Assembly (NCBI RefSeq): GCF_013402795.1
Contig: NZ_CP058595.1
Coordinates: forward strand, 2,830,001 to 2,894,000
Source of the DNA: Costertonia aggregata
Lineage (GTDB): Bacteria; Bacteroidota; Bacteroidia; Flavobacteriales; Flavobacteriaceae
Length of the DNA: 64,000 bases
Direction of reading: 5' to 3'
Made by a program: the position numbers and the translations under genes. A model generated the notes under the pieces. The model did no database searches. It was not told the origin of the DNA and worked only from the letters and a program-made list of their open reading frames with translations. Below are positions 1 to 64,000 of this stretch, piece by piece. Every line of letters starts with the position of its first letter. Position 1 is the stretch's first letter.

Positions 1-1
1 A

Positions 2-1165
2 AATGCACTTTGCATAAACGAGCAACTAAATGATAAATATTTCCGGGCAGAAATGCTGTCCAAATTGGGGCAGGGTCATGCCGAGTTGAAAGATTATTCA
101 AAATCAGTTGATTATTTAAATCGTGCAGTTGAAATGGCGAGTTCGAATGGTTTAAAGGAAATTCAAGAAAAGGCCTATTATACACTTTCAAAAGTTGAAG
201 TGGAAAAAGGAAATTTTAAAAAAGCCCTCAATTATTTGAATAAACATTTGATTTTCAAAGACTCCATTTTGAATGAGACCTATTTAAATCAAATAAATTA
301 TTACGAGAAATCTTTTGAAACCAAACAAAAAGAGGCACAAATCAGTAAGCAAAGACTACAACTTGAAAAACAGCAAAACACCATTCTTAAGAAAGAAAAT
401 GAAAAGACGCTGGCCTATGCCATAGGAGGGTTTTTGGTTTTGGTCTTTATCTCCTTAGCGATGTTTTTTAAACAGCGTCAAAAGGCGAAGGCCAATGAGA
501 TTTTAGCATTAAAGACCAAACAAGAGCTTGTAAAACTCGAAGCCTTGATTGATGGTGAAGAGAACGAACGCAACCGTCTTGCCCAAGATTTGCATGATGG
601 TATCAATGGCGATTTGGCGGTCATCAAATACAAAATCAGTAGCATTGGCCAAAAAGGTTTTTCAACTAAGGAAAAAGAAGATTATGGCGAAGCGTTGGGC
701 ATGTTGGATAATGCAGTGGAACAGGTGCGAAGGATTTCGCATAATTTGGCACCACCCTCATTAACCCGGTTCGATTTGACCGAGGCCCTAGAACAATTTT
801 GCAACAAGCAGAATACACTAAAAAAGGTAAAGATTAGCTTTCAACATTTTGGGAACAGGGTCAATCTAAAGAAAGAAAACGAAACGGCAATTTATCGTAT
901 CGTACAAGAGCTTATCAATAATATCTTAAAACATGCCAAAGCCTCAGAAGCTATGGTACAAATAAACAACCATGGAGACAAACTGACCATCACTGTAGAG
1001 GATAACGGAGAGGGTTTTGATCCTGACAATAATTCTACGGGAATAGGCTTGCAAAATATAAAATCTAGGGTTGATTTCTTAAAGGCCGGATTGGACATTG
1101 ACAGTAGTGACAATGGTACGACCATACAAATAGCCTTAGACCTTAATAAAATGAAAGAAGTATGA
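2..1165 (+). CDS. TPR sensor histidine kinase (NarX/DesK type), 5'-partial
   Basis: The reading frame is open to the left edge, so the N terminus lies outside the window. What remains holds helical TPR-like repeats (sensor part, probably periplasmic), a coiled coil, one membrane span at about bases 410-470, then a HisKA_3 dimerisation helix with the motif LAQDLHDG (phospho-accepting His at bases 593-595) and a HATPase domain with DNGEGFD and GIGLQNIKSRV. This is the usual flavobacterial TPR kinase layout, in which the kinase phosphorylates a NarL-type regulator. Its stop overlaps the start of the response regulator by 4 bases (ATGA), so the two are translationally coupled and are almost certainly a pair. 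The signal sensed is not visible. Confidence 0.93.
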   Translation, partial: NALCINEQLNDKYFRAEMLSKLGQGHAELKDYSKSVDYLNRAVEMASSNGLKEIQEKAYYTLSKVEVEKGNFKKALNYLNKHLIFKDSILNETYLNQINYYEKSFETKQKEAQISKQRLQLEKQQNTILKKENEKTLAYAIGGFLVLVFISLAMFFKQRQKAKANEILALKTKQELVKLEALIDGEENERNRLAQDLHDGINGDLAVIKYKISSIGQKGFSTKEKEDYGEALGMLDNAVEQVRRISHNLAPPSLTRFDLTEALEQFCNKQNTLKKVKISFQHFGNRVNLKKENETAIYRIVQELINNILKHAKASEAMVQINNHGDKLTITVEDNGEGFDPDNNSTGIGLQNIKSRVDFLKAGLDIDSSDNGTTIQIALDLNKMKEV

Positions 1166-1794
1166 TAAAGGTAGCGGTTTTAGATGATCACAACATGGTA
1201 CTAAAAGGTATTGAAAGCATGTTGGAAGATATTGAAAATATTGGTGTTATCGCTACCTATAACTTGGGAAAACAACTATTAGGGGAAATCGAAGCTGAAG
1301 TGCCTGATGTTTTGTTGCTGGATATTAATCTACCAGATGTCAACGGTATCGATATATGTAAAACCCTTATAAAAAAATATCCTGATCTGGCGATTTTGGC
1401 TTTATCCAATTATAGCGAAACTAGTTTCATTAAAAATATGCTCAGAAATGGGGCCAAGGGCTATTTATTAAAGAACACTGGCAAGCCAGAACTGATAACC
1501 GCAATTGAAACCGTGCATACCGGAAAGCAATATTTACCCCTGGAAATAAAAGATATTCTGCTTAACGATAGCATCGGTAATTCCACTACTTCTTTCATCC
1601 CCAAATTGACCAGGCGCGAAAAAGAAGTACTGTCCCTTATCGTTAGAGAACATACCACGCAAGAGATATCTGAGAAGCTCTTTATTAGTCCAAAAACAGT
1701 GGAAAGCCACCGTAATAACCTTACCCAAAAACTTGGGGTGCGAAATACGGCCGGACTCGTGCGTGTGGCTTTGGAAAAAGGCCTATTGGATTAA
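1162..1794 (+). CDS. LuxR/NarL-family response regulator
   Basis: 210-residue two-domain regulator. The N-terminal receiver has the acidic pair DD at residues 8-9, the phospho-acceptor Asp54 in LLLDINLPD and a conserved Lys near residue 104. The C-terminal LuxR-type helix-turn-helix starts around residue 146 (LTRREKEVLSLI, then TQEISEKLFISPKTVESHRNNL). It is a cytoplasmic transcription factor activated by the kinase encoded just upstream, with which it overlaps by 4 bases. Targets are unknown; the collagen-like lipoprotein gene downstream is one possibility, by position only. Confidence 0.95.
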   Translation: MIKVAVLDDHNMVLKGIESMLEDIENIGVIATYNLGKQLLGEIEAEVPDVLLLDINLPDVNGIDICKTLIKKYPDLAILALSNYSETSFIKNMLRNGAKGYLLKNTGKPELITAIETVHTGKQYLPLEIKDILLNDSIGNSTTSFIPKLTRREKEVLSLIVREHTTQEISEKLFISPKTVESHRNNLTQKLGVRNTAGLVRVALEKGLLD

Positions 1795-1984
1795 GGCTAT
1801 TTCAAATCCATTATATCATATTATACTGGGTATAAACCGCTTTAAATGGATTAAACCTACTTGCCAACCCAATATCAGGGAAAACACCTAGAAAAAAATA
1901 CAGGGATTTTCATGCACAAATAACTCTTTGGTTAACAATACTTTAGTGGTGTTAAATAAAGTTAAATCATTAAAATTTTGAATT

Positions 1985-2545
1985 ATGAAAACAACACATT
2001 CAAAACTGAAGTATTATTTAATCGCTAGTATGGCCATACTTGCTTTATCCTGTAGTGTAGAAGAAGGTGAGGATGGCGTAGATGGTATGGACGGTGCACC
2101 TGGAATTCAGGGAGAACAAGGGCCTCCCGGGCAAGACGGTGAAGATGGTGCTGATGGAAATGCGAATGTAAATTCGTACACATTTGATATATCAAGTGTG
2201 TCGGGGGTCACATATGGACAAAACATTCCAGAATTAACGCAATCAGTAATAGACGATGACGTCGTTCTTGGATATGTAAAACGAAATATAAATTGGCATC
2301 AGCTACCCGCTATAGGTCATTTTCTTCCTTTTAGTATATCTGCTGATATGACACCAGGATTTTATATCATTGATTTCGTAGACCTTACAGATGGTAGTGA
2401 TTTTGCTATTACTGCTGGTGAACTTGATCTTTTGAAAGTGGTTGTCATTGAATCCAACAGCAACACAACGAGCAAAAACACTCATCCCGACTTTTCGAAG
2501 ATGACATACTTTGAGGTAATGGATTATTTGGGCCTTGACTATTAA
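1985..2545 (+). CDS. lipoprotein with collagen-like Gly-X-Y repeat
   Basis: 186-residue predicted lipoprotein. A hydrophobic signal ends in LALSC with the lipid-anchor Cys23. Residues 28-58 form 11 consecutive Gly-X-Y triplets rich in acidic residues (GEDGVDGMDGAPG and onward), as in bacterial collagen-like domains. The remaining 125 residues show no family I recognise. By family behaviour such proteins are surface-exposed stalks or adhesins; the function here is unknown. It stands alone and is followed by a strong intrinsic terminator. Confidence 0.85.
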   Translation: MKTTHSKLKYYLIASMAILALSCSVEEGEDGVDGMDGAPGIQGEQGPPGQDGEDGADGNANVNSYTFDISSVSGVTYGQNIPELTQSVIDDDVVLGYVKRNINWHQLPAIGHFLPFSISADMTPGFYIIDFVDLTDGSDFAITAGELDLLKVVVIESNSNTTSKNTHPDFSKMTYFEVMDYLGLDY

Positions 2546-2568
2546 TTCAATTAGAAGGATTCTTATGT

Positions 2569-2601
2569 AAGAGACTGTCTATTTAGACAGTCTCTTTTTT
2601 T
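2569..2601 (+). terminator. intrinsic terminator of the collagen-like lipoprotein gene
   Basis: Ten-base perfect stem GAGACTGTCT (2571-2580) with AGACAGTCTC (2585-2594), loop ATTT, followed by a run of seven T. Confidence 0.9.
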
Positions 2602-2604
2602 GAT

Positions 2605-2622
2605 AGTGACCTCGGCAGGATT
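2605..2622. repeat. partial copy of the tRNA-Arg 3' end (possible integration scar)
   Basis: The 18 bases match the 3' end of the neighbouring tRNA-Arg gene (2744-2761) at 17 positions, in the same orientation, 139 bases away. The match stops inside the T arm. Such tRNA-end duplications arise when an integrase uses a tRNA gene as attachment site and the element is later lost, or by local duplication. No integrase is nearby. Confidence 0.6.
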
Positions 2623-2683
2623 GTTTCACATCCTTTGTGCTCCGCGCTGAAAATCAACAAAAGAAACATTTCACTTTATTCCA

Positions 2684-2717
2684 AAAAAGAAGCGAGCTTC
2701 TTTTTAGAAACTCGCTT
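2684..2717 (-). terminator. intrinsic terminator downstream of tRNA-Arg
   Basis: Read on the minus strand: stem AAGCGAG pairs with CTCGCTT, with extra pairing inside, followed by a T run (the A run at 2684-2688 on the plus strand). It lies 29 bases after the tRNA 3' end. Confidence 0.75.
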
Positions 2718-2745
2718 ATATTTCAACTTTTGGTTGATCTATTAG

Positions 2746-2819
2746 TGACCTCGACAGGATTCAAACCTGTAACCTTCTGAGCCGTAATCAGATGCGCTAT
2801 TCAGTTGCGCCACGAGGCC
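2746..2819 (-). tRNA. tRNA-Arg (anticodon ACG)
   Basis: 74-base cloverleaf on the minus strand. The acceptor stem GGCCTCG pairs with CGAGGTC (one G-T pair), the anticodon stem TCTGA/TCAGA encloses the loop TTACGGC, giving anticodon ACG, and the T arm is normal. The discriminator base is A; CCA is not encoded and must be added by the CCA-adding enzyme. ACG is the inosine-edited Arg anticodon reading CGN codons. Confidence 0.97.
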
Positions 2820-2891
2820 AATTTTTCCCCTAAATCGGGGTGCAAATATATTTCTTTTTACTTTTACCTCAAAATTAGATATCTATTATAA

Positions 2892-3404
2892 ATGGATTTT
2901 ACAAAATATATTCGTGACGTCGAGGATTTTCCACAAAAAGGAATTCTTTTTAAGGATATTACACCTTTATTGCAAAATCCGGAAGCAATGAAATCTGCTA
3001 TGAATGGCTTGTTAAAAATGGTAGAGCATCAAAAAATCGATAAAGTGGTAGGGATGGAAAGTAGGGGTTTCTTCTTCGCACCCATATTGGCCATGAGACT
3101 TAACGCAGGTTTTGTACCCGTTCGAAAATCGGGAAAACTGCCTGCCGATAAAATTAGCCATACCTATGTTTTGGAGTATGGTACCGATACTCTGGAAATG
3201 CATTCGGACAGTATTCAAAAAGGAGATAAGGTACTGGTACACGATGATGTTTTGGCGACCGGGGGCACGGCGAGTGCCACTTGTGAACTTATAGAAAATC
3301 TTGGAGGGATTGTTGTTCAGTGCAATTTTTTGATTGAACTTGATTTTCTTAAGGGAAGAAACAGGCTAAGACCTTATAAGATAGCCTCTTTATTGCATTA
3401 TTGA
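2892..3404 (+). CDS. apt: adenine phosphoribosyltransferase
   Basis: 170 residues, the usual length. Purine salvage enzyme: adenine + PRPP gives AMP + PPi, in the cytoplasm. The type I phosphoribosyltransferase PRPP loop is clear (VLVHDDVLATGGTA, residues 115-128), and the N terminus (DFPQKGILFKDITPLL) and the VGMESRGFFF segment are typical of Apt. It is a single gene whose 3' end overlaps by 7 bases with a small convergent gene. Confidence 0.97.
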   Translation: MDFTKYIRDVEDFPQKGILFKDITPLLQNPEAMKSAMNGLLKMVEHQKIDKVVGMESRGFFFAPILAMRLNAGFVPVRKSGKLPADKISHTYVLEYGTDTLEMHSDSIQKGDKVLVHDDVLATGGTASATCELIENLGGIVVQCNFLIELDFLKGRNRLRPYKIASLLHY

Positions 3405-3553
3405 TTTATGGCATTGGTGGTGACAAGATATCGCCAACCAATAACGGCCATCTGCAGTTTTGAGGCTTTGGATAAATCAAGTCCTTTTTTGGAATAAGAA
3501 GGTAAAATTATTTTATTGATTTTCGCCAAAAGCGTGAACACCAATTTCTTCAT
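3398..3553 (-). CDS. small conserved flavobacterial protein
   Basis: 51 residues from the ATG at 3553 (MKKLVFTLLAKINKIILPSY). A basic amphipathic N terminus is followed by a KGLDLSKASKLQMAVIGWRYLVT core. I recall closely similar small proteins in many Flavobacteriaceae, sometimes labelled SsrA-binding-like, but no function is established that I know of. An open frame continues 11 codons further upstream, but MKK gives the conserved start. It converges on apt with a 7-base tail overlap. Confidence 0.75.
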   Translation of the reverse strand: MKKLVFTLLAKINKIILPSYSKKGLDLSKASKLQMAVIGWRYLVTTNAINQ

Positions 3554-3595
3554 GATATAATTTTCTACAAATATAACTACTAGCAAAATAGAAGT

Positions 3596-3624
3596 AAAAA
3601 GACCGCCGTACGACGGTCTTTTTT
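3596..3624. terminator. bidirectional terminator-like hairpin
   Basis: AAAAAGACCG pairs with CGGTCTTTTT with inner pairing CG/CG around a small loop; the A run before and T run after allow function on either strand. It lies upstream of the small minus-strand gene, so on the plus strand it would terminate apt readthrough. Confidence 0.7.
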
Positions 3625-4099
3625 ATACAGGCCTATATTTTTTGATTAGATTACCATCGTAATCAATGATAACAGCAGAAATAATAAAATTTTAGCAAAT
3701 GTGAACATAGTGAACAGTTTTTAGGTTAATACTTAGTTGATTATAATCGATTATTCATTTAAGATATATAACTCGATAGTATGTTTCCTAATAAATTGAT
3801 GCGATTTAATGTAATTGAATACATAACCTTAATCAAAATAATTGTTTTTACTGCATTTTTTTACCGATTGTCTTGATGTTTGTTTTAAATTGATATGTAA
3901 ATTTTGATATAGCGTGTACATGTATAACAATTCAAGGGGGGGTTTGACCATTTTTTTATTTTGCAAGGAAGATTTTGTGTTAAAAAGTTGTTTTTTATGC
4001 ATTTTGATCTTTACAGTGATGAGTTATTGAACGTTTTTATCGTTTCGGTATCCCAAAAAAAATAGAAATCTTCGGCTATATTTGCCTAAAAATATATCA
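3625..4099. other. AT-rich 475-base gap without a recognised gene
   Basis: Very AT-rich. Apart from a possible 20-residue hydrophobic reading frame on the minus strand (3646-3708) and a -7-like TATATTTG at 4077-4084 just before the exchanger gene, I see no RNA fold, repeat or longer coding frame. Confidence 0.6.
3646..3708 (-). CDS. possible 20-residue hydrophobic peptide
   Basis: ATG at 3708, stop TAA at 3646; translation MFTFAKILLFLLLSLITMVI. It is a single hydrophobic segment whose start resembles the small membrane proteins at 26279, 41470 and 41635 (M-x-T-F...I-L). It is so short that chance in AT-rich DNA is a real alternative. Confidence 0.25.
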   Translation of the reverse strand: MFTFAKILLFLLLSLITMVI

Positions 4100-5038
4100 A
4101 TGCTAAATCTTCTTTTTGTTGTTTTGGGGCTTGTACTTCTGATTGTGGGCGGTAATTGGCTTTTAAAATCAGCTGTTGCCCTATCGCTTAGGTTGAATAT
4201 TCCCAAAATAGTAATAGGAATGACGGTAGTCTCTTTCGCCACGTCTGCGCCTGAGTTGATTGTAAGTATCAAAGCGGCATTGGATGGTTTTCCCGATTTG
4301 GCCTTGGGCAATGTAGTGGGGTCAAATATCGCCAATCTTGGCCTTGTTCTTGCTGTCACAGTGCTTTTGGGAAGCATTGATGTGAAAAAAAGCTTTTACA
4401 CTACCGATTGGCCGGTTATGATGGTCGCTTCTTTGATGTTCTTCGGCTTTATTTATTTTGATAGTGAATTACAGCAATATGAAGGTATTATAATGGTCAC
4501 TTGTTTGTTTCTTTTTTTAGTGTATCTACTTCGCTTTCAAAAGGTTGCTGTTGTTGACGAGTTGCCCGAAGATGATGTTCCGCTACCTATGTACAAAACC
4601 ATCCTATTTTTAGGGCTGGGTGCTGTTGCGCTTTGGGGCGGTTCGGAGTTGTTGATAAATGGTGCCGTAGGTATGGCCAAAATGTATGGTGTAAGTGATA
4701 GGGTAATCGGGGTAACGGTGGTTTCTATTGGTACCAGTATTCCCGAACTGGCTGCTTCTATCATAGCGGTAATAAAAAAGGAAAAGGCCATCTCGTTAGG
4801 GAATCTTATCGGGTCCAATATTTTCAATTTATTGGCGGTTTTGGGTATCACATCTATTATAACACCCATTAAAGTAATTGATCAAGGGCTTTTGAGCAAC
4901 GATATTTTTTGGATGTTGGGCATTTCATTTTTGATACTTCCTTTGGTATTTATCCCGAAGGGGTTACGTTTGGGGTGGAGAGATGGTTTGATTTTGTTAA
5001 TGGGATACATTATGTTCATCTACATTACCATACAATAA
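4100..5038 (+). CDS. Na+/Ca2+ exchanger family (CaCA/YrbG) transporter
   Basis: 312 residues from ATG 4100; an ATG 6 codons upstream is possible but overlaps the -7-like box TATATTTG. About ten hydrophobic spans arranged as two homologous halves, each with the family alpha repeat: VSFATSAPELIVS...GNVVGSNIANLGL and VSIGTSIPELAASI...GNLIGSNIFNLLA. The acidic and Asn residues in these repeats bind Ca2+ in the family. Inner-membrane cation antiporter; the exact ions cannot be told from sequence. Monocistronic, ending in a strong hairpin shared with convergent glnII. Confidence 0.93.
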   Translation: MLNLLFVVLGLVLLIVGGNWLLKSAVALSLRLNIPKIVIGMTVVSFATSAPELIVSIKAALDGFPDLALGNVVGSNIANLGLVLAVTVLLGSIDVKKSFYTTDWPVMMVASLMFFGFIYFDSELQQYEGIIMVTCLFLFLVYLLRFQKVAVVDELPEDDVPLPMYKTILFLGLGAVALWGGSELLINGAVGMAKMYGVSDRVIGVTVVSIGTSIPELAASIIAVIKKEKAISLGNLIGSNIFNLLAVLGITSIITPIKVIDQGLLSNDIFWMLGISFLILPLVFIPKGLRLGWRDGLILLMGYIMFIYITIQ

Positions 5039-5070
5039 AAAGCCACGACCTTCAAAGTCGTGGCTTTTCT
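5037..5070. terminator. bidirectional terminator between exchanger gene and glnII
   Basis: 12-base stem AAAAGCCACGAC (5038-5049) with GTCGTGGCTTTT (5057-5068), 7-base loop; U-rich on both strands, serving two convergent genes. Confidence 0.92.
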
Positions 5071-5100
5071 TCTATCTCAAAAAAAGAAATATATCGTTAT

Positions 5101-6117
5101 TTAAACGTTTGCAGATTTAACCGTTTTCACGATTCGACCTGCAATTTTGTACGGATCACCGTTAGAGGCTGGTCTTCTGTCTTCTAACCATCCTTTCCAC
5201 CCACTCTCTACGGTAGCTATCGGAATACGAATCGATGCCCCACGGTCGGATATACCAAAGCTGAATTCGTCTATGGATTGTGTTTCGTGGTCACCGGTCA
5301 AACGTTGATCGTTAAATTCACCGTAAACCGCAATATGTTCTTTTACCACAGGTCGGAAAGCTTCACAAATTTTTTCATAGGTAGCCTTATCGCCACAGGT
5401 TCTCAATGTTGTGTTCGAGAAGTTGGCATGCATACCCGAACCGTTCCAATCCATATCCTTTCCTAATGGTTTAGGGTGATATTCTATATAAAATCCGTAT
5501 TGCTCTGTCAAGCGGTCTAATAAATATCTGGCGACCCACATCTCATCCCCGGCTTTTTTGGCACCTTTGGCGAACAATTGAAATTCCCATTGTCCAGAGG
5601 CCACTTCTTGGTTGATACCTTCAAAGTTGATTCCAGCGGCGATACACAGATCGGCATGCTCCTCGACCAAATCCCTGCCATGGGTGTTTTTACCACCTAC
5701 TGAGCAGTAATACATGCCTTGTGGCGCTGGATAACCGCCTATGGGGAAGCCCAAAGGTAATTGTGTTGCCGTATCCATAATAAAATATTCCTGTTCAAAA
5801 CCAAACCAAAAATCATTGTCATCATCATCAATAGTGGCCCTACCATTTGATACATGAGGGGTTCCATCGGCATTCAAGACTTCGGTCATGACTAAATAAC
5901 CGTCTTTTCGGGCAGGGTCTGGGAAGATAGCAACAGGTTTCAACAAACAATCGGATGATCCTCCTTCGGCTTGTCGTGTTGAACTTCCATCAAAAGACCA
6001 CATGGGGCAGTCTTCTAATTTGCCGCTAAAGTCGTTTACTACTTTGGTTTTACTTCGCATATTCTGCGTTGGAAAATAGCCATCTAACCAGATGTACTCT
6101 AATTTTGACTTACTCAT
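5101..6117 (-). CDS. glutamine synthetase type II (eukaryotic-type)
   Basis: 338 residues. ATP-dependent condensation of glutamate and ammonia to glutamine, cytoplasmic. The short length and the motifs WSFDGSSTRQAEG, ATP/Glu-binding NGSGMHANFS and DEFSFGISDRGASIRIP identify the GlnII class, which forms decamers in known members, rather than the roughly 470-residue GlnI class. Divergently transcribed from a type III synthetase; the shared 197-base intergenic region holds two ACCC...GGGT inverted repeats and a -7 box TATTTTTG (6163 to 6156, minus). Confidence 0.95.
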   Translation of the reverse strand: MSKSKLEYIWLDGYFPTQNMRSKTKVVNDFSGKLEDCPMWSFDGSSTRQAEGGSSDCLLKPVAIFPDPARKDGYLVMTEVLNADGTPHVSNGRATIDDDDNDFWFGFEQEYFIMDTATQLPLGFPIGGYPAPQGMYYCSVGGKNTHGRDLVEEHADLCIAAGINFEGINQEVASGQWEFQLFAKGAKKAGDEMWVARYLLDRLTEQYGFYIEYHPKPLGKDMDWNGSGMHANFSNTTLRTCGDKATYEKICEAFRPVVKEHIAVYGEFNDQRLTGDHETQSIDEFSFGISDRGASIRIPIATVESGWKGWLEDRRPASNGDPYKIAGRIVKTVKSANV

Positions 6118-6155
6118 AATTTGTGGTAGTTATGTTAAAAAAAACTTTAAAGCAT

Positions 6156-6163
6156 CAAAAATA
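6156..6163 (-). promoter_or_regulatory. -7 box of the glnII promoter
   Basis: Minus-strand TATTTTTG fits TAnnTTTG. No TTG-type -33 element lies at the expected distance; an inverted repeat centred 27 bases upstream takes its place, as expected for an activator-dependent promoter. Confidence 0.6.
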
Positions 6164-6179
6164 ATTTTTTTACTTCACA

Positions 6180-6200
6180 TACCCCATTTTCGCAGGGGTA
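6180..6200. promoter_or_regulatory. operator-like inverted repeat 1 (glnII)
   Basis: TACCCC (6180-6185) and GGGGTA (6195-6200) separated by 9 bases, centre 6190, 27 bases upstream of the glnII -7 box. The same ACCC...GGGT design occurs at 6230 and twice upstream of the PII gene near 25650 and 25708. Confidence 0.65.
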
Positions 6201-6229
6201 AATATTTTATAATTTAATTTTATTTGATT

Positions 6230-6251
6230 TACCCTATGTTTTTTTGGGGTA
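6230..6251. promoter_or_regulatory. operator-like inverted repeat 2 (glnII/glnIII)
   Basis: TACCC (6230-6234) and GGGTA (6247-6251), centre 6240.5. It lies about 78 bases upstream of the glnII -7 box and about 25 bases upstream of a weaker -7-like TAGATTTT (6265-6272) reading towards glnIII, so it could serve both genes. Confidence 0.6.
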
Positions 6252-6314
6252 TTTTATGGTAAAATAGATTTTTAAAGGATATTTTAGCAAATTCATAATA
6301 TACAACATACTATA

Positions 6315-8501
6315 ATGTCCATGTCACGATTTGATGCTATCCGTAATAGCTACATTAGGAATACCATTTCAATTGAAGAAAAAGGGAGACGGTCAGAACT
6401 TTTTGCATCCCATGTCTTTAATGAGAAAAGAATGCTGCAATACCTTACCAAAGATGCCTTGAATAGCGTAAAGAGTGCAATTTTATCCGGAACCAAAATA
6501 GATAGGAAAATAGCCGATCAAGTTGCTGAGGCCATGAAAGGCTGGGCCATATCAATGGGCGCGACCCATTATACACACTGGTTTCAACCATTAACAGGTG
6601 CTACGGCAGAAAAACATGATGCCTTTTTTGACCTTTTGCCCGATGGTACCGCATTGGAAAAATTTGGTGGCGGTCAATTGGTACAACAAGAACCAGATGC
6701 ATCGAGCTTTCCCAGTGGTGGTATCAGAAATACGTTCGAAGCAAGGGGCTATACCGCTTGGGATCCAACCTCACCGGCTTTTATCTATGGTACAACATTA
6801 TGTGTTCCTACTATTTTTGTTTCTTATACCGGGGAAGCATTGGACAATAAGGCACCGCTTTTAAGGGCATTGCATGCTATGGATGAAGCGGCTACCGATG
6901 TTGCCAAATATTTTGATAAAACCGTAACAAAGGTTAATGCGACATTGGGTTGGGAACAAGAATATTTTTTGTTGGACAAGGCTTTGGCGCATTCAAGACA
7001 AGATATTTTGATGACGGGCCGCACCTTGATCGGCCACTCCGCAGCAAAAGGGCAACAACTGGACGACCATTATTTTGGGGTCATACCCAACCGGGCACTT
7101 AGTTTTATGAGCGACTTGGAAAAGGAATGTACCAAATTAGGTATTCCGGTCAAAACAAGACATAATGAGGTAGCCCCCAACCAATTTGAGTTAGCCCCGG
7201 TTTTTGAGGAGGCCAATTTGGCGGTAGACCATAATTTGCTGTTGATGGATGTAATGGATAAGATTGCGGACAAACATAATTTTAAGGTTCTCTTTCACGA
7301 AAAACCTTTCGCAGGCATAAATGGTTCGGGAAAACATAATAATTGGTCCCTAGCTACCGATACGGGCACTAATTTATTGAGCCCAGGTACTACACCTATG
7401 AAGAACCTTCAATTTTTGACCTTTTTTATCAATACCATAAAAGCGGTAGATACGTATGAGGAGTTGTTGCGTTCCTCAATAGCATCGGCTAGTAACGACC
7501 ACAGACTGGGTGCCAATGAAGCCCCACCAGCCATATTGTCGATATTTATAGGCACACAATTAAGTGCTGTTTTGGACGAGCTGGAAGGCGTCTCAAAAGG
7601 AAAGCTTTCCCCTGAGGAAAAAACGGAGCTAAAGTTGAACGTAGTAGGTAAAATACCTGAAATATTGCTAGACAATACCGATCGTAACCGTACATCTCCC
7701 TTTGCCTTTACGGGCAACAAGTTCGAGATGAGAGGGGTCGGCTCAAAAATTAATTGTGCCAAGCCCATGACGGTTTTAAATACCATTGTTGCCAAGCAGC
7801 TCAGAAGTTTCAAAAAAGAGGTAGATACGTTGATTGACAAGAAGAGCCTCAAAAAGGACGAGGCTATCTTTAATGTACTCAGGGAATATATAAAAACATC
7901 AAAGCGTATACGCTTTGACGGCGATGGGTATAGTGATGAATGGGAAAAGGAGGCCAAAAGAAGAAAACTCAGCAATAACAAGGCAACACCTGAAGCATTA
8001 CAAATACTAACATCAAAGGAAACCGTTGCCCTTTTCAAGGAAATGGACGTAATGAGCGAAACCGAGATAAAGGCACGCCAGGAGGTCGAGCTGGAAGCTT
8101 ATATTCTTCATCTTCAAATAGAAGGTAGGGTCTTTGGGGAACTTATTTATAACCACATTTTACCTGCGGTAATCAACTATCAGAATACATTGATAAAGAA
8201 CGTAATGGGACTGAAGGAGATATACGGTGCGGCCCATAAGAATTTAACTGAGGGACAGCTAGGTATCTTGGAAGAAATCGCTGAACATCTTACCGAGGTA
8301 AAGAAAAAAACAGATGCCATGATCCTTACCAGGAAAAAGGCAAATACCTTAAAAGATATCAATGCAAAGGCGAACGCTTACTGCGAAAATGTTAAGCCCT
8401 ATTTTGACGAAATACGCTACCATTGCGACAAGTTGGAGCTTCTTGTTGACGATGCGGTTTGGCCATTGACGAAATACAGGGAGCTATTGTTTATCAAATA
8501 A
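6315..8501 (+). CDS. glnN: glutamine synthetase type III (GlnN)
   Basis: 728 residues, typical of the large type III class found in Bacteroidota and cyanobacteria. Same reaction as GlnII. Class signatures seen: HNEVAPNQFELAP, EEANLAVDHN, GSGKHNNWS, and RLGANEAPPAI; the long helical C-terminal extension is present. An ATG two codons downstream (6321) is an equally good start. Adjacent divergent glnII gives two ammonia-assimilating synthetases under a common intergenic region with likely nitrogen-responsive operators. Confidence 0.97.
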   Translation: MSMSRFDAIRNSYIRNTISIEEKGRRSELFASHVFNEKRMLQYLTKDALNSVKSAILSGTKIDRKIADQVAEAMKGWAISMGATHYTHWFQPLTGATAEKHDAFFDLLPDGTALEKFGGGQLVQQEPDASSFPSGGIRNTFEARGYTAWDPTSPAFIYGTTLCVPTIFVSYTGEALDNKAPLLRALHAMDEAATDVAKYFDKTVTKVNATLGWEQEYFLLDKALAHSRQDILMTGRTLIGHSAAKGQQLDDHYFGVIPNRALSFMSDLEKECTKLGIPVKTRHNEVAPNQFELAPVFEEANLAVDHNLLLMDVMDKIADKHNFKVLFHEKPFAGINGSGKHNNWSLATDTGTNLLSPGTTPMKNLQFLTFFINTIKAVDTYEELLRSSIASASNDHRLGANEAPPAILSIFIGTQLSAVLDELEGVSKGKLSPEEKTELKLNVVGKIPEILLDNTDRNRTSPFAFTGNKFEMRGVGSKINCAKPMTVLNTIVAKQLRSFKKEVDTLIDKKSLKKDEAIFNVLREYIKTSKRIRFDGDGYSDEWEKEAKRRKLSNNKATPEALQILTSKETVALFKEMDVMSETEIKARQEVELEAYILHLQIEGRVFGELIYNHILPAVINYQNTLIKNVMGLKEIYGAAHKNLTEGQLGILEEIAEHLTEVKKKTDAMILTRKKANTLKDINAKANAYCENVKPYFDEIRYHCDKLELLVDDAVWPLTKYRELLFIK

Positions 8502-8581
8502 TACAGTTTGTTTTTTGTAAGATTCATTGTCTTTCACGAACTAAAGGCTGAACATATTCGGTACTTTAAACGAACGGCATT

Positions 8582-9409
8582 ATGACAAGGTTGCTATATA
8601 TTTGTATTTTTCTTTATACTGCAGTGGTTTTCTCGCAAGGCGCATGGACTAGGGCCAATAAGGAAGTGTACTCGCAATTATCTTTCAACAGTATAACATA
8701 CTCAAACATTTTTGGAAATCCTGATTACGACACAGAGCGAAAAATATCCGATAATACCTTGCAGCTTTATACCGAATACGGAGTGTCCAATAAGACAACA
8801 TTGATTTTTAATCTACCCTTAAAGCTTTTAAATGCGGGTAATACACTTGAAAATAATACACCCATCACTTCGGAAGGCTCAGAAAATACACTTGGTAACA
8901 TTACCTTAGGAGTAAAATATCAACTTTACAAAAAGAATTGGGTGGTTTCCGGGCAATTGAATGTGGAAACGAATACGGGTACTTTTTTCCAAGAATCGGG
9001 TTTACGAAGTGGTTATGATACTTGGACCTTGGTCCCGAGAATAAATATAGGTAGAAGTTTTGATGGTTTTTACATACAAGGTTATACGGGTGTTGATGTG
9101 CGATTTAATGATTATAGCTCAAACTTGAGGGTTGGAGCTGAAATAGGGGCCACACCAATAAAAAAATTATGGACAATAGGCTTCTTGGATTTTTCTTCCT
9201 CATTTAAAAACGGTGCGATAGTCTTACCGGTAGAAAACGTACTTACCGGCCTTTATGTGAACGATCAAGAATATTTTGCATACGGATTAAAACTTATCTA
9301 TGAAGCATCGAACACATTTGGATTTTTGGCAAATTATGCTGGTGCACTTTCGGGCACCAATGTGCCCAAGAGCGGGGTTTTGGGTATAGGTCTTTACCAC
9401 AAATTTTAA
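8582..9409 (+). CDS. outer-membrane beta-barrel protein, unrecognised family
   Basis: 275 residues with an N-terminal signal peptide (cleavage expected after VVFSQ, about residue 19). The mature part is made of alternating hydrophobic/polar strands rich in Gly, Asn and Tyr, and the chain ends in an aromatic residue (LYHKF), as outer-membrane barrels do. No specific family recognised; it recalls broad putative OM transport proteins. It precedes purM on the same strand by 93 bases without obvious functional link. Confidence 0.75.
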   Translation: MTRLLYICIFLYTAVVFSQGAWTRANKEVYSQLSFNSITYSNIFGNPDYDTERKISDNTLQLYTEYGVSNKTTLIFNLPLKLLNAGNTLENNTPITSEGSENTLGNITLGVKYQLYKKNWVVSGQLNVETNTGTFFQESGLRSGYDTWTLVPRINIGRSFDGFYIQGYTGVDVRFNDYSSNLRVGAEIGATPIKKLWTIGFLDFSSSFKNGAIVLPVENVLTGLYVNDQEYFAYGLKLIYEASNTFGFLANYAGALSGTNVPKSGVLGIGLYHKF

Positions 9410-9502
9410 AGTATTTTCAAAGTTTAAGGTTTATGCAACAAAATGGGCGATATTACTATGGCTTTGGATAGATTGCCTTATTTTTAGCGTAAATTTCAAG
9501 AA

Positions 9503-10681
9503 ATGGATTCCAGTACCGGCGAAAGATATGATCAAAGGGGTGTCTCTGCCTCAAAAGAGGATGTTCATAATGCTATTAAAAATATAGATAAAGGTTTGTT
9601 CCCAAAGGCATTCTGTAAAATAGTCCCTGATTATCTCACCAATGATGAAGAGTATTGTTTGGTCATGCATGCTGATGGGGCGGGCACAAAATCTTCCTTG
9701 GCCTACATGTATTGGAAAGAAACCGGTGACCTTTCCGTTTGGAAAGGCATTGCCCAAGATGCTTTGATAATGAATGTTGATGATCTTATCTGCGTAGGGG
9801 CGACCAACGACATCATGCTGTCAAGTACGATCGGCCGTAATAAAAACCTGATACCGGGAGAAGTACTTTCTGCTATAATCAATGGTACCGAAGAGTTGAT
9901 TGCAGATTTAAAAAAGCATGGGATTACGATTCATTCCACGGGAGGCGAGACTGCTGATGTTGGCGATTTGGTGCGTACCATAATCGTAGATTCAACGGTA
10001 ACTGCGCGATTAAAACGAAAAGACGTCATTAACAATGCCAATATTGCGGATGGCGACGTAATCGTTGGGTTGGCATCGTATGGGCAGGCTACGTACGAAA
10101 GTGAATATAATGGCGGTATGGGCAGTAATGGCCTAACTTCTGCCAGACACGATGTGTTCGCAAAATATCTAGCGGAGGCATACCCAGAAAGTTATGATGC
10201 TTCGGTGCCCGATGAACTCGTCTATTCTGGAAATACGAGACTTACCGATAAGGTTCCTGACTCTCCTATCGACGCAGGTAAACTGGTACTATCACCAACA
10301 CGCACCTATGCACCTGTGGTAAAACAGATCTTGTCAAAGTACGGTTCAGGGGATATACATGGCATGGTACATTGTAGTGGTGGGGCCCAGACCAAAATCC
10401 TTCATTTTATAGATGACCTGCATATCATAAAAGACAATATGTTTCCTATTCCTCCACTTTTTAAGTTGATACAGGAACAGTCCAACACCAATTGGGAAGA
10501 GATGTACAAAGTCTTTAACTGTGGACATAGGTTGGAATTGTACGTGAACGATTCCATAGCCGATGACCTTATCGCAATTTCAGCGTCTTTTGGGGTAGAG
10601 GCTAAGATAATTGGTAGGGTTAAGGGTGCGGTTTCAAAAAAACTGACCATTTCTAGCGAATTTGGTGTTTTTGAATATTAG
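9503..10681 (+). CDS. purM: phosphoribosylformylglycinamidine cyclo-ligase (AIR synthetase)
   Basis: 392 residues, the longer Bacteroidota form (E. coli enzyme about 345). Catalyses ATP-dependent ring closure of FGAM to AIR, fifth step of purine synthesis. Seen: HADGAGTKSSLA, DALIMNVDDLICVGA, HSTGGETADVGD and VIVGLASYGQATYESEYNGGMGSNGL, and a C-terminal HGMVHCSGGAQTKIL segment. Start ATG 9503 is supported by the conserved RYDQRGVSASKEDV beginning. Stands alone; no other pur gene adjacent. Confidence 0.95.
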   Translation: MDSSTGERYDQRGVSASKEDVHNAIKNIDKGLFPKAFCKIVPDYLTNDEEYCLVMHADGAGTKSSLAYMYWKETGDLSVWKGIAQDALIMNVDDLICVGATNDIMLSSTIGRNKNLIPGEVLSAIINGTEELIADLKKHGITIHSTGGETADVGDLVRTIIVDSTVTARLKRKDVINNANIADGDVIVGLASYGQATYESEYNGGMGSNGLTSARHDVFAKYLAEAYPESYDASVPDELVYSGNTRLTDKVPDSPIDAGKLVLSPTRTYAPVVKQILSKYGSGDIHGMVHCSGGAQTKILHFIDDLHIIKDNMFPIPPLFKLIQEQSNTNWEEMYKVFNCGHRLELYVNDSIADDLIAISASFGVEAKIIGRVKGAVSKKLTISSEFGVFEY

Positions 10682-10852
10682 AATAATCTTATTGCAAGAA
10701 TCTTTCGTAAATAGTGTTAAATTGTAGCATATGTATCACTTGTACAATTTTTAAATCGTTTTTTATCGAATAAGGGTGTAAAGTTCTTGGTGTTATTGCA
10801 TTGGGCATACGAATACATTTTTTAAAACGTTGTTTTAATATAAACAAAAGCT

Positions 10853-11323
10853 ATGGAAAGAAAGCAATTTTTAAGAAGCCTGGGAGCAGGTGCTGCATTT
10901 GCCCTAATTTTCCCGTGTACACAATCGTGTTCCAAAAGCGATGGTGGAGACGATGTTCCGGAAGGAGACAGAAAAGAAATTCCATCGGGGGTTGATTTTA
11001 CGATAGATCTTACCGCTAATGAAGCAGCTCCTTTGGCCAACAACGGTGGTTTTATATTGGTAAAATCCAATGTGAGTCCTAGCTTGACCGATATAGTCGT
11101 AGCTAAAAACCTAGAAGGCAATTTTGTGGCCGCCAGCCAAATATGTAGCCATCAACAAACAGATAATGTTCGGTTTAGAAGTGAAGACGGCGGTATTTTT
11201 AATTGTTCTACACATGGCGCCCGGTTTGATCAAAATGGCAACCCCTTGAATTCTATTACCAACAACCCTTTGAAAATATTTAATACAGCGTTATCTGGGG
11301 ATATCTTACGCATATTTGAATAG
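10853..11323 (+). CDS. Rieske [2Fe-2S] lipoprotein
   Basis: 156 residues. N terminus carries an Arg-Lys stretch and hydrophobic helix ending near Cys22/Cys26 (TQSC lipobox), so export and lipid anchoring are likely. The Rieske cluster ligands are complete: C98-S-H100 and C118-S-T-H121 followed by GARFDQNG, the short soluble (ferredoxin-like) Rieske fold. Single-electron carrier in the envelope. First gene of a same-strand series Rieske - thioredoxin-like - ApbE - DUF4266 - DUF3570, 23 bases ahead of the thioredoxin gene, so probably an envelope redox pathway. Partner and substrate unknown. Confidence 0.9.
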   Translation: MERKQFLRSLGAGAAFALIFPCTQSCSKSDGGDDVPEGDRKEIPSGVDFTIDLTANEAAPLANNGGFILVKSNVSPSLTDIVVAKNLEGNFVAASQICSHQQTDNVRFRSEDGGIFNCSTHGARFDQNGNPLNSITNNPLKIFNTALSGDILRIFE

Positions 11324-11346
11324 CTAACTTTGTTCCCCTGTACTAT

Positions 11347-11781
11347 ATGAAAAGTATTGTATTGATTGTTTCACTTTGTTTTTCCATGGTCCTTTTGGGC
11401 CAAGACTGGGAAAATAGCTATTCGGATGCACTTACAACGTCAAGGGAAAGTGATAAGCCCATCGTTTTGGTTTTTTCTGGTTCTGATTGGTGTGCACCCT
11501 GCATAAAGTTAGACCAAGAAATATGGCGATCGCAGGATTTTTTGGAATATTCAAAAGATAATTATGTTTTGTATAGGGCCGACTTTCCACGAAAAAAGAA
11601 AAATACAATTGCCGAAAACCTTAAACGAGCCAATGCAAAATTAGCTGAGAGCTATAACCCTAAAGGATTTTTTCCGCTTGTGGTAGTTTTGGATAAAAAT
11701 GAAAAGGTCTTGGGAAAGACCGGATATAAAAAACTAAATCCGAACGAATACATAGCACTCCTAAATTCTTTTGTCGAGTGA
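11347..11781 (+). CDS. secreted thioredoxin-like protein
   Basis: 144 residues with a signal peptide (cleavage after LLGQ, residue 19). Thioredoxin fold of the DUF255/thioredoxin_7 kind: VLVFSGSDWCAPCIKL with active-site CAPC (Cys49, Cys52), later cis-Pro region FPLVVVLD. Periplasmic disulfide exchange or reduction is the family role. Its TGA stop overlaps the GTG start of apbE by 4 bases, indicating translational coupling, and places it in the ApbE/DUF4266/DUF3570 cluster. Confidence 0.9.
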   Translation: MKSIVLIVSLCFSMVLLGQDWENSYSDALTTSRESDKPIVLVFSGSDWCAPCIKLDQEIWRSQDFLEYSKDNYVLYRADFPRKKKNTIAENLKRANAKLAESYNPKGFFPLVVVLDKNEKVLGKTGYKKLNPNEYIALLNSFVE

Positions 11782-12773
11782 AATACTTATCATCGTTCAT
11801 TATGGTTTTGTTCTTTTGTTTTGTTCACGGTCAAGAACAAAAGAATATTACCGTACACAAAATAATGAAATTGATGGGTAGCAGGTTCGAGATTACCGTG
11901 ATCGCCCCCAATGAAGAAATAGGCTACATCAACATTGATGAAGCCGTTGCCGAAATTACGCGTATCGAGAAAATGATTTCGTCCTGGGACGAGGATTCCG
12001 AGACATCGCTCATCAATAAAAATGCGGGCATAAAGCCGGTGAAGGTAAGTAAGGAGCTTTTTATGCTATTGCAACGCGCTAGGCAGATATCAGAAATCAC
12101 CGATGGTGCTTTTGATGTTACTTACGCCTCTATGGATGCGGTCTGGAAGTTTGACGGCTCCATGAAATATCCACCTACCGAGTCGGAAATAAAAAAATCG
12201 GTCAGTAAGGTTGGTTATGAAGATATGATTTTAGACCCCGTAGCCAATACTGTTTTTTTGAGAAAAAAGGGTATGAAAATAGGTTTGGGCGGTATTGGTA
12301 AGGGGTATGCAGCGGACAAAGCGAAAGAGTTTCTTATTTCAAAACAAGTAGAGGGGGGTATCATCAACGCAGGTGGTGACTTGACTACCTGGGGCACTAA
12401 AGTAACCGGGGAAAAATGGCTGATAGGCATCGCAAATCCTTTGAGTAAGGATAAAATGTTTTCGTGGCTTCCGGTCGTTGAATCATCGGTGGCCACGTCG
12501 GGGAATTATGAAAAATTCGTCGTATTTAATGGGGAAAAATATACGCATGTTATTGATCCAAGAACAGGCTACCCGTCCTCAGGTATAAAATCGGTCTCTA
12601 TTTTCGCAAAAAGTGCCGAATTGTGTGATGCTCTTGCGACCGCAGTATTTATTATGGGAAAGGAAACCGGCCTATCTTTGGTAAATCAGTTGGGCGGTAC
12701 CGAGGTGATCATTGTAGATTCGGATAATAAGTTTCATAAAAGCAGCGGTATCTTGTTTGATAGCGATCCTTGA
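11778..12773 (+). CDS. apbE: FAD:protein FMN transferase (ApbE)
   Basis: 331 residues, GTG start overlapping the upstream stop; signal peptide ending about residue 18 (VHGQ). ApbE enzymes use FAD to attach FMN covalently to Thr/Ser of exported proteins, with Mg2+. Family marks seen: KLMGSRFEI near the N terminus, ISSWDEDSETSLIN, GGIGKGYAADKA, IINAGGDLTTWG, VATSGNYE, and HVIDPRTGYP. No protein within this operon shows an obvious DxxTGAT acceptor; the DUF2271 protein at 61712-62203 does and is a plausible client. Confidence 0.96.
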   Translation: MKYLSSFIMVLFFCFVHGQEQKNITVHKIMKLMGSRFEITVIAPNEEIGYINIDEAVAEITRIEKMISSWDEDSETSLINKNAGIKPVKVSKELFMLLQRARQISEITDGAFDVTYASMDAVWKFDGSMKYPPTESEIKKSVSKVGYEDMILDPVANTVFLRKKGMKIGLGGIGKGYAADKAKEFLISKQVEGGIINAGGDLTTWGTKVTGEKWLIGIANPLSKDKMFSWLPVVESSVATSGNYEKFVVFNGEKYTHVIDPRTGYPSSGIKSVSIFAKSAELCDALATAVFIMGKETGLSLVNQLGGTEVIIVDSDNKFHKSSGILFDSDP

Positions 12774-12820
12774 TAAGCTGCCCTTAGTTGATATCTCTTA
12801 AAAATTATTACCTTACCGTT

Positions 12821-13030
12821 ATGAAAAAGATAGGTATGCTGTTTTTGTTTTTTGTCTCTTTCACTTCGTGTGTGGCGGTAAAAGAATATGAAAAAGTATA
12901 TATTAATGATGAGGAAATGCGACTGAGCGCAAGAGGCAGTGAACGTTTTGAAACCAATTTCCAGATTTACCGAGAAGCAGCTGCAGGGGCTAATGGCGGT
13001 AAGACGGGAGGCGGTTGCGGTTGTAATTGA
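12821..13030 (+). CDS. DUF4266 small lipoprotein with GGGCGCN tail
   Basis: 69 residues from ATG 12821. Signal ends in SFTSC with anchor Cys17; the mature 52 residues include MRLSARGSERFETN and a Gly-rich C terminus KTGGGCGCN with Cys66 and Cys68. The exact C-terminal GGGCGCN is characteristic of the DUF4266 family, commonly next to DUF3570 and ApbE genes. The paired Cys near the free C terminus could bind metal, form a disulfide handled by the thioredoxin-like neighbour, or be modified; none is shown. Function unknown. Confidence 0.85.
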   Translation: MKKIGMLFLFFVSFTSCVAVKEYEKVYINDEEMRLSARGSERFETNFQIYREAAAGANGGKTGGGCGCN

Positions 13031-13236
13031 CCGATATTTTCTTTATTAGTGGAGTACAGAGGAAATGTTGTCCGAAATTGTCCAGTGCGAAATTAAATAC
13101 GTTATGCAGTAAATTAAACTGAGTTTCAAACCTGTATTTTTGAATTGCTCACCTTGATCTGTTCAAGAATGTTTTTATTGGAGTGAGCCTCAAAATATCA
13201 AAACTATCCGTTTTAGAACCCTAAAAACCACCAATT
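13031..13236. other. gap between DUF4266 and DUF3570 genes
   Basis: About 200 bases, unusually long for this otherwise tight cluster. The only structure seen is a weak inverted repeat GCTCAC (13147-13152) / GTGAGC (13183-13188) with a 30-base loop. It also contains the unclear start of the DUF3570 gene. No coding frame recognised. Confidence 0.5.
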
Positions 13237-14508
13237 CTGAAAAGCCTGATTCTTCTGTTTTTATTTTCTTGTATCACTTTTGCACAAAACGATAGTTCTT
13301 ACAAAAAGCGTGTTTTGGAAAGCGCCGAGGTAGATGTATTGTTCAGTTATTATGGTCAGAACGGACAAAATGCAGCGGTTACGGGCGGGGAGGGTACCGA
13401 GGAGCTTACCGACGCTACATCAACGATTGTAGTACGTTTGCCCATGGGCGAGGATGGCATACTGACCGTAGATGCCGGGATATCGGCTTATACATCGGCT
13501 TCGTCCAGTAATGTAAACCCTCTAGATGGCAATCCCGATAACCCAGTGAGTCCTTTTAGTGCATCCTCAGGGGCCTCTAGGCAAGATGTCCTGTCTTATG
13601 TAAACCCTACCTACGAACATTTTTCGGAGAATAGAAACTCCATTTACACGGCTAATCTCTACATTTCTTCGGAGTATGATTATTTTTCATTTGGTTTTGG
13701 GGCGGGATATTCCCTTTTGTTTAATGAAAAGAACACCGAAATCAGCATAAAAGGACAGGTGTATTTGGATAAATGGAATTCGCAATATCCCATTGAGCTC
13801 AGAGGGTCCTTCTTTGATGACCGTATTACGGGAATTGGCACGTACGATCCAAACTTTACGGCGTTTGAAAACGAAACCAGAAATTCATATGCCCTTTCGC
13901 TTGGCATATCGCAAATATTGGGTGAGAAAATACAAGGCTCTGTTTTTATGGATGTTGTTTCGCAGAACGGCTTGTTGAGCACTCCGTTTCAAAGGGTCTA
14001 TTTTGGTGATGTAAATGACTTTTTCATTAACGAATTTCAGTTGGCCGATGACGTTGAGCGACTTCCGGACAGTAGGCTAAAAATACCATTGGGCGGTCGG
14101 CTTAACTTTTATTTGAACGATACCTTTGTTCTGCGAACTTATTACAGATTTTATGCCGATGATTGGGGAATAACCTCACATACCGCAAATTTGGAAGTTC
14201 CCATTAAGTTGAACGATAAGTTTACGATATACCCCAACTATAGATATTATACACAAACTGCGGCGGATTATTTTTATGAAAAGGAAGATGCCCTTTCTTC
14301 ATTTGATTTTTATACATCCGACTATGATTTATCTGAATTTAATGCACACCAATACGGATTGGGATTCAAATACAGGGATATCTTCACCAAGGCCAAAGTT
14401 TTTTTTCTTGGCTTAAAGACTATCGATTTGCGATTCAATACCTATAACAGGAATGATGGTCTGGATGCTTACATAGTTACGTTGGGCACTACTTTTGTCA
14501 GCTTTTGA
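13237..14508 (+). CDS. DUF3570 outer-membrane protein, non-ATG start
   Basis: About 423 residues. A clear signal peptide (LKSLILLFLFSCITFAQ) is encoded just before the first standard start codon (TTG 13315), so translation must begin upstream; the only candidates after the in-frame TAA at 13222 are ATT 13234 and CTG 13237. The mature chain is long and strand-rich (DUF3570 family), consistent with an outer-membrane barrel: SYYGQNGQNAAVTGGEGTEEL near the start, ending in GTTFVSF. Neighbouring DUF4266, ApbE and thioredoxin-like genes are its regular companions. Role unknown. The start is uncertain. Confidence 0.8.
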   Translation: MKSLILLFLFSCITFAQNDSSYKKRVLESAEVDVLFSYYGQNGQNAAVTGGEGTEELTDATSTIVVRLPMGEDGILTVDAGISAYTSASSSNVNPLDGNPDNPVSPFSASSGASRQDVLSYVNPTYEHFSENRNSIYTANLYISSEYDYFSFGFGAGYSLLFNEKNTEISIKGQVYLDKWNSQYPIELRGSFFDDRITGIGTYDPNFTAFENETRNSYALSLGISQILGEKIQGSVFMDVVSQNGLLSTPFQRVYFGDVNDFFINEFQLADDVERLPDSRLKIPLGGRLNFYLNDTFVLRTYYRFYADDWGITSHTANLEVPIKLNDKFTIYPNYRYYTQTAADYFYEKEDALSSFDFYTSDYDLSEFNAHQYGLGFKYRDIFTKAKVFFLGLKTIDLRFNTYNRNDGLDAYIVTLGTTFVSF

Positions 14509-14620
14509 AGTATTTTGATCGTACAGTCGTTATTTTAATTTTGCCGACCGATTGTTTTAAGGGCGGATATTTTAAATCTACAAATTATCGTAAATTCGCA
14601 ATCCAAGAGTAGGATGACTT

Positions 14621-15697
14621 ATGATTGATAAATTAAACATTGTAAAACAACGTTTTGATGAGGTTTCTGACCTGATTATACAGCCCGATATTATATCAGA
14701 TCAAAAACGTTATGTGCAATTGACCAAGGAATATAGCGACCTCAAAGAACTGGTGGCCAAGCGTGACCAGTATGTAGAGCTTACCGATAATATTGAAGAA
14801 GCCGAAGAAATAATCTCCGACGGTAGCGATGCCGAAATGTTGGAAATGGCCAAGATGCAACTGGAAGAGGCCAAGGCCGAACTGCCCAAATTGGAAGAGG
14901 AGATAAAATTGATGCTCATACCCAAAGATCCCGAAGACGCTAAAGATGTGGTAGTCGAAATCAGGGCCGGAACAGGTGGCGACGAAGCCAGTATTTTTGC
15001 TGGCGACCTATTTAGGATGTATACCAAATACTGTGAATCCAAAGGATGGAAAACCAATGTTATCGATTTAAGCGAAGGTACCAGTGGCGGCTTCAAGGAG
15101 ATTCAATTTGAGGTTACCGGACAGGACGTTTACGGTACCCTAAAGTTCGAGGCTGGTGTACATCGCGTACAACGTGTACCTCAGACCGAGACACAGGGTA
15201 GGGTACATACAAGTGCTGCAACGGTCATGGTTTTACCGGAAGCCGAGGACTTTGATGTTCAGATAGACCCAAAAGACGTACGTATCGATTTCTTTTGTTC
15301 CTCGGGTCCAGGCGGTCAATCGGTAAACACTACATATTCCGCAGTACGGTTGACCCATATCCCCACGGGTCTGGTCGCACAGTGCCAAGACCAGAAATCG
15401 CAGCACAAGAATAAGGATAAGGCCTTTAAGGTATTGCGTTCCCGTTTGTATGATTTGGAATTGGCCAAAAAGCAGGAAGAAGATGCCGCCAAACGTAATT
15501 CACAGGTAAGTAGCGGCGACCGTTCCGCAAAAATTAGGACATACAACTACCCTCAGGGCAGGGTTACCGATCACCGTATAGGGCTGACTTTGTATGATCT
15601 GCAGAATATAATTGATGGTGATGTTCAAAAAATCATCGATGAATTGAGTTTGGTCGAAAATACCGAAAAACTGAAAGAAGCTTCTGAGATATTTTAA
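14621..15697 (+). CDS. prfA: peptide chain release factor 1
   Basis: 358 residues, usual length. Recognises UAA/UAG stop codons on the ribosome and triggers peptide release. The GGQ motif that enters the peptidyl transferase centre is at residues 231-233 ([12 protein letters not shown]), and [16 protein letters not shown] and HRVQRVP are typical of class I release factors of the RF1 type; no RF2 frameshift region is present. It lies alone, 86 bases ahead of pyrF, separated by a REP-like inverted repeat. Confidence 0.97.
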
Positions 15698-15714
15698 ACG
15701 ATATTTTGTCCTTT

Positions 15715-15769
15715 CGAGCGCAGTCGAAATAATTTGGACTTTACAACGCAAAATTCCCGACTGCGCTCG
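15715..15769. repeat. REP-like inverted repeat between prfA and pyrF
   Basis: Perfect 12-base arms CGAGCGCAGTCG (15715-15726) and CGACTGCGCTCG (15758-15769) around a 31-base spacer. It is much richer in G+C than its surroundings. I recall the same arm sequence as a dispersed intergenic repeat in many flavobacterial genomes. It could fold as a long hairpin in prfA mRNA; there is no T tract. Confidence 0.7.
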
Positions 15770-15782
15770 GAAGACTATTTAA

Positions 15783-16601
15783 ATGACCACCGAACAACTC
15801 GTACAACAAATTCGTAAAAAACAATCGTTCCTTTGTATAGGTCTGGATACGGATTTGGAAAAAATACCACCTCATTTATTGAACTCGGACGACCCGATTT
15901 TTGAGTTCAACAAATCGATAATAGATGCTACACATCATTTATGTGTTGCCTATAAGCCGAATACGGCTTTTTATGAGGCATACGGTATCAAAGGTTGGAA
16001 AGCGCTGAAAAAAACCATAACGTATTTAAATAAGAACTATCCTGAAATATTTACCATAGCCGATGCTAAACGCGGGGATATCGGTAATACCTCTACCCGT
16101 TATGCAAAAGCTTTTTTTGAAGACTTACATTTTGATTCGGTCACCGTGGCACCCTATATGGGAAAAGATTCCGTAGAACCTTTCTTGTCTTTTAATGACA
16201 AACACACTATTCTTTTGGCATTGACCTCAAATGAAGGGGCTTTTGATTATCAAACCAAAAAAACAGAAAACAAGGAACTTTACAAGCAAGTATTACAAAC
16301 AGCTATGACCTATACCAATGCCGAAAACCTAATGTTCGTTGTTGGAGCCACAAAAGCCGAATACCTCACCGAGATACGTAAAATCGTTCCCGATAATTTT
16401 TTGTTGGTGCCTGGGGTCGGAGCACAAGGCGGTAGTCTGGAAGAGGTATGTAAATATGGGATGAACAAAGATGTAGGCCTGCTTATAAATTCTTCTAGGG
16501 GTATCATTTATGCCTCGCAAGAAAAGAACTTCGACAAAGAAGCGGCCAAAAAAGCAAAGGAGTTACAATTGCAAATGAAGAGCGCACTCATTGCGATGTA
16601 A
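15783..16601 (+). CDS. pyrF: orotidine 5'-phosphate decarboxylase
   Basis: 272 residues, the longer type 2 form of the enzyme. Decarboxylates OMP to UMP, last step of de novo pyrimidine synthesis. Catalytic Lys-Asp array DAKRGDI at residues 94-100 (Lys96), with FLCIGLDTDLEKIP at the start and VPGVGAQGGSLEEV plus INSSRGIIYAS phosphate-binding segments near the end. Converges with a small conserved gene 2 bases away. The other pyrimidine gene in the window, pyrD, lies 40 kb off. Confidence 0.97.
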   Translation: MTTEQLVQQIRKKQSFLCIGLDTDLEKIPPHLLNSDDPIFEFNKSIIDATHHLCVAYKPNTAFYEAYGIKGWKALKKTITYLNKNYPEIFTIADAKRGDIGNTSTRYAKAFFEDLHFDSVTVAPYMGKDSVEPFLSFNDKHTILLALTSNEGAFDYQTKKTENKELYKQVLQTAMTYTNAENLMFVVGATKAEYLTEIRKIVPDNFLLVPGVGAQGGSLEEVCKYGMNKDVGLLINSSRGIIYASQEKNFDKEAAKKAKELQLQMKSALIAM

Positions 16602-16603
16602 AA

Positions 16604-16801
16604 CTATCCCATTAAATTTTCCAAAGTTTTCTTGATTTTTTTGGCTTTAAGCTCAAAAAAGTCTCCTAGCTTTGTGCCAGCATATTCCATACGGGAAGCT
16701 TTTTCCACAAAATTCTGATACTGGTGCTCCAACAAGGCTATTGCTCGTTCTCCATCCGATAGGGGAGTGATAGTACCTACCTTACAATATTGCTTTTCCA
16801 T
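16604..16801 (-). CDS. small conserved protein, unrecognised
   Basis: 65 residues from ATG 16801 (a TTG two codons upstream is possible). Charged, mainly helical, with MEKQYCKVGTITPLSDGERA at the start and a basic C-terminal helix. No signal peptide, membrane span or known motif. Coding is supported by the tight convergent packing against pyrF (2-base gap) and by a protein-like composition. I recall similar proteins in flavobacteria but no function. Confidence 0.65.
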   Translation of the reverse strand: MEKQYCKVGTITPLSDGERAIALLEHQYQNFVEKASRMEYAGTKLGDFFELKAKKIKKTLENLMG

Positions 16802-17003
16802 AATCAAACATTTTATTCTTCTAAAGATACGTCCAAAATCAATTTTTAGATGTTCATTTTCTGTGTAAGTACTTAAAAAACAGTTAATTTGACTTTTTTT
16901 AACTTAAATTTAAATTTTAGCAAAAATGAGTTCATTTCATGCGTAAGTTGTATCGCACAAAATCTTCGTTTAAATGCCAAAATTTATCATCCTTTGTTGA
17001 AAT

Positions 17004-17810
17004 ATGTTACATTTACAAAAAAAAGAATTGCTCAGCTATACCAAGCACTTACATCATACTTCAAGAGAATGGGTCACTTTTGTCCATGGGGCAGGGGGCA
17101 GTTCATCCATTTGGTATAAGCAAGTGCGGGAATTTAAAAAGCACTTCAATATATTGTTGTTGGATTTAAGGGGGCATGGCAACTCCAAACCCAATCTAAA
17201 AGATGCTTTTAGCGATAAGTATACGTTTGATTCGATAACCAATGATATTGTAGATGTCATTGACTATGAGAGAATAGGGAAATCCCATTTTATAGGAATA
17301 TCGTTGGGTACAATTTTAATTCGAAATTTGGCTGAGAAATACCCCCATAGGGTAGAAAGTATGGTCATGGGCGGTGCCATCATGAAATTGAATTTTAGGT
17401 CCCAGGTCTTAATGCGTTTGGGCATCATTTTCAAATCTATCGTTCCTTATTTATGGTTATATAAGTTTTTTGCGTTTGTCATAATGCCGAATAAAAACCA
17501 CAAAGAATCCCGTTCCCTTTTTGTACGGGAAGCCAAAAAGCTATATCAGAAAGAATTTATTAGATGGTTTAAGCTTACTTCGGAAATAAACCCTTTACTG
17601 CGTTTTTTTAGGTCTGCCGATATAAAAATCCCCACGTTATATGTAATGGGAGAGGAAGACTATCTGTTTTTGCCCACGATTAAAAAAATCGCCCATGCGC
17701 ATGTGGTTTCAGACCTTTTTGTAGTACCGGAGTGCGGCCACGTGGTAAACATAGAACAACCCTATGTTTTTAACAAAACGGTTATTGAGTACCTTACCGG
17801 CTTAAAATAA
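17004..17810 (+). CDS. alpha/beta hydrolase
   Basis: 268 residues. Alpha/beta hydrolase fold with oxyanion segment FVHGAGGSSSIW, DLRGHGNSKP, nucleophile elbow GISLGT (Ser100), acid in MGEEDYLF and catalytic His in PECGHVVN near the C terminus, so the triad is complete. Cytoplasmic, no signal peptide. Substrate not predictable (esterase, lactonase or similar). Monocistronic with a terminator about 30 bases downstream. Confidence 0.9.
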   Translation: MLHLQKKELLSYTKHLHHTSREWVTFVHGAGGSSSIWYKQVREFKKHFNILLLDLRGHGNSKPNLKDAFSDKYTFDSITNDIVDVIDYERIGKSHFIGISLGTILIRNLAEKYPHRVESMVMGGAIMKLNFRSQVLMRLGIIFKSIVPYLWLYKFFAFVIMPNKNHKESRSLFVREAKKLYQKEFIRWFKLTSEINPLLRFFRSADIKIPTLYVMGEEDYLFLPTIKKIAHAHVVSDLFVVPECGHVVNIEQPYVFNKTVIEYLTGLK

Positions 17811-17842
17811 ATCAGCAATAGTCAACCAATGCAGTAGCATAA

Positions 17843-17870
17843 AAAAAACCGATGCTCCCACCGGTTTTAA
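17843..17870 (+). terminator. terminator after the alpha/beta hydrolase gene
   Basis: AAAACCG (17845-17851) pairs with CGGTTTT (17862-17868), 10-base loop. The T run is within the stem's 3' arm, so it is a modest terminator. Confidence 0.6.
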
Positions 17871-17956
17871 GACTAACTAACTCAAAAAATACTAACTCAA
17901 TATCTTACATTAAAATAACGTGGCTATTTTTCAATTATTGTTGAATGGCCAAAAAA

Positions 17957-18661
17957 CTAATCCTGAAGTGCAAAAACCTTTTTTAATATTCCCGAAGTAC
18001 GTGCCGAGACTTTGTTCCTGATTTCTTTTTCCTCGATCGCTATCATGGTGTAAACACCATTAAGGGCTTCTGTTGTGACATAGTCGGTCAAGTCAGGATT
18101 CACGTTATTGGTCAACGGTATATTGTTATACTTTGTGATAAGGCCGTTCCATATCTTGTCCGCACCGACTTTCTCAAATGAGGATTTTATGATAGGATTA
18201 AATTTATCATAGAGTTTTGTTTGTGTTGTATTGTTCAAATATTGTGTAGCGGCATCATCTGCTCCCAGCAAAATGGTTTTGGCATCGTTAAACGATATAC
18301 CTTTTATGGCATCTACAAAAATTGGGGTAGCTTCGCTAACCGCATCTTCAGCGGCCCTGTTTAAGACTTTTAGTCCTTCGTCCGCAAGGTTGCCCAGCCC
18401 AATGTTCCTCAAGGTCTTATCGACTTTTTTCAGTTCTTCGGGTAAAAATATCTTTACCAGTTCATTTTTAAAGAACCCGTCTTTTTTGGTCAGCTTACTT
18501 ACTTGTTTTTCAACACCATTGTTAAGGGCGGCTTTCAAACCTTGGGCTATTTCGGCATTGCCAATGCCAGAGGTTCCTTGGGGAAGCTGATTTACTACTT
18601 GTTGTAGCTCTCCGCAAGACACACATTGTAATAAGAGAATACATAAAATCGTTTTTTTCAT
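17957..18661 (-). CDS. DUF4197 lipoprotein
   Basis: 234 residues from ATG 18661 (MKKTILCILLLQCVSC); the lipobox Cys follows LQCVS. An upstream in-frame start would place nine polar residues before the signal and is rejected. Mature protein has the DUF4197 pattern: GNAEIAQGLKAALNNGVEKQ, NELVKIFLPEELKKV, DEGLKVLNRAAEDAV and a Tyr/Asn-rich C-terminal half. Helical periplasmic lipoprotein of unknown function. Alone, opposite strand to both neighbours. Confidence 0.88.
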   Translation of the reverse strand: MKKTILCILLLQCVSCGELQQVVNQLPQGTSGIGNAEIAQGLKAALNNGVEKQVSKLTKKDGFFKNELVKIFLPEELKKVDKTLRNIGLGNLADEGLKVLNRAAEDAVSEATPIFVDAIKGISFNDAKTILLGADDAATQYLNNTTQTKLYDKFNPIIKSSFEKVGADKIWNGLITKYNNIPLTNNVNPDLTDYVTTEALNGVYTMIAIEEKEIRNKVSARTSGILKKVFALQD

Positions 18662-18791
18662 ATCAATGTTTTTAATGAAACTATACAATTATTTTCAATA
18701 GTATTGAATTTCAAAAGTAGAACAATTACGATGATTTCTGGAGGCAGTCTCCATATTAAAGGTATAAGGTATAGTGGGGAAGTAAGTTCTC

Positions 18792-19199
18792 TTACGAATC
18801 AAGGCCGTTGGAGCCAAGTGATAACCGCCATGATTTGAACGATTTTCTAAATACCTTTATCTCTTTGAGAAGTAGGTTCAGATATTCCTTTTCCTTAACA
18901 CCGTCCATTTCTAGACCCTTGCAATAAGAAAGTATGTTCTGGGTCATGATGTGAATAAAATTAGCACTATGTATTCTGACCGAATATGATTGTGAAGACT
19001 CTACCAGCTCAATTTTTTGGGTAATCAATATAGCATCGGTAAGTAGTGCATCTGCAATATGATCCCGTAAGCTGTTGGATTTATATAGTTCCAACAAATT
19101 TTTATTATGCGATACAAAAGCAGCTATCTCCCTGCTCAACAAGCAAAGGTTTATAGCTTTTCTATAAATAGGTAAACGATTTAGATTTTTTCGGGACAT
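18792..19199 (-). CDS. helical protein of unknown function
   Basis: 135 residues, nearly all predicted helix, basic ends, no signal peptide or membrane span. It starts NLNRLPIYRKAINLC and has AALLT-type heptads through the middle; the overall look recalls four-helix-bundle proteins of about 120-140 residues, but I cannot assign a family. Divergent from the Lrp-type regulator gene at 19313 (113-base gap), which might control it. Confidence 0.65.
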   Translation of the reverse strand: MSRKNLNRLPIYRKAINLCLLSREIAAFVSHNKNLLELYKSNSLRDHIADALLTDAILITQKIELVESSQSYSVRIHSANFIHIMTQNILSYCKGLEMDGVKEKEYLNLLLKEIKVFRKSFKSWRLSLGSNGLDS

Positions 19200-19312
19200 G
19201 GTAAATACTATAATTACATAAAAATACGATGAAAATAAAATTTATTACTTTTGATTATAAGGCCTGTAATAGTTTTTAATAACGAATCATTAGTTTTTAA
19301 GTTTTAATTATT

Positions 19313-19765
19313 TTGAATATAAAAATTGATAGTATAAACTGGGAAATTCTAAAACGACTTCAACAAAATGCCCGGGAAAGCTTCGCGAATATCGGCAGGG
19401 AAGTGGGCTTAACGGCACCCGCCGTAGCTGAAAGGGTCAAAAAGCTGGAGGATTTGGGTGTCTTGGAAGGTTACACTGCGAAAGTGTCCCATTCCAAGAC
19501 CGGGCATCAGCTAAAAGCGATTATTACGCTACGTGCATTTATGGGTAAATTAAAGCCTTTTTTAGAAATGGTAAGTACTTTGGACGAGGTTTTGAATTGC
19601 TACAGGATTACCGGCAATGAGAATATTATTATGGAAGTGGTTCTTCAAGATCAATTTCATTTAGAAGTTTTTATTGATAAGCTCATTCAATACGGCGAAA
19701 CCCGAACGCATATCATTTTATCTGACGTTATTTCCGATGCGCCTATCAAAAGAAGAAGTATATGA
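19313..19765 (+). CDS. Lrp/AsnC-family transcriptional regulator
   Basis: 150 residues with TTG start. N-terminal winged HTH (DSINWEILKRLQQNARESFANIGREVGLTAPAV, split by turns) and C-terminal RAM ligand-binding domain from about residue 66 with the Gly-rich TGNENIIMEV loop. Such proteins sense amino acids and act as octamers. Neighbouring divergent helical gene or a distant amino-acid gene (for example ilvE or the LysE exporter in this window) are possible targets; nothing in the sequence decides. Confidence 0.92.
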   Translation: MNIKIDSINWEILKRLQQNARESFANIGREVGLTAPAVAERVKKLEDLGVLEGYTAKVSHSKTGHQLKAIITLRAFMGKLKPFLEMVSTLDEVLNCYRITGNENIIMEVVLQDQFHLEVFIDKLIQYGETRTHIILSDVISDAPIKRRSI

Positions 19766-19858
19766 ATTTTTTAGAAAATGAAGATATTTACTTTCACAAG
19801 TATAAATTCCCTAACTTTAAATTAAAAATTTGGCTAGATTTTTGTTGTCATTGTTCTT

Positions 19859-21277
19859 ATGAAAAAAATTATACTTTTTGTCCTTCTGGGCTCATTTATC
19901 TCCCCCCTGCTAAACGCCCAAGAGTTGGTTTTGAAAAAAGGTGTCGTCATCGATGCCGTTAAAGTAGGCGATTCAATCGCTGAAAGTTTTAGTTTATATC
20001 TTCCCACTAATTTCGAAACGGGTAAAAAATGGCCGCTCATCGCAGTGTCCGACATGAAGGGTAGGGGGCAACAGGCACTAAGAATGATGGTTTCCTCGGC
20101 AGAGGAGCAAGGGTATGTAGTGGTAGCATCCAATAATATTAATGACTCACTTTCGATCACGAAGAATATTCTTATTGTGAGTAGAATGCTTCGTAGTTTG
20201 TCATCAACCTTACCTATTGAGCCCAATGGTATATACATGGCCGGTTTTTCCGATGGGGGTAGGTTCGCCTCTTTGGTTCCTAATTTTGTTAAAGGTATAG
20301 CGGGCGTGATTTCGTGTGGTGCTAATATTGCGAATTTGGAGATTTTAAGCAAAAAAAATCTGTTCCATTACATAGGTATCGTAGGCAGGAAAGATTTTAA
20401 TTATCCGGATATGATTCGTACCCAAACGCTTTTGAATAAGATGGGTTTTCCGAACAGGCTCATAATTTTTGAAGGTGGCGAGGAATGGCCAAAACCGGAG
20501 TACATATCAGACGCCCTGCGCACTTTTACTTTAGCATCTATGGGTAAGGGTACTATGGCTAAAGATGATGCTTTTTTAAAAGATTCCTATGCATATCATT
20601 TAAACAGGGTAAACAGTTTGTTAACTACTTCGCAGCCTTTGGGTGCAAATCATTTGCTTGGGGAAATGATGAAAATGTATAGGCCCCATTTTAGTGTAGA
20701 CTCCCTCAAGGACAGTAAAAAGGTCTTAAAAAGAGGAAAAAATTTCAAAGCAAGGTCACGATCCAGGAATGCCGCCTTTTTTAAGGAAAGCTTGGTCAGG
20801 GAAGATTACCAATATTATTTGGAGGAAGATGTGCTGACCTATAATTACAATAATTTAGGTTGGTGGAACTATCAAATGGAAGAATTGAAAAAATACAATG
20901 AAAATAATGATGTTTTCAAAAAGAGAATGGGCATACGATTAAAAGGATACGTAAATGCTTTGGTACAAGATTATATTGATGCTTACCAAGCCGAGAAAAC
21001 CAAAGACGAAGAAGCCTTGAATTTTTTATGGATGGTAAAAACGATAACCGCTCCCAAAGAATATAAAAACTATCTTAATATTATTTCGAACAGTGCCCGG
21101 ATCGAAGACTATGGCACATCGTTATTTTACCTCGAAGAATTGCTCAAAAACGGCTACACCGATCGTAAAACGCTTTATGCCCTTGAGCATACCGCTCTTT
21201 TGAGGATAACCCCCGAGTTTAATGAAATCGTTGAAAAGTATTTAAAGAGTGCTAGATACGATATTATTGAGGAATAA
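19859..21277 (+). CDS. secreted alpha/beta hydrolase with long C-terminal helical region
   Basis: 472 residues with a signal peptide (cleavage after LLNAQ, about residue 21). The first 240 residues form an esterase/PHB-depolymerase-like alpha/beta hydrolase: SFSLYLPTNF, nucleophile elbow GFSDGGR (Ser131), and IIFEGGEEWP near where the catalytic His would lie; I do not see a clean GxH triad His there. Residues 250-472 are charged helices with TPR-like content. Substrate unknown. The 3' end overlaps the convergent DJ-1 gene by 14 bases. Confidence 0.8.
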   Translation: MKKIILFVLLGSFISPLLNAQELVLKKGVVIDAVKVGDSIAESFSLYLPTNFETGKKWPLIAVSDMKGRGQQALRMMVSSAEEQGYVVVASNNINDSLSITKNILIVSRMLRSLSSTLPIEPNGIYMAGFSDGGRFASLVPNFVKGIAGVISCGANIANLEILSKKNLFHYIGIVGRKDFNYPDMIRTQTLLNKMGFPNRLIIFEGGEEWPKPEYISDALRTFTLASMGKGTMAKDDAFLKDSYAYHLNRVNSLLTTSQPLGANHLLGEMMKMYRPHFSVDSLKDSKKVLKRGKNFKARSRSRNAAFFKESLVREDYQYYLEEDVLTYNYNNLGWWNYQMEELKKYNENNDVFKKRMGIRLKGYVNALVQDYIDAYQAEKTKDEEALNFLWMVKTITAPKEYKNYLNIISNSARIEDYGTSLFYLEELLKNGYTDRKTLYALEHTALLRITPEFNEIVEKYLKSARYDIIEE

Positions 21278-22004
21278 AATGAGGTACTTTGTCCAAATCC
21301 CAATTTATCACAAGGCCTTCTGCGAGTGATTCCGCAATGTCTTTCCCATATAAAAGTTCACAAAGATAAAGAGCGGCCTCAAAGCTTTTCGCCCCACCGG
21401 CCGAAGTGATGTATTTTTTATCGTGTACAAACAATACACTGTCTTTCACGCTCAAATGTGGGAACATTTTTTTATAGGCAGCGATATCACTGGGGAACGT
21501 GGTCGATATCACACCATCTAACAATCCGGCTTTTGCAAGCACAAAAGCACCATCACAATGGGAGGTTATAAATAAAGCGGACTCATCAACCTTTTTGACA
21601 AATTTTAAAAGGGTGGTAACTTGCAAATCACTGTTCAGATGATGTTCCGCACTGGGTACGACCAAAATATCAATTTTTGGGATAGTATCCCGAATGTAAT
21701 TAAAATCGGGAAGTATGCGAACGCCTTCAAAGGTGGTTATGGGTTCCAGGGTATTGGCAACCGTAAAAGTGTTCATCGCTTTTATGTTTTTTCTGTATCG
21801 GGTATGCTGAAAAATATCAAAAGGTGCCGTAAATTCGGTATTGTACGTACCGTTCATGATCAAAAAAGCCACATTGTAGCGGTCAGGTTCAAGTTTCGGC
21901 AAAACCCTTTCTGTATTTTTTGTCTTCGCAGTAGTTTCTTTTTTGGCATCTGAACAGGAAAACAGTAAGGTAGATATTAATAACAATACTATAGGTAGTC
22001 TCAT
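21264..22004 (-). CDS. DJ-1/PfpI-family lipoprotein
   Basis: 246 residues with lipobox LLFSC (Cys17). The DJ-1/PfpI (class I glutamine amidotransferase-like) domain spans about 43-240: VAFLIMNGTYNTEFTAPFDIF, VVPSAEHH, nucleophile elbow ITSHCDGAF with Cys150, and ITSAGGAKSFEAAL. It resembles the N-terminal domain of GlxA-type regulators but has no HTH and is exported. Reaction unknown. Convergent with the secreted hydrolase gene, overlapping 14 bases. Confidence 0.87.
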   Translation of the reverse strand: MRLPIVLLLISTLLFSCSDAKKETTAKTKNTERVLPKLEPDRYNVAFLIMNGTYNTEFTAPFDIFQHTRYRKNIKAMNTFTVANTLEPITTFEGVRILPDFNYIRDTIPKIDILVVPSAEHHLNSDLQVTTLLKFVKKVDESALFITSHCDGAFVLAKAGLLDGVISTTFPSDIAAYKKMFPHLSVKDSVLFVHDKKYITSAGGAKSFEAALYLCELLYGKDIAESLAEGLVINWDLDKVPHFIPQ

Positions 22005-22067
22005 TGTTTAGCTTGATTTTAGCTGGTAAAGTAAACCCAAAAGAGTCGTAATAAAAAGTTGATATCG

Positions 22068-22075
22068 TATTTTTG
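22068..22075 (+). promoter_or_regulatory. -7 box for the DUF1684 gene
   Basis: TATTTTTG fits TAnnTTTG, 12 bases before ATG 22088. It covers an in-frame TTG at 22073, which argues against that codon as start. No clear -33 element. Confidence 0.4.
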
Positions 22076-22087
22076 AACTCAAAGTAT

Positions 22088-22735
22088 ATGACTATGAAGT
22101 ATATTTTTGTTTTTTTTGGTTTGATGATTTTTGGTTGTAAGACCGAAAAAAAATATCATGATGAAAAAAAGGAAGAAATAGCCCTGCAAAGTACCAATGC
22201 CCTATCGGAAATAAAACAATTTCAGGATAACCTGAATGAAGAATTCAAAAACCCGAACACATCACCATTGCCCGATAGGTACAGAAAAAATTTTGAAAGC
22301 CTGGATTTTTTCCCGCCAGACACAACTTTTAGAGTGCTCGCAAAGTTCGAAAGAACACCAAATGCTTTACCGTTCATGATGCCCACTACGACCGAGAGAC
22401 AATCTGAAGAAGTGGTGTACGGCATCGCTACATTTGAATTAATGGGAGATAAATACAAATTGGAAATTTATCAAAGTCCCGAATTGATTAAGGAAGAGGA
22501 GTATGAAAATTATTTGTTCTTGCCCTTCTTAGATGATACGAACGGAAAAGAAACCTATGCCGGCGGTAGGTATATAGATTTGACCATACCCAATAATGAT
22601 ACTATAGTCATAGATTTCAATAAGGCCTACAATCCTTATTGTGCATACAATAAAAAATACTCATGCCCGATCGTTCCTACCGTGAATACGTTGAACACAA
22701 AAATTTTGGCAGGGGTAAAAACATTTAAAAAGTAA
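22088..22735 (+). CDS. DUF1684 lipoprotein
   Basis: 215 residues from ATG 22088 (or ATG 22094). Signal ends in LMIFGC with anchor Cys. The DUF1684 core is clear: YGIATFELMGDKYKLEIYQ, YLFLPFLDDTNGKETYAGGRYIDL, and DFNKAYNPYCAYNKKYSCPI. A conserved Cys/Tyr-rich motif and His/Asp positions suggest a folded beta domain; function unknown. Followed by a good terminator shared with the convergent porin gene. Confidence 0.9.
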   Translation: MTMKYIFVFFGLMIFGCKTEKKYHDEKKEEIALQSTNALSEIKQFQDNLNEEFKNPNTSPLPDRYRKNFESLDFFPPDTTFRVLAKFERTPNALPFMMPTTTERQSEEVVYGIATFELMGDKYKLEIYQSPELIKEEEYENYLFLPFLDDTNGKETYAGGRYIDLTIPNNDTIVIDFNKAYNPYCAYNKKYSCPIVPTVNTLNTKILAGVKTFKK

Positions 22736-22763
22736 AATCCCGGTAGTTATGCCGGGATTTTAA
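22734..22763. terminator. bidirectional terminator, DUF1684 gene / porin gene
   Basis: AAAATCCCGG (22734-22743) pairs with CCGGGATTTT (22752-22761), 8-base loop; overlaps the DUF1684 stop codon. Ends both the plus-strand gene and the PII-amt-porin operon. Confidence 0.9.
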
Positions 22764-22784
22764 GATATAGGGAACAAAAATATA

Positions 22785-23825
22785 TCAGAACGAGTAAATG
22801 GCGGCTATCAAGAAAGACGATAGGCTCTTTGTCGCTTCGAGATCGTTATCAAGAAAGCGTTCGTCGCTCCAAGAATCTAAACGTATCTCTGGCTTAATTA
22901 TCAAATTTTCTATGGTATAGCTTCCTGTTAATGTAGCTGCAATAACACTTTCGTCATCGGTGCCATCAATACCATCAAAAGGTGTAAAATATTCGGCTCT
23001 TAGACCTAATGTAAAATTATCTGAAGTGGCATATTGCGGATACAAAGCCGCTCCAGCGAAGCCAGCACCGTCATTATCTGCATAAGCTGCATTAATTCCC
23101 AAAAAGAAATCTTCGGACAGGTCAAACCCACCGGTATAGTCAATCTCAAAACCTAATTTAGCGTTTCCGTCATAGTAAAAGTTCAAAAATTGTCCTGAAT
23201 ACCCAAGTTGTGCCCCTAAGGCATATTCCCCGGTAAGGTTAAAGTTTTCATCGGTTACGTTCATTACCGCCAACATTAGGCTAAAATCATCTGATAGTGC
23301 AAAGTCGGCTTTCAAGCCTACGTGGGAAAAAGGACCGCTTGAAAACAAATATGATGTACTATAATTAAAATTGGCTGCAGGGGCAATTACTTCATAGCCT
23401 AAATACGTGTTGAATCTACCCGCGGTAAGGGTCGTTTTTTCAGAAATGTTCCAGTAAGCGTATAATTGGTTCACAAATATCCCCGCATCGCCCCCAGCGG
23501 CTTCCAATGCCCTTGGGCCATAGACCAAATCTGCAACGGCACCCGTTTTTTCTCCCTCATAGCTTGCTATCAAATTTGCAAAACCCAAAGCAAACCCGGT
23601 GGCACCGGCAAAAGAAGTTCCAGGGTTTTGAAATGAGTTTCCTTCATCGCCAAAAATAGGCCTGTCAGATGAGTTCAGATTTGTTCTAAAATACGCATCT
23701 ACACTACCGCTGATAGAAAGCTTTTTTTCTTTTACTTCATCCTCTTGCGCATAAGAAACTGCTGTTGTTATTGTAAAAGCCAATAATAATAGATTTTTTA
23801 CGAAATTTGTTTTTGTAATCTTCAT
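22785..23825 (-). CDS. outer-membrane beta-barrel porin of the ammonium operon
   Basis: 346 residues, signal peptide (cleavage after AVSYAQ). Mature chain is strand-rich with many Tyr/Phe/Gly, KLSISGSVDAYFRTNLN at the start and SSFLIAAIYSF at the end (terminal aromatic), typical of the flavobacterial porin/TorF-like barrels. It follows the ammonium transporter by 100 bases on the same strand, with a hairpin between, so it likely helps solutes (perhaps ammonium or small N compounds) across the outer membrane under nitrogen control. Substrate is inferred from context only. Confidence 0.85.
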   Translation of the reverse strand: MKITKTNFVKNLLLLAFTITTAVSYAQEDEVKEKKLSISGSVDAYFRTNLNSSDRPIFGDEGNSFQNPGTSFAGATGFALGFANLIASYEGEKTGAVADLVYGPRALEAAGGDAGIFVNQLYAYWNISEKTTLTAGRFNTYLGYEVIAPAANFNYSTSYLFSSGPFSHVGLKADFALSDDFSLMLAVMNVTDENFNLTGEYALGAQLGYSGQFLNFYYDGNAKLGFEIDYTGGFDLSEDFFLGINAAYADNDGAGFAGAALYPQYATSDNFTLGLRAEYFTPFDGIDGTDDESVIAATLTGSYTIENLIIKPEIRLDSWSDERFLDNDLEATKSLSSFLIAAIYSF

Positions 23826-23891
23826 AAGAATAGATTTTAGTATCCCTTTGGGATAGTTTGATTGATTTTTTTGAATAGTGAAAGGTTACAT

Positions 23892-23919
23892 AACGGAGCG
23901 TTCTGCCAAACGCTCCGTT
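23892..23919 (-). other. hairpin between amt and porin genes
   Basis: AACGGAGCG (23892-23900) pairs with CGCTCCGTT (23911-23919) around a 10-base loop. On the transcribed minus strand no U tract follows, so it more likely sets mRNA processing or partial termination than full termination. It would allow different amounts of amt and porin mRNA. Confidence 0.55.
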
Positions 23920-23925
23920 TCCTTT

Positions 23926-25230
23926 TTAATGTTGGTTCATTCTAAAATCGGCATATGCATCCATACCGTGTTCGTGAATGTCCAGACCGTCAAGCTCCTC
24001 TTCTTTGGAAACCCGAATACCTACTGTTTTCTTAAGTGCGAAGATGATGATAAAAGCAGATATTGAGCAAAATGTTGCCGTTGCGCCAACCCCTGCCAAT
24101 TGATAAAGAAATTGATCGCCGCCTGCCTTTACGCCAAATATTCCAACGGCCAACGTTCCCCAAATACCACAAACTAAGTGAACGGCAATGGCGCCAACGG
24201 GATCGTCAAGTTTAATTTTATCGATTAGGGCAACCGCTAAAACTATAATGGCACCAGCTAGAAGCCCAATAATGATCGACTCAAAAGGAGACATTAGATC
24301 GGCCCCGGCCGTGATACCTACCAATCCCCCTAAAATACCGTTTAAGAACATGGTAAGGTCCAGATTTTTGTAAAGTAACGTTGAAAAAATAAATGCCCCA
24401 ACACCACCGGCCGCTGCGGCCAAGCATGTTGTGACCAATACCAATGAGGTGCCGGCCGGGTCGGCCGAAAGCACAGAACCACCGTTAAAGCCAAACCAGC
24501 CTAACCATAGTATTAGTACTCCGCCTGCGGCCAACGGAATGTTGTGACCGGGAATGGCTTTAGGCTTGCCGTCCTCTCCAAATTTACCAATACGTGGTCC
24601 CAATAGGTATACAGCGATCAAGGCTGCCCAGCCACCAACGGAATGTACCAAGGTAGATCCTGCAAAATCATGAAACCCTTTTGCATCTGGTGCAGTTTCA
24701 GCAGCTGTTCGTATCAAATCGGCTTCTGCCTGTGTGTTGCCCAATACGTTTAAGAATCCTACGCCCCACTGCCACGAACCTACGATAGGATAAATGAGCC
24801 CTACGTAGACTATGGTAAAAATCATGAACGGCCCGATCTTGATTCGTTCGGCCACGGCTCCGGAGACTATTGTAGCAGCGGTAGCGGCAAACATTCCCTG
24901 AAAAAGAAAGTCAGTCCAATAGGTGTATCCGCCACTGTATGCCAAATCTAAAGTACCCTCGGTATTTAATGGGGCTTCAATGCCAAATCCGGCAAATTTT
25001 AAAATACCCATCTCACCTTCTCCAAACCCTGGGTACATTAAATTAAATCCCCCGATATAATAGAGCAGTAGGCCTACACATATTATAAAAACGTTTTTGA
25101 ATAAAATGTTTATTGTATTTTTTTGTCTGGTAAGGCCGATCTCCAAAAATGAGAAACCCATGTGCATGAAGAATACCAAAGCGGTACATAACATCATCCA
25201 AACATTGTTCGTAGTCAATAATCCTTCCAT
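23926..25230 (-). CDS. amt: ammonium transporter
   Basis: 434 residues, eleven membrane spans, Amt/MEP/Rh family. Conserved parts: FLEIGLTRQKNT, GAVAERIKIGPFM, DFAGSTLVHSVGG and VHLVCGIWGTLAVG, the last two carrying the two pore His. No separate signal peptide is obvious. Inner-membrane ammonium uptake. Lies 28 bases after the PII gene, the classic GlnK-AmtB pairing in which PII blocks the channel when nitrogen is ample; a porin follows. Confidence 0.97.
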   Translation of the reverse strand: MEGLLTTNNVWMMLCTALVFFMHMGFSFLEIGLTRQKNTINILFKNVFIICVGLLLYYIGGFNLMYPGFGEGEMGILKFAGFGIEAPLNTEGTLDLAYSGGYTYWTDFLFQGMFAATAATIVSGAVAERIKIGPFMIFTIVYVGLIYPIVGSWQWGVGFLNVLGNTQAEADLIRTAAETAPDAKGFHDFAGSTLVHSVGGWAALIAVYLLGPRIGKFGEDGKPKAIPGHNIPLAAGGVLILWLGWFGFNGGSVLSADPAGTSLVLVTTCLAAAAGGVGAFIFSTLLYKNLDLTMFLNGILGGLVGITAGADLMSPFESIIIGLLAGAIIVLAVALIDKIKLDDPVGAIAVHLVCGIWGTLAVGIFGVKAGGDQFLYQLAGVGATATFCSISAFIIIFALKKTVGIRVSKEEELDGLDIHEHGMDAYADFRMNQH

Positions 25231-25258
25231 AATATATTTTGTTTAGTTAGTTGTTGGT

Positions 25259-25597
25259 TTAATTGATTCCAGCTTGTCCGCTTTCTTTAGTTCGTATTCT
25301 GTAAGCTTCGATGATATCGGAAACGAAAATTTTTCCATCACCTACATTTCCAGAATAAGCGGATTCCAAAATCGTGTTTACGGTCCTTTCCAAAAATTCA
25401 TCGGATACTACGATGGATAGATATCTTCTTTGGATATCCGTAGTGCTGTAAGAAATGCCACGATATACATGACCTTGTTTCTCATTACCGACTCCGGTAA
25501 CGTCCCAGTAGCTAAAAAAGTTTACCTCTATTTGATGCAACGCTTTCTTGACGTCATCAAATTTGGACTTTCTAATGATTGCCTCAATTTTTTTCAT
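25259..25597 (-). CDS. PII nitrogen regulatory protein (GlnB/GlnK family)
   Basis: 112 residues. PII signal proteins bind ATP/ADP and 2-oxoglutarate and control ammonium channels. Seen: KKIEAIIRKSKFDDVKKAL start, a T-loop about two residues shorter than E. coli GlnB that keeps YRGxxY (tyrosine equivalent to Tyr51 present), and the C-terminal signature SGNVGDGKIFVSDI with RIRT. First gene of PII-amt-porin; upstream region holds two ACCC...GGGT inverted repeats and a TATATTTG -7 box. Confidence 0.95.
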   Translation of the reverse strand: MKKIEAIIRKSKFDDVKKALHQIEVNFFSYWDVTGVGNEKQGHVYRGISYSTTDIQRRYLSIVVSDEFLERTVNTILESAYSGNVGDGKIFVSDIIEAYRIRTKESGQAGIN

Positions 25598-25621
25598 TTG
25601 TATAGTTTATTGTTGATCGTC

Positions 25622-25629
25622 CAAATATA
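25622..25629 (-). promoter_or_regulatory. -7 box of the PII-amt-porin promoter
   Basis: Minus-strand TATATTTG, a full match to TAnnTTTG. No -33 element at normal distance; the inverted repeat centred at 25656 is exactly 27 bases upstream, as in glnII. Confidence 0.65.
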
Positions 25630-25643
25630 TGTTAAAAAAATTA

Positions 25644-25668
25644 ACACCCTTAAATATGATAGGGGTGT
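25644..25668. promoter_or_regulatory. operator-like inverted repeat 1 (PII operon)
   Basis: ACACCC (25644-25649) and GGGTGT (25663-25668) with a 13-base AT-rich spacer, centre 25656. Predicted position about 40 bases before transcription start if that lies 6 bases after the -7 box, the place of a class II activator. Confidence 0.65.
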
Positions 25669-25698
25669 GCCTTGTATTTTTATTATTATATGATTTTG

Positions 25699-25718
25699 AC
25701 CCCCATAAATTTATGGGT
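25699..25718. promoter_or_regulatory. operator-like inverted repeat 2 (PII operon)
   Basis: ACCC...GGGT with a 12-base spacer, and inside it the perfect 16-base palindrome CCCATAAATTTATGGG (25702-25717). Centre about 52 bases (five helical turns) upstream of repeat 1. Confidence 0.6.
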
Positions 25719-25890
25719 ATACAAAATATATAGTAAAATATTATGTATACGATATTTAAAAGAGCATATCATAGGGTCAAAAACAATAAAGAGAAGGTCT
25801 AAGTGTTAGAATGAAGCAGGTATTGTTAAAAAAAACAATTATTTCACCGAAAAGGGAAAATTATAATGAATACGATGTGAGATGCTATTT

Positions 25891-26262
25891 TTATAACATT
25901 TTTGAAATCCAAAGCCCTACAGAAATCGCAAGAATACCCACAACAATACTTGATATAGTGTATAATGAAAAAGAGAAAAGTTCACCGGCCCTTAATAACG
26001 AATGTTTTTCAAAGGCAAAAGTGGAAAAAGTGGTAAAGCCACCACAAAAACCTGTGGACAATAATAAAAGTTGGTTTTGGCTCAAAAAATTACCTTTTGT
26101 GGAAAAGCCCAAAAGAATACCTATTATCAAGCAACCCAATATGTTTACCATAAAAGTGCCCAGAAAAAAATGTTGAAAATAGGGGTTGAATGTTTTGCTG
26201 ATAAGGAAGCGAAGAAAACTACCTAAACCACCACCTATAAATACAAGTAAAGCTTGTTTCAT
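25891..26262 (-). CDS. crcB: fluoride channel CrcB/Fluc
   Basis: 123 residues, four membrane spans, normal length. Dual-topology dimeric channel exporting fluoride. Family motifs: GGGLGSFLRF at the start, GTFMVNILGC and GFCGGFTTFSTF. The segment from about 25600 to 25890 downstream contains the PII promoter, not a fluoride riboswitch that I can see; none is visible upstream of the start either. Followed divergently by small membrane genes upstream. Confidence 0.95.
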   Translation of the reverse strand: MKQALLVFIGGGLGSFLRFLISKTFNPYFQHFFLGTFMVNILGCLIIGILLGFSTKGNFLSQNQLLLLSTGFCGGFTTFSTFAFEKHSLLRAGELFSFSLYTISSIVVGILAISVGLWISKML

Positions 26263-26278
26263 ACCCTAAAGGTATAAA

Positions 26279-26455
26279 CTAAATTGCTTTTTTGTATTTG
26301 TTGGGCGTCAGTAAAGGGTAAACCTTTGATGAGGAAGATTTAGTAGCAGTGTAAGTTTTTGTTGAAGATTTTTGGCTGTTACCACGAATGCTAAAAACCA
26401 AAAGGACTACATTTAAGGCTACTAAAACTAAAAAAATGGTAAAAAAAGTTATCAT
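26279..26455 (-). CDS. 58-residue single-span membrane protein
   Basis: ATG at 26455, TAG at 26279. The first 23 residues (MITFFTIFLVLVALNVVLLV) form one membrane span; the rest is a Lys/Ser/Thr-rich cytoplasmic-looking tail. The span closely matches those encoded at 41470-41562 and 41635-41724: M-x-T-F-F/L-x-I, then hydrophobic, an Asn at residue 15 or so, then L-L/I and Ser at the end. The recurrence with a fixed Asn argues for a real gene family. Function unknown. It lies 16 bases before crcB on the same strand. Confidence 0.7.
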   Translation of the reverse strand: MITFFTIFLVLVALNVVLLVFSIRGNSQKSSTKTYTATKSSSSKVYPLLTPNKYKKAI

Positions 26456-26571
26456 TTAATCGGTATTTCTATACTTTATAACGCAAAAGTACGTCTTTTC
26501 TTATAGTATACGAGTAAAACGCCTTAATTGTTGTGAAAGTGTTAATTTTTGTGGTTAATGCAGGTTTTGTG

Positions 26572-26760
26572 TTAATTTTTGGAAAGATATTTAATGGCGA
26601 AAAGAATAATTATGAAAGCAATAAAGAAAGTACCAACCCATTTGACACCTTTGTAATTTTTTTGATGCAAATTTTTATCTTTCTTATAGGAAAGCGTTAC
26701 AATAAAAGCAAAAACTATAACAAAAAGGCCAGCAAAAATCCATTGTCCCGTACTAAACAT
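26572..26760 (-). CDS. small two-span membrane protein
   Basis: 62 residues. Two hydrophobic segments (GQWIFAGLFVIVFAFIVTLSY and VGTFFIAFIIILFAIKYL parts) separated by a Lys-rich loop with KKDKNLHQKNYKG. I recall very similar proteins across Flavobacteriaceae at this locus; no function is known to me. A minus-strand -7 box TATTTTTG (26784 to 26777) lies 17 bases upstream of the ATG, facing the promoter of the MazG-like gene. Confidence 0.75.
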   Translation of the reverse strand: MFSTGQWIFAGLFVIVFAFIVTLSYKKDKNLHQKNYKGVKWVGTFFIAFIIILFAIKYLSKN

Positions 26761-26774
26761 ATTGTTTATTTTTG
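26743..26774 (+). promoter_or_regulatory. promoter of the MazG-like gene
   Basis: TTG (26743-26745), 21-base spacer, TATTTTTG (26767-26774): both Bacteroidota elements at normal distance, 30 bases before the ATG. It overlaps the divergent promoter of the small membrane protein. Confidence 0.65.
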
Positions 26775-26803
26775 AACAAAAATAATCTAAATAAATCGTA
26801 TAA

Positions 26804-27190
26804 ATGAAAAGTAAGATTACAGCAGTTGAACGTTTTCATATATCTTTTGGTTTGGGCGTGTCCAAAATTCCAAAAGCCGATTTGGGCCAAAAGAAAAATA
26901 TGCTTCGCTTTAACCTGATGGACGAGGAGAACAAGGAGTACCTTGAGGCTGCCGAAAATGACGATATTGTTGAAGTGGCTGATGCATTGGGCGATATGCT
27001 GTATATTTTATGCGGTACTATCCTGGAGCACGGTATGCAACATAAGATTGAGGAGGTTTTCGAAGAAATACAACGTAGCAATATGAGTAAGTTGGGAGAT
27101 GATGGCAAACCTATTTATCGAGAAGATGGTAAAGTACTCAAAGGTCCCAATTACTTTAAGCCCAATATAAAGTCTATTTTGGACAAATGA
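26804..27190 (+). CDS. MazG-like all-alpha NTP pyrophosphohydrolase
   Basis: 128 residues. Helical all-alpha NTP-PPase domain with the metal-binding pattern EENKEYLEAA followed by EVADALGDMLYIL (E-x-x-E and E-x-x-D helices). Such enzymes hydrolyse nucleoside triphosphates to monophosphates and PPi, removing damaged or surplus nucleotides; substrate not predictable. Its C-terminal YFKPNIKSIL tail matches the phosphoribosyl-ATP pyrophosphohydrolase-like subgroup. The last codons and stop are part of a 46-base palindrome. Confidence 0.85.
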   Translation: MKSKITAVERFHISFGLGVSKIPKADLGQKKNMLRFNLMDEENKEYLEAAENDDIVEVADALGDMLYILCGTILEHGMQHKIEEVFEEIQRSNMSKLGDDGKPIYREDGKVLKGPNYFKPNIKSILDK

Positions 27191-27226
27191 CAGAGTGCGG
27201 CGATTGCCGCACTCTGTCATTTGTCC
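27181..27226. repeat. perfect 21-base-pair inverted repeat between convergent genes
   Basis: 21-base arms (27181-27201 and 27206-27226) are exact reverse complements around a GATT loop; the inner part is AGTGCGGC/GCCGCACT. It includes the stop codon of the MazG-like gene and ends 13 bases before the ilvE stop. No T tract on either strand, so it is a hairpin barrier rather than a standard intrinsic terminator. Confidence 0.9.
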
Positions 27227-27239
27227 TAATAATGTATTT

Positions 27240-28304
27240 TTATACTTTATGGCGCCAACCAAAAATATCCTCTGCCTTGTTATATTGTATGTCAATGATG
27301 CGCTCTTTCATTCTGCGGGCATAGCTGTTGGGCAGTTCGGGCAAATCGTAATCGGTATCATTATATCCAAACGCAGCGATTGGGGAGACTACAGCTGCGG
27401 TACCAGCACCGAACATTTCTTTTAAGCTTCCGTTTTTTGCTGCATCAACGACCTCGGTAACGGTAATTTTACGTACTTCTACCGGTATGCCTTCATCTTT
27501 TGCGATTTCAATGATACTTTTTCTGGTGATACCGTCCAATATCCTATCACTTGTTGGTCCGGTGATCAATGTGTCTTTGATTCTCACAAAAATATTCATG
27601 GCTCCTGCTTCCTCGATATATTCATGGGTATTGTCATCTGTCCAAATCACTTGGTTATATCCTTTTTTTACGGCAAGCTGGGTCGGGTAAAACTGTCCTG
27701 CGTAATTCCCCCCCGCTTTTGCATAGCCAACACCACCGTTGGCCGAGCGTGAATAGGTTTGCTCTATCAATACTTTTACCTTTCCAGAAAAATATGCGCC
27801 AGACGGTGCCAAGCATATCATAAACTTGTATTCGTCTGCTGGGGAGGCGTGAAAACCTTTTCCAGATGCGAACATAAACGGTCTTATATACAGTGAACTT
27901 CCTTCGGATTGTGGAATCCAATCTTTTTCCAATCGTAAAAGGGTTTTTAGTCCTTCAATAAAATATTCTTCGGGAATTTCGGGAATCGACATTCTTTTTG
28001 CTGATATATTAAACCGCTTATGGTTGTCGAAAGGTCTAAATAGCCAAGTATCGCCAGCAGCATCCTTATAAGCTTTCATACCTTCAAAGATTGATTGCCC
28101 ATAATGGAATATTTTAGAGGAAGGTTCAAGAGTAATCGGCTGGTAAGGAATTATTTTTGGTGTTTCCCAAGCACCGTTCTTGTAATCACAAACCAACATG
28201 TGGTCGGTAAAAACGCTACCAAAGGATAGATTGTCAAAATCTACCTGGTCTATTTTAGACGTCTGCGCTTTTTCAACCGTAATTTTTTGGGCCGTATCGT
28301 TCAT
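27240..28304 (-). CDS. ilvE: branched-chain amino acid aminotransferase
   Basis: 354 residues, class IV PLP aminotransferase of the BCAT type, transferring amino groups between Leu/Ile/Val and 2-oxoglutarate. Seen: GQSIFEGMKAY, LYIRPFMFASG, the PLP-Lys region GVGYAKAGGNYAG, and EEAGAMNIFVRI followed by LDGITRKSIIEIA. Cytoplasmic. Single gene, convergent with the MazG-like gene across the long palindrome. Confidence 0.96.
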   Translation of the reverse strand: MNDTAQKITVEKAQTSKIDQVDFDNLSFGSVFTDHMLVCDYKNGAWETPKIIPYQPITLEPSSKIFHYGQSIFEGMKAYKDAAGDTWLFRPFDNHKRFNISAKRMSIPEIPEEYFIEGLKTLLRLEKDWIPQSEGSSLYIRPFMFASGKGFHASPADEYKFMICLAPSGAYFSGKVKVLIEQTYSRSANGGVGYAKAGGNYAGQFYPTQLAVKKGYNQVIWTDDNTHEYIEEAGAMNIFVRIKDTLITGPTSDRILDGITRKSIIEIAKDEGIPVEVRKITVTEVVDAAKNGSLKEMFGAGTAAVVSPIAAFGYNDTDYDLPELPNSYARRMKERIIDIQYNKAEDIFGWRHKV

Positions 28305-28411
28305 TTTCGAAAAAAGTTTAAAAGTTAAAATTAATGAATTATGACTACCGCTACTTCTTTTTTCATTTAAAAATCGTCAATTTTGACATGCGAATTAAAT
28401 TTTTGAGAATT

Positions 28412-28915
28412 ATGAAACGTTTTAACATTTTACTTGTGCTTTTATTGGTATGTTTTATTGGTTACGGACAGGAAATCGATAAAAAAGATTGGGACAAAGC
28501 AGCTAAGGATGCTGAATACAAGGTATTTGGAGAAAAGTTTACCGTGACCAAAGCCATGAACGCCTCTACTATGTCGAAACAGTATGATGGTTTAAAAGTA
28601 TCGGACACGCTTGATACCAATTTTACGGCCAAGGTCAAAGAGGTGTGCCAATCTAAAGGCTGTTGGATGAAATTGGAGTTACAGGACGGTAAGGAGGCGA
28701 TGGTACGATTTAAAGATTATGGCTTTTTTGTGCCGATGGATATATCGGGCAGGGATGTGGTCGTAAATGGCAAGGCTTTCGTGAACGAAATGAGCGTTGC
28801 TGATCAAAGGCATTACGCTGAAGATGCTGGAGCATCTGAAAACGAGCTTGAGAAAATCAATGCCCCTAAAAAAACGTTCAGCTTTTTGGCAAGCGGTGTT
28901 ATTTTGAAAGAATAG
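28412..28915 (+). CDS. secreted DUF4920 protein
   Basis: 167 residues from ATG 28412 (MKRFNILLVLLLVCFIGYGQ signal peptide); an upstream ATG at 28334 would add 26 residues before the signal and is rejected. DUF4920 marks: KVKEVCQSKGCWMKLEL, MVRFKDYGFFVPMDISGRDVVVNG, and RHYAEDAGASENELEKI. Periplasmic protein with a Cys pair and His that could bind metal; function not known. Divergent from ilvE. Confidence 0.88.
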   Translation: MKRFNILLVLLLVCFIGYGQEIDKKDWDKAAKDAEYKVFGEKFTVTKAMNASTMSKQYDGLKVSDTLDTNFTAKVKEVCQSKGCWMKLELQDGKEAMVRFKDYGFFVPMDISGRDVVVNGKAFVNEMSVADQRHYAEDAGASENELEKINAPKKTFSFLASGVILKE

Positions 28916-29127
28916 CATATCTAACTTTAGAAGAGAATACATTCAAATTTTTATTGATGACCGCTTAATGACCGGTTTAAGATAATTGTGTTACCAGTCA
29001 AGATAGTTTTCGATGAGGTTTGCACTTCAGCTAAGCTTTATGGGTTGACGATTGATTTTCAAATAGATAAAACCTTTCGAATATACCATGCAAGCTTAGT
29101 TATCATCCAATATAATCGTTCAAATAA

Positions 29128-29790
29128 TTGAAACGTAAAATCATAACCACGGGCGATGGTTCAAAAACCATCCAGATTCAAGATTGGAACGAACAGTACC
29201 ACTCTGTTCATGGTGCGGTACAAGAGGCCTATCATGTTTTTATAGACCATGGGCTTAACTGTTTTACAAACAGCGACATCGCAATTTTGGAGATAGGTTT
29301 TGGTACGGGACTCAATGCATTGATTACTTGGATAATGTCCGAAAGATTGAACTTGGACGTTACGTATACAGGTGTCGAGGCTTATCCCGTTTCAAGTGAG
29401 GAAATACAGGAGTTGGATTATATATCCCGATTAGAGGCCGAATCGCACTCAAATGGTTTTGAAAAAATGCATGCATCAAATTGGGAAGAAACAGTGCATA
29501 TCTCAAAGAAATTCAAACTTCTAAAACAGCAAAAAGATTTTTTACGTATCGCCGATGAAAATAGGTTCGACCTAATATATTTTGATGCTTTTGGCGCTCG
29601 TGTTCAACCAGAATTATGGACAGCGGTCATTTTTGAAAAAATGTTCAATGCGCTCAAAAAAGGTGGCATTTTGGTCACATATTCTGCCAAAGGCAGCGTA
29701 AGGCGAGCCATGCAGTGCGTAGGTTTTACGGTAGAACGTTTGCCCGGTCCCCCTGGGAAACGGGAAATGTTGAGGGCGAGAAAAATTTAA
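29128..29790 (+). CDS. mnmD: tRNA 5-methylaminomethyl-2-thiouridine methyltransferase (MnmD-type)
   Basis: 220 residues, TTG start. Corresponds to the N-terminal methyltransferase domain of bifunctional MnmC; here it is a stand-alone protein with no oxidase domain. SAM-binding LEIGFGTGLNAL, catalytic-region DLIYFDAFGARVQPELW and C-terminal SAKGSVRRAM with RLPGPPGKREML. Completes the mnm5s2U wobble modification of certain tRNAs. Preceded by about 210 bases with no recognised feature. Confidence 0.92.
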   Translation: MKRKIITTGDGSKTIQIQDWNEQYHSVHGAVQEAYHVFIDHGLNCFTNSDIAILEIGFGTGLNALITWIMSERLNLDVTYTGVEAYPVSSEEIQELDYISRLEAESHSNGFEKMHASNWEETVHISKKFKLLKQQKDFLRIADENRFDLIYFDAFGARVQPELWTAVIFEKMFNALKKGGILVTYSAKGSVRRAMQCVGFTVERLPGPPGKREMLRARKI

Positions 29791-29892
29791 CTATTGACTA
29801 AGTTGCATACTGTCAAAAGGTTAAACAATACTGTTAAATCCAAATTAAACCTTTAGCGCACTCCGTTTGCTTCTTATATATTTGTTTCATAT

Positions 29893-30867
29893 ATGAAAAA
29901 GGAACGTCAAAAAATATTGATAACCGGAGCTACCGGACTTGTAGGTTCCGAAATCGTGAAGCTTTGTCAACAGCAAAACTTTACGGTTCATTATTTGACT
30001 ACGAGCAAAGAAAAAATAGTATCAAAAGATTCATACAAAGGATTTTATTGGAATCCGGATGCAAATGAAATAGACCTCAATTGTTTCGAAGGCATAACAG
30101 CCATCATCAATTTGGCCGGGGCCAGTATCTCAAAAAGGTGGACGGATAGTTACAAGCAAAAAGTCCTATCAAGTAGGATAAATAGTCTTAGAACATTGTA
30201 TCATGGCGTAAAGAAAACAGGTTCCGATAACATTAAATCTTTTGTTTCTGCTTCTGCCATAGGTATTTACCCTAATTCATTGGTAAATTATTATACCGAG
30301 GAAGAAACCGCTGTAGACAATAGTTTTTTAGGGGATGTCGTCGAAGCTTGGGAAAAGGAAATCGACACATTCAATGATTTTGATTTCAGCGTTGCCAAAA
30401 TCAGGATAGGATTGGTTCTGTCGACCAATGGCGGGGCCCTACCTGAAATGGCGAAGCCGATTAAAAACTATGTGGGTGCCGCTTTCGGTTCAGGCGACCA
30501 ATGGCAATCTTGGGTGCATTTAAACGATTTGGCACGGGCGTTTATGTTCGTGATTTCGAACAAATTACAGGGAACATATAACGGTGTAGGGCCAAACCCC
30601 GTCACAAATGATAAACTTACCAAGGAAATCGCTAAGGTGCTGGATCGACCCCTTATTCTGCCGAACGTTCCAAAATTTATGATGAAATTGATTTTAGGCG
30701 AAATGTCCTATATTTTATTTGCAAGCCAGCGTGTAAGTTGCAAAAAGTTGGAAGAAGAAGGTTTTACATTCAACTATATGAATGTATGTAGGGCTTTGGA
30801 AAATCTTTATCAAAAGGAAGAAAAAGCACCTGCACAAAGAAAGACTTATGACAACGAGTTTGTATGA
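29893..30867 (+). CDS. TIGR01777-family NAD(P)-dependent epimerase-like oxidoreductase
   Basis: 324 residues, atypical short-chain dehydrogenase (SDR39U1/YfcH group). Nucleotide-binding GATGLVGSEIV at the N terminus, IINLAGASISKRW, SASAIGIYP, VVEAWEKE, KIRIGLVLS and the C-terminal DUF1731 part with VGPNPVTNDKL and VPKFMMKLILGEMS. Cytoplasmic; substrate not known. Ends 30 bases before a terminator. Confidence 0.9.
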   Translation: MKKERQKILITGATGLVGSEIVKLCQQQNFTVHYLTTSKEKIVSKDSYKGFYWNPDANEIDLNCFEGITAIINLAGASISKRWTDSYKQKVLSSRINSLRTLYHGVKKTGSDNIKSFVSASAIGIYPNSLVNYYTEEETAVDNSFLGDVVEAWEKEIDTFNDFDFSVAKIRIGLVLSTNGGALPEMAKPIKNYVGAAFGSGDQWQSWVHLNDLARAFMFVISNKLQGTYNGVGPNPVTNDKLTKEIAKVLDRPLILPNVPKFMMKLILGEMSYILFASQRVSCKKLEEEGFTFNYMNVCRALENLYQKEEKAPAQRKTYDNEFV

Positions 30868-30896
30868 TTTAACGTTCGCACAATAAATAGCATCAC

Positions 30897-30923
30897 AACA
30901 TCCGCATTAAGCGGATGTTTTTG
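30897..30923 (+). terminator. intrinsic terminator after the SDR gene
   Basis: AACATCCGC (30897-30905) pairs with GCGGATGTT (30911-30919), loop ATTAA, then TTTTTG. Confidence 0.88.
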
Positions 30924-30933
30924 TTTGATGACA

Positions 30934-30970
30934 TTTTGACATTTTTAAAGAAATGGCAGTACTTTTGCCA
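30934..30970 (+). promoter_or_regulatory. grpE-dnaJ promoter with overlapping inverted repeat
   Basis: TTTTG (30934-30938), 21-base spacer, TACTTTTG (30960-30967): a good match to both Bacteroidota elements. An inverted repeat TGGCA (30954-30958) / TGCCA (30966-30970) straddles the -7 box and could be an operator. No CIRCE element is visible. Confidence 0.7.
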
Positions 30971-31001
30971 TCTTAAATGGGATATTAAATCGATTTGAAT
31001 A

Positions 31002-31574
31002 ATGAGCAAAAAAAATAATACGGAAGAGATAGATGAAAAAACTTCCGAAACTCAAATAAACAACGAAGAAAATTTGACCGAAGACCAAGTTTCCGAAGCT
31101 AATGGAGAATCCGTTGAGGAAGTATCGGTCGAAGAGCAGTTGCGAGAAGATTTAGGAAAAGAAAAAGATAAGTTCTTGCGCCTCTTCGCTGAGTTTGAAA
31201 ATTATAAAAAGCGAACCTCCAAGGAGCGTATGGAGCTCTTTAAGACGGCAGGTCAAGAGGTTATTGTATCGTTACTTCCCGTTATGGATGATTTTGACAG
31301 GGCCCTCAAGGAAATTTCCAAATCTAAGGATAAAGAAATGTTCAAAGGGGTTGAATTGATACAGAACAAGTTCAAAGAGACCCTAAAGGCCAAGGGGCTT
31401 GAGGAAGTAAAGGCGAAGGCCGGTGATGTTTTTGATGCCGAAGTACACGATGCCATAACACAAATTCCCGCTCCTAGCAAAAAAATGAAAGGAAAGATTG
31501 TTGACGTAATCGAAAAAGGATTTAAGTTAGGAGATAGAATAATACGCCATCCCAAAGTAGTAGTTGGGAATTAA
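31002..31574 (+). CDS. grpE: nucleotide exchange factor GrpE
   Basis: 190 residues. Exchange factor for DnaK. Acidic N-terminal region, long coiled coil containing DLGKEKDKFLRLFAEFENYKKRTSKER, then the beta wing domain with VMDDFDRAL, GVELIQNKF and the family-ending GDRIIRHPKVVVG. Followed by dnaJ 9 bases downstream, so one operon; dnaK is not adjacent here. Confidence 0.96.
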   Translation: MSKKNNTEEIDEKTSETQINNEENLTEDQVSEANGESVEEVSVEEQLREDLGKEKDKFLRLFAEFENYKKRTSKERMELFKTAGQEVIVSLLPVMDDFDRALKEISKSKDKEMFKGVELIQNKFKETLKAKGLEEVKAKAGDVFDAEVHDAITQIPAPSKKMKGKIVDVIEKGFKLGDRIIRHPKVVVGN

Positions 31575-31583
31575 AAATACGAC

Positions 31584-32708
31584 ATGAAGCAGGATTTTTA
31601 TGAAATATTGGGCATCTCAAAAAGTGCCAGTGCCGCTGAAATAAAGAAGGCGTACCGTAAAAAGGCAATAGAATTTCACCCGGATAAAAATCCCGGGGAT
31701 GCCAAGGCAGAGGAGATGTTCAAAAAAGCTGCCGAGGCCTACGAGGTGTTGAGCGACCCCGATAAAAAGGCACGATATGATCAGTATGGCCATGCCGCTT
31801 TTGAAGGTGGTGGTTTTGGCGGTGCTGGGGGAGGTATGAATATGGATGATATCTTTAGTCAGTTCGGGGATATCTTTGGTAGTGCTTTTGGTGGTGGTGG
31901 CGGTTTTAGTGGTTTTGGCGGCTTTGGGGGTGGCCAAAGACGTGTTAAGGGCAGCAACCTTAGAATTAGGGTCAAGCTCACGTTAGAGGAAATTGCCAAC
32001 GGTGTAGAAAAAAAAGTAAAGGTCCGCAGAAAAGTTCAAGCCAGCGGTGTTACCTATAAAACCTGTTCAACGTGTAATGGCCAAGGGCAGGTCACCAAAA
32101 TACAGAATACGATTTTAGGTAGAATGCAAACCGCAGCACCCTGCAATACCTGTGGCGGTAGCGGTCAAATTTTGGACAAACGCCCCAGCGATGCGGATGC
32201 TCAGGGTTTAAAGGTCGCTGAGGAAACGGTTTCCATCAAAATACCCGCAGGTGTTGAGGGAGGTATGCAACTCAAAGTTCCAAATAAAGGTAACGAGGCT
32301 CCAGGTAATGGGGTGCCCGGTGATTTGTTGGTAGCCATTGAAACCAAAGATCACGAAACCTTAAAAAGAGAAGGTGACAATCTACATTATGATTTGTATA
32401 TAAGTATTTCTGAAGCTGTTTTGGGTACTTCCAAGGAAATTGATTCGGTAAGTGGTAAGGTGCGTATCAAATTGGAACCTGGAATTCAATCAGGAAAAAT
32501 ATTGAGATTGAGAGGAAAAGGTATTTCGAGTTTGAACGGGTATGGTGCGGGTGATCTTTTGGTACATGTTAACGTTTGGACGCCCAAGGAGCTCAACAAA
32601 GAGCAGCGCGAATTTTTTGAGCGTATGCAAAAGACCGAGAATTTTGAACCAAAACCAGAAAAATCCGACAAATCGTTCTTTGAAAAAGTTAAAGATATGT
32701 TCTCGTAA
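31584..32708 (+). CDS. dnaJ: chaperone DnaJ with reduced zinc-finger domain
   Basis: 374 residues. J-domain with HPD at residues 32-34, a Gly/Phe-rich region at about 75-118, then the Cys-rich domain and two substrate-binding beta domains. Only two CxxCxGxG motifs are present (Cys161/164 and Cys187/190) instead of the usual four. By alignment with E. coli DnaJ, motifs 2 and 3 (zinc site II) remain and motifs 1 and 4 (site I) are gone. Works with DnaK and GrpE. Second gene of the grpE operon. Confidence 0.96.
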   Translation: MKQDFYEILGISKSASAAEIKKAYRKKAIEFHPDKNPGDAKAEEMFKKAAEAYEVLSDPDKKARYDQYGHAAFEGGGFGGAGGGMNMDDIFSQFGDIFGSAFGGGGGFSGFGGFGGGQRRVKGSNLRIRVKLTLEEIANGVEKKVKVRRKVQASGVTYKTCSTCNGQGQVTKIQNTILGRMQTAAPCNTCGGSGQILDKRPSDADAQGLKVAEETVSIKIPAGVEGGMQLKVPNKGNEAPGNGVPGDLLVAIETKDHETLKREGDNLHYDLYISISEAVLGTSKEIDSVSGKVRIKLEPGIQSGKILRLRGKGISSLNGYGAGDLLVHVNVWTPKELNKEQREFFERMQKTENFEPKPEKSDKSFFEKVKDMFS

Positions 32709-32799
32709 CGTTATTTGATTTCAATTTTAAATAAAAAACGTATATTTGATTTAGTAATAGGAAACTATTACTAATTTTCTTTTTCATAGCAATTTTTTT

Positions 32800-32838
32800 C
32801 CCATCCTTAATCTCATTAAGGGTGGGTTTTGTTTTTAA
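32800..32838 (+). terminator. intrinsic terminator after dnaJ
   Basis: CCCATCCTTAAT (32800-32811) pairs with ATTAAGGGTGGG (32815-32826), one mismatch, 3-base loop, followed by TTTTGTTTTT. About 92 bases after the dnaJ stop. Confidence 0.85.
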
Positions 32839-32871
32839 CCCAAAATCAAAATCTCTTTTACCGTATTTACA

Positions 32872-32879
32872 TATCTTTG
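32872..32879 (+). promoter_or_regulatory. -7 box for the ABC exporter operon
   Basis: TATCTTTG, matching TAnnTTTG, 15 bases before ATG 32894. No convincing -33 element. It argues for the ATG at 32894 over the upstream in-frame ATG at 32822. Confidence 0.45.
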
Positions 32880-32893
32880 ATAAAATCGCTTAC

Positions 32894-33823
32894 ATGAATA
32901 CAGTTCTGGTCGCAGAAAACGTTACCAAGAAATATGGGGAACATGTTGCACTCAACAATGTTTCGTTGGAAATACCTAAAAATAGCATTTATGGGCTATT
33001 GGGCCCCAATGGTGCAGGTAAGACCACATTGATCAGAATCATAAATCAGATCACCTTTCCGGACGAAGGTGCCGTTTATTTTGACGGAGAACCTCTAAAG
33101 CCCCAACATATAAGTATGATAGGGTATTTACCCGAGGAAAGAGGACTCTACAAAAGTATGAAAGTAGGCGAACAAGCCTTGTATTTGGCACAGCTAAAAG
33201 GCATAGAAAAAGCTGAGGCAAAGAAAAGATTGAAATTTTGGTTTGATAAATTCGGAATCGGTGATTGGTGGGGTAAAAAAGTACAAGAACTTTCCAAAGG
33301 TATGGCCCAGAAAATCCAATTTATAGTTACCGTATTGCACGAGCCAAAATTGTTGATTTTTGATGAGCCATTTAGTGGCTTTGACCCTATTAATGCCAAT
33401 ATTATCAAAGATGAAATTTTAAAACTGAAGGCGAACGGTACTTCGATTATTTTTTCTACCCACAGGATGGAATCTGTAGAGGAACTATGTGAATACATTG
33501 CTTTGATCCATGAATCCGAAAAAATACTGGACGGTAAGTTGTCGGACATAAAGAAGGCCTACAAAAACAATATTTTTAACGTAGGTATTGAAGCACCTAA
33601 TGGTGAAGCACTCTTGAATGAGCTCAACGGTAAATTTCAAATTCTTTCTTCAAAAGACAACAAACCCGATATGCAATTGGATGTTTCCGTTCAGTTGCCT
33701 TCATCCCAAACCAAGGAATTTTTGGGTTATTTATCCGAGAAGGGCAACATCAACCATTTTGAGGAGACCATCCCTAGTGCCAACGATATTTTTATTCAAA
33801 CCATACAAAACAGGCGTAAATGA
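32894..33823 (+). CDS. ABC transporter ATP-binding protein (NatA-like)
   Basis: 309 residues from ATG 32894 (MNTVLVAENVTKKYG). Complete nucleotide-binding domain: Walker A GPNGAGKTT, Q-loop, signature LSKGMAQK, Walker B KLLIFDEPFSGFDP, switch His in STHRM; the C-terminal about 80 residues match the DUF4162 tail of Na+ efflux type ATPases. Pairs with the permease gene, overlapping it by 4 bases. Likely exports Na+ or another small substrate; not proven by sequence. Confidence 0.94.
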   Translation: MNTVLVAENVTKKYGEHVALNNVSLEIPKNSIYGLLGPNGAGKTTLIRIINQITFPDEGAVYFDGEPLKPQHISMIGYLPEERGLYKSMKVGEQALYLAQLKGIEKAEAKKRLKFWFDKFGIGDWWGKKVQELSKGMAQKIQFIVTVLHEPKLLIFDEPFSGFDPINANIIKDEILKLKANGTSIIFSTHRMESVEELCEYIALIHESEKILDGKLSDIKKAYKNNIFNVGIEAPNGEALLNELNGKFQILSSKDNKPDMQLDVSVQLPSSQTKEFLGYLSEKGNINHFEETIPSANDIFIQTIQNRRK

Positions 33824-35148
33824 AAAAGTTGGTGTTGATCATAAAACGAGAGTATTTGGCCAAGGTACGCAACAAATCATTTGTAATCATGACTTTTTTG
33901 AGCCCCATACTCATGGTGGGTATGGTAGTGCTTATAGCATTTTTGACCAAGGTCAACGATAGTGAAAAAAGAGTTCTGGGAGTGTTGAACCAAAGCGATT
34001 ATTTCTCCAATGAATTTGTTGCCACCGAAAGTACTTCATACGTTGATTTTAAAGATATTTCTTTGGAACAGGCCAAAGATTCGGTAATCGGTATGGGGTA
34101 TTATGGCCTACTGTACATACCTTCTCGCATTAATTTGGAAGAGGTCGTCAAAAACGCATATTTCTACACGAAAGATGCCCCAAGCTCATCTGTTTTAAAT
34201 GGTCTTGAGGATATCTTTGAAGATCGGCTAAGACAGCACAGGCTTCAAAAACTGGGGGTTTCTTCCAGTGATTTTGCTAATGTAGATGCAGATTTTGATA
34301 TGCGAACCGCCACTTTTGACGGGCAGGAAAACTTAAAAAGCATCAATGAAGTAAAAGCCATAATCGGTGGTGGTTTTGGTTATCTTATCATGATGTTCAT
34401 TATTATATATGGTGGTTTTGTAATGCGTAGCGTTATCGAGGAAAAAACCAGTAGAATTATCGAAGTCATCATTTCTTCGGTAAAACCCTTTCAGCTCATG
34501 CTAGGAAAAATTATCGGCACATCGTTGGCCGGTATAACCCAATTCGCTATTTGGATAGTATCCGCATCTGCACTGCTCTTTATCGCTTTATTGGTTTTTG
34601 ATATCGATACCCAAATGTTGGCCAAAGGGTCGAGTATTCCCGGCGGTATGAATGCTTCGGTTCTTTCGCAGAATCAAGCAATGTTGACCATAGGACAGGA
34701 TTTGTTCAACCTTCCTTGGTTTATGCTGATAAGTTTTTTTCTTGTGTATTTCGTATTGGGCTACTTAATTTATAGCTCTATTTATGCCGCAATAGGGGCA
34801 TCCGTAGACAATGAAACGGATACGCAACAATTTATATTTCCTATCATATTGCCATTGATGTTAGCCATATATGTTGGCTTCTTTTCGGTTTTTAGCAACC
34901 CGCACGGACCTATTGCCGTAGGCTTTTCGTTGTTTCCTTTGACCTCTCCTATTGTAATGCTCATGCGTTTGCCGGGAGGCATTGGTGATGGTGGTGTACC
35001 GGTATGGCAATTAGCTACTTCGATTTTTTTATTGATGATTACCTTTATGGGGATCGTTTGGTTGGCAGCCAAAATATATCGTGTGGGGATTTTGATGTAC
35101 GGTAAAAAACCAAGTTATAAGGAACTGTACAAATGGTTAAAGTATTGA
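33820..35148 (+). CDS. ABC-2 type permease (NatB-like)
   Basis: 442 residues. One N-terminal span, a large extracytoplasmic domain (about 50-180) and five or six C-terminal spans, the ABC-2/NatB layout. VIEEKTSRIIEVIISSVKPFQLMLGKIIG is the conserved cytoplasmic coupling region (split here by its turns). Start ATG overlaps the ATPase stop (ATGA). Together they make an inner-membrane exporter. Confidence 0.92.
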   Translation: MKKLVLIIKREYLAKVRNKSFVIMTFLSPILMVGMVVLIAFLTKVNDSEKRVLGVLNQSDYFSNEFVATESTSYVDFKDISLEQAKDSVIGMGYYGLLYIPSRINLEEVVKNAYFYTKDAPSSSVLNGLEDIFEDRLRQHRLQKLGVSSSDFANVDADFDMRTATFDGQENLKSINEVKAIIGGGFGYLIMMFIIIYGGFVMRSVIEEKTSRIIEVIISSVKPFQLMLGKIIGTSLAGITQFAIWIVSASALLFIALLVFDIDTQMLAKGSSIPGGMNASVLSQNQAMLTIGQDLFNLPWFMLISFFLVYFVLGYLIYSSIYAAIGASVDNETDTQQFIFPIILPLMLAIYVGFFSVFSNPHGPIAVGFSLFPLTSPIVMLMRLPGGIGDGGVPVWQLATSIFLLMITFMGIVWLAAKIYRVGILMYGKKPSYKELYKWLKY

Positions 35149-35152
35149 TAAT

Positions 35153-36040
35153 ATGGTACAGGAAGATCAAAGCAAAGTCGAGGAAATCATAAAAGAGGAT
35201 ATTTGGGGTTCAATAAAGGATTTTTTAGAATTGGGCTTTCACTGGGGCGAAGGTGAAAAATCCATCCATATCACTATTGGTCTTCTGCTTTTATTGGCGG
35301 CAGCTTTTATAATGACCAGTTTTGTCTTAAAATGGTTAAGGCATCTTTTCACGAGAAAGATGGATTCCGAGGACAAGCTAAAGTTCATAAGTGTATTTAA
35401 ATTTATACGTTATGTTGCTTATTTAGCTGCCATATTGGTAACCATGAGCGCGGCAGGTATTGATATCACGATCTTGCTCACGGCATCTGCGGCACTATTT
35501 GTTGGTCTGGGTCTTGCTTTGCAAGAATTGTTTCAGGATATTATTGGTGGCATTATTATCATAGTCGACAAAACTTTAAGTGTTGGTGATATCGTAGAGG
35601 TAAACGGTAAAGTTGGTAAGGTTTTTGAAATAAAGCTCAGAACAACGCGGGCGATAACCAGGGACGATAAGGTTATTATCATTCCCAACCATAAGTTCAT
35701 CAGTGATTTGGTATTTAATTATACCCAAAATCATAAGACAACACGAGAAAGGGTCGCGGTAGGTGTAGCCTATGGGAGCAACGTAGATTTAGTGACCGAG
35801 ATACTGATGGATGTAGTAACTCATCAAAAAGGAGTTTTAAAAAACCCAAAACCATTTGTTCTGTTTGAGGATTTTGGGGATTCTGCCCTGTTGTTTTCGG
35901 TAAACTTTTTCATTACCGACAGTTTTTCGGATCCGAGGGTCAAAAGCGCGATACGTTATGCCATTGATGCAAAATTTAGGGAGAACAACATTACGATTCC
36001 GTTTCCGCAGCGCGATGTACATATTTACAACACAAAATAA
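35153..36040 (+). CDS. mechanosensitive ion channel, MscS family
   Basis: 295 residues. Three N-terminal membrane spans, pore-lining TM3 with ALFVGLGLALQELFQDIIGGI, then the beta domain VGDIVEVNGKVGKVFEIKLRTT, IIPNHKFISD, and the C-terminal domain ending FPQRDVHIY. Opens on membrane tension to release solutes. Four bases after the ABC permease gene and 12 before the response regulator, so likely one operon of four genes. Confidence 0.95.
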   Translation: MVQEDQSKVEEIIKEDIWGSIKDFLELGFHWGEGEKSIHITIGLLLLLAAAFIMTSFVLKWLRHLFTRKMDSEDKLKFISVFKFIRYVAYLAAILVTMSAAGIDITILLTASAALFVGLGLALQELFQDIIGGIIIIVDKTLSVGDIVEVNGKVGKVFEIKLRTTRAITRDDKVIIIPNHKFISDLVFNYTQNHKTTRERVAVGVAYGSNVDLVTEILMDVVTHQKGVLKNPKPFVLFEDFGDSALLFSVNFFITDSFSDPRVKSAIRYAIDAKFRENNITIPFPQRDVHIYNTK

Positions 36041-36052
36041 AAAATATACAGC

Positions 36053-37216
36053 ATGTCTAAAATATTGGTAGTAGAAGATGAAGCGGCCATACGTAGAGTC
36101 TTGGTCAAAATTTTATCTGAAGAAAGTGATACCTATTCTGTAGAAGAAGCGGAAGACGGTCTAAAAGGTCTTGAAATCCTTAAAAAAGATGATTTTGATT
36201 TGGTACTTTGTGACATAAAAATGCCAAAAATGGATGGTGTCGAGGTTCTCGAAGCTGTAAAAAAATTAAAACCGGAGATACCTTTTATAATGATTTCCGG
36301 TCATGGCGATTTAGATACGGCCGTTAACACAATGCGATTGGGAGCTTTTGATTATATATCAAAACCACCCGATTTAAATAGATTGCTTACCACGGTCAGA
36401 AATGCGTTGGATAGAAAAGAGCTAGTGGTAGAAAACAAGATTCTCAAAAAAAAAGTAAGTAAAAATTACGAAATGGTAGGGGAGAGCGATGCCATAAACT
36501 CCATTAAGGAAATTATAGAAAAAGTCGCCCCGACCGATGCCCGGGTACTGATTACGGGCGGCAACGGTACCGGGAAAGAATTGGTGGCACATTGGGTGCA
36601 TGAAAAAAGTCAACGTAGTTCGGCACCCTTTATTGAAGTCAACTGTGCCGCAATCCCGTCGGAACTAATAGAAAGTGAGCTTTTTGGTCACGTAAAAGGA
36701 GCGTTTACATCTGCGGTAAAAGATAGGGCGGGTAAATTTGAGGCTGCTAATAAAGGTACTATTTTCTTGGATGAAATAGGGGATATGAGCCTGTCGGCGC
36801 AGGCTAAAGTGTTGCGTGCCTTACAGGAAAACAAAATTTCCAGGGTAGGTACCGATAAGGATATTAAAGTTGATGTACGCGTATTGGCCGCCACGAATAA
36901 AAATTTGAAAAAGGAAATCGAAGAAGGCCGTTTTCGGGAAGATCTATATCACAGGTTAGCCGTAATCTTGATAAAAGTACCCGCTTTGAACGACCGCAGG
37001 GACGATATTCCTATATTGATTGAACATTTTTCCAAAAAAATTGCATCCGAACAGGGTAATACTACCAAAACATTTTCCAATAAAGCTATTGATTTATTGA
37101 AAGGATATGATTGGACGGGAAATATAAGGGAACTGAGAAACGTTGTGGAGCGTCTTATCATATTGGGAGGGGCTGAAGTTTCCGAAGATGATGTAAAACT
37201 TTTTGCCAGCAAATAA
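36053..37216 (+). CDS. sigma-54-type response regulator without DNA-binding domain
   Basis: 387 residues. Receiver domain with Asp54 (VLCDIKMPK), then an AAA+ sigma-54-interaction domain: Walker A ITGGNGTGKE (167-176), GAFTSA loop at 216-221 (the canonical loop is GAFTGA), Walker B TIFLDEIGD and arginine-finger region ATNKNLKKEI. The chain ends about 20 residues after WTGNIRELRNVVERL, so the Fis-type HTH found in NtrC relatives (about 60-80 more residues) is missing. No frameshift is visible: stop TAA is followed by unrelated sequence. Partner kinase not nearby. Confidence 0.93.
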   Translation: MSKILVVEDEAAIRRVLVKILSEESDTYSVEEAEDGLKGLEILKKDDFDLVLCDIKMPKMDGVEVLEAVKKLKPEIPFIMISGHGDLDTAVNTMRLGAFDYISKPPDLNRLLTTVRNALDRKELVVENKILKKKVSKNYEMVGESDAINSIKEIIEKVAPTDARVLITGGNGTGKELVAHWVHEKSQRSSAPFIEVNCAAIPSELIESELFGHVKGAFTSAVKDRAGKFEAANKGTIFLDEIGDMSLSAQAKVLRALQENKISRVGTDKDIKVDVRVLAATNKNLKKEIEEGRFREDLYHRLAVILIKVPALNDRRDDIPILIEHFSKKIASEQGNTTKTFSNKAIDLLKGYDWTGNIRELRNVVERLIILGGAEVSEDDVKLFASK

Positions 37217-37241
37217 AAGAGGATATTTATTCAAATACGAT

Positions 37242-37931
37242 TCAATCGCATTTTTCCTCTAATTTTTTGATGGCTCTTGCGACTATCTCCTTGGTCTTTA
37301 GATTATAGTATTTTTTGCCCTCGCTTAAATCGGGCAGTAAAAGTTTTTGCTCACAATTTTCATAAACTTTCGTGCAATAGGCTTTCGCTTCATTACAGTC
37401 CAATGACATGATTAGGTGGTTCAATGAATTGTCAAAGTCAATTAAAGATTCATCTATTTTCTTGTAAAATGCCTGGCTTGAAGGTTTTATCCTATTTTTT
37501 TCCTTTATTTCTAGACCGGTGGTGTTCATGACCAATACATCACTTCCATATTTACTGTCATGCAAATCATGTTTTTCTATAGCTTCAAGACTGCCCAGTG
37601 CATACTCTAGAGCTCTTTTCAAAAGAATTCTACTACCGCTGAGAGTTGATGTTCTCGTAGCTTTTTTTAGATTGTCCAAACTTTCGTTGATATTGTCCAA
37701 AGCGTAGTCGCATCCGCAGGCCTCGAACTGTTTTCTGGACTTTTCGATAGCGTTAAGCGCCTTGAATGTATGGTATCTTGAGATTTGATGGTCTTTTGCA
37801 TCAATGGCCTTCTCCGTTTGGGAAGTGATAAAACCAATGTTGGAACCTGCATATTCACAAGCCTCGCTCAAAGAAAATGAAGTAAGCGAAAAAAAAGCCA
37901 ATACGCAGAGCGTGCAGAATATGGTTTTCAT
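37242..37931 (-). CDS. secreted helical protein with paired cysteines, unknown
   Basis: 229 residues, signal peptide cleaved near residue 24 (SFSLSEA). Mature chain is all helical, Lys/Glu rich, with CEYAG, CGCDYA, DCNEAKAYC and NCEQ Cys motifs and a C-terminal Cys, so two or three disulfides or metal sites are likely. No family recognised beyond similar flavobacterial proteins. Upstream (37954-37971) is an inverted repeat TAATGTA/TACATTA that could be an operator. Convergent with the sigma-54-type regulator. Confidence 0.75.
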   Translation of the reverse strand: MKTIFCTLCVLAFFSLTSFSLSEACEYAGSNIGFITSQTEKAIDAKDHQISRYHTFKALNAIEKSRKQFEACGCDYALDNINESLDNLKKATRTSTLSGSRILLKRALEYALGSLEAIEKHDLHDSKYGSDVLVMNTTGLEIKEKNRIKPSSQAFYKKIDESLIDFDNSLNHLIMSLDCNEAKAYCTKVYENCEQKLLLPDLSEGKKYYNLKTKEIVARAIKKLEEKCD

Positions 37932-37953
37932 GTTTAATAAGATGTTGGGTGCG

Positions 37954-37971
37954 TAATGTATAAGTACATTA
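37954..37971. promoter_or_regulatory. possible operator upstream of the secreted Cys protein gene
   Basis: Inverted repeat TAATGTA - TAAG - TACATTA, 23 bases before the start codon at 37931. Confidence 0.3.
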
Positions 37972-38133
37972 CAAGTATAAAGTTAAGTAGTTGTTATCTG
38001 TAAGTGCTATTTTTTCGACAAACTACGGTTAAAAAAGATATGGTATTCTGTTGGCTGTGGGATTACGGCTCAAAGCCCTTTTTTTCCGATGAATAGTATA
38101 CTGTTTAATAGGAAAATATTTTATCTTGAACCT

Positions 38134-39012
38134 ATGGATGAAATCGATATCAAAACATACAAAGCCACATCGGGACTAAACTTATCCGATTATGGCACCT
38201 ATGAAGATTTTAAAAAATCGGATAAGGATTTAAAAAAACAATTGAAAACCGTTCGCAAGGTACTGGGCGACTTTCAAGATACGCTTTACGCACATGGTAA
38301 ATACAGTGTACTTATTTGTATTCAGGGTATGGATACTTCGGGCAAGGATAGCCTAATAAGAGAAGTTTTCAAGGATTTTAATGTAAGAGGGGTTGTAGTT
38401 CACAGTTTTAAAGTGCCGACCGAACTGGAGCTAAAGCACGATTATATATGGAGGCATTATATCGCCTTACCGGCCAAAGGAAAATTTGGCGTTTTTAATA
38501 GAACCCACTATGAGAATGTTTTGGTGACCAGGGTACATCCCGAATATATTTTGGGCGAACATATTCCCGGTGTGCATGATGTAGCTGATATAAATCAAAA
38601 TTTTTGGGACAAACGTTTTGAACAGATCAATGCTTTTGAGCGTCATATCTCAGAGAACGGTACTATCATCTTCAAATTCTTTTTACATCTTTCCAAAGAA
38701 GAGCAAAGGCAAAGGTTGCTCCGGCGGTTGGAGCTAAAGCGAAAAAACTGGAAGTTTTCCCCAGGGGACCTCAAGGAACGCAAGTTATGGGATTCGTATA
38801 TGCAATGTTATCAAGAGGCCATTTCCAAAACTACAAAGCCGCACGCCCCATGGTTTATCATCCCTGCGGACAATAAAAAGGCGGCTCGGGTAATATTTGC
38901 CAATATATTGTTGCAAGAATTAAAAAAATACAAAGATATTACCGAACCAGAGTTGGATGAAAAAATAAAGGCTAATTTAGAGCAATACAAAAACCAATTA
39001 CAAAGCGAATGA
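38134..39012 (+). CDS. polyphosphate kinase 2 family protein
   Basis: 292 residues from ATG 38134 (MDEIDIKTYKATSG); ATG 38089 would add 15 hydrophobic residues not typical of the family. PPK2 enzymes phosphorylate nucleotides using polyphosphate. Walker A GMDTSGKDSL and the lid/Walker B region GVFNRTHYENVLVTRVHPE are clear, with FFLHLSKEEQRQRLLRR later. Short single-domain class. Cytoplasmic. Its stop overlaps the start of the M28 peptidase gene by 4 bases. Confidence 0.93.
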   Translation: MDEIDIKTYKATSGLNLSDYGTYEDFKKSDKDLKKQLKTVRKVLGDFQDTLYAHGKYSVLICIQGMDTSGKDSLIREVFKDFNVRGVVVHSFKVPTELELKHDYIWRHYIALPAKGKFGVFNRTHYENVLVTRVHPEYILGEHIPGVHDVADINQNFWDKRFEQINAFERHISENGTIIFKFFLHLSKEEQRQRLLRRLELKRKNWKFSPGDLKERKLWDSYMQCYQEAISKTTKPHAPWFIIPADNKKAARVIFANILLQELKKYKDITEPELDEKIKANLEQYKNQLQSE

Positions 39013-40400
39013 AATCAAGCAAACTATACGTTGTGGCATTCTTGTGCGTTACATCGTTATTCTCTCAAAAATCCGATGAGCAACAAATAAAGTCGATTTA
39101 TGATCTGGCCTTGACCCAAGGCAAATCGTATGATTGGTTGAACCACTTGTCCAACCAAATCGGCGGACGGTTATCTGGCTCCGTTCAAGCGGAGCAAGCT
39201 GTAGATTATACCAAATCCCAGTTAGACTCCCTTGGTTTTGATAAGGTTTGGTTACAGCCCGTTATGGTACCCAAATGGGTTCGTGGCATTCCGGAATTCG
39301 CTTATATAGAGAGTAAGCCTGGTATTACGACCAATGTGCCCATTTGCGCTTTGGGCGGTTCGGTAGCTACCCCTCCAGGCGGTATAAAAGCAAATGTTGT
39401 TGAGGTTCAAAGCATAGAGGAGCTTGAATCTTTGGGCGAGGCCAAGCTAAAAGGTAAGATAGTGTTCTTTAACCGGCCCATGCAAGCCGACTTGATCAGT
39501 ACTTTTGCCGCTTATTCGGGATGTGTTGACCAACGGGGTCAAGGTGCAGCTGAAGCAGGAAAATATGGGGCTGTGGGCGTTATTGTCCGCTCCATGAATT
39601 TACGTTTGGACGATTACCCGCACACAGGTGCAATGGGGTATGGCGATACACCAAGTGAAAACAGAATACCTGCCGCTGCCATTAGTACAAATGGAGCGGA
39701 ATTATTGAGTACTACCTTAAAGCTTAACCCTAACATTCAATTTTACTTTAAACAAAATTGTAAACAGCTTGATGATGTAAAATCCTATAATGTTATTGCA
39801 GAAATCAAGGGAAGTACGTTCCCTAACGAAATTATGGTCGTTGGTGGGCATTTGGACTCATGGGACCTGGGTGATGGCGCACACGACGATGGTGCGGGTT
39901 GTGTACAAAGTATGGAAGCTCTTCGTTTGTTAAAGGAAACGGGCTATACACCAAAAAGGACTATTAGGGTTGTACTTTTCATGAACGAGGAGAATGGTTT
40001 ACGAGGCGGAAAAGAATACGCCGCAGTGGCAAAAAACAAAAACGAAAGCCATGTTTTTGCACTGGAAAGCGATGCGGGTGGGTTTACGCCTAGAGGTTTT
40101 TCCTTTAATGCATCCGAGGATAATATAAATATGGCCAAAAATTGGGCTACACTTTTTGAACCTTACTTAATTCATGTCTTCGTTGAAGGTTATGGTGGTG
40201 CTGACATCAATCCGTTAAAGAACAATAACGATGATATAGTTTTGGCCGGACTTAGACCAGATTCCCAGCGTTACTTTGACCATCACCATGCGGAGAACGA
40301 CACTTTTGAACATATCAACAAAAGAGAGCTTGAGCTTGGTGGTGCTACCATGGCCAGCTTAATTTATCTTTTTGATAAATACGGAACTATAAAAAAATAG
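39009..40400 (+). CDS. secreted M28 metallopeptidase (carboxypeptidase Q-like)
   Basis: 463 residues, signal peptide ending about VTSLFSQ. PA-like insert in the first half and a di-zinc M28 catalytic domain: GGHLDSWDLGDGAHDDGAGC, MNEENGLRGGKEYA, LESDAGGF, and a late His in FDHHHAENDTFEH. The zinc ligands His/Asp/Glu/Asp/His are all present. Likely an aminopeptidase or dipeptidase in the periplasm. Coupled to the PPK2 gene by an ATGA overlap. Confidence 0.92.
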   Translation: MKSSKLYVVAFLCVTSLFSQKSDEQQIKSIYDLALTQGKSYDWLNHLSNQIGGRLSGSVQAEQAVDYTKSQLDSLGFDKVWLQPVMVPKWVRGIPEFAYIESKPGITTNVPICALGGSVATPPGGIKANVVEVQSIEELESLGEAKLKGKIVFFNRPMQADLISTFAAYSGCVDQRGQGAAEAGKYGAVGVIVRSMNLRLDDYPHTGAMGYGDTPSENRIPAAAISTNGAELLSTTLKLNPNIQFYFKQNCKQLDDVKSYNVIAEIKGSTFPNEIMVVGGHLDSWDLGDGAHDDGAGCVQSMEALRLLKETGYTPKRTIRVVLFMNEENGLRGGKEYAAVAKNKNESHVFALESDAGGFTPRGFSFNASEDNINMAKNWATLFEPYLIHVFVEGYGGADINPLKNNNDDIVLAGLRPDSQRYFDHHHAENDTFEHINKRELELGGATMASLIYLFDKYGTIKK

Positions 40401-40434
40401 AACGAAGTTTATTGGGAAACTAAATTTGGATAAC

Positions 40435-40465
40435 TTCGTTACTCCTCACTTTTTAAGTACCTTTG
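40435..40465 (+). promoter_or_regulatory. promoter of the PPIase fusion gene
   Basis: TTCG (40435-40438), 19-base spacer, TACCTTTG (40458-40465). -7 box exact, -33 box one mismatch. Confidence 0.55.
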
Positions 40466-40487
40466 CGGCTCATTAAAATAGAGCAAA

Positions 40488-41420
40488 ATGCAAGACGGAA
40501 TTTACGCAAAATTCAATACGACAAAAGGAGAAATCTTAGTAAAACTTACCCATGATAAAACGCCGGGAACGGTGGGTAACTTTGTCGCTTTGGCAGAAGG
40601 TAACCTCGAAAACAGTGTTAAGCCACAAGGCACCCCCTATTATGATGGATTGAAATTTCATAGGGTTATACCTGACTTTATGATACAAGGTGGTTGCCCT
40701 TTAGGCACCGGTACAGGTGATGCAGGGTATAAGTTTGATGATGAATTTCACCCAGAGCTTACCCATGATGCCCCTGGAGTGTTATCTATGGCCAATGCCG
40801 GCCCTGGAACAAACGGGAGTCAATTTTTCATTACACATATAGCTACCCCTTGGCTAGATAATAAGCATACGGTTTTTGGCCACGTAGAACACGGTCAAGA
40901 AGTTGTAGATGAAATAGCACAAGGTGATGGTATTGAAAGTTTGGAGATCGTACGTGTAGGTGCCGATGCAGAAAACTGGAATGCCGTTGAGGCTTTTAGA
41001 ACCTTTGAAGGTTCACGGGAAAAAAGATTGGCAGAAGAAAAGAAAAATGCGGAAGCCGCCTTGGAAGAGTTGGCCGCAGGTTTTGATAGGACCAGTAGCG
41101 GATTGCGATACAATATCATTCAAAAGGGGAATGGGCCAAAGGCCGAGAAAGGCCAAACGGTATCGGTACATTATGAAGGTTCTTTGACCAACGGGCAGGT
41201 ATTTGATTCTTCCTACAAAAGAAAAGAGCCTATCGATTTTCAATTAGGGGCAGGTCAAGTAATCCCGGGCTGGGACGAAGGTATAAGTCTGCTACAAGTA
41301 GGGGATAAGGCTAGGTTTGTGATACCTTCACATTTAGCATATGGTAGTGCTGGAGCAGGAGGAGTGATCCCACCAAATGCCGTATTGATATTTGACGTTG
41401 AACTGATGAACGTGAAGTAA
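40488..41420 (+). CDS. cyclophilin-FKBP fusion peptidylprolyl isomerase
   Basis: 310 residues, two different prolyl isomerase domains in one chain. Residues 1-160 are a cyclophilin ([13 protein letters not shown] at 57-69, [20 protein letters not shown]), about 165-200 is a charged helical linker, and 205-310 is an FKBP ([55 protein letters not shown]). No signal peptide, so cytoplasmic protein folding. Such fusions recur in flavobacteria. Monocistronic with terminator. Confidence 0.95.
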
Positions 41421-41448
41421 ATATCGTATAAAACCTACATAAAGATAT

Positions 41449-41472
41449 AAAGCCCTTTTAGGGCTTTTTTTA
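41449..41472 (+). terminator. intrinsic terminator of the PPIase fusion gene
   Basis: AAAGCCC (41449-41455) pairs with GGGCTTT (41461-41467), loop TTTTA, followed by TTTTT. The TAA of the small minus-strand gene lies at its right edge. Confidence 0.85.
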
Positions 41473-41562
41473 TGTTTTGCCTTTACTGCCGTATAAACTG
41501 GCGACCAGTATGAACAGATTTATAAATATAAGAACCAATAATATGGTCAAAAATGTGGTCAT
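41470..41562 (-). CDS. 30-residue single-span membrane protein (family copy A)
   Basis: ATG 41562, TAA at 41470: MTTFLTILLVLIFINLFILV then ASLYGSKGKT. One membrane span with a short basic tail. Near-identical design to the next gene upstream at 41635 (MTTFFGILFILLFINALLLA) and to the N terminus of the protein at 26279. A second ATG two codons upstream (41568) is possible. The start context and tandem duplication support a real gene; function unknown. Confidence 0.65.
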   Translation of the reverse strand: MTTFLTILLVLIFINLFILVASLYGSKGKT

Positions 41563-41634
41563 GTGCATGGTATTAAGTCCAAAGAGCAAAGCTCTTTATG
41601 ACAGAACAGCCCAAACGGAAAATACCCTACTTTT

Positions 41635-41724
41635 TTAACGTTTTTTGGCTTGATTAAGGCTAACCGCCAAAAGTAAGGCATTAATAAACAATAGTATGAA
41701 TAGAATCCCAAAGAAAGTAGTCAT
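41635..41724 (-). CDS. 29-residue single-span membrane protein (family copy B)
   Basis: ATG 41724, TAA at 41635: MTTFFGILFILLFINALLLA then VSLNQAKKR. The first 22 residues span the membrane and a basic tail follows. It sits 73 bases upstream of copy A on the same strand. Shared residues with copy A: M-T-T-F, I-L, L-x-F-I-N, S-L and a Lys-rich end. Confidence 0.65.
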   Translation of the reverse strand: MTTFFGILFILLFINALLLAVSLNQAKKR

Positions 41725-41823
41725 AAAAGATTTGTGTTAAACGGGGCAAATAAAACTGTTTAATCTTTAGAGACGGTATTGTGCAAAAGGTTGCGTGAAA
41801 GTTCAACAAAAAATATAATACCA

Positions 41824-41850
41824 TAAAAAAGCCCGCTCATTTGAGCGGGC
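41824..41850 (-). terminator. intrinsic terminator of the cold-shock gene
   Basis: On the minus strand GCCCGCTCA pairs with TGAGCGGGC (41831-41839 with 41842-41850), 2-base loop, followed by six T. Confidence 0.88.
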
Positions 41851-41877
41851 TCTGTATCAAAAAAATTAAATCGTTAC

Positions 41878-42072
41878 CTAGTCTACTACTTTCACATTAA
41901 CGGCGTTCAATCCTTTTTTACCTTGTTGTAGTTCAAATTCTACAACGTCACCTTCTCGTACTTCGTCGATTAAACCGGAAATGTGTACAAAGTGATCTTC
42001 GTTCGAACCATCTTCAGTGATAAAACCATAACCTTTGGAATCATTGAAGAATTTTACTGTTCCTTTACTCAT
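41878..42072 (-). CDS. cold-shock domain protein
   Basis: 64 residues, the standard CspA size. Both RNA-binding motifs are present: KGYGFIT (RNP1) and HFVHIS (RNP2). Binds single-stranded RNA/DNA and opens RNA structures, in the cytoplasm. A 108-base gap to the peroxiredoxin gene upstream gives room for a 5' leader. Strong terminator follows. Confidence 0.96.
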   Translation of the reverse strand: MSKGTVKFFNDSKGYGFITEDGSNEDHFVHISGLIDEVREGDVVEFELQQGKKGLNAVNVKVVD

Positions 42073-42180
42073 AATAAAAAAATTAAAATATTAAATTAAG
42101 CTGCAAAGATACTCTTTAATTGTTTAACTATATGATTTTTTGATAATTATATTACAATCTATGAAAGAAAGATATAATTG

Positions 42181-42819
42181 TTAAAGTGTTGGATCTGGTG
42201 TCATTCGCAAATAAGGCTTTATTTCGTCAACACCTTTATCAAACATTTCTTTAGCCTCTGAAGTTGATATTGCCGGACTTACCACGACATCCTGACCGTT
42301 TTCCCAATTGGCGGGAGTGGCCACTTTATGATAGGCCGTTAATTGTAAGGAATCTATAACACGCAGGAGTTCGTAAAAATTACGTCCCGTAGATGCGGGG
42401 TAGGTAAGGATTAATTTTACAGTCTTGTCTGGAGCTATAATAAATACTGAACGTACCGTAAGGTTGTTGTCTGCATTGGGGTGAATCATATCATACAGAT
42501 CAGAAACTTTTTTGTCCTCATCGGCTATAATAGGGAAGTTTACCGTGGTTTGCTGAACTTCATTGATATCTTTTATCCATTCGGCATGTGATGCAGCTCC
42601 GTCAACACTCAATGCCAACATTTTTACATTGCGTTTATCAAACTCGTCCTTAAATTTTGCTGCCGTACCCAGTTCAGTGGTACAAACCGGAGTAAAATCT
42701 GCAGGATGTGAGAACAGGATTCCCCATCCGTCGCCTAAATAATCATATAAATTAATGCTGCCCATTGAGCTGTCTGCTGTAAAATCCGGAGCCTTATCGC
42801 CTAAACGTATTGTTGCCAT
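42181..42819 (-). CDS. 1-Cys peroxiredoxin (Prx6 type)
   Basis: 212 residues, longer than 2-Cys peroxiredoxins and with the Prx6-like C-terminal extension. Peroxidatic Cys in HPADFTPVCTTELG; Thr and Arg of the active site are present (RSVFIIAPDKTVKLIL). Reduces peroxides; no resolving Cys is seen in the usual positions, so an external thiol is needed. Cytoplasmic. Divergent from the YfiT-like gene. Confidence 0.94.
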   Translation of the reverse strand: MATIRLGDKAPDFTADSSMGSINLYDYLGDGWGILFSHPADFTPVCTTELGTAAKFKDEFDKRNVKMLALSVDGAASHAEWIKDINEVQQTTVNFPIIADEDKKVSDLYDMIHPNADNNLTVRSVFIIAPDKTVKLILTYPASTGRNFYELLRVIDSLQLTAYHKVATPANWENGQDVVVSPAISTSEAKEMFDKGVDEIKPYLRMTPDPTL

Positions 42820-42925
42820 TGTCTTTTTTTTAATGAAATTAATTATCCTATAAAATTAGTAGATTAATATATTGGGAGCATATCTTTTTGGTTAAAAATC
42901 TATTAAAGTTTCTTATTTTTAATTT

Positions 42926-43465
42926 ATGGAAAGTATGGAGAGTTTACAATATCCCATAGGTCGTTTTAAGCGCCCCGGTGCTATTACCGATGTTCAAGTG
43001 AAAGATTGGATAGCGATGCTGGAAGATTTACCCGAGCGCTTGGAGCGACTGGTCAAAAACTTAAATGCTGAACAGTTGGATACGGCATATAGACCGGGTG
43101 GATGGACCGTTAGACAAGTGATACACCACATAGCGGATAGCCACCACCATAGTTATACTAGGTTTAAATGGGCTTTGACAGAAGATAAACCTGTAATCAA
43201 AGCGTATCGAGAAAAAAATTGGAGCGATCTTTTTGATGCAAAAACCGCTCCCATACAATTGTCATTGAATTACTTAAAGGTGTTGCATGCAAAATTAGTG
43301 TACTTGTTGAAGGGGCTTTCCAAGAGCGATATGAAATTATTTTATATTCATCCAGAAGATAACAGCATGGTTGCCCTTGAGGAAAATATTGCCAAATATG
43401 CATGGCATGGTAGCCATCATTATGCCCATATTGAAGGTTTGCTAAAGCGACAAGGATGGCTTTAG
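42926..43465 (+). CDS. YfiT/BstA-like metal-dependent DinB-superfamily protein
   Basis: 179 residues. DinB-like four-helix bundle with the three expected metal His: VRQVIHHIADSHHHSY and AWHGSHHYAHI, plus the YPIGRFKRP beginning of the YfiT group. In Firmicutes and others such enzymes use bacillithiol for thiol transfer; the same could hold here. ATG 42935 is an alternative start. Overlaps the convergent GNAT gene by 4 bases. Confidence 0.9.
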   Translation: MESMESLQYPIGRFKRPGAITDVQVKDWIAMLEDLPERLERLVKNLNAEQLDTAYRPGGWTVRQVIHHIADSHHHSYTRFKWALTEDKPVIKAYREKNWSDLFDAKTAPIQLSLNYLKVLHAKLVYLLKGLSKSDMKLFYIHPEDNSMVALEENIAKYAWHGSHHYAHIEGLLKRQGWL

Positions 43466-43989
43466 ATGGTTTTTACCATAATGTACATAGCTTTCTCCGG
43501 TTCAATGACATTTTCGAAAGGTATTTTTGTTTTATCAAATATTTCAAATCCGTTTTTTAAGTAAAATTTCAAAGCGGGCCCCTTTTGCATGGTATCTAAC
43601 CAAAGTATGGTTTTATGCAGTTTGTTGGCCCTTAGCGTGAGAAATTGTATTGCCTTTTTCCCAATGCCTTTTCCTGTAAATTCTTTGAGAATATAAATTT
43701 TATCTATGTATAACGAATCTTTGGCAGTGTAGTTTTTCAAGGGTTTGTTTAAGGTGATCTTTAGTATTCCGACCGGTTTTTTACCATAGTGTATGATAAA
43801 TAGTATGGTGTTTTCATCTTTTTCTTCCTGTTGCAAAACAGCCTGCGTGAAACTGGTTAAAATGTAAGGAGAAGAGTCGCCATTGGGCCAAAGGTGTAAA
43901 TAATGGTCGTTGTATGCTTTTGCGCCCACATTAATATAGGTTGGATAGTTATCAACGGTAAGTGGCTCAAAGTGTATAATGTTCTTCAT
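43462..43989 (-). CDS. GNAT-family N-acetyltransferase
   Basis: 175 residues. GNAT fold with the acetyl-CoA loop (LKEFTGKGIGKKAIQFL: Q/RxxGxG/A variant) and YLKNGFEIFDKTKIPF near the end. Substrate not predictable. Six bases downstream of the cupin gene on the same strand, so the two form an operon. Convergent with the YfiT-like gene. Confidence 0.88.
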   Translation of the reverse strand: MKNIIHFEPLTVDNYPTYINVGAKAYNDHYLHLWPNGDSSPYILTSFTQAVLQQEEKDENTILFIIHYGKKPVGILKITLNKPLKNYTAKDSLYIDKIYILKEFTGKGIGKKAIQFLTLRANKLHKTILWLDTMQKGPALKFYLKNGFEIFDKTKIPFENVIEPEKAMYIMVKTI

Positions 43990-43995
43990 TGAAAC

Positions 43996-44316
43996 CTATA
44001 CTTTTTCCCCTCCTTCCGGACCGTAAAATAGCACCCATGTGGAAAAATCGTTCGTAAAATTCTCAAACCGATGTTCAACACCGGCAGGGACAAAAAGAAA
44101 ATCCCCTGCCTTGAACGAGGTTCGAGTACCTCCATTCAAAAATTCGCCGCTACCGGACACAATAACATATACTTCATCCCTAGTGTGGGGCTGTTGTAGA
44201 TCTATCTTTTCTGGTTGGTATATCTCGACCGATAAACTACCATGTTCAAAGAGGTTCAAAAACGGTGAGTTGGTCTTGGCAAGTAGGGCCATAGCATCTT
44301 TACTATCAATTTTCAT
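43996..44316 (-). CDS. cupin-domain protein
   Basis: 106 residues, a single cupin barrel. Metal-binding motif 1 is reduced (SGSGEFLNGGTRTSFKAGDFLFVPAG), motif 2 has EHRFENF; thus only some of the usual His/Glu ligands are visible. Possibly a small enzyme or sensor; unknown role. Upstream member of the cupin-GNAT pair. Confidence 0.8.
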   Translation of the reverse strand: MKIDSKDAMALLAKTNSPFLNLFEHGSLSVEIYQPEKIDLQQPHTRDEVYVIVSGSGEFLNGGTRTSFKAGDFLFVPAGVEHRFENFTNDFSTWVLFYGPEGGEKV

Positions 44317-44361
44317 AATCGGTTTTTACTTTTTGGGTAAGTAGTGATTTTTTTGATTTGA

Positions 44362-44922
44362 TTATTGGTCAACCCATTTGATATTACATCCTATACTGGG
44401 TTTTTGGTTTTTGGCTATTTCTTTACCATCCAATAGATTATCCATAGCGTCACGTAAATCCTTCCCTGTCAAAGGTTTTCCATTCCCGGGTCTGGAATCA
44501 TCCAGTTGTCCACGGTACACTAATTTTAAATCGGAATCGAACAAATAAAAATCAGGCGTGCAGGCCGCATCATAGGCTTTTGCCACTGCCTGAGTCTCAT
44601 CGTACAGATAAGGAAACGTATAATCCTCTGCTTTGGCTTTTAATTTCATGTATTTTGGGCCATCTTGGGGATAATTTTCAACATCGTTGCTTGAAATGGC
44701 CACAAAACCAATACCCTTGGGTTGGTATGTTTTTGCCATTTTTGAAATTTCGGGATTTACATGCACCACAAATGGGCAGTGATTGCAAATGAACATGATC
44801 AGCGTTCCCTTTTTTCCTGTAAGCGCATGTAGGTTCACTGTTTTATCCGTTACTGTGTCCAGTATGTTAAAATCCGGGGCAACCGTTCCCAGTGCCAACA
44901 TATTGCTTTCCGTTCTTGCCAT
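44362..44922 (-). CDS. AhpC/TSA-type thioredoxin-fold protein
   Basis: 186 residues without signal peptide. Thioredoxin fold with active site MFICNHCPFV (Cys-Asn-His-Cys), GFVAISSNDVENYP, and late Cys in ACTPDFYLF. Typical of the family annotated as thioredoxin family/redoxin in flavobacteria. Probably a cytoplasmic thiol reductase or peroxidase; partner unknown. Same strand as the cupin gene but 45 bases away. Confidence 0.87.
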   Translation of the reverse strand: MARTESNMLALGTVAPDFNILDTVTDKTVNLHALTGKKGTLIMFICNHCPFVVHVNPEISKMAKTYQPKGIGFVAISSNDVENYPQDGPKYMKLKAKAEDYTFPYLYDETQAVAKAYDAACTPDFYLFDSDLKLVYRGQLDDSRPGNGKPLTGKDLRDAMDNLLDGKEIAKNQKPSIGCNIKWVDQ

Positions 44923-45069
44923 TTCTCAAATTTTAGCTTAAAGTTAAGTGTATTTATTTTGTTGGTCGTTGCTTTGCGGTATTTTTTGTAGACTAGATAA
45001 CCTATGAAAATGATTGTCGTATTTTTAAGGTGGATGTCTTATCTTCATCATAATTGAAGGAAAATTGAT

Positions 45070-46107
45070 TTGAGTAAAATATCATATGCCGTACTACGAT
45101 TAATTATACGATGCGCCTTACGTCTCTATTTTACAAAAATCAAGATCAATGGCCTGCAAAACATTCCAAGGGACAAACCGGTCCTTTTTGTACCTAACCA
45201 TCAGAATGCTCTTTTGGATGCCCTTTTGATCGTAACCCATAACCGAAGAAAGCCTTATTTTTTGACCCGTTCGGATGTTTTTAAGAGCAGAGCGCTAAAA
45301 CGTGTTTTTAGTTTTCTCCGAATGCTGCCCATTTATCGTATTCGTGACGGTAAGGATGCATTGGCCAATAATCATGCAATTTTTGATAGGTGCTCCGAGT
45401 TACTGAAAAAGAACAAAACTCTGGTCGTTTTTCCGGAAGCCAACCATAATCTGCAAAGAAGGGTTCGCCCGTTGAGCAAAGGTTTTGTTCGAATATTACA
45501 CACAGCATTGGTGCAAGAACCAAATTTGGATATTCAACTGATCCCTATTGGGTTCAATTATAAAGATGCCAAGGTTTTTCCGGATAGTGTTGCTGTGTAC
45601 TATGGCAAACCGATTTCGGTCCAAAAAGAATATGATATAAATAGTGCCTTTCGTAGCACCGCCAGATTAAAAAAAATGGTAAGTGATGATTTGCAACAAT
45701 TGACCACCCATATTCACGCCCATGATTACGAAAAAACAATAGCGGTCTTGGATGCCTTAGAACCGGATTATTTAGACCCAACGACCACAAATAGACTTTT
45801 ACAGGATATAGAACTAAAAAAAGTTGCCCTGTCCACATCTCAAAAAAGAAAAATTAATATCGGTAAACCCCTATTTTGGGTATTGAATTTCCCCGTACTA
45901 TTGTTATGGAAACATGTAGTATTGCCTAAGGTACCTGAAGACGAGTTTAGGAGCACGTTCCGGTTTGGTTATTTTTTGCTGTTCTATCCTTTATATTGTA
46001 CGCTATTACTTATTTTTTTTGGTTTAGCCTTCGGGTATATGATTGCTGCAATGTTTGTGTTAGTACTTTTTATGTTTAATTGGGGGTATGTGAAATTTAA
46101 ATATTGA
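45070..46107 (+). CDS. lysophospholipid acyltransferase (PlsC family)
   Basis: 345 residues, TTG start. Acyltransferase domain with the catalytic VPNHQNALLDALL (H-x4-D) and FPEANHN motifs in residues 40-160; two to three hydrophobic spans at the C terminus (after about 275). Adds an acyl chain to glycerol-phosphate lipids or a similar acceptor at the inner membrane. Similar longer PlsC-like proteins are common in Bacteroidota. Not in an operon. Confidence 0.88.
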   Translation: MSKISYAVLRLIIRCALRLYFTKIKINGLQNIPRDKPVLFVPNHQNALLDALLIVTHNRRKPYFLTRSDVFKSRALKRVFSFLRMLPIYRIRDGKDALANNHAIFDRCSELLKKNKTLVVFPEANHNLQRRVRPLSKGFVRILHTALVQEPNLDIQLIPIGFNYKDAKVFPDSVAVYYGKPISVQKEYDINSAFRSTARLKKMVSDDLQQLTTHIHAHDYEKTIAVLDALEPDYLDPTTTNRLLQDIELKKVALSTSQKRKINIGKPLFWVLNFPVLLLWKHVVLPKVPEDEFRSTFRFGYFLLFYPLYCTLLLIFFGLAFGYMIAAMFVLVLFMFNWGYVKFKY

Positions 46108-46302
46108 AATATCCGGTCATTTTTTAACCAACCTTTTGAATTAGCATGATCAAAGTGTCAATAAAACTACAAAGTGGCACAAAACTTTTGTTATCCAACT
46201 CATTTTGAAACAAATGTTCGGGCTTGTCACAAAATTGAAAACCACTAGAATCTAAGCTTATTTATTTCGATTTTTTTATACCTTCTAATTTTTGAAATCC
46301 TG

Positions 46303-48816
46303 TTACATCAGCCCACCAAAGAAAATGGCATTCATCAACAATTTGTTGGTACCGTACCAAAATGCCCTAAAATTGGTGTTGTCAGTAAAGAGGATTACAC
46401 GCCCTTTGCCCATACGATCTACTTTGAACGGCACACTGTTTTTTATGAGTTCCAGATTTTCCTCGGAAATATACCCGCTTTGTAATGGGTTGTTGGTGTA
46501 TTGAATCGGATTATCGTAGCTATCCTTTTCCGGCTCCAAATAAATATTGGTATTTCTAAACAAGGACAAACGGTCTTTGGAATATCCAAAATTGATAGGG
46601 TGGGATCGGTCCAGTTTCGCCTCGAAAATAGCACCTCCGGTTACTTGGGCACCACTAAAATCGTTTCGTTGCTCAAAAGATATATTTTTGGCAACCAAGG
46701 TGTCTTTTTTGAACGTCAACTTTAGAAAATCGTTGGCATTCAGCCAATTGGCTACATTTCTATAGCCGATGAGGGTTCCGCCATCCTTTACCCATTCTTT
46801 TAATTTTTTTGCCTCGCTTTTGCCCAATCTACCACTAGGGATGATTATATCGGTATAACTGCTTAGGTCTGTCCGTTGAAAATCCTTGGTGTCCAACTTT
46901 GTTATTTTCATATCATAACGTGTATCGAACAAATGCCAAATCTCCCCGGCATCATAGGAACGTATGCCTTCGCCTACCAGCATGGCCACTTTTTGTTTGC
47001 CGATTGGGTCAAAATCGTTACTTCCTAAATCAATGCCTTTGGTAAGTCCTGTACCCACTGCCGTTATCTGAATTTTACTGTCTTGGGCAACTTTAGATAA
47101 AAAGGTATACAGATCAGTGGCATTCATGTTTTGGTTTTGCACCGGAACCATAATCGTACCGTAGTCATAGGTCTTGCCCTGCAGCGTAAATCGGGATTTG
47201 GCTACTTTGGCCCGTATGCCTTTCTGCGTAATGGTATTCAAGGCTTTAGGGGTGTAATATTCATGCCATTCGAACAAATATGCATAGTTGCTCTGTTGGT
47301 CTACACGGCCGTTTAAGGGTTGAAAATCGGTTATTTCCGGGCCAGCATTTGTCAAAGAGGTACTTTCGGTATAATCTATATTAAAAGCTAACGGAAAGGT
47401 CCAAGCCGATATATCGTAAAAAAGACTGTCGGTAAAAGTGGTTCGCTTTTCGAACATGGCCTTTATGAGCCTATGGTTTTTTTGATTCATGGGCACTACA
47501 TAGCTACTTTCCTTTTTGAATGGTTTTCCGTCGATTTTGGCATCGTTGGAAAGCTCATGGAACTTTATTTTGTGCCTGTTGAGGATTTCGGCCAAATGCC
47601 ATGCTTTTGCAGCATCTTTAGCATCCCCGAAAATGATGGCTTTTGTTTTGCTTTTTGCTGCTTCTTTTGCGGCAGAGGTATAAAAATCCCTTTGGTATCG
47701 TAGTATTTTGGACCGCATGTTCTTGGCCGCTTCTATCGTAGATAGCGCTGTGGTAAATTGATTGCGTATGGTAAACGGAAAAGTCAATATACCATTTTCA
47801 CTTTCTTGAATATGCCCCCTAGAGCTGCCTTGCTCGAACAAAATACCTATGCTGCCATTCACATCGGGAAAGGTAGAGCCTTTGCCATAGTAGTAGTCAT
47901 CATAGTTTTCTTCCGAATAATACAGGGAGCCTATTTTGTCAAGCGCTTTGGCATGATAGGTGCCTATTTCTGCGGTCAACTCCTGATTTATTTTTGGGGT
48001 CAATGGATGTACGCGTGTTGGTTCCCCTGGTTGAAAAAAGAAAGTGGAATTGGTTCCCATCTCGTGGTGGTCCGTTAAAATATTGGGCATCCATTTGTGA
48101 AAGCTTTCAATTCGTGCCCTACTTTCCGGTAATTGTACCGGTAGCCAGTCACGGTTCATATCAAACCAGTAATGATTGGTGCGACCGCCTGGCCAAACTT
48201 CGTCATATTCCCTATCATTGGGGTCGGCGTTTAACTGAATGCTCTTATTTGTGTTGGCCCAGTAGGCGAAACGTTGCAGCCCGTCGGGATTAAACGACGG
48301 ATCCAATAAAATTACCATGTTATTCAATAATTCCTCAATTTCAGGGCCCTGCGCTGCGGCGAGATGATAGGCATAGGCCAACCCGGCATTGGAACCGCTG
48401 GGTTCATTACCGTGAATAGAAAATCCTTGATAGACAACTATGGGCATATTATCTATATCGGTAGAAATGCTTCCGTTTTCGGTTAGGGCGACGTGCTCTT
48501 GTCGAATTTGTTCTATGTTTTGATGGTTTTTAGGCGAGGTAATGGTCAACAACAATATGGGCCGTTCTTCAAAAGTTTCCCCACGATTCTCAATGGTGAT
48601 GCGGTCGCTAGCTTTTGCCAAAGTCTGCATATAAAACATGAGTTTGTCATGGGTTACGTGCCATTCGCCAACCTCATGCCCTAGTATTGATTTTGGTGTG
48701 GGAATGCTTTCGTCATATGTTACGTCTTGGGGCAAATAATAGTCCAAACCTACACTTTCCTGGGCGTAGGCATTCAAACTAATCGTAACAGTTAAAAGAA
48801 ATAGTATTTTTTTCAT
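46303..48816 (-). CDS. M14 zinc carboxypeptidase, secreted
   Basis: 837 residues, signal peptide ending SLNAYAQ. Peptidase M14 catalytic domain in the first 380 residues: zinc ligands in FSIHGNEPSG (His-x-x-Glu) and a His in ILTDHHEMGTN, substrate-binding Arg in NRDWLP..ESRAR, catalytic Glu in GILFEQGSSRG. The C-terminal part includes a GATase1-like fold (GKQKVAMLVGEGI, IIIPSGRLGKSEAKKLKEWVKDGG). Periplasmic or secreted peptide trimming. Single gene. Confidence 0.92.
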   Translation of the reverse strand: MKKILFLLTVTISLNAYAQESVGLDYYLPQDVTYDESIPTPKSILGHEVGEWHVTHDKLMFYMQTLAKASDRITIENRGETFEERPILLLTITSPKNHQNIEQIRQEHVALTENGSISTDIDNMPIVVYQGFSIHGNEPSGSNAGLAYAYHLAAAQGPEIEELLNNMVILLDPSFNPDGLQRFAYWANTNKSIQLNADPNDREYDEVWPGGRTNHYWFDMNRDWLPVQLPESRARIESFHKWMPNILTDHHEMGTNSTFFFQPGEPTRVHPLTPKINQELTAEIGTYHAKALDKIGSLYYSEENYDDYYYGKGSTFPDVNGSIGILFEQGSSRGHIQESENGILTFPFTIRNQFTTALSTIEAAKNMRSKILRYQRDFYTSAAKEAAKSKTKAIIFGDAKDAAKAWHLAEILNRHKIKFHELSNDAKIDGKPFKKESSYVVPMNQKNHRLIKAMFEKRTTFTDSLFYDISAWTFPLAFNIDYTESTSLTNAGPEITDFQPLNGRVDQQSNYAYLFEWHEYYTPKALNTITQKGIRAKVAKSRFTLQGKTYDYGTIMVPVQNQNMNATDLYTFLSKVAQDSKIQITAVGTGLTKGIDLGSNDFDPIGKQKVAMLVGEGIRSYDAGEIWHLFDTRYDMKITKLDTKDFQRTDLSSYTDIIIPSGRLGKSEAKKLKEWVKDGGTLIGYRNVANWLNANDFLKLTFKKDTLVAKNISFEQRNDFSGAQVTGGAIFEAKLDRSHPINFGYSKDRLSLFRNTNIYLEPEKDSYDNPIQYTNNPLQSGYISEENLELIKNSVPFKVDRMGKGRVILFTDNTNFRAFWYGTNKLLMNAIFFGGLM

Positions 48817-48854
48817 GTTGGTTTAGTTAAAAAAGTATTTATGTATGTGGTATA

Positions 48855-48889
48855 AAAATAAAAAACGACCCTTGTTTATAAGGGTCGTT
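48855..48889 (-). terminator. intrinsic terminator of the DUF3276 gene
   Basis: Read on the minus strand: AACGACCCTT pairs with AAGGGTCGTT (48864-48873 with 48880-48889), followed by TTTTTTATTTTT-like T runs. Confidence 0.85.
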
Positions 48890-48911
48890 ATCATTTTTTT
48901 AAGATAATTCT

Positions 48912-49280
48912 TTAGATATCATCAAAACTTACATCGGTAAAGCTACCTTCTGATGATTCGGTATTCTCGTTAGGCTCTTCTTTTTTAAAATCCTTTTGGT
49001 GCCTTTCTGAGATTACTTCGGTGCCTTTGGCATCTATAATGTAATCCATCATTTCTTCTGTAAGCTCCCTAAAGCCTTCAAAATCCTCTTTATATAAATA
49101 GATTTTGTGTTTTTTGTAATGAAAAGAGCCATCTTCGTGTGTAAATTTTTTACTCTCCGTAATGGTCAAATAGTAGTCTCCAGCTTTTGTACTTCTAACA
49201 TCAAAAAAATAAGTTCTTCTCCCCGCACGTAAAACTTTGGAATAAATTTCTTCCTGATCTATTAAATCTTTGTCGCTCAT
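48912..49280 (-). CDS. DUF3276 (PUR-domain) protein
   Basis: 122 residues. The DUF3276 family is related to the PUR-alpha nucleic-acid-binding fold. Marks: EEIYSKVLRAGRRTYFFDV, DYYLTITESKKF, KHKIYLYKEDFEGF, EEMMDYI; acidic, disordered C-terminal tail. Probably binds single-stranded DNA or RNA in the cytoplasm. Single gene with a terminator, upstream of the M14 peptidase gene. Confidence 0.93.
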   Translation of the reverse strand: MSDKDLIDQEEIYSKVLRAGRRTYFFDVRSTKAGDYYLTITESKKFTHEDGSFHYKKHKIYLYKEDFEGFRELTEEMMDYIIDAKGTEVISERHQKDFKKEEPNENTESSEGSFTDVSFDDI

Positions 49281-49357
49281 TTGTTTAATCTATTGTTAGT
49301 AAGTTGCTGAATATTCTATCAAAAATGAAAAAAAAAAGGGAATGTCACAACATTTTT

Positions 49358-51112
49358 CTAGTTTTCTTTCTCCGATAGTTGGTTCAAATATAGCTCTTTA
49401 TAATATCCGTTTACGGTGTTCAAATCGTCGTGCGTTCCCTCTTGTAGTATTTTACCATTCTCTAAAACGATGATTTTATCCGCATTTTTGGCCGATGATA
49501 CCCTATGGCTTACGATAAGGGTGGTTTTTTGATTGGATGCCTTTTTGAGATTATTCAAAATTTCCTCTTCGGTTTCTGTATCCACTGCTGAAAGACAATC
49601 ATCAAAGAGATATATCTGTGGGTCTTTCAACAAGGCGCGGGCTATGGAAACACGCTGTTTTTGGCCACCGCTCAGCGTAATGCCCCTTTCACCCAAAACG
49701 GTATCGTACTTTTTGGAAAAGCCAACGATGTTTTCGTGTACGACCGCTGCTTTGGCCACGGCCACGATTTCTTCTTTGGTCGCTTCATTTTTACCAAACC
49801 TGATATTGTCCTCAATGCTTTCAGAAAACAAAAAAGCATCCTGCGGTACGGCTCCGATAGCTTCTCGCAGGCTTTTTAGGTTTAAGGTTTTGATGGGTTT
49901 GCCATCGATTAAAATCTCACCCGAAGTAACATCATAAAGCCGCGCGATCAAATCCAAAATAGTTGACTTTCCCGACCCCGTCTTTCCAATTATGGCGACG
50001 GTCTGCCCTTGTTCGACAATGAAAGAAATATTGTCAAGTGCCGTAATATGGGTATCCTCGTAAGTGAACGTTACATTTTTAAACTCTATTTTACCATTTA
50101 CTGGTGTATGTTGTGATACTTCATTTTTAATTTGGGGCTGCTCTTGCAAAAACTCGTTTATTCTTTTTTGCGACGCTTCGGCCCTTTGTACGATTGAAGT
50201 CAGCCAACCTACAATGGCTACGGGCCAGGTAAGCATGTTCACATAAAGAATAAATTCGGCGATTATGCCGATAGATGCTATTTCACCATCAATATATTGT
50301 TTGCCGCCAATGTATATGACCAAAATATTACTGATGCCTATCAATAATACCATTAAAGGAAAAAACCAGGCGTTTACCTTGGCCAAGTCAACGCTCTTTT
50401 GCTTTCCCTCCAAAGCCAAACCCTTGAGTTCTTTGTTGGTAACACCCTCTAAACCATAGGCTTTGATGACCGAGATTCCCGAAAAGGATTCTTGGGTAAA
50501 TGTCGAAAGGTTTGATAGAAACTCTTGGACCTTAGTACTTTTTCGGTGGATTATTTTACTGATTTTATAGATAAGAAACGAGAGCAAGGGAAACGGCACA
50601 ACCGTATACAATGCTATGGTCGGGGCCTTGATAAACATCAACGGTATTAAACAGGCAAATAGGGTTAGGGCGTTAATGCCGTACATGACCGCCGGTCCGC
50701 CATACAATCGCACCTGGGTCACATCTTCACTTATACGGTTCATCAAATCTCCCGTTCTATTTCTTTTATAAAAGTTGAGGTTTAAAAATTGATAATGATC
50801 AAAAACTTCGTTTTTTAGGTCATATTCGATATAACGTGATACATTTATTATGGTCTGTCGCATCAAAAAAGTAAAAAGTGCCGCCAATAGGGTTGTCCCG
50901 ATGATGATTAAAATATACTCAGTGAGCAATTGCCTCGCAACGGTCTCCGTTTCTTCGCCTGAAAGATATTTTTCGGCTATGGTTATCGATTTGTTTACGT
51001 AACTGGGCATAACCAATGAAAAAATTCGCGCAACAATGGTTATGAGTATGCCTATCAAGAGTTTGAGCCAATATTTTTTAAAGTATTTGTTAAGGTGTTT
51101 GAGTTCCTTCAT
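49358..51112 (-). CDS. ABC exporter, fused permease-ATPase (MsbA-like)
   Basis: 584 residues. N-terminal six-span ABC membrane domain and C-terminal ATPase: Walker A GKTGSGKST, signature LSGGQKQRVSIARAL, Walker B IYLFDDCLSAVD, switch VSHRVSSAKNAD. Half transporter that dimerises; lipid or drug export is typical. Two GxxxG-poor spans near the start (LLIGILITIVARIFSLVM). Single gene. Confidence 0.94.
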   Translation of the reverse strand: MKELKHLNKYFKKYWLKLLIGILITIVARIFSLVMPSYVNKSITIAEKYLSGEETETVARQLLTEYILIIIGTTLLAALFTFLMRQTIINVSRYIEYDLKNEVFDHYQFLNLNFYKRNRTGDLMNRISEDVTQVRLYGGPAVMYGINALTLFACLIPLMFIKAPTIALYTVVPFPLLSFLIYKISKIIHRKSTKVQEFLSNLSTFTQESFSGISVIKAYGLEGVTNKELKGLALEGKQKSVDLAKVNAWFFPLMVLLIGISNILVIYIGGKQYIDGEIASIGIIAEFILYVNMLTWPVAIVGWLTSIVQRAEASQKRINEFLQEQPQIKNEVSQHTPVNGKIEFKNVTFTYEDTHITALDNISFIVEQGQTVAIIGKTGSGKSTILDLIARLYDVTSGEILIDGKPIKTLNLKSLREAIGAVPQDAFLFSESIEDNIRFGKNEATKEEIVAVAKAAVVHENIVGFSKKYDTVLGERGITLSGGQKQRVSIARALLKDPQIYLFDDCLSAVDTETEEEILNNLKKASNQKTTLIVSHRVSSAKNADKIIVLENGKILQEGTHDDLNTVNGYYKELYLNQLSEKEN

Positions 51113-51233
51113 AAGGTTGGCAGGCTAGCGGTAATTTTTGATTAGTGCAAATATAGGTTAAGGCCACTTAACCAAATGTTATAAAACTGATAAGATAATA
51201 CCGTTTATCTCATTTCGGATTTAAAATAAGTAC

Positions 51234-51241
51234 TACTTTTG
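51234..51241 (+). promoter_or_regulatory. -7 box of the nusB promoter
   Basis: TACTTTTG, exact match to TAnnTTTG, 40 bases before the ATG; no clear -33 element. Confidence 0.5.
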
Positions 51242-51280
51242 CCCAGTAAATTTTTATTAAAGTTGCTAAAGTTCTTTTAA

Positions 51281-52228
51281 ATGCTCACGAGAAGACACAT
51301 TAGGGTCAAAGTAATGCAATGTATCTACGCCTTGATACAATCCAAGGACGACTCTTTGGAGAAACAGGAAAAGTTTTTGAACTACAGCATTCAAAACATG
51401 TATTCGTTATATCTTTTGATGCTAAGCCTTTTTATCGAGCTTCATCAAATGGCAGAAAAGCAATTGCAACTTTCCGTTAAAAAATATTTGGCTACCTCTT
51501 CCGATGAGTATCCCGATAAAAACAGGTTCGTTGACAATAAGATTCTAAAACAGATCTCAAACAACAAAAAACTACGGGAAGAACTCTCCAAACGAAAACT
51601 GAAAAATTGGTACCTGAACGACGAGTACATCAAAATTATTTACAAAGAAGCCATTAATAGCGAAGCATACCACGATTACATGTTGTCAAAGACCAACTCT
51701 TACGAAGAAGACCGCAATGTAATTTTAGAACTGTTCAAGAACATTATCGCCCCCAATGAAAAAATACAGGACTATTTTGAAGATGACAAGCTCACTTGGG
51801 TAGATGATATTCCCATTGTAAACACTTTCTTGCTCAAACAATTCAAACATATAAAATCAGGTCAAAACGAGAATTTTTTCCTGCCCAAACTTCTCAAGGA
51901 TGAGGCAGACCTTGATTTTGCCCAAAAATTACTTTCAAAAACCTTATTGAACAACGCCGAGTGGGAAAAAGAGATTGAGGGCAAGACTCCTAACTGGGAC
52001 AATGACCGCATTGCCGATATAGATTCAATTCTTTTAAAAATGGCCATTTGTGAGCTGTTGAACTTTTCATCCATTCCCGAAAAGGTAACCTTGAACGAAT
52101 ATTTAGAGATTTCCAAAGAATACTCGACACCTAAGAGCAGTATTTTCATCAATGGCGTTTTGGACAAACTGGTAAAAGAATATAAATCAAACGGTAAGTT
52201 AAAAAAAATGGGGCGTGGATTATTATAA
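51281..52228 (+). CDS. nusB: transcription antitermination factor NusB (extended form)
   Basis: 315 residues, twice the E. coli length. The N-terminal MLTRRHIRVKVMQCIYAL start is the NusB first helix; a helical insert of about 170 residues follows; the rest of the NusB core is at the end (DSILLKMAICELL, SIPEKVTLNEYLEISKEYSTPKSSIFINGVLDKLV). Binds boxA RNA with NusE during rRNA transcription. The long insert is characteristic of Bacteroidota. Followed by DUF1573 and yajC genes. Confidence 0.95.
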   Translation: MLTRRHIRVKVMQCIYALIQSKDDSLEKQEKFLNYSIQNMYSLYLLMLSLFIELHQMAEKQLQLSVKKYLATSSDEYPDKNRFVDNKILKQISNNKKLREELSKRKLKNWYLNDEYIKIIYKEAINSEAYHDYMLSKTNSYEEDRNVILELFKNIIAPNEKIQDYFEDDKLTWVDDIPIVNTFLLKQFKHIKSGQNENFFLPKLLKDEADLDFAQKLLSKTLLNNAEWEKEIEGKTPNWDNDRIADIDSILLKMAICELLNFSSIPEKVTLNEYLEISKEYSTPKSSIFINGVLDKLVKEYKSNGKLKKMGRGLL

Positions 52229-52240
52229 GCAAATAATCCT

Positions 52241-52248
52241 TAATTTTG
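52241..52248 (+). promoter_or_regulatory. -7 box for the DUF1573 gene
   Basis: TAATTTTG fits TAnnTTTG, 15 bases before ATG 52264. It overlaps an in-frame TTG at 52246, which is thereby an unlikely start. Confidence 0.45.
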
Positions 52249-52263
52249 CACCTAAATAAAAAA

Positions 52264-52743
52264 ATGAATGTCATGCAAAAAACATTTTTAGCCTTATTTA
52301 CAGCTATTGCCTTAGTTTCCTGTAAAGAAAATGCTTCAAGTAAGATAGATTCGACCAATGTTGCCGTAGCAGCTGAAAGGGACGCCGCTTCAAAAAGTCT
52401 CCCTGTAATGAGTTTTGATAAGTCTGAGCACGATTTCGGAACTATTGAGAACGGTGCTGCACAAGAGACCATATTTACTTTTACCAATACGGGCGATGCA
52501 CCTTTGATCATTACAGATGCAAAGAGTACTTGTGGGTGTACGGTACCCGAATTCCCAAAAAATACACCAATAGCCCCAGGGGATTCCGGGGAACTTTTGG
52601 TCAAGTTCAACGGAACGGGACAAAATCAGGTCACCAAACAGGTAACAGTTACCGCCAACACGGCCAAAGGTCAAGAAATTTTGCGTATCAAAGCCTTTGT
52701 GAACCCAAAAGGGGAGCAACTCTCTATCCCAATGAAAAAATAA
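52264..52743 (+). CDS. DUF1573 lipoprotein
   Basis: 159 residues from ATG 52264 (MNVMQKTF; ATG 52273 also possible). Lipobox ALVSC. DUF1573 core: HDFGTIENGAAQETIFTFTNTG, APLIITDAKSTCGCTVPEFP, Ig/ASH-like beta sandwich with the conserved CGC motif. Periplasmic, function unknown; very common between nusB and yajC in flavobacteria, as here. Confidence 0.9.
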   Translation: MNVMQKTFLALFTAIALVSCKENASSKIDSTNVAVAAERDAASKSLPVMSFDKSEHDFGTIENGAAQETIFTFTNTGDAPLIITDAKSTCGCTVPEFPKNTPIAPGDSGELLVKFNGTGQNQVTKQVTVTANTAKGQEILRIKAFVNPKGEQLSIPMKK

Positions 52744-52797
52744 AATACGTTTTTTGTAAAATACGTCAAGGGCTTTTGTAAACGAGCAACTTAAGGC

Positions 52798-52830
52798 ATC
52801 GAGGTGAGCCTCGTTGCGTTGAACCTCGAT
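52798..52830 (+). other. leader hairpin upstream of yajC
   Basis: ATCGAGGT (52798-52805) pairs exactly with ACCTCGAT (52823-52830) around a 17-base loop, 24 bases before the yajC start. No T tract. Could influence translation or mRNA stability. Confidence 0.55.
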
Positions 52831-52854
52831 TATCTAGTAAACACATTAAGATCT

Positions 52855-53145
52855 ATGTTAGAACAATATCCTTTTTTACCGTTAATATTAATATTTGTCG
52901 TGGCTTATTTTTTTATGATACGCCCTCAAATGAAACGCCAAAAAGACGAAAAGAAGTTTGCTGAGGCCTTAAAGAAAGGTGACAGGGTTATTACCAAAAG
53001 TGGTATGCACGGCAAGATAATGGAATTGAACGACAAGGATTCATCTTGCGTAATCGAAACCATGGCAGGTAAATTAAAGTTCGACCGCTCGGCTATTTCT
53101 ATGGAAATGAGTAAAAAACTAAACCCGCCCCCGGCAAAAAAATAG
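52855..53145 (+). CDS. yajC: preprotein translocase subunit YajC
   Basis: 96 residues from ATG 52855 (MLEQYPFLPLILIFVVAYFF); a GTG 17 codons upstream overlaps the leader hairpin and is less likely. One membrane span then the YajC signature MIRPQMKRQKDEKKFAEALKKGDRVITKSGMHGKI. Part of the SecDF-YajC accessory complex of the Sec translocon. Third gene after nusB-DUF1573. Confidence 0.96.
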   Translation: MLEQYPFLPLILIFVVAYFFMIRPQMKRQKDEKKFAEALKKGDRVITKSGMHGKIMELNDKDSSCVIETMAGKLKFDRSAISMEMSKKLNPPPAKK

Positions 53146-53164
53146 AGCTTTGCTAAAACTGATT

Positions 53165-53198
53165 AAAAGCGCCGACTCTTTTTAGTTGGCGCTTTTTT
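53165..53198 (+). terminator. intrinsic terminator of the nusB-DUF1573-yajC genes
   Basis: AAAAGCGCCGACT (53165-53177) pairs with AGTTGGCGCTTTT (53184-53196; one G-T), followed by TTATTTT. Confidence 0.88.
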
Positions 53199-53327
53199 AT
53201 TTTCGACACCAATCATTTTAGTCCCCTGCCCTGTGTTATCGCAGGAAGTGTTTTTCAATTCTGGAGATTTTTCTTCTCAACTGTTTTGCTTGTAAGACAT
53301 ATTCTGAATATACTTTTGATCATGCCT

Positions 53328-54551
53328 CTATTTCTTTGCTGTTAATTCACAAATTTTCACGATGACCTTAACCGCCTTTTGCATACTCTCAACAGGCACA
53401 TATTCGTACTTACCGTGAAAATTATGTCCACCTGCAAAAATATTGGGACAGGGCAAGCCCATAAAACTCAGTTGTGAACCATCGGTACCGCCACGTATGG
53501 GTTTTATGATGGGTTGTATTCCGATAGCCTGCATGGCTTCTTTTGCTATTTCCACGATATGAAAAACAGGCTCTATTTTTTCACGCATGTTATAATACTG
53601 ATCATGTATTTTTAATGTGATGCAGTCGTTGTAACTCTTATTTAGATTTTGAACTATATGTTCCAAGAGTAGCTTTCGTTCCTCAAATTTGGTTCTGTCA
53701 TGGTCGCGTATGATCAACTCAATTTCTGCATTTTCAATCTCACCGTTCATGTGATGAACATGAAAAAAACCATCCCTATCGGTAGTTTTTTCTGGTACTT
53801 CGTTTTTCGGAAGGCGTGAAACAATTTCATTGGCAACCACAATAGCATTTACCATTTTATCCTTCGCATAGCCAGGATGAACGCTTTTGCCTGAAATACT
53901 CATTTTGGCCTCGGCCGCATTAAAATTCTCATATTCCAATTCGCCTATTTGACTACCGTCCATGGTATACGCCCATTCGGCCCCAAAAGCCGGTACATCA
54001 AACTTGTGTGCGCCACGGCCTATTTCCTCATCGGGTGTAAACCCTACTCTAATTCTTCCATGTTTAATTTCTGGATGTTTAATAAGGTACTCCATGGCCG
54101 TTATTATTTCGGCAACTCCGGCTTTATCATCTGCTCCCAGTAAGGTCGTACCGTCGGTGGTAATTAAGGTTTGGCCTTTGTAGAGCAACAAATCCTCAAA
54201 GTATTGCGGCGATAACACAATGTTCTGTTCTTTGTTCAGGATAATATCTTTCCCATCATAATTTTTGATGATTTGAGGGTTTACATTAGTTCCTGAAAAA
54301 TCAGGCGTAGTATCAAAATGCGAAATGAAACCGATGGTAGGCACTTCATGATCAACATTACTGGGCAGCGTGGCCATGATATAGGCATTCTCGTCAATAG
54401 TGACATTTTGCATACCTATTTGCTCCAGTTCTTCAACCAATTTATGTGCTAAAACCCATTGTTTTTTTGTGCTTGGGGTAGTCTTGGAAGAGGCATCGCT
54501 CTGGGTGTCAATCTTTACGTAGCCAATGAATCGGTCAATAATGTTTTGCAT
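53328..54551 (-). CDS. pepT: peptidase T (tripeptidase)
   Basis: 407 residues, usual length. M20 family zinc aminotripeptidase, cytoplasmic. Seen: FISHFDTTPDFSG, LLGADDKAGVAEI, GFTPDEEIGRGAHKFD, YTMDGSQIGELEYENFNAA, KSVHPGYAKDKMVNA and RGGTDGSQLSFMGLPCPNIF. Both zinc ligands and the catalytic Glu are present. Divergent from the secreted protein gene at 54618. Confidence 0.96.
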   Translation of the reverse strand: MQNIIDRFIGYVKIDTQSDASSKTTPSTKKQWVLAHKLVEELEQIGMQNVTIDENAYIMATLPSNVDHEVPTIGFISHFDTTPDFSGTNVNPQIIKNYDGKDIILNKEQNIVLSPQYFEDLLLYKGQTLITTDGTTLLGADDKAGVAEIITAMEYLIKHPEIKHGRIRVGFTPDEEIGRGAHKFDVPAFGAEWAYTMDGSQIGELEYENFNAAEAKMSISGKSVHPGYAKDKMVNAIVVANEIVSRLPKNEVPEKTTDRDGFFHVHHMNGEIENAEIELIIRDHDRTKFEERKLLLEHIVQNLNKSYNDCITLKIHDQYYNMREKIEPVFHIVEIAKEAMQAIGIQPIIKPIRGGTDGSQLSFMGLPCPNIFAGGHNFHGKYEYVPVESMQKAVKVIVKICELTAKK

Positions 54552-54617
54552 CGATATAATTTTTGTCCAAAAATAGGGTTATATACTTTCAGGTAACAAT
54601 ACGCAATCGAAGATACT

Positions 54618-55466
54618 ATGAAAACAACACTATTTTTTAGTCTGTTTATGCTTTTAAGTGTTTCAAGATCCTTTTCGCAAGACGTAAACCTATTTATAAA
54701 AAGTGTCAAAGAAGAACGCCACTCAGACCAAAACGATAGTTTTTTGGAACTAGAAGCATCGATTAACGGAATTAAGATTAACGAGAACAATCAAGTTAAA
54801 ATCCATGAAATATCATTGGCCAAAGACGATTTGGAAAATATACTTGAAAAAAAGGAGAGTTTCTTTGGGGATGATTACAGAAGTGATAACGATATTACCA
54901 TAAAGTTGGACGCTCCTTTCAGGAACGCAAAAAAACTAGCTTTGGTTCAAGGAACTTTTAAGTTTTATAACCCTACGGTTGAAAATAAGGGTAAAGTGGT
55001 TTTTGATAAATTTTTGGAAAACTATAATACCAATATATTAAAGGGGCATTCTTCAGATGCAAAGCTTACCCTTGTGAATAAAGAAGAGATGGACCGATTG
55101 AAAAAAGAGGATAAAAAACAATATAAAAAAGAACTTGAAAAATTGAAAAGTGAAGGTGCGTTGCCCGAAGGTATGGCAGAAACCCTTGATGCTTTTACCA
55201 CGATGTTCGAGGGTATGTTCAGTTTTGGAACTTCCAAGGAATCGCTTACATTCATAAAGGATGACCCAAATGAAAAAATAGTTGAGATATTGGTTTATAA
55301 TGAGAAGGATGAAAAAATGAATTTTGGCTATAGCAACATGGGTTCAACAAGTACCATAAGTCTAAGGGAGGTTCCTCAGAATACCTGGAGATTGGAAATT
55401 TTATTGGAAAATGACAAAGCCGTAAAGCTTATGAAATTCAAACTCAATGATATTTTGTTACCTTAG
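54618..55466 (+). CDS. secreted protein of unknown function
   Basis: 282 residues with signal peptide (cleavage after SRSFSQ, about residue 21). Lys/Glu-rich, a central helical stretch (EEMDRLKKEDKKQYKKELE) flanked by beta-rich parts; NPTVENKGKVVFDKF and YSNMGSTSTISLREVPQNTW. No family recognised. The next gene starts 30 bases downstream, so the two may be co-transcribed. Confidence 0.75.
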   Translation: MKTTLFFSLFMLLSVSRSFSQDVNLFIKSVKEERHSDQNDSFLELEASINGIKINENNQVKIHEISLAKDDLENILEKKESFFGDDYRSDNDITIKLDAPFRNAKKLALVQGTFKFYNPTVENKGKVVFDKFLENYNTNILKGHSSDAKLTLVNKEEMDRLKKEDKKQYKKELEKLKSEGALPEGMAETLDAFTTMFEGMFSFGTSKESLTFIKDDPNEKIVEILVYNEKDEKMNFGYSNMGSTSTISLREVPQNTWRLEILLENDKAVKLMKFKLNDILLP

Positions 55467-55496
55467 ACACATTTGACAAGTAAACCAAATAAAGAA

Positions 55497-55916
55497 ATGA
55501 AAACAGGGCTTTTGTGCATTGCTTTATGTTTTTCGATACAATGTATGATCGCCCAAGATTGTACGCTAAGTATTGGGGGCAAGGACAAGGATATAATCGT
55601 ACAGGTTTTTCAATTGAACGAAGAACAGATAACCCAACTTGAAACCTGGCAGGCAGAACTGGCGATCAAGAATAAGTTGATAGAGGAGCAGTTACAGTTG
55701 CTGTTGGATGAGCATCCCCAAAGTACGCAGGAAGACCTCACGAACTTGGCCAAAAAATATAAGACAAAAGAACAGGAACTGGTCAGAATATCCGTCGGGT
55801 ACGATAAAAAACTATTGGGTATCTTTAATGAACGCCAATATCAACGTTACATAGAGCTATGTGAGGAAGCCTTACGTAAACCCCTTAAGGTAGTGCGTCC
55901 AAGTTCTCCGGAATAA
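55497..55916 (+). CDS. secreted helical protein (Spy/CpxP-like composition)
   Basis: 139 residues from ATG 55497 (MKTGLLCIALCFSIQCMIAQ signal peptide). Mature part is a charged helical protein: FQLNEEQITQLETWQAEL, VGYDKKLLGIFNERQYQRYIELCEE. The LTxEQ-like helices and basic/acidic pattern recall periplasmic Spy-type adaptors, but homology is not shown. Follows another unknown secreted protein by 30 bases. Confidence 0.65.
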   Translation: MKTGLLCIALCFSIQCMIAQDCTLSIGGKDKDIIVQVFQLNEEQITQLETWQAELAIKNKLIEEQLQLLLDEHPQSTQEDLTNLAKKYKTKEQELVRISVGYDKKLLGIFNERQYQRYIELCEEALRKPLKVVRPSSPE

Positions 55917-55940
55917 TTGTTGAATACTTTTTTCTTTTGG

Positions 55941-55973
55941 TTGAATACCGTTTGGTGCTAGTTTGTATTTTTG
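55941..55973 (+). promoter_or_regulatory. pyrD promoter
   Basis: TTG (55941-55943), 22-base spacer, TATTTTTG (55966-55973), 20 bases before ATG 55993. It makes the upstream in-frame TTG at 55963 an unlikely start. Confidence 0.6.
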
Positions 55974-55992
55974 CACAAACTTACTTACTGCT

Positions 55993-57036
55993 ATGTATTC
56001 CGTTCTTTTGCGTCCCATACTTTTTTTGTTCGACCCCGAAAAGGTGCATCATTTTTCGTTTTCAGCAATTAAATTTTTTTCCAAAATTGGTTTTTCTGGT
56101 TTGTTCAGAGCACTTTATTTGATAGAGGACAAACGATTGGAAAGAGAGGTGTTTGGGTTAAAATTTAAAAATCCGGTAGGTCTCGCTGCCGGTTTTGACA
56201 AAAATGCCGTGTTATACAATGAGCTGTCCGATTTCGGATTCGGATTTGTGGAAATAGGTACCCTTACCCCAAAGCCACAAGCTGGTAATCCCAAAAAGCG
56301 TTTGTTTAGGTTAAAGGCTGACAAAGCCATCATCAACCGTATGGGATTTAACAATAAAGGTGTTTTTGAAGCGGTAGAGCAGCTCAAAAAAGAGCATAAA
56401 GTGTTGATAGGCGGTAATATCGGTAAAAACAAGCTTACCTCTAATACCGATGCCGTTAAAGATTATCTAATTTGTTTTGATGCTCTTTTTCCCCATGTAG
56501 ATTATTTTGTGGTAAATGTGAGTTCCCCCAATACACCGGGTTTACGAGAGTTGCAAGATAAAGAACCGCTAGCGGCTTTGCTGAAGGAGCTAAAAAGGGA
56601 AAACGGGAAATGCTCAAAGCGAAATAATATAAATGAAAAACCTATCCTTTTAAAAATCGCTCCGGATTTAGCCAACGAACAATTATTGGACATCATTGAT
56701 ATCGTAAAAGCCACTAAAATTGATGGGGTCATTGCGACCAATACGACCATTGAACGAAAAAATTTGAAGTCCCATGGTCTCTTATTAGAGGAGGCCGGTG
56801 GTTTGAGCGGAAAACCCTTGACCCGAAGAAGTACCGATGTTATCCGTTTTTTGGCTGAAAAAAGCAACAAGGCTTTTCCGATAATAGGTGTTGGTGGAAT
56901 ACACTCCGCAGATGACGCTTTGGAAAAATTGGAGGCTGGTGCGGATTTAATACAACTTTGGACAGGTTTTGTATATGAAGGTCCTGCTTTGGTCAAAAAA
57001 ATCAATAAGGCACTTTTAAAAGGATTGAGCAAATAA
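55993..57036 (+). CDS. pyrD: dihydroorotate dehydrogenase, quinone type (class 2)
   Basis: 347 residues from ATG 55993 ([23 protein letters not shown]). Class 2 form: N-terminal membrane-associating helices, FMN barrel with [63 protein letters not shown] with the catalytic Ser, and [25 protein letters not shown]. Oxidises dihydroorotate and passes electrons to menaquinone at the inner membrane. Confidence 0.97.
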
Positions 57037-57112
57037 AGTTGGTTGTGAATAATTTCAAAGTTCAAGAAAAGTATCGAGTTTGAAAGTAAAGGTTTACATC
57101 AACCATCAACAT

Positions 57113-57523
57113 TTATTTTGTCCAATAATCAATCACCAAAACATCATCTAAATGCGGGGTGAGTACTGTCCCAAACGCCTTATGTTCGGGGTGTGGTAAA
57201 TACGCTTCTCTATCCGCTTCGTTATTAAAAGTCAAAAAGAAACAATGGGTAAAACCCTTTTCCAACCCTTCGGGACTATTGTTCAAGCCCCATTCGTAGC
57301 CTTTGATTTCAGGTATTTTTGAAGGTAATGCGCTAAAGGCATCTTCTACCTTTTTAATTTCGTCATTGGAAGTGCCTTCCTTGAATTTAAATAGGACCAC
57401 GTGGCGCAATACGGAATCGTTCATGGTTGACAAATCATTTGTTTTGTTATTGGATTTTGAATCGGAACAGGAAATGCCTGCTGATACGGCAAATAGTAAA
57501 ATAAACGTTGTGGTTACTCTCAT
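57113..57523 (-). CDS. Dabb-domain lipoprotein
   Basis: 136 residues; lipobox SAGISC (Cys19). Dabb (dimeric alpha/beta barrel, stress-responsive) domain from about residue 38: VLRHVVLFKFKEGTSNDEIKKVEDAF, GYEWGLNNSPEGLEKGFTHCFFLTF, YLPHPEHKAF, VLVIDYWTK. Most relatives are cytoplasmic; this one is an exported lipoprotein. Function unknown. Convergent with pyrD, divergent from the LysE gene. Confidence 0.9.
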   Translation of the reverse strand: MRVTTTFILLFAVSAGISCSDSKSNNKTNDLSTMNDSVLRHVVLFKFKEGTSNDEIKKVEDAFSALPSKIPEIKGYEWGLNNSPEGLEKGFTHCFFLTFNNEADREAYLPHPEHKAFGTVLTPHLDDVLVIDYWTK

Positions 57524-57592
57524 ACTATGTTTTTTGGAAATATATGAAAATGAAATGTAGTAATTTGTATTTTTCGCTTCTAAACTGTTGTA

Positions 57593-58219
57593 TTGAACTA
57601 CGAAATTCTGCTCGCATTTGTAATTGCTACGTCAGCTTTGGCCATTTCACCGGGGCCTGATAATATTTACGTATTAACACAAAGCATCGTCAACGGTAAA
57701 AAATACGGATTGGCCACAGTTGCCGGACTCATATCGGGCTGTTTGGTACATACCACCTTATTGGCTTTTGGGGTTTCCGCAATTATAAAGGCTAACGCCA
57801 AGATATTTTTTATCATTAAAATATTAGGTGCTGTATATCTTCTACATTTGGCGTATAAAATTTATGCGAGCGATGCCTCGCTCGTTTTGGGCAAGGGCGG
57901 TGTTCCCCTGAAAAGTACAGCATCACTTTTTAGACAGGGATTCGTTATGAACGTGCTTAATCCGAAGGTGACTATTTTCTTTTTGGCCTTTTTTCCGGGC
58001 TTTCTCTTTAGTGACAGCCTATCAACGGTATTTCAATTTTACGTATTGGGTTTTTTGTTCATGTTCGTTTCTGCCATCATATTCAGTGGCATTGCCGTTT
58101 TATCGGGAACGGTTTCTGAATTTATTACCAGAAACAATAATCTTGGTATTTTTCTTAAATGGATGCAAATAGTCGTGTTTGTTGGTATTGCCATATATCT
58201 GTTTTTATCGGATAAATAG
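57593..58219 (+). CDS. LysE/RhtB-family amino acid exporter
   Basis: 208 residues, TTG start, six hydrophobic spans. LysE family start LAFVIATSALAISPGPDNIYVLTQSI with the conserved PGPDN, then GLISGCLVHTTLLAFGVSAI and RQGFVMNVLNPKVTIFFLAFFP. Inner-membrane efflux of amino acids; the substrate (Lys, Thr, homoserine) cannot be told. Precedes the HMG-CoA lyase gene by 30 bases, with a -7-like TAATTTTG at 58223-58230 between. Confidence 0.92.
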   Translation: MNYEILLAFVIATSALAISPGPDNIYVLTQSIVNGKKYGLATVAGLISGCLVHTTLLAFGVSAIIKANAKIFFIIKILGAVYLLHLAYKIYASDASLVLGKGGVPLKSTASLFRQGFVMNVLNPKVTIFFLAFFPGFLFSDSLSTVFQFYVLGFLFMFVSAIIFSGIAVLSGTVSEFITRNNNLGIFLKWMQIVVFVGIAIYLFLSDK

Positions 58220-58249
58220 TGGTAATTTTGAAATACTTATTATTCAACA

Positions 58250-59116
58250 ATGCCCGAAAAAGTCAAAGTAATCGAATGTCCACGTGATGCCATGCAAGGC
58301 ATAAAAACCTTTATTCCCACAAATGAAAAGGTAAGGTACATTCAATCTTTATTGGGTTGCGGTTTTGATACTATCGATTTTGGAAGTTTTGTATCGCCAA
58401 AGGCCATTCCGCAAATGACGGATACGGCCGAAGTATTGTCCCAATTGGATCTATCAAATACACAGAGCAAATTATTGGCCATTGTTGCCAATGTGCGCGG
58501 GGCAAAGGACGCTGCTAAACATTCGGAAATTCGGTATTTGGGATTTCCCTTTTCCATCTCGGAGAACTTTCAAATGCGAAATACACATAAGACCATTGCA
58601 CAGTCCGTAGAAACGTTACGGGAAATTTTCAATATCGCCGATGCGGCCGATAAAGAAGTGGTGACCTATATTTCGATGGGTTTCGGCAATCCCTATGGTG
58701 ACCCTTGGGATGTTGAAATAGTAGGGGAGTGGACGGAGAAATTAGCGGCAATGGGCGCAAAGATTTTGTCATTGTCGGATACTGTGGGAACATCGGACCC
58801 GGAAACGATAGATTATCTTTTCTCAAACCTTATTCCCAAATATCCGGAAATTGAGTTTGGCGCACACTTGCATACCATCCCCACCAAATGGCATGAAAAA
58901 GTAAATGCCGCCTTCAATGCGGGATGTAGGCGTTTTGATGGTGCAGTACAGGGTTTTGGCGGTTGCCCAATGGCAAAAGACGAACTAACGGGCAATATGC
59001 CCACCGAAAAAATGCTTTCCCATTTTACGGCTAAAAAAGCGGATTCAGGTGTGAATTGGATGGTTTTTGAAGCGGCCTACAATAAAGCTTCTGAACTTTT
59101 TGGCAAATACCACTAG
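58250..59116 (+). CDS. hydroxymethylglutaryl-CoA lyase
   Basis: 288 residues, TIM-barrel of the HMGL/DRE-TIM family. Cleaves HMG-CoA to acetyl-CoA and acetoacetate, the last step of leucine breakdown. N-terminal VIECPRDAMQGIKTFIP (the usual RDG is RDA here), GFDTIDFGSFVSPKAIPQM, HLHTIPT with the metal His pair, and the catalytic Cys loop FGGCPMAKDELTGNMPTE. Cytoplasmic. Converges with a small Cys-rich gene 3 bases away. Confidence 0.93.
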   Translation: MPEKVKVIECPRDAMQGIKTFIPTNEKVRYIQSLLGCGFDTIDFGSFVSPKAIPQMTDTAEVLSQLDLSNTQSKLLAIVANVRGAKDAAKHSEIRYLGFPFSISENFQMRNTHKTIAQSVETLREIFNIADAADKEVVTYISMGFGNPYGDPWDVEIVGEWTEKLAAMGAKILSLSDTVGTSDPETIDYLFSNLIPKYPEIEFGAHLHTIPTKWHEKVNAAFNAGCRRFDGAVQGFGGCPMAKDELTGNMPTEKMLSHFTAKKADSGVNWMVFEAAYNKASELFGKYH

Positions 59117-59119
59117 GTA

Positions 59120-59476
59120 CTACTCCTCACAGATTTCACCCAAATAATCGGCTAAATTCAATTGGAATAAAGTTCCTTCGACCAAATCCTGAATGGCTAC
59201 CAATTCCTTTACATTCATGGCGAAAGTTACCTGTGGTGCGGGAGAGTCTACAAATAACGCTTTGCATGATTCATTTTGGGCACACTCACTACACATGGGT
59301 GAGTTATCCATAGTGTGCTTTATGTTTTTTGAAAATCGTGATAGTTCATTATAGGAAAGTAAGAGCCCAGTATCCCTAAAGACCAACTGTACTTTTTTGA
59401 TATCTTTTACTGATGTTCTTTTCCATTGAAACGCCATACCAAAAGGGTTATGATAAATGGGGTTTATATTTTTCAT
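59120..59476 (-). CDS. small Cys-containing protein (DUF6686-like), unknown
   Basis: 118 residues, no signal peptide. A central CSECAQNESC motif with three Cys and one more Cys in the C-terminal GEICEE, plus NPFGMAFQWKRTSVKD near the start. From memory it resembles the DUF6686 family of Bacteroidota, not verified. The Cys could hold a metal or a disulfide. It sits 32 bases downstream of the PepSY-flavoprotein gene on the same strand, so it may belong to that operon. Confidence 0.7.
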   Translation of the reverse strand: MKNINPIYHNPFGMAFQWKRTSVKDIKKVQLVFRDTGLLLSYNELSRFSKNIKHTMDNSPMCSECAQNESCKALFVDSPAPQVTFAMNVKELVAIQDLVEGTLFQLNLADYLGEICEE

Positions 59477-59508
59477 GTTTGTTTTTTTATTTTACTGTAA
59501 CAAAAATT

Positions 59509-61701
59509 TCAATAACAGTCCATTTTTAATTGTTGCTGTTGTTCAAAATCGCTCAACGGTTTTTTTAATTCGGTATACGTTATGTCATCCAATACTTCCA
59601 ATACACCATGTTGCATGGCCAAGGAGCCGCAAATAAAAATTGCACCCCCCTCCGATAAGGTTTCGCTTATTATTTTGATATTGTCTTTTAATAGGTCTTG
59701 CACATATTTTTTTTGATTTTCCTTTGAATAGGCAATGTTTACAGTAGATACATATTCTTTTGCTCTTGCATTGGAAAGCATATCCGAATATAGCTGCAAG
59801 GATTTTTTCGTGCGTAAGCCTAAAAATAAGTGAACAGGTATTTTACCTATATTTTCAAACAACATCCCTAAAAAAGGAGCTATTCCCGTGCCATTGGCAA
59901 TCAGGACAACAGATTTGGCTTGCCTTGGAAAATGAAAATCCGGATTTTTTTTGATGCGTATATTCATACGGGTTGCAATTGCCAGGTCGCTTAAAAAGGG
60001 CGAACATATTCCGAATTTATGTTTTTTTACGCTTAAAAGTATATCGTCTCCTATTTTGGCAATAGAATATAAACGTTCAAAATTATCCTGCTTAGGGGTT
60101 ATCGCAGCCAAATCTCCAGATTGAAATTGTATATTTTTTTCGGGGCGTAACCGTATTAAAAAGGTATCATCTTTATTTAAGTCGGTTTTTTCTACAACTC
60201 TAAAACTGTTTTTTTTAAGCTGTTTTTTCTTTTTTTCGGGAAACTTTATTTTTAACGAAACCGATGTCTTCTCTTCCCACTTTTTGGCCCAATCCAAAAA
60301 CGACCGTTCGTCTTGATTGTTTATCTTATACAAGGGAATTGTTTGTTCAAAATATGGTGAAGCATCAAGCAGATTTTCCACGGTTACGGCAAACGAACAG
60401 TACCTGGGGTATAGCAACGAACCAAAACCTACGACCGAGTACTGTACCTTTTTCGTGGCTTGAACGGTTTTGAAAAGCTGTTCAAATTTTCTGGCATTCG
60501 TGGTGGGCTGCCCATCGCCATACGTAGCGGTCAAGACGATAAGATGCTGGGCTTTTTTATAGGTGGAATACGAATTTAATTTACCCAAAAAGACACTTTT
60601 TCCTGATTTTACCAAGGCTTGTTTTAAAAGTTTTGCAAATCCAAAAGTGCTGCCTGTTTCAGAACCGACCAAAATAATATGGCTACATTCATCCTTATCG
60701 ACCCTATCTATTTTTGTATTCTTGGTTCGTCTGCGCCACATGACGATACCCGTATAAATAAAGAATAGGATTGAGACACTGGCCAATAACAAGATTACCG
60801 ACCATAAAAAAGAACCTTGCCCAGTGTGGAGCAAGGTACTCCATCTACTGGCCAAAACCGTGAATGGATATTGTATTTCACTTAAAACCTCACCCGTATA
60901 TTGGTGTACGTAAATCTCCCTGTCGCTCAGGGAAACCTCAAAGTAATCTTCAGGTGCTTTGGAAAAGGGAAAATTTACAGATTTTACATCCTTCAATACA
61001 ATTGTTTTGAAAATGGGCAGTTCAGATGCCTCTATGCTCAGATCAACTTCCGTTTTAGCGTTTTTTAATTCGTGAATGGTCGTGTTTTCGGGCAATAACG
61101 AAAATTTCTCTGCGGAAAGGTATACCCCGGTAGCTGCGATAATAATGATAGGCAATAAGAACAGTCGTCCGAATATCACATGGTAACGTAGCTCAAAATA
61201 CTCTTTTTGCACCTTGGAAAAGAGTTTCATGAGTCCACCTTGTCTTTTTAGTATCAAAAATAATCCGGTAATGGCGATAAGACAGAGCAAGAACGAAACA
61301 AGGCCCACAAAAAAACGTCCCAAACCTTTTAAAAAAAGGGATCGGTGTAGATTGGTCGCAAATTGAAAAATTGGAGCTTGTGCTTTTGGGCTTCCTAATT
61401 TTTCGGCGGTTTTTGGATGTATGTATATTGTTTCACTTTCTCCGGATTTGGTAATTACCGATGCCGATATGAAATCATTCGCATCAATTTCCAAAGAAAG
61501 TACCTCGTCATAGGAGCTGTTCAATGCGACCATGGTTTCCGATAACGATAGTTTCTCGCTACCGGCAATATGATAGGGCTGCACGGCGTTTTGCATTGGC
61601 TCAAAGGCCAGAACTATACCTGTAAGCGATGCGATCGTTAAAAAAAGTGCCGAGGCCAAAGCCAATAATAAATGACTGTACCTCCAGATAGAGACGGTCA
61701 T
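59509..61701 (-). CDS. PepSY-domain membrane protein fused to flavodoxin/ferredoxin-NADP reductase
   Basis: 730 residues. N-terminal PepSY-TM part with four spans and two periplasmic loops (residues about 1-330, SHLLLALASALFLTIASLTG at the start), then a flavodoxin domain (about 341-490, VGSETGSTFGFA), an FAD domain and a NADPH-binding domain (about 520-730; SIAKIGDDILLSV, IANGTGIAPFLGML, GLRTKKSLQLY). Same order as cytochrome P450/sulfite-reductase-like diflavin reductases. It would move electrons from NADPH across the inner membrane. Followed upstream by the DUF2271 gene 10 bases away. Confidence 0.93.
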   Translation of the reverse strand: MTVSIWRYSHLLLALASALFLTIASLTGIVLAFEPMQNAVQPYHIAGSEKLSLSETMVALNSSYDEVLSLEIDANDFISASVITKSGESETIYIHPKTAEKLGSPKAQAPIFQFATNLHRSLFLKGLGRFFVGLVSFLLCLIAITGLFLILKRQGGLMKLFSKVQKEYFELRYHVIFGRLFLLPIIIIAATGVYLSAEKFSLLPENTTIHELKNAKTEVDLSIEASELPIFKTIVLKDVKSVNFPFSKAPEDYFEVSLSDREIYVHQYTGEVLSEIQYPFTVLASRWSTLLHTGQGSFLWSVILLLASVSILFFIYTGIVMWRRRTKNTKIDRVDKDECSHIILVGSETGSTFGFAKLLKQALVKSGKSVFLGKLNSYSTYKKAQHLIVLTATYGDGQPTTNARKFEQLFKTVQATKKVQYSVVGFGSLLYPRYCSFAVTVENLLDASPYFEQTIPLYKINNQDERSFLDWAKKWEEKTSVSLKIKFPEKKKKQLKKNSFRVVEKTDLNKDDTFLIRLRPEKNIQFQSGDLAAITPKQDNFERLYSIAKIGDDILLSVKKHKFGICSPFLSDLAIATRMNIRIKKNPDFHFPRQAKSVVLIANGTGIAPFLGMLFENIGKIPVHLFLGLRTKKSLQLYSDMLSNARAKEYVSTVNIAYSKENQKKYVQDLLKDNIKIISETLSEGGAIFICGSLAMQHGVLEVLDDITYTELKKPLSDFEQQQQLKMDCY

Positions 61702-61711
61702 GTCATAGGTT

Positions 61712-62203
61712 TTATTGGGGAATCATGCGTACGTAACGTATAAAACCTTTACCTTCTTTCTTGGTCTTCAGGTTTTCCGTGGTCAATTCGAACTCAAGGT
61801 CATCCATGTAATATTCTTGGTCTTCTACGGCAGATTCAAATCGTATCTTGTATCCGGCATCTATTTTGTCCACGGGTATTTTTAATACTGTCATACTTCG
61901 TTCCCCGCCAGAGACGGTTGCACCGGTAATGGCATCTATGTCGGGCCGTTTTATACCGTAAACATTTTTCCACCACTCCTCAATATCCCTATACCACTCA
62001 TTGTCATCACCTTGCACATACAAGGTTTCTTCATATTTGTTTTCTGCATTCAACAACGATACTACCACATAGGCTCCCTCACCGGTATAATTGGTCAATT
62101 GTATCATACATTTATAGTTTACCGTTTCCTCGGATCGTGTAAAACTTGCCGTGATAATAAATGCTAGGGCTATAATGAATAAAATTCTAAACTTGGGTTT
62201 CAT
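61712..62203 (-). CDS. DUF2271 protein with flavinylation-type motif
   Basis: 163 residues; signal-like N-terminal helix (LFIIALAFIITASFTRS). DUF2271 core: CMIQLTNYTGEGAYVVVSLLNAENKYEETLYVQGDDNEWYRDIEEWW in pieces. Residues 90-96 read D-A-I-T-G-A-T, the DxxTGAT form recognised by ApbE, so Thr96 may carry covalent FMN. Lies directly between a PepSY-flavoprotein and an ankyrin protein gene. Probably receives electrons from the PepSY reductase outside the inner membrane. Modification is inferred. Confidence 0.88.
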   Translation of the reverse strand: MKPKFRILFIIALAFIITASFTRSEETVNYKCMIQLTNYTGEGAYVVVSLLNAENKYEETLYVQGDDNEWYRDIEEWWKNVYGIKRPDIDAITGATVSGGERSMTVLKIPVDKIDAGYKIRFESAVEDQEYYMDDLEFELTTENLKTKKEGKGFIRYVRMIPQ

Positions 62204-62231
62204 TTTTTTAATTTTTTCTACAGTTTTTCAC

Positions 62232-63725
62232 TTACTTTAAAAATTCCAAAGTTACTTGCCGTTCTCTCAATAGTTCATTCTCATTGGCCAGGTCATAAAC
62301 CGATTCTTCAAATTCTGTTTTTACCGATTTGTCCGCTCCCTGGGAAATCAAATATTTTAAAATAATATCGTTGTTTGAAGTCATCGCTGCCATATGTAAT
62401 GGAGTAATGCCGTCTTTGTTTTTTTGGTTGATATCTATATCAAAAGCTTCTAATCTTTTTAATAACGAAAGATTATTTTCTTTTACGGCCAAGTGTAGTA
62501 AGGTATTTCCGTTTTCTTGTGTTTCGTTCAAAGAGAGTCCCTTATCGGTCAAAAGCTTTAATTTTTGTTCAAAACTTTCGGGCTCGGCGTTTTTGTATGT
62601 GTTCAAAAGGTAATGAGCAAGGGTATTGTCTTTTACATCTTTCACATGGATATCCGCTCCCTTTCGGATGATAAAATCAACAACTTCACCAGAATTACGG
62701 TTTACGGCCATAACAAGTGCCGTATGCCCACTTTTATTTTGTGCATCAATATCTTCGACATGATCGGACAAAAATTTGACCACCTCTAGGGTATTGCTCT
62801 TTGCAGCATTCATAAAAGGAGAGTTCCCAGCTTTATCTTGTTGGTCAACATCTACACCTTTATTTATAAAATACTTAAAAACCTCTAGATCATTGGTTTT
62901 GTAGGCAATGGCGTGTAACGGATTTCGGTTTTCAATATCGGAGGTATCGGGGTTGATGCCCAAACTCTCCAAATATTTATAGGTCTCTAAACTGTTTTGG
63001 GAATTTCGGGTACCCAGGCTCGCCATATGCAAGGCGTTTTGCCCTTTGTTATTAACTGTTGTGTAGGGCAATCCTTTTTTTACCAATGTTTTCAGCAAGG
63101 GTATATGACCTCCTTTTGCAGCATAATGAAAAACCCCGTTCCCATGATCGTCCGTACTTTTAAGGTCCAAACCTTTTGAAACGAAATATGCTATTGTACC
63201 GTAGTCTTTGACAAAAGGTGCTACCAACAATAATGCGTTTGCGCCGTCGTGGTTTTTAGCTTTGATATCGGCATTGTTTTCTAATAAAAAATCATATAAT
63301 TCAGGATTGGTTTGGCCTGTAACAGCGGCAAAATTCATGACAGAATAGCCATGGCTATCTTCAATATTTGCCTTTGCACCTTTGTCGACCAAATATTGCA
63401 TTATTTCCAAATTGTCACGATAAGCGGCCCAAAAAATATAGGTTCTACCGTCATGGGTCAGTTTATCAACTTCATTGCCCTTTTTGCCCAACAAATATTT
63501 TATGGTGGTATTGTCCGCTTTCTCCATAAGCGCATAACAAACGGCATCGAACATTGATTCGTTAAGTGCGGTAACATTATTTCCCGCTTTGATATCTTGT
63601 TCAATTTGTGAAATAGATGGATTGGCCTTCCAATACCCACGTTTCAAAAAAACGTTTTCTTGGGCATTGCCCAACGTAAAGGAAAAGAACGTAACGATGC
63701 CTAGAATAAACTGTACTGTTTTCAT
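62232..63725 (-). CDS. secreted ankyrin-repeat protein
   Basis: 497 residues from ATG 63725 (MKTVQFILGIVTFFSFTLGNAQ signal peptide; an ATG 6 codons upstream precedes it and is less likely). Most of the chain is about 12 ankyrin repeats with HxAAxxG-like helices and G-A-D turns, for example GITPLHMAAMTSNNDIILKYL and GHTALVMAVNRNSG. Binding scaffold in the periplasm. In an apparent operon with DUF2271 and the PepSY reductase, and 4 bases from the partial gene upstream. Confidence 0.93.
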   Translation of the reverse strand: MKTVQFILGIVTFFSFTLGNAQENVFLKRGYWKANPSISQIEQDIKAGNNVTALNESMFDAVCYALMEKADNTTIKYLLGKKGNEVDKLTHDGRTYIFWAAYRDNLEIMQYLVDKGAKANIEDSHGYSVMNFAAVTGQTNPELYDFLLENNADIKAKNHDGANALLLVAPFVKDYGTIAYFVSKGLDLKSTDDHGNGVFHYAAKGGHIPLLKTLVKKGLPYTTVNNKGQNALHMASLGTRNSQNSLETYKYLESLGINPDTSDIENRNPLHAIAYKTNDLEVFKYFINKGVDVDQQDKAGNSPFMNAAKSNTLEVVKFLSDHVEDIDAQNKSGHTALVMAVNRNSGEVVDFIIRKGADIHVKDVKDNTLAHYLLNTYKNAEPESFEQKLKLLTDKGLSLNETQENGNTLLHLAVKENNLSLLKRLEAFDIDINQKNKDGITPLHMAAMTSNNDIILKYLISQGADKSVKTEFEESVYDLANENELLRERQVTLEFLK

Positions 63726-63729
63726 GTTA

Positions 63730-64000
63730 TCAATTTTGAACAAACGATTCGATAACTTCGCTTATTTCTTGTTCTTTGCTTATTTCATCATCAAATAAAT
63801 GTTTGTACAATACTTTATTGTCAACTTTTTCTTTAAGGGTCAAATCGGTATTTCTTTTAAATACTTCATCCCATTTACTGCGAACGGTAGTCCATTTATC
63901 ATGGTGTTCTTGCCACCAATCCGAGGCGCCTTTGCACCTTTCGTCCGGCACTTTTACATAGGTATTGTACCCTTTTTCCATGGCTAGGATTACGTCAGCC
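63730..64000 (-). CDS. 3' end of a gene cut by the window edge, unrecognised
   Basis: Open to the right edge (codons ADVILA precede the first internal Met at 63981), so only the C-terminal 90 residues are visible: acidic and helical, with GASDWWQEHHDKWTTVRSKW and a C-terminal ESFVQN. No family recognised. It precedes the ankyrin gene by 4 bases on the same strand and is likely the first visible member of the PepSY/DUF2271 operon. Confidence 0.8.
   Translation of the reverse strand, partial: ADVILAMEKGYNTYVKVPDERCKGASDWWQEHHDKWTTVRSKWDEVFKRNTDLTLKEKVDNKVLYKHLFDDEISKEQEISEVIESFVQN

Follow-up and report, generated by a model that had tools for sequence, protein, structure and literature searches.

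Nitrogen genes and paired palindromes in the window

The source genome consists of one contig of 3.91 Mb. The window, i.e. the whole 64-kb stretch of DNA that was analysed, holds two nitrogen promoters. At the first, the gene for the PII signalling protein (112 aa, 25259..25597, minus strand, Pfam PF00543) is followed on the same strand by those for the ammonium transporter Amt (434 aa, 23926..25230, minus strand, Pfam PF00909) and a BBP2-family porin (346 aa, 22785..23825, minus strand, Pfam PF07642). At the second, glutamine synthetase II (glnII, 338 aa, 5101..6117, minus strand, Pfam PF00120/PF03951; gln_syn_GlnII is the top NCBIfam match, under its cut-off) and glutamine synthetase III (GSIII, 728 aa, 6315..8501, plus strand, Pfam GSIII_N PF12437) are divergently encoded, with an operator pair between them. 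GSIII of the source genome is 81-82% identical to GSIII of Arenibacter, Cellulophaga, Euzebyella and Allomuricauda. An ORF of 121 aa at 25811-26176 (plus strand) lies divergent from PII; it has no Pfam or NCBIfam match, and a match to it at 37-56% identity is present in each of 6 syntenic relatives out of 6. This ORF may share the PII operator pair. At 18792-19765 an ORF of 135 aa without family match adjoins an Lrp/AsnC gene, and both belong to a conserved glnII-PII block. Near glnII, at 53-1794, a TPR histidine kinase and a NarL-type regulator are encoded. A similar pair (30-34% identity) was found beside glnII in genome G002 (L167 5790-8079), at whose glnII no operators were seen.

The original prediction described a -7 box and two inverted repeats upstream of PII, and all three were recovered where it had placed them. 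The -7 box TATATTTG lies at 25622..25629 on the minus strand. The proximal operator, recognized from the sequence, spans 25646..25666 (extended ACACCC/GGGTGT repeat 25644-25668) and is centred at 25656. The distal operator at 25699..25718 (centre 25708.5) is supported by its sequence and by the pairs upstream of PII in relatives, and includes the perfect 16-mer palindrome CCCATAAATTTATGGG at 25702-25717 (centre 25709.5). As had also been claimed, the glnII promoter is of the same design. Sequence and pair score place its proximal operator, which is the far one for GSIII, at 6181..6199 and its distal operator, the near one for GSIII, at 6231..6250. The -7 box TATTTTTG of glnII (6156..6163, minus strand) starts 27.0 bases after the proximal centre, as at PII. 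A candidate weak -7 box of GSIII, TAGATTTT (6265..6272, plus strand), is located 24.5 bp from the centre of the near operator, and its position is not conserved among relatives. Both pairs consist of near-palindromes of the form (T/A)ACCC(C)-AT core-(G)GGGT(A/T). In F. psychrophilum the -7 box is placed at -12 to -5 (PMC9723704). If this holds here, the proximal centre would be near -39, the distal centre near -92, and transcription of PII would be expected to start near 25617.

Recurrence of the pairs in relatives

Pairs before PII, glnII and alanine dehydrogenase (ald) were counted with a score of at least 22 and a spacing of 49.5-55 bp. Of 60 relatives, 26 have a PII match. The PII set comprised 13 loci in which PII leads the operon, chosen by reading the upstream sequence; 12 close PII loci following coding sequence and five remote paralogues were left out. 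Pairs preceded PII in 12 of these 13 loci (11 reached 25) and were absent from all 260 shuffles. Before glnII they were present in 16 of 30 loci (13 reached 25; 19 were counted by eye), compared to 1 of 600 shuffles. The ald loci had at least 60% identity and a readable start, two loci without a found start and one truncated locus being left out; 5 of 16 carried a pair (4 reached 25; shuffles 0/320). For GSIII, pairs scoring at least 25 were detected before 31 of 80 loci (shuffles 1/1600). These thresholds were missed at 14/30 glnII, 11/16 ald and 49/80 GSIII loci. When the spacing was left free between 25 and 150 bp, the best pair still fell at 50.5-54 bp in 11/12 PII, 16/17 glnII and 4/8 ald loci reaching 22.

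Genera with a GSIII pair include Arenibacter, Cellulophaga, Euzebyella, Tenacibaculum, Polaribacter and Bizionia. Strong single sites, read without a control set, occurred at GSIII loci of Chryseobacterium, Riemerella, Bergeyella and some Flavobacterium, and no site was found at the GSIII loci of other Flavobacterium and of Myroides. In six genomes a pair scoring 32.5-39.3 precedes a porin-amt operon, five of these operons including PII; this count of six is not unbiased, since five of the operons were picked because a looser pattern pointed there. In five of the six a gene for a protein of about 1500 aa is divergent from the operon. The one that was scanned is glutamate synthase, and its neighbour fits the small subunit. 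A third pair of the source genome precedes alanine dehydrogenase, with the proximal site only half present. The view that identical placement at two nitrogen promoters is not due to chance is borne out by relatives, which show it again before PII, glnII, ald, GSIII and porin-amt operons. Four genomes without a PII match keep the GSIII pair (G005, 28.4; G010, 26.0; G013, 28.4; G033, 30.9), so the regulatory system seems not to need PII.

Specificity of the paired arrangement

Within the 64-kb window only two pairs score at least 22 at a spacing of 50-54.5 bp, namely those of glnII/GSIII (36.9) and PII (32.0). As a background, the same genomes supplied 150 further loci, 398,895 bases in all, which were scanned after removal of 8 loci known to hold nitrogen promoters. 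In this largely coding DNA two pairs reached a score of 25 and none reached 28; AT-rich upstream regions were controlled separately by their own shuffles. A lenient pair cut-off let through 23 matches in 0.74 Mb of shuffled sequence, and weak pairs therefore carry little weight.

Single sites behaved differently from what had been anticipated. A genome-wide scan for ACCC-N-GGGT, as proposed in the original prediction, revealed no excess (246 matches versus 369 for the reversed pattern), and neither the TACCC form (24 versus 28 in the control) nor the AT-cored form (17/18 versus 20/13) was enriched genome-wide. A looser pattern of half-site plus box exceeded its reversed control in just 21 of 60 genomes (own genome 2+5 versus 7+5); it did point to several amt operons. 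Among 20 places inspected in the own genome, 16 lie inside predicted ORFs, and the ald place is the only plausible promoter with the paired form. Specificity resides in the paired, AT-cored and positioned arrangement, not in single sites. The finding that single-site patterns are no commoner than controls would be expected if the repeats were chance occurrences, terminator-like structures or plain DNA hairpins without regulatory role. However, pairing and spacing are constant in many genomes, with almost no such pairs in shuffles or at other loci, which makes this explanation extremely improbable. A cis-regulatory RNA was likewise dismissed: at the gathering threshold, Rfam gave only a tRNA in window 1-40000. 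One further site, TACCCTTTTTTCAAAAGGGTA at L075 1971 (G000:C1:2740970), lies 242 bp before an AlaDH/PNT-related gene and is perhaps a terminator.

Architecture of the paired promoters

The anatomy of the promoters was analysed in a set of 33, picked by eye, with the poor fits PII_L011, PII_L013 and ald_L094 set aside. The distance between operator centres ranges from 50.5 to 54.0 bp (mean 52.41, sd 0.86; 42-62 bp start-to-start were permitted), and the mean corresponds to five helical turns of 10.5 bp. From ACCC to GGGT the sites measure 18-22 bp, mostly 19-20 bp, which is just the range that the score allowed; within it, the spacer variation noted in the original prediction is real. The inward-facing half-sites read CCC in 33/33 promoters, unlike the far weaker outer half of the proximal site. 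At GSIII, weakness is seen in the outer half of the distal site (mean 2.5 versus 7.0-7.2). All half-sites were located by a score favouring CCC, and the figures for half-site strength are therefore flattered.

A perfect TAnnTTTG box starts 23.5-27.0 bp past the proximal centre in 22 of the 33 promoters. The missing -33 box, originally noticed at PII, turned out to be general: TTG at a spacing of 17-23 was found in 1 of these 22 promoters (1.1 expected) and TTTG at a spacing of 19-21 in none (0.1 expected). This fits an activator replacing the -33 contact. At GSIII there is no -7 box at a fixed distance, and TAnnTTT occurs within 20-32 bp in 11 of 31 loci. Between 20 bp before the proximal site and the start codon, GG-N10-GC is absent from all 33 promoters, and control by sigma-54 is therefore unlikely.

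A putative regulator of ammonium assimilation

The sites are paired at constant spacing, keep their position relative to the promoter and are associated with nitrogen genes. We infer that one regulator binds them as a dimer and cooperatively, and activates the genes with nitrogen status as signal. With good confidence, the pairs can be regarded as operators of one dimeric, cooperative and probably activating putative regulator of ammonium assimilation in the Flavobacteriaceae. Its regulon would comprise GSIII, glnII, PII-amt-porin, probably the divergent gltBD genes and, in some genomes, alanine dehydrogenase. The two dimers would occupy the same face of the DNA, five helical turns apart. Cooperation is probable, given that the facing half-sites remain strong whereas one outer half may decay. 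Near -39, the proximal dimer would sit where a -33 element is lacking, and would most likely bring sigma-A RNA polymerase to the TAnnTTTG box at nitrogen shortage. The variation in site length (18-22 bp) is odd for a rigid dimer and counts against this explanation, as do the loci below the pair thresholds, the lack of enrichment of single sites and the variable distance of the -7 box at GSIII.

The same paired operators could be bound by a repressor or a dual regulator, which would release the promoters, weak without a -33 element, as nitrogen status changes. The sites overlap the -33 place, and nothing computed fixes the sign of regulation. On the other hand, only weak activity would be expected from an unaided promoter without -33, and activation is the more typical role of a second site located five turns upstream near -92, as in CRP class I/II promoters. 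We consider a repressor or dual regulator rather unlikely. Support for it comes from Prevotella ruminicola, where PII, amtB, GSIII-2 and gltBD respond jointly to ammonium and transcripts are higher when it is plentiful (PMC5552732). The available part of that account names no DNA-binding regulator (PMC5552732). The sign reported for P. ruminicola is opposite to the one assumed here, which calls for caution. The original prediction proposed that an activator takes over the -33 contact; the missing -33 element agrees with this, and activation rather than repression is the sign that we presume.

The arrangement would function in the manner of an activated promoter of class I plus class II and of the GlnR/TnrA, NtcA and NtrC regulons, and it has the defining features of none of those compared. 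The class I and class II promoters of CRP and NtcA likewise carry palindromic activator sites near -40 and -92 that replace the -33/-35 contact, and NtcA serves nitrogen genes. In contrast, the half-sites here are ACCCC/GGGGT, the AT core varies in length, the promoter is the Bacteroidota TAnnTTTG type, and no CRP/FNR orthologue was found here that tracks the sites. GlnR/TnrA regulons of Bacillota also have palindromic AT-cored sites at glutamine synthetase and ammonium transport genes, whereas here the half-site is another one, the sites are paired 52 bp apart, and the small MerR protein of the MliR kind is also present in genomes without sites. The NtrC/sigma-54 system of Proteobacteria also has palindromes in pairs upstream of genes for glutamine synthetase and PII/amt, but its -24/-12 GG-N10-GC element occurs in 0/33 promoters here. 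Sigma-54 promoters of F. psychrophilum are linked to protein quality control, envelope stress and gliding (PMC9723704).

A more specific reading, which we hold tentatively and at slightly less than an even chance, is that the Flavobacteriaceae possess a master nitrogen regulator of their own, from a family outside those known for nitrogen control. It would be independent of PII and sigma-54, and its paired ACCCC/GGGGT palindromes five turns apart would drive TAnnTTTG promoters without -33. Between glnII and GSIII, two divergent promoters may depend on one pair. Good descriptions of nitrogen control exist for Proteobacteria, Bacillota, Actinomycetota and Cyanobacteria. A literature search yielded no description of a Bacteroidota operator or regulator for ammonium assimilation, nor of a paired-operator regulon. 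Flavobacteria play a major part in degrading algal matter in the sea, and the conserved sequences point to a nitrogen-control switch that many of them would share. The paired site offers a bait of about 100 bp for fishing out the binding protein, and a reporter design for how Bacteroidota promoters work without -33.

Candidate regulators

Candidate proteins were compared between genomes with and without sites, a genome being termed site-less if visual inspection of glnII (and of PII or ald, where these were read) showed no pair; this status was judged at those loci only. No orthologue that tracks the sites was found among the Lrp/AsnC, NarL, CRP/FNR and MerR candidates compared.

A CRP/FNR-family protein had been named in the original prediction as an example of the activator. 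The position near -39 and the missing -33 resemble class II promoters, and 7 of 8 site-bearing genomes encode a close member of the most widespread CRP/FNR group. Yet this group reaches at most 36% similarity in site-bearing G010 and is also present in site-less G002 and G020, and the example was not upheld. In addition, the five members of this group that were inspected carry CxxC cysteines. Judged from sequence starts, the neighbours of these five resemble a heavy-metal ATPase or a stress protein, and those of two members of a second CRP/FNR group resemble sulphate-transporter or rhodanese genes. The site of CRP/FNR proteins is rigid, 22 bp long, and has about 11 bp between half-site contacts; the sites here measured 18-22 bp with a score that admitted just this range. 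The half-site runs here are located farther from the centre than in CRP sites. We consider a CRP/FNR-family regulator improbable.

A small MerR protein of 109 aa, which resembles MliR of Bizionia argentinensis in size and family and has a size like that of TnrA/GlnR, was present in 9/9 site-bearing genomes. In operators of its family (CadR, BmrR), ACCC...GGGT likewise extends over about 21 bp. GNR, the wing motif, is kept in 9/9 site-bearing genomes and is replaced by GDR, GTR and GTR in three site-less genomes of the same family. However, the protein is present in 8/8 site-less genomes as well, and five of these, from other families, keep GNR. Deletion of mliR in B. argentinensis, grown in rich medium, lowered mainly iron genes, and also asparagine synthetase B (PMC9478572). 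The word glutamine is absent from the main text of that study (PMC9478572). We regard it as improbable that this MerR protein is the regulator. With both groups of genomes taken together, the protein was present in 17/17 (L351-L367); it lies near an alaS-like gene in the 12 loci with neighbours listed, often together with LemA-like genes.

Between glnII and PII, an Lrp/AsnC protein is encoded at 19313-19765. Its gene is kept in the glnII-PII block in 6/6 relatives, and Lrp-family proteins control ald and gltBD elsewhere. Against a role as regulator, the protein gave no match at E<=1e-20 in the site-bearing genomes G008, G010, G014 and G025, which are 99-100% complete, and known Lrp sites are shorter. 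This makes it a very unlikely candidate.

NarL/LuxR-type (GerE) proteins were rejected. Among 12 genomes compared, the best group was present in 6 of 8 site-bearing genomes, and it was missing among the 11 of 13 matches that were read in G025 and among the 9 of 9 read in G033. The best matches of the NarL-type regulator at 1162-1794, among the loci read, were 60% in G005, 51% in G012, 41% in G033 and 39% in G010; no match above 38% was seen among the loci read in G008. Among gene families shared by four or more of the 80 GSIII loci, no regulator was recognized save a BlaI-like one, in 10 loci. A BlaI-family repressor and a BlaR1-type peptidase, assigned by Pfam, are encoded near GSIII (L163 3393-3794, L171 8309-10407 and loci such as L178), and BlaI and BlaR1 look-alikes recur in 10 and 7 of the 80 GSIII loci, respectively.
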